From a bacterium (GTDB lineage: Bacteria; UBP6; JAFGXH01), in assembly GCA_027064085.1 (NCBI GenBank), contig JAMOQH010000150.1:1-7320 (forward strand): 7,320 nucleotides of DNA, read 5' to 3'. Of this stretch, positions 1-7,320 are shown in pieces (the first letter of the stretch is position 1; each line of letters opens with the position of its first letter). The notes under the pieces are model-generated. The model had not been told where the DNA came from. It saw nothing but the letters and a program-made list of their open reading frames with translations, and did no database searches. The position numbers were made by a program, and so were the translations under genes.

Positions 1-297
1 GCTAATGCTTTAATAAAACATTATGATTTAGAATTAAATAAATTAAATAGTAATAATCAAACCATGTTTGACCGGGTTAAAGGAAAAGTAAATTTGAAAA
101 TTTTAAATCTTCTTAAAAAGCATGGAGCTAAAAGAGCTTGTGAAATATTAAAAACAAAATGTAAAGATATTAAAATAGACAAAAATGGAGATAAAATTCC
201 CAAAAGTGAAAACAATGTAGGGGCAAATTCCCATATTTGCCCATTGTTTGAACGCTATGAGCAAAGATTTGTAAGGATAGGGTTTTTCCTATCCTAA
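1..297 (+). CDS. 5'-truncated hypothetical protein (C-terminal part)
   Basis: The reading frame is open from the first base of the window to a TAA at 295-297, so an upstream start is likely; the ATG at 64 is an internal Met with no clear Shine-Dalgarno site. About 98 residues are visible. The first 70 are Lys/Asn/Leu-rich and helical-looking (for example FDRVKGKVNLKILNLLKKHG followed by a Cys-containing Lys-rich stretch). I do not recognise the family. The last 25-30 codons, from about 210, run through the palindromic and GC-richer sequence described separately. They look unlike the preceding part, so the native C-terminus may have been replaced by read-through into an inserted element. It could be the 5' part of a broken gene whose remainder lies at 366-566. 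No signal peptide or membrane segment is visible. Confidence 0.4.
   Translation, partial: ANALIKHYDLELNKLNSNNQTMFDRVKGKVNLKILNLLKKHGAKRACEILKTKCKDIKIDKNGDKIPKSENNVGANSHICPLFERYEQRFVRIGFFLS
210..249. repeat. Long palindromic hairpin
   Basis: The outer stem pairs AAACAATG (210-217) with CATTGTTT (242-249). The inner stem pairs GGCAAAT (222-228) with ATTTGCC (235-241). A 4-nt one-sided bulge (218-221) and a 6-nt loop complete a stem of 15 base pairs. It is not followed by a T-run on either strand, so it is not a canonical terminator. The shape resembles dispersed palindromic (REP/MITE-like) repeats of bacterial chromosomes, but copy number cannot be judged from one window. Confidence 0.6.
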
Positions 298-350
298 AGC
301 TTTGCGAACAGTGTAAAACTGCTTTAGCAGGTTGGAACTGCAACTTCCTT
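218..350. other. GC-rich structured island; possible inserted element or ncRNA
   Basis: Hand count gives 54 G+C in 133 bases (41%), against 50/217 (23%) just upstream and 41/149 (28%) just downstream. The island and its margins carry successive hairpins (210-249, 274-295 and 352-377). Smaller competing pairings lie between them, such as CTAAAGC 294-300 with GCTTTAG 321-327, and GCAG 327-330 with CTGC 338-341. In an AT-rich genome, a short GC-richer stretch with many stems suits a structured RNA or the remnant of a mobile element. I could not match it to a known RNA family, and no transposase is present. Confidence 0.35.
274..295. repeat. Perfect 8-bp hairpin
   Basis: AGGATAGG (274-281) pairs perfectly with CCTATCCT (288-295) across the loop GTTTTT. 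It overlaps the last codons and stop of the leading ORF. No T-run follows the stem, so a role as an intrinsic terminator is weak; it more likely belongs to the structured island. Confidence 0.5.
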
Positions 351-351
351 A

Positions 352-377
352 TAGTAGAGAAATGATTATTTCTACTA
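352..377. repeat. 9-bp hairpin at the island's right edge
   Basis: TAGTAGAGA (352-360) pairs with TTTCTACTA (369-377), with one G-T pair and an 8-nt loop. Seven A residues follow on the plus strand. For minus-strand transcription, the resulting U-run would come before the stem, so this is not an ordinary terminator for the purD operon that converges on it. Confidence 0.5.
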
Positions 378-566
378 AAAAAAGAAATAGCTCAAGAGGA
401 TGTAAGGGACCCATTAACGATAAAAGGTATTAAATCTATTACAACAATTAGTCAAAATAGCTCGGTTGTTAGGGAATATGAGAATATAAATAAAAAATCT
501 TATAGCACATATCCTTTAATTAAATTGAAAGTATTTAATATTGAAGTTACTGTTGTTCTTTCATAA
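366..566 (+). pseudogene. Start-less ORF remnant, unknown product
   Basis: This frame is open from just after a TGA at 363-365 to a TAA at 564-566. It has no ATG, GTG or TTG before a TTG at 525, so it cannot start properly. The translation up to about 505 looks protein-like (for example KKEIAQEDVRDPLTIKGIKS followed by a Ser/Thr/Asn-rich stretch), and I do not recognise it. It lies in another frame from the leading ORF (1-297), as expected if one gene was split by an insertion whose length is not a multiple of three. The last 64 bases run antisense through the 3' end of the M42 peptidase gene and may be read-through. It could instead be a chance open frame. Confidence 0.3.
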
Positions 567-1531
567 GAATGAGAACTATCAACACCGGGGCTTACTAAAA
601 TTGTTTTAAAATCATTTCCTGCTCTTAACATAGTTGCTGCATCACTTCCATAATGAGGATAAGTATCAATTTTGTATTTAATATTGTTCATTTTTGCAAT
701 ATTTACTAGTTTCTGCTTCATTTCTGGGTGAAATGGCCCTGTAGAGTCTTTTGCGCAAATTGTAACCGAATATTCATCACTTTCTTGTTCTGGTCCCAAT
801 ACTCCATTATCAACAATAATTACTTCTTTTATTTCATCAGGAAAACTAAAATTTGCTCCAAAACCTACTTCTTCCCATACAGAAAAGAAAAAGTAGATAT
901 CTTTTTCTAGTTCTATGTTACTATTAAGTATTTCCTTAATAAGTCCAAGTAAAATTGCAACTCCCAGTTTATCATCTAAATGCCTTGATTTAACAAAACC
1001 ATTGTCTGTTTTTACAAAATTAGGATTCCAAGAAATATAATCACCAACTTCTAAACCTAATTTATCAACATCTTCTTTGGTTTTTACATATTCATCAAGC
1101 CTAATTAGTATATCTTTATAATTAAATTTTCCTTTTTCAAACTCATGACCATTTGCATGAACTGAACCGTTATCAAATAAGACCGTTCCAGTATGCTTAT
1201 TATCACTTGAATGTATAGTACAATAATTTCCTAAAACTGTTAAATTAGAATAGCCTCCAACTGGAGTAAATAAAATTTTACCATCATCTCTTATGCTTTT
1301 GACCATTGCTCCTAGTGTATCTAAATGTGATGCAAATAGAACACCGTTTTTAGATTTTCCTGATATTTTTAATAAAATACCCCCTCTGTTATATTCTTTA
1401 ATAAACAGTGTTTTATTGCTGTCTAAAACTTCAATTTCTGAGAGTAAAAATTTTTGTATTGCTTGATAGTCTCCAGATACAGAAGGAATGTTTACAAGCG
1501 TTTCTAGTGTTTTTAAAATATAATTAATCAT
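500..1531 (-). CDS. M42 family metallo-aminopeptidase (FrvX/YsdC/TET-like)
   Basis: Cytosolic two-metal exopeptidase of the glutamyl aminopeptidase/endoglucanase-M family, which trims N-terminal residues from peptides. The 343-residue length is normal and there is no signal peptide. Expected metal and catalytic residues are present in order: His69 and Asp71 in SHLDTLG, the bridging Asp186 in HLDD, the Glu220-Glu221 pair in WEEVG, Asp241 in VDNG, and His321 near the C-terminus in SSHSYERT. The PDZ-like insert domain would lie at about 75-170. It is the last gene of the purD-purN operon: its ATG overlaps the purN stop in an ATGA (1528-1531), preceded by a strong AAGGAG five bases upstream. Substrate preference cannot be read from the sequence; family members are annotated as glutamyl, leucyl or general aminopeptidases. 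Confidence 0.9.
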   Translation of the reverse strand: MINYILKTLETLVNIPSVSGDYQAIQKFLLSEIEVLDSNKTLFIKEYNRGGILLKISGKSKNGVLFASHLDTLGAMVKSIRDDGKILFTPVGGYSNLTVLGNYCTIHSSDNKHTGTVLFDNGSVHANGHEFEKGKFNYKDILIRLDEYVKTKEDVDKLGLEVGDYISWNPNFVKTDNGFVKSRHLDDKLGVAILLGLIKEILNSNIELEKDIYFFFSVWEEVGFGANFSFPDEIKEVIIVDNGVLGPEQESDEYSVTICAKDSTGPFHPEMKQKLVNIAKMNNIKYKIDTYPHYGSDAATMLRAGNDFKTILVSPGVDSSHSYERTTVTSILNTFNLIKGYVL

Positions 1532-2130
1532 AATATCTCCTTAAGAACATAGTTTTTTATTGTTTTACTGTAAGTTTCGTGTTCTAGCTTTAAGCCTATT
1601 CTTTTTATACTCTCCAAGCTAGAGTTTTTAGGTATATCAAAAGTATATTTATTTAATATTTTGCCAGAATCAAGAAATTCATTAACTAAGTGTATAGTTA
1701 TAGAACTGCGTTTCAAGTTGTTTTGGTGTGCCCATAAATATCCACTTTTACCTTTATATAGCTCAGTGTCAGCAGGATGTATGTTTATTATTTTGTTTTT
1801 ATATTTATTAATAAAATAAGGGCTTAATATTCTCATATATCCTGCAAGAATTATAAATTCAACATCCATTTCTTTTAATTTAAGAACTATGTTCTTTTCA
1901 CCTTTTTCTCTATTTTTATAGTATTGTTTTAAATAGAAATTATGAATATTTAAGTTTTTAGCAATATTTAATCCCTTGGCTTCTTTATTGTCTGAAAACA
2001 CTGTTTTAATATTTATGATATTTTTTAGAATGCCGTTTTGACTTTCTTCTATTATCCTTTGCATATTAGAACCATTTCCAGATATGAAAATAGCTGTGTT
2101 TATTTTTTTAGTATATAGTTCCAATATCAT
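1528..2130 (-). CDS. purN: Phosphoribosylglycinamide formyltransferase (GAR transformylase), divergent
   Basis: Transfers the formyl group of 10-formyl-THF to GAR, giving formyl-GAR, in the step directly after PurD. Numbered from the ATG at 2130 (200 aa), the features are SGNGSN (17-22) for phosphate binding, LAGYMRILS (96-104) at the folate site, the catalytic Asn116-x-His118 in INIHP, and the catalytic Asp154 in HLVNEFLDSG. The Asn-His-Asp triad is therefore complete. What follows INIHP is atypical: ADTELYKG stands where most PurN have SLLPxFxG. Start choice: the frame stays open upstream to an ATG at 2169, which would add 13 residues before the usual N-terminus and deepen the overlap with purD. 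ATG 2130 or TTG 2124 fit the family better, and an AGAG lies six bases before TTG 2124. The gene overlaps the purD end by about 20 bases. Confidence 0.85.
   Translation of the reverse strand: MILELYTKKINTAIFISGNGSNMQRIIEESQNGILKNIINIKTVFSDNKEAKGLNIAKNLNIHNFYLKQYYKNREKGEKNIVLKLKEMDVEFIILAGYMRILSPYFINKYKNKIINIHPADTELYKGKSGYLWAHQNNLKRSSITIHLVNEFLDSGKILNKYTFDIPKNSSLESIKRIGLKLEHETYSKTIKNYVLKEIL
1537..1542 (-). promoter_or_regulatory. Ribosome binding site of the M42 gene
   Basis: AAGGAG on the minus strand lies five bases before the ATG at 1531-1529, inside the end of purN. This supports the chosen start and translational coupling of the two genes. Confidence 0.75.
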
Positions 2131-3349
2131 CTCTATAATATTTTGTTTCAAAATCAATGTTTTCAGCACATTTATAAACAGTGTTCTTTAGTCTTTCTAG
2201 GTTGTTATCAGAAGATACTATATTCAAAACTCTTCCACCATTAGTTAATAAATTATTATTTTCATCCTTTTTAACACCTGCATAAAAAATATTACAATTT
2301 AAATCCTTTTTATTTATTTTTATTATTTTATTGGTAGCATAATCTAAAGGATAACCTTTACTCGCTAAAACTAAAGACATATAATATTGAGAATTAAACT
2401 CAATTTCTTCTATTTTATCCAAATTTTTATCTAATGTTAAGTTAATTAAATTTGTTAGATTTGTTTTCATTGCAGGTAGAAGTACTTGAGTTTCTGGGTC
2501 TCCAAGTCTTATATTATATTCTAGTAAAAAAGGTCCCTCTTTAGTTAAAATTATTCCAAAATATAAAAAACCTAGGTAATGAATATTTTCTTTTTTAAAT
2601 CCATTAATTGTGGGCATAATTATTTTCTTTTTAATTTCACTTAAAATATTATCAGTAATAAAATCTACAGGAGTAATTGCTCCCATTCCTCCTGTATTTA
2701 ATCCTTTATTGAAATTATGTGATAATTTGTAATCTTGTGATGCCTGAAATATTTTTATATTTTTCCCGTCAGTAATAGACATAATTGATAATTCACTTCC
2801 AATTAATCTATCTTCTATAATTAATTTTAAATTTTTTCCATACTTAGTTTTTAATACTTCAAGATTATTAAGAGCATCTTTTATATTGTTACTAATTAAT
2901 ACTCCTTTGCCAGCAGCCAAACCGTCATATTTTAAAACAAGATTGCCTTTTTTTTCATTTATTATTTGTTTTATTTTATTTTCTTCAAATTTTTCAAAGG
3001 CAATATATGGTGCTGTTTGAACTTCATTTTTTTTCATAAAATATTTAGCTTTTATTTTGCTACTCTCCAAAAAGGTATAATCTTGTTTTGGACCAAATAC
3101 TTTTATATTGGTATTATTAAAATAATCAGTTATACCTTTTACTAGTAAATCTTCAGGGCCTACTATTATTAATTCAATGTTTTTATGATTACAAAATTCT
3201 TTTATTTTAAAAAAGTCATCAACTTTTATATTTACATTATTGTTTTTGATATTACTTTCATTAATTAAATATACTTTATTTCCTTCATTAAGTAACTTTT
3301 GAGCTATGGCATCTTCTCTTGCTCCTTTTCCTATTACTGCAATATTCAT
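2108..3349 (-). CDS. purD: Phosphoribosylamine-glycine ligase (GAR synthetase)
   Basis: ATP-grasp ligase joining phosphoribosylamine and glycine in purine synthesis. The 413 residues are close to the usual 420-430. Motifs in order: N-terminal VIGKGARED (5-13; most homologues have REHA, here REDA), VGPEDLLVKG (63-72), FGPKQ (85-89), SSKIKAKYFM (96-105), the ATP-grasp glycine loop KYDGLAAGKGV (140-150), LNTGGMGAITP (217-227), and the magnesium-binding segment LEYNIRLGDPETQ (276-288). The C-terminal domain ends with the usual GGRVLN (371-376) and YRDDIG (405-410). It is first in the minus-strand operon. An AGGAA (3358-3354) precedes the ATG, and a good sigma-70-like promoter lies just upstream. 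QDYK stands where QDHK is common, a mild change. Nothing suggests loss of function. Confidence 0.95.
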   Translation of the reverse strand: MNIAVIGKGAREDAIAQKLLNEGNKVYLINESNIKNNNVNIKVDDFFKIKEFCNHKNIELIIVGPEDLLVKGITDYFNNTNIKVFGPKQDYTFLESSKIKAKYFMKKNEVQTAPYIAFEKFEENKIKQIINEKKGNLVLKYDGLAAGKGVLISNNIKDALNNLEVLKTKYGKNLKLIIEDRLIGSELSIMSITDGKNIKIFQASQDYKLSHNFNKGLNTGGMGAITPVDFITDNILSEIKKKIIMPTINGFKKENIHYLGFLYFGIILTKEGPFLLEYNIRLGDPETQVLLPAMKTNLTNLINLTLDKNLDKIEEIEFNSQYYMSLVLASKGYPLDYATNKIIKINKKDLNCNIFYAGVKKDENNNLLTNGGRVLNIVSSDNNLERLKNTVYKCAENIDFETKYYRDDIGTIY

Positions 3350-3375
3350 TTATTTCCTAAAAACAGTTGGAGTTA

Positions 3376-3404
3376 AATATATATTATGGCTTAAGTCAAG
3401 TCAA
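3376..3404 (-). promoter_or_regulatory. Predicted promoter of the purD-purN-M42 operon
   Basis: On the minus strand, a TTGACT -35 box (3404-3399) and a TATATT -10 box (3381-3376) are separated by 17 bases. The leader to the purD ATG would be about 20 nt. A second, overlapping TTGACT (3399-3394) directly follows the first. No purine-riboswitch-like or other long leader fits in this space. Confidence 0.6.
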
Positions 3405-3412
3405 CCATAAAA

Positions 3413-3440
3413 AAATTTTAAAACTTTAGCTTTAAAATTT
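3413..3440. repeat. AT-rich inverted repeat in the divergent control region
   Basis: AAATTTTAAA (3413-3422) and its exact complement TTTAAAATTT (3431-3440) flank an 8-bp spacer. It sits between the two divergent promoters, just upstream of the purD -35 box. It may be a binding site, but such AT-only repeats arise easily by chance in this base composition. Confidence 0.4.
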
Positions 3441-3442
3441 GC

Positions 3443-3468
3443 ATTTTATACCAAAATTGGTATAAAAT
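3443..3468. promoter_or_regulatory. 26-bp near-perfect palindrome, probable operator
   Basis: ATTTTATACCAA (3443-3454) and TTGGTATAAAAT (3457-3468) are exact complements around a central AA. Such symmetry is typical of sites bound by dimeric regulators. It lies midway between the two divergent operons, 33 bp upstream of the predicted hyuA -35 box. TATAAA inside the right arm (3461-3466), with TTGCAT (3439-3444) 16 bp upstream, could form an alternative rightward promoter overlapping the operator. No regulator gene is present in the window. Confidence 0.5.
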
Positions 3469-3488
3469 ACAGCACAAAAAAATAAGAT

Positions 3489-3517
3489 AAAAATATAGTG
3501 TTGAAAAATATAGTGTT
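3489..3517 (+). repeat. Tandem 14-bp direct repeat in the hyuA promoter
   Basis: AAAAATATAGTGTT occurs twice exactly, at 3489-3502 and 3504-3517, with a 15-bp period. The second copy fills the first part of the spacer between the predicted -35 and -10 boxes of hyuA, and the first overlaps the -35 box. This suggests tandem sites for a transcription factor, or a slippage duplication. Confidence 0.55.
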
Positions 3518-3529
3518 TTTTGATATATT
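3501..3529 (+). promoter_or_regulatory. Predicted promoter of the hyuA-hyuB operon
   Basis: TTGAAA (3501-3506) and TATATT (3524-3529) are separated by 17 bp, giving a start near 3536 and a leader of about 18 nt before the GTG start. The layout mirrors the purD promoter. The overlap with the tandem direct repeat suggests regulation at this site. Confidence 0.5.
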
Positions 3530-3544
3530 AGGCTTAACTTGTTC

Positions 3545-3548
3545 GGAG
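3545..3548 (+). promoter_or_regulatory. Ribosome binding site choosing the GTG start of hyuA
   Basis: GGAG lies five bases before the GTG at 3554. A TTG at 3539 in the same frame would put this site inside the gene and has no comparable site of its own, so the GTG is preferred. Confidence 0.6.
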
Positions 3549-3553
3549 ATACC

Positions 3554-5527
3554 GTGGAAAATAAGCAGATATTATCAATTTATGCAACATCTGATAGTGT
3601 TGGATTTATGGCTTGCTATAATGGAAAGCTAGAAGCCAAAAAAATTAGGTATTCAAATGGTGAAACAATAGAGGCAATAAAAGAAGGTGTTGAGTACTAT
3701 AAAAGAAATTTTAAATTTAAAGCAGAGAAAGTTGTTGTAGCATCTTCTATCGCAAATGATATTATAACAAATAGGAAGGGTGTTAAAACCGCATTAGTTG
3801 TAACATCTGGCTTTAAAGATTTATTGAAAATAGGGCGAAGAAGCAGAAATACTTTATATGATTTTATGCCTCAAATAAAACCTCATGTTGTTCAGAAAAA
3901 GAATATTTTTGAGGTTGAAGAAAGAGTTAATTCAAAAGGTGAAGTAGAAATAGCATTAAATAAAAAGCAATTTAAAACCATAATAAAAAATATTATTAAT
4001 AACGGGTATAGAGCAGTTGCTGTTGGTTTTATAAATAGTTTAGTAAATAATGAAAATGAAAAAGCTGCAATTTTAGCATTAAAAAAATCGGGGATACCAT
4101 ACACTCTATCTTCTGAGATTTCGACTCACTATAGAGAATATGAGCGAATTTCTACCGCTGTTTTAAATAGTTATATTTATGAGCCTGTTAAGAATTTCTT
4201 TACTGATATTAAAAACTTATTTGATGAAAATACTGAAATAAGAATAATGGAAACAAATGGAGGAGTATCTCTGTTTAGTAATTTTAGATATAAAGATGCA
4301 ATTCAAACTTTATTTTCAGGAAAAATAGCTTCATTAATTGGAGCTAAAACAATTTCAACTGAATTAAATATGCCCAAGATTATAACATTTGATATGAGTT
4401 CCTCTTCTAGTGATATTTCAATTTTTGATGATCAAATTACTTTAACTTCTCAAATGAAAGTAGATGAGTTACCGGTAAGAATACCATCTGTGCTTTTAAG
4501 AACAATAGGGCAAGGGGCATTATCTACTGTTGAAACCGTTGATAAAGGAATTAAACTAGATTTAGAGAATAAATATTTAGGAGATGAGTACAGACCCACT
4601 TTAAAAGATATTTCTATTTATTTGGGGTATTTAGACTCAACAAAAGAAGAAAGAAAGGAAGTTATTAAAAAACTTAAGGGGTATTTTAGTCATATTGATA
4701 AACTAGAATTAAATTCTTATGTTGAAGGTGTTTTTAAAATGGCTGTTGCAAAATTTTCTCGTCACATGAGAAAGTTAGCGGCTAAAAGAGGATACGATAC
4801 GAAAGAATTTAACTTATTGGCAACTGGTTCTATGGCAGGGTTATTTTCTACTTCAATTGCTGAAAGATTATCTTCTGAAGAAATTATTATTCCAAATAAA
4901 AACGGATTTTTTTCTGTTGTCGGAATGTTATATACTAATACAATAAAAGATAGCTCCAAACTGATACTTAGAAGAGTTAGGCCATCAAGACAATTCGATT
5001 TTGAAGAGTTTGATGAGTTGTTTAGTGAATTAAAAAAAGAGGTTAAAAATAAATTAATTAATGAAAAAATATTTGATGAAAATATTAAGTTTTATAATTT
5101 ACTAGATATCAGATATGAAGATGAAACATATGAAATGACTATTCCCTTTACAAGAGATTTTATTGAAAAATTTCATAAAGAACATCAAAAATTATATGGA
5201 TATTTTCTTAAAAATTCTTTATTAGAAATTGTAAGAATGAGAGTAAGAGGACTAGGGATAGAAAAAAAACCTAATCTTAGAAGAATAGAAGTAGAGGATT
5301 ATATTAAAATAGATAAACCAAAATATGAAAAAAAACAAAAAGCTATTTTTGGTGGAGAAGAATATAATATTCCAATTTATAAAAAAGAGACTCTGCCAAT
5401 AAATACTTTAATTAAAGGTCCTGCAATTATAAAAGAATATGGTTCTACAACTTTGGTTTCTCCAAAATTTGTAGCTTCTATAGATAAACATAAAAATATT
5501 ATAATTAGATATAAGGCAAAATACTAG
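3554..5527 (+). CDS. hyuA: Hydantoinase A/5-oxoprolinase-like protein with degenerate nucleotide-binding motifs
   Basis: At 657 aa from the GTG start it is near the family length. It has the three usual parts: Hydant_A N-terminal domain (about 6-185), central hydantoinase A domain (about 200-465) and C-terminal domain (about 480-655, with HKEHQKLYGY and GPAIIKEYGSTTLV). Family members are ASKHA-fold subunits that use ATP to activate cyclic amides or ketones, paired with a HyuB. Scaffold motifs remain: NRKGVKTALVVTSGF, IGRRSRNTLYDF, ISTHYREYERIS, METNGG and VPVRIP-like ELPVRIP. The active-site loops do not. SIYATSDS replaces the N-terminal DxGGTxTD, DMSSSSSD (280-287) replaces DMGGTSTD, SGKIAS replaces SGPAGG (255-260), IGQGALS replaces IGAGGGS, and GSMAGLF (425-431) replaces GGAGPLH. 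The frame is intact, so this looks like a diverged or pseudoenzyme subunit, not a decaying gene. Substrate unknown. Confidence 0.8.
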   Translation: MENKQILSIYATSDSVGFMACYNGKLEAKKIRYSNGETIEAIKEGVEYYKRNFKFKAEKVVVASSIANDIITNRKGVKTALVVTSGFKDLLKIGRRSRNTLYDFMPQIKPHVVQKKNIFEVEERVNSKGEVEIALNKKQFKTIIKNIINNGYRAVAVGFINSLVNNENEKAAILALKKSGIPYTLSSEISTHYREYERISTAVLNSYIYEPVKNFFTDIKNLFDENTEIRIMETNGGVSLFSNFRYKDAIQTLFSGKIASLIGAKTISTELNMPKIITFDMSSSSSDISIFDDQITLTSQMKVDELPVRIPSVLLRTIGQGALSTVETVDKGIKLDLENKYLGDEYRPTLKDISIYLGYLDSTKEERKEVIKKLKGYFSHIDKLELNSYVEGVFKMAVAKFSRHMRKLAAKRGYDTKEFNLLATGSMAGLFSTSIAERLSSEEIIIPNKNGFFSVVGMLYTNTIKDSSKLILRRVRPSRQFDFEEFDELFSELKKEVKNKLINEKIFDENIKFYNLLDIRYEDETYEMTIPFTRDFIEKFHKEHQKLYGYFLKNSLLEIVRMRVRGLGIEKKPNLRRIEVEDYIKIDKPKYEKKQKAIFGGEEYNIPIYKKETLPINTLIKGPAIIKEYGSTTLVSPKFVASIDKHKNIIIRYKAKY

Positions 5528-5550
5528 AAAAATCAGCAATATAAAGCTTT

Positions 5551-5556
5551 GGGGAG
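5551..5556 (+). promoter_or_regulatory. Ribosome binding site of hyuB
   Basis: GGGGAG lies five bases before the ATG at 5562, in the 34-bp gap after hyuA. It supports efficient independent initiation within the operon. Confidence 0.7.
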
Positions 5557-5561
5557 TTAAT

Positions 5562-7130
5562 ATGGATGAAATAACGAGAGAACTTTTTTATCATGAGTTT
5601 ATTGCAATTATAGAAGAAATGGCTGAAACACTAAGAAGAGCCTCGTTTTCACAAAGGATAAAAGAAGGTGGAACATTTTCTTGTGGTATATTTACTTATG
5701 AAGAGGATATGATAACTTATTTATCTCCAACTCCATTATATTTAAATGTTGGTACATTTACCCTTAGAGCAATAAAACATAATATACCTGAAATGAATAG
5801 AGGAGATGTTTATATTATAAATGATCCTTTTAAAGGTGGTACTGATTTATCTAATATCACATTAATATCTCCTGTTTTTACTTCAGTAGGTGCTAAAAAA
5901 CCTAGCTTTTTTATTGTTACATCTGCTAGTCATTCCGAAATGGGAACAGGTAACTTAGGTGGAGTATTACTTGCTAAATCTATTGTAGAAGAGGGCATTT
6001 TTATTGAACCAATTAAGCTTATTGACCAAGGAAAAATGAATGAAAGCTTTTTACAAGCATTCTTTTATAAAGTTAGTTATCCTAAAGCAAGAAAAGGTGA
6101 TTTGAATGCTCAAATTTTATCTAATTTTTTAGGCGTAAAAAAAATAGAGGCATTAGTTAGACAACATGGTTTAAAAAAAGTTAATAAGGCTGCTGATGCA
6201 CTAATTGACTATTCTGAATATCTAATGAAAAAAACAATTTTGGATATCCCGGATGGAGAGTACAAGTATGTTGATTATTTAGATAGTGATGGATTAAATA
6301 ATATTAAAATTAAAATTAAAGTTGCAATTGAAATAGAAGGAGAAAAAGCTACTGTTAATTTTTCTAGAAGTCATGAAGTTGTCAGAGGGCCGTTAAATGC
6401 AGTTTTAAGTATTACTACTGCTGCTGTTTTTTATGTTTTTAGAACACTTGCACCTTCTTATACTCCTTTAAATTCGGGTTGCTTAAAGCCTATAGATATT
6501 ATTTGTAAAAAACATACTATACTAAATGCTTCTTATCCATCTGCTGTAAACGGTGGTGCAACAGAAACGGCTCAAAGAGTTGTAGATGTTTTACTTGGTG
6601 CATTGTCTCTTGCTTTACCAAATAAAATTCCTTCTGCAAGTCAAGGTACAATGAACGGTATTACCATTACTGGTTTCGATAAAGAAAATGATAAAAGATT
6701 TACCTTTTACGAAACTATTCCTGGTGGAGTAGGTGCTGCAAATAATTATGATGCACCAGATGCTTTACAAACTCACATGATGAATACATTAGGTGAGTCT
6801 ATAGAAGCAATAGAGTATAAATATCCAATCAAAATAAAAAAATATGCTGTAAGAAATAATTCAGGAGGGCTTGGAGTATTTAAAGGCGGTAATGGTGTTA
6901 TAAAAGAATATGAAATTCTTTCTAATGCTAAAGTTACCATTATGTCAGAAAGAAGATTAAAAGCTCCTTATGGTCTTAAAGGTGGTAAAAGTGGTAAAAA
7001 AGGAAATAACTATCACTTTATAAAAGAAACTGGTGAAACAATTACACTAAGCGAAAAAGCAATTATTGAAGTTAAAAAGGGTGATAGGATTATCATTGAA
7101 ACACCTGGCGGTGGCGGCTGGGGTAAGTGA
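5562..7130 (+). CDS. hyuB: Hydantoinase B-like protein lacking the usual metal-site residues
   Basis: At 522 aa this is normal for the HyuB family, partner of HyuA in N-methylhydantoinase, 5-oxoprolinase and acetone carboxylase-type complexes. Well-kept family segments: IKEGGTFSCGIF (33-44), NDPFKGGT (87-94), NFSRSHEVVRGPLNA (266-280), YPSAVNGGATETAQRV (325-340), SQGTMNG (360-366), THMMNT (404-409), RNNSGGLGVFKGGNGV (431-446) and the C-terminal TPGGGGWG. Missing are residues I expect in active members. GGTDLSN (92-98) replaces GGTHxPD, so both the His and the Asp are changed. ASHSEMGTG (122-130) replaces AHHADIGG, keeping one His. PTPLYLNVG (56-64) replaces HIPVHLGSM, losing two His. The gene is 34 bp after hyuA, with no frameshift. 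The changes parallel those in its HyuA partner, suggesting that the pair diverged together. Cytosolic; no signal peptide. Confidence 0.85.
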   Translation: MDEITRELFYHEFIAIIEEMAETLRRASFSQRIKEGGTFSCGIFTYEEDMITYLSPTPLYLNVGTFTLRAIKHNIPEMNRGDVYIINDPFKGGTDLSNITLISPVFTSVGAKKPSFFIVTSASHSEMGTGNLGGVLLAKSIVEEGIFIEPIKLIDQGKMNESFLQAFFYKVSYPKARKGDLNAQILSNFLGVKKIEALVRQHGLKKVNKAADALIDYSEYLMKKTILDIPDGEYKYVDYLDSDGLNNIKIKIKVAIEIEGEKATVNFSRSHEVVRGPLNAVLSITTAAVFYVFRTLAPSYTPLNSGCLKPIDIICKKHTILNASYPSAVNGGATETAQRVVDVLLGALSLALPNKIPSASQGTMNGITITGFDKENDKRFTFYETIPGGVGAANNYDAPDALQTHMMNTLGESIEAIEYKYPIKIKKYAVRNNSGGLGVFKGGNGVIKEYEILSNAKVTIMSERRLKAPYGLKGGKSGKKGNNYHFIKETGETITLSEKAIIEVKKGDRIIIETPGGGGWGK

Positions 7131-7131
7131 T

Positions 7132-7320
7132 ATGATTAAAAAACAATCAAGTAAGGATAAGTCAGTGACTTATCATCATAAGAAAGAAATAACTAAAATT
7201 AATTTTATAACTAAATTATTATCAATTTTAATAAACATCAATAATATATCAGATAAGGCATATAATAATTTTTTAAAAAGAGCAAAAACAGTTTTAACCG
7301 AAGAAGAAATCAAAATATTA
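7132..7320 (+). CDS. Hypothetical third gene of the hyuA-hyuB operon (3' end outside window)
   Basis: An ATG one base after the hyuB stop opens a frame of 63 codons that continues past the window end. A GGGG within the last hyuB codons lies eight bases upstream and could serve as a weak ribosome site, so translational coupling is likely. The visible part has a polar, Lys-rich start (MIKKQSSKDKSVTYHHKKE), then an Ile/Leu/Asn-rich stretch (NFITKLLSILINI), then a Lys/Glu-rich region ending in LTEEEIKIL. The hydrophobic stretch is short and interrupted by Asn and Lys, so a membrane segment is not convincing. I do not recognise the family; it does not look like a known hydantoinase, racemase or acetone carboxylase gamma subunit start. 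Confidence 0.55.
   Translation, partial: MIKKQSSKDKSVTYHHKKEITKINFITKLLSILININNISDKAYNNFLKRAKTVLTEEEIKIL

Follow-up and report, generated by a model that had tools for sequence, protein, structure and literature searches.

The hyuA-like gene of this locus raises the question of what a HyuA protein does once its nucleotide-binding motifs have been replaced on an otherwise recognizable scaffold, and whether its partner HyuB has changed with it. In characterised relatives HyuA uses ATP to phosphorylate bicarbonate or the substrate, and HyuB finishes the reaction at a metal site, the two being linked by a tunnel (PMC8453981), and the ATP motifs of HyuA have been called strictly conserved in the family (PMC5214803). 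The window analyzed here is the entire contig C150 (7,320 bases, 27% G+C) of a metagenome-assembled, 3.65-Mb genome that is 94.7% complete, and its features are collected in Table 1. The GTG taken as the start of hyuA has GGAGA directly upstream and falls in the alignment where the relatives have their ATG, while the mechanical open reading frame begins at TTG 3539; residues of HyuA are counted from the GTG.

Table 1. Features of the window, with positions counted from its first base
Feature	Position	Strand	Remarks
purD, PurN-like formyltransferase, M42 peptidase		-	
Inverted repeat	3443..3468		perfect; arms of 12 bases around a 2-base spacer; lies between the divergent genes purD and hyuA
Sigma-70-like promoter match	3501..3529	+	ahead of hyuA; frequency not above chance
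hyuA-hyuB		+	
hyuA-like, 657 aa	3554..5527	+	GTG start; nucleotide-binding motifs replaced
Phosphate-1, residues 8-18	3575..3607	+	SIYATSDSVGF instead of GVDTGGTFTDF; catalytic Asp replaced by Tyr10
SGPAGG position, residues 255-260	4316..4333	+	SGKIAS (alignment)
Phosphate-2, residues 280-287	4391..4414	+	DMSSSSSD instead of DMGGTSTD (alignment)
GAGGGS and adenosine (PGPxCYG) loop, residues 319-350	4508..4603	+	replaced, shortened
GGAGPLH position, residues 424-431	4823..4846	+	TGSMAGLF (GGAGPLH to GSMAGLF)
hyuB-like, 522 aa	5562..7130	+	begins 34 bases after hyuA

By domains and by fold, the hyuA product is a HyuA over its full length, as the preliminary description had proposed. Its matches to the Pfam models Hydantoinase_A (113.7 bits), Hydant_A_N (84.9 bits) and Hydant_A_C (28.3 bits) are all above cut-off, and its structural model (pLDDT 88.2) matches CapA (6yra_A) with a Z score of 40.3 over 641 aligned residues, and 5f7r with a Z score of 11.4; in the model the ASKHA (actin/sugar-kinase) fold is intact. 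Judged by motifs, the same protein has neither the phosphate-1 DxGGTxTD, the phosphate-2 DxGGT nor the adenosine GxxPGP signature.

We read the motifs from a 40-row alignment, in which the replacements previously described in both phosphate loops and in the SGPAGG, GAGGGS and GGAGPLH segments were all recovered. Position 10 is Tyr in the window and in both of its relatives, and Asp in each of the 36 remaining rows that are not gapped at this position; the alignment of phosphate-1 to CapA is based on columns shared with homologues, together with the collinear match of the folds. Phosphate-2 keeps D280 and D287 and has lost the Gly-Gly-Thr between them, the relatives reading DMRYNSTD and DMRYDSTD. 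GAGGGS reads GQGALS, and the SAGA-PGP-CYG loop, earlier described as reduced, is deleted ahead of the Leu-Gly-Tyr-Leu at 357-360, with residues 326-344 predicted to be disordered (pLDDT <50). Lys30 is retained. Among columns at least 90% conserved in other HyuAs, those retained by all three family members number 9 of 49 within the nucleotide motifs and 38 of 65 outside them (Fisher p = 2e-5); as judged from the aligned sequences, the loss exceeds general divergence and is concentrated in the motifs. Glycine makes up 5.2% of the window HyuA versus 8.0-12.9% in relatives. Two observations that would have spoken against altered nucleotide binding were looked for and neither was made: residues 5-655 run collinear with CapA, and the chain has no Gly-rich loop elsewhere, no PGP and no DxGGT, and characterised ATP-using members keep the canonical motifs rather than sharing the Ser-rich one (PMC5214803, PMC8453981).

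To place the motif loss among other HyuA proteins, we compared the window with two genomes of the same uncultured bacterial family, JAFGXH010000041.1 (G001) and DYRY01000080.1 (G002), whose HyuA orthologues lack the same motifs. The window HyuA is 35-36% identical to these two, which are 77% identical to each other, and the three proteins, from two genera, form one clade with support of 100. All three genomes are metagenome assemblies, and the clade is based on these three sequences. Each genome has this hyuAB pair only, no second hyuA or hyuB being found in any of the three; none of them yielded a 16S rRNA gene. Among 106 HyuA sequences surveyed from sampled genomes, only the three family members combine the loss of phosphate-1, of phosphate-2 and of the adenosine loop; the other flagged sequences are truncated or split ones that keep GGT or PGP, and one HyuA (L074 in G348) with DIGGAFTD and DGGSTTTK, whose two phosphate loops are altered more mildly and which was set aside as not being a loss. 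Nine further close HyuA sequences are canonical. Clade members beyond the family were found neither in a domain-wide sample of 386 genomes nor in two extra samples near the HyuB-nearest lineages (overlapping the 386), a contig scan with two peptide patterns returned only the two known relatives, and the other searched genomes of the phylum gave no HyuA match. The hyuAB genes of DYRY01000080.1 (L035), placed in the window's family, are very AT-rich, with a third-codon G+C of ~17%; the record is titled Anaeromyxobacter dehalogenans, a title that looks wrong.

The preliminary description was correct on HyuA and understated the case, and it missed an altered metal site in the adjacent HyuB. The hyuB product is a HyuB by Pfam and by fold (Hydantoinase_B, 518.8 bits; model pLDDT 87.6; 6yra_B, the CapB subunit, Z 37.3). 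The metal ligands of CapB are Asp41, His99, Asp102 and His124, and alanine mutants of any of the four gave <0.015% conversion (PMC8453981). Mapped by pairwise alignment, these positions are T38, D95, N98 and S123 in the window and A, H, N and H in both relatives, so that all three proteins have lost both ligand aspartates, and the window lineage alone has lost the two histidines as well. The other aligned HyuB sequences have an intact metal tetrad, with the rare exception of L024 (Asn at the third position). In that HyuB, whose genome (G075) contains no fewer than 12 HyuA-like matches, the third ligand reads HLNN (Asp to Asn). A further 54 positions of HyuB are invariant within the family and rare elsewhere, and 29 of these belong to the 145 residues (of 522) that make up the Greek-key domain with the metal site (p = 2e-5), an enrichment suggesting that the HyuB pocket did not simply drift but was rebuilt and then fixed. 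A pocket rebuilt in this way would be compatible with ligand binding as well as with a new reaction.

The caprolactamase CapAB (PDB 6YRA), from Pseudomonas jessenii, is among the closest known systems and resembles the pair in both subunits, in full-length fold and in the adjacency of the genes, at 20% (CapA) and 24% (CapB) identity. However, CapA has DAGGTFTDF, DMGGT and GxxPGP where the window HyuA keeps the phosphate-2 aspartates only, and the D41-H99-D102-H124 metal site of CapB is replaced in the window HyuB; the NCBIfam equivalog models for CapAB, NF050156 and NF050157, scored 215 and 192.5 bits, below their cut-off of 1000. In CapA itself, D11A and D295A gave 0.05% and 0.4% conversion in 17-19 h (PMC8453981). 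The best sequence match of solved structure for both subunits is N-methylhydantoinase (PDB 9H03 and the 7HK5 series; 1e-43 and 1.4e-62), which unlike the pair is one fused chain of ~1,280 residues and, within the part that aligns, retains the phosphate-2 DxGGT loop. Acetophenone and acetone carboxylases (PDB 5L9W, 5SVB) have HyuA-like and HyuB-like subunits with the same folds but carry extra subunits; the ATP motifs are conserved in both HyuA-like subunits of acetophenone carboxylase (PMC5214803), and the HyuB-like subunit of these carboxylases keeps the metal site (PMC8453981). Equivalog scores for acetophenone carboxylase were far below cut-off for HyuA (ApcC, 74.6 of 1500; ApcA, 48.7 of 1250) and for HyuB (ApcD, 48.6 of 1500). 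In the literature library searched, there was no paper on a pseudoenzyme among hydantoinase or ASKHA proteins. A precedent, for the mechanism only, is offered by ROK repressors and other non-kinase ASKHA proteins, represented among the fold matches by 5f7r, in which a kinase fold has been reused for ligand sensing; ROK repressors are a different family and have a DNA-binding domain.

Because the ATP site and the metal site are both replaced, the pair is probably related to a well-known enzyme class but either non-catalytic or turned to another purpose. Our preferred reading, to which we assign a probability of roughly 0.6, is that in this family-specific HyuAB complex the ATP-dependent amidohydrolase chemistry is gone and the pair persists as a pseudoenzyme that binds a ligand or serves as a scaffold; catalytic residues are gone, and fold and selection are kept. 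The two genes would encode the two subunits of a complex of the caprolactamase/5-oxoprolinase type from which the ATP-dependent substrate-phosphorylating site (HyuA) and the metal-bound hydrolytic site (HyuB) have apparently disappeared. HyuA and HyuB may still assemble, without ATP-dependent ring opening, and would most likely bind a small molecule in the retained HyuB pocket or in the HyuA cleft, or hold partner proteins. The loss probably proceeded in steps, with the change of Asp10 to Tyr in HyuA and of the ligand aspartates at HyuB positions 38 and 98, common to all three genomes, coming first, and the loss of both HyuB histidines in the window lineage following later. It is the loss of metal ligands in HyuB that makes a pseudoenzyme pair likelier than an odd kinase, although D280, D287 and Lys30 of HyuA and the two histidines of the relatives' HyuB are kept, and residual nucleotide or metal binding is therefore possible.

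The concentration of 29 of the 54 family-specific HyuB residues in the metal-site domain counts against a pseudoenzyme, since it would also fit a rebuilt active site. The pair could then be a new, non-kinase enzyme with other chemistry at the HyuB pocket (for example at the family-specific N98, E126, E149, K170, N266 and H318) and with HyuA as structural partner only. HyuB is also far better conserved in the family (61% identity) than HyuA (36%); in canonical pairs whose HyuB proteins are about as similar, HyuA identity is 43-59%. However, the differing ligand positions (T-D-N-S in the window against A-H-N-H in the relatives) fit relaxed constraint better, and we recognised no new catalytic or metal-site pattern in the HyuB sequences. 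We hold a new enzyme to be a tentative second choice, and consider it somewhat doubtful that ATP- and metal-dependent ring opening was exchanged for an ATP-independent reaction at the rebuilt pocket, with HyuA structural.

An enzyme that is still ATP-dependent and binds the nucleotide by unusual loops would account for the retained D280, D287 and Lys30 and for the intact ASKHA fold, but is improbable given a Tyr for the phosphate-1 Asp in all three proteins, Arg-Tyr or Ser-Ser in place of the phosphate-2 glycines, a deleted adenosine loop and the accompanying loss of HyuB ligands. Decay after loss of function, which would make the genes incipient pseudogenes, finds some support in the unusually fast divergence of HyuA (35-36% family identity) and its dN/dS of ~0.5 against the window; ratios against the window (0.2-0.5) are unreliable, as dS there is >1.1 and near saturation. 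Between the two relatives, however, dN/dS is 0.155 for hyuA (dS 0.93) and 0.085 for hyuB (dS 0.82), i.e., 0.16 and 0.09, which indicates protein-coding genes under constraint, and the open reading frames are full-length and in the same adjacent order in three genomes. With purifying selection acting on both genes, the loss of motifs is not decay, and we regard pseudogenes as very unlikely. The gene is intact, as first described, and the proposal of a subfamily that does not bind ATP in the usual way gains support from a loss that is common to three genomes and one clade of intact genes under purifying selection.

In one lineage, two separate active sites that work together across the subunits of a heteromer have both been lost, although selection on the proteins has continued, and the pair is thereby a natural test of the role of HyuAB apart from catalysis; the result for HyuB strengthens that for HyuA. 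An annotation as hydantoinase or 5-oxoprolinase from domain matches would be wrong here, even with hyuB scoring 519 bits.

The hyuA-hyuB order is kept in 3/3 family genomes, and the surroundings are not: the upstream neighbour is purD in the window and, judged by eye, typA-like in G001 and deaminase-like in G002, and hyuB is followed by a large CARDB-domain lipoprotein gene in both relatives and by another open reading frame in the window. Since the flanking genes differ among the three genomes, no partner gene is indicated. The lipoprotein of the relatives has CARDB/PPC domains and ~1,780 residues (L032, 5753-11107; L033, 6928-12273). In the window, where the contig ends 190 bases past hyuB, the open reading frame directly after hyuB (7132-7320) starts MIKKQSSKDKSV, runs off the contig and differs from that lipoprotein. 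The inverted repeat at 3443-3468, ATTTTATACCAA-AA-TTGGTATAAAAT, is a possible candidate operator. Its core has one further copy in the genome (C182:35166), against a control count of 1, so that the repeat may be either chance or an operator, and a palindrome regulon was rejected on that single other match. The M42 peptidase (500-1531, minus strand), beside purN and purD, has as its nearest model TIGR03106 of the osmoprotectant NAGGN system, at 269 of 398 bits.
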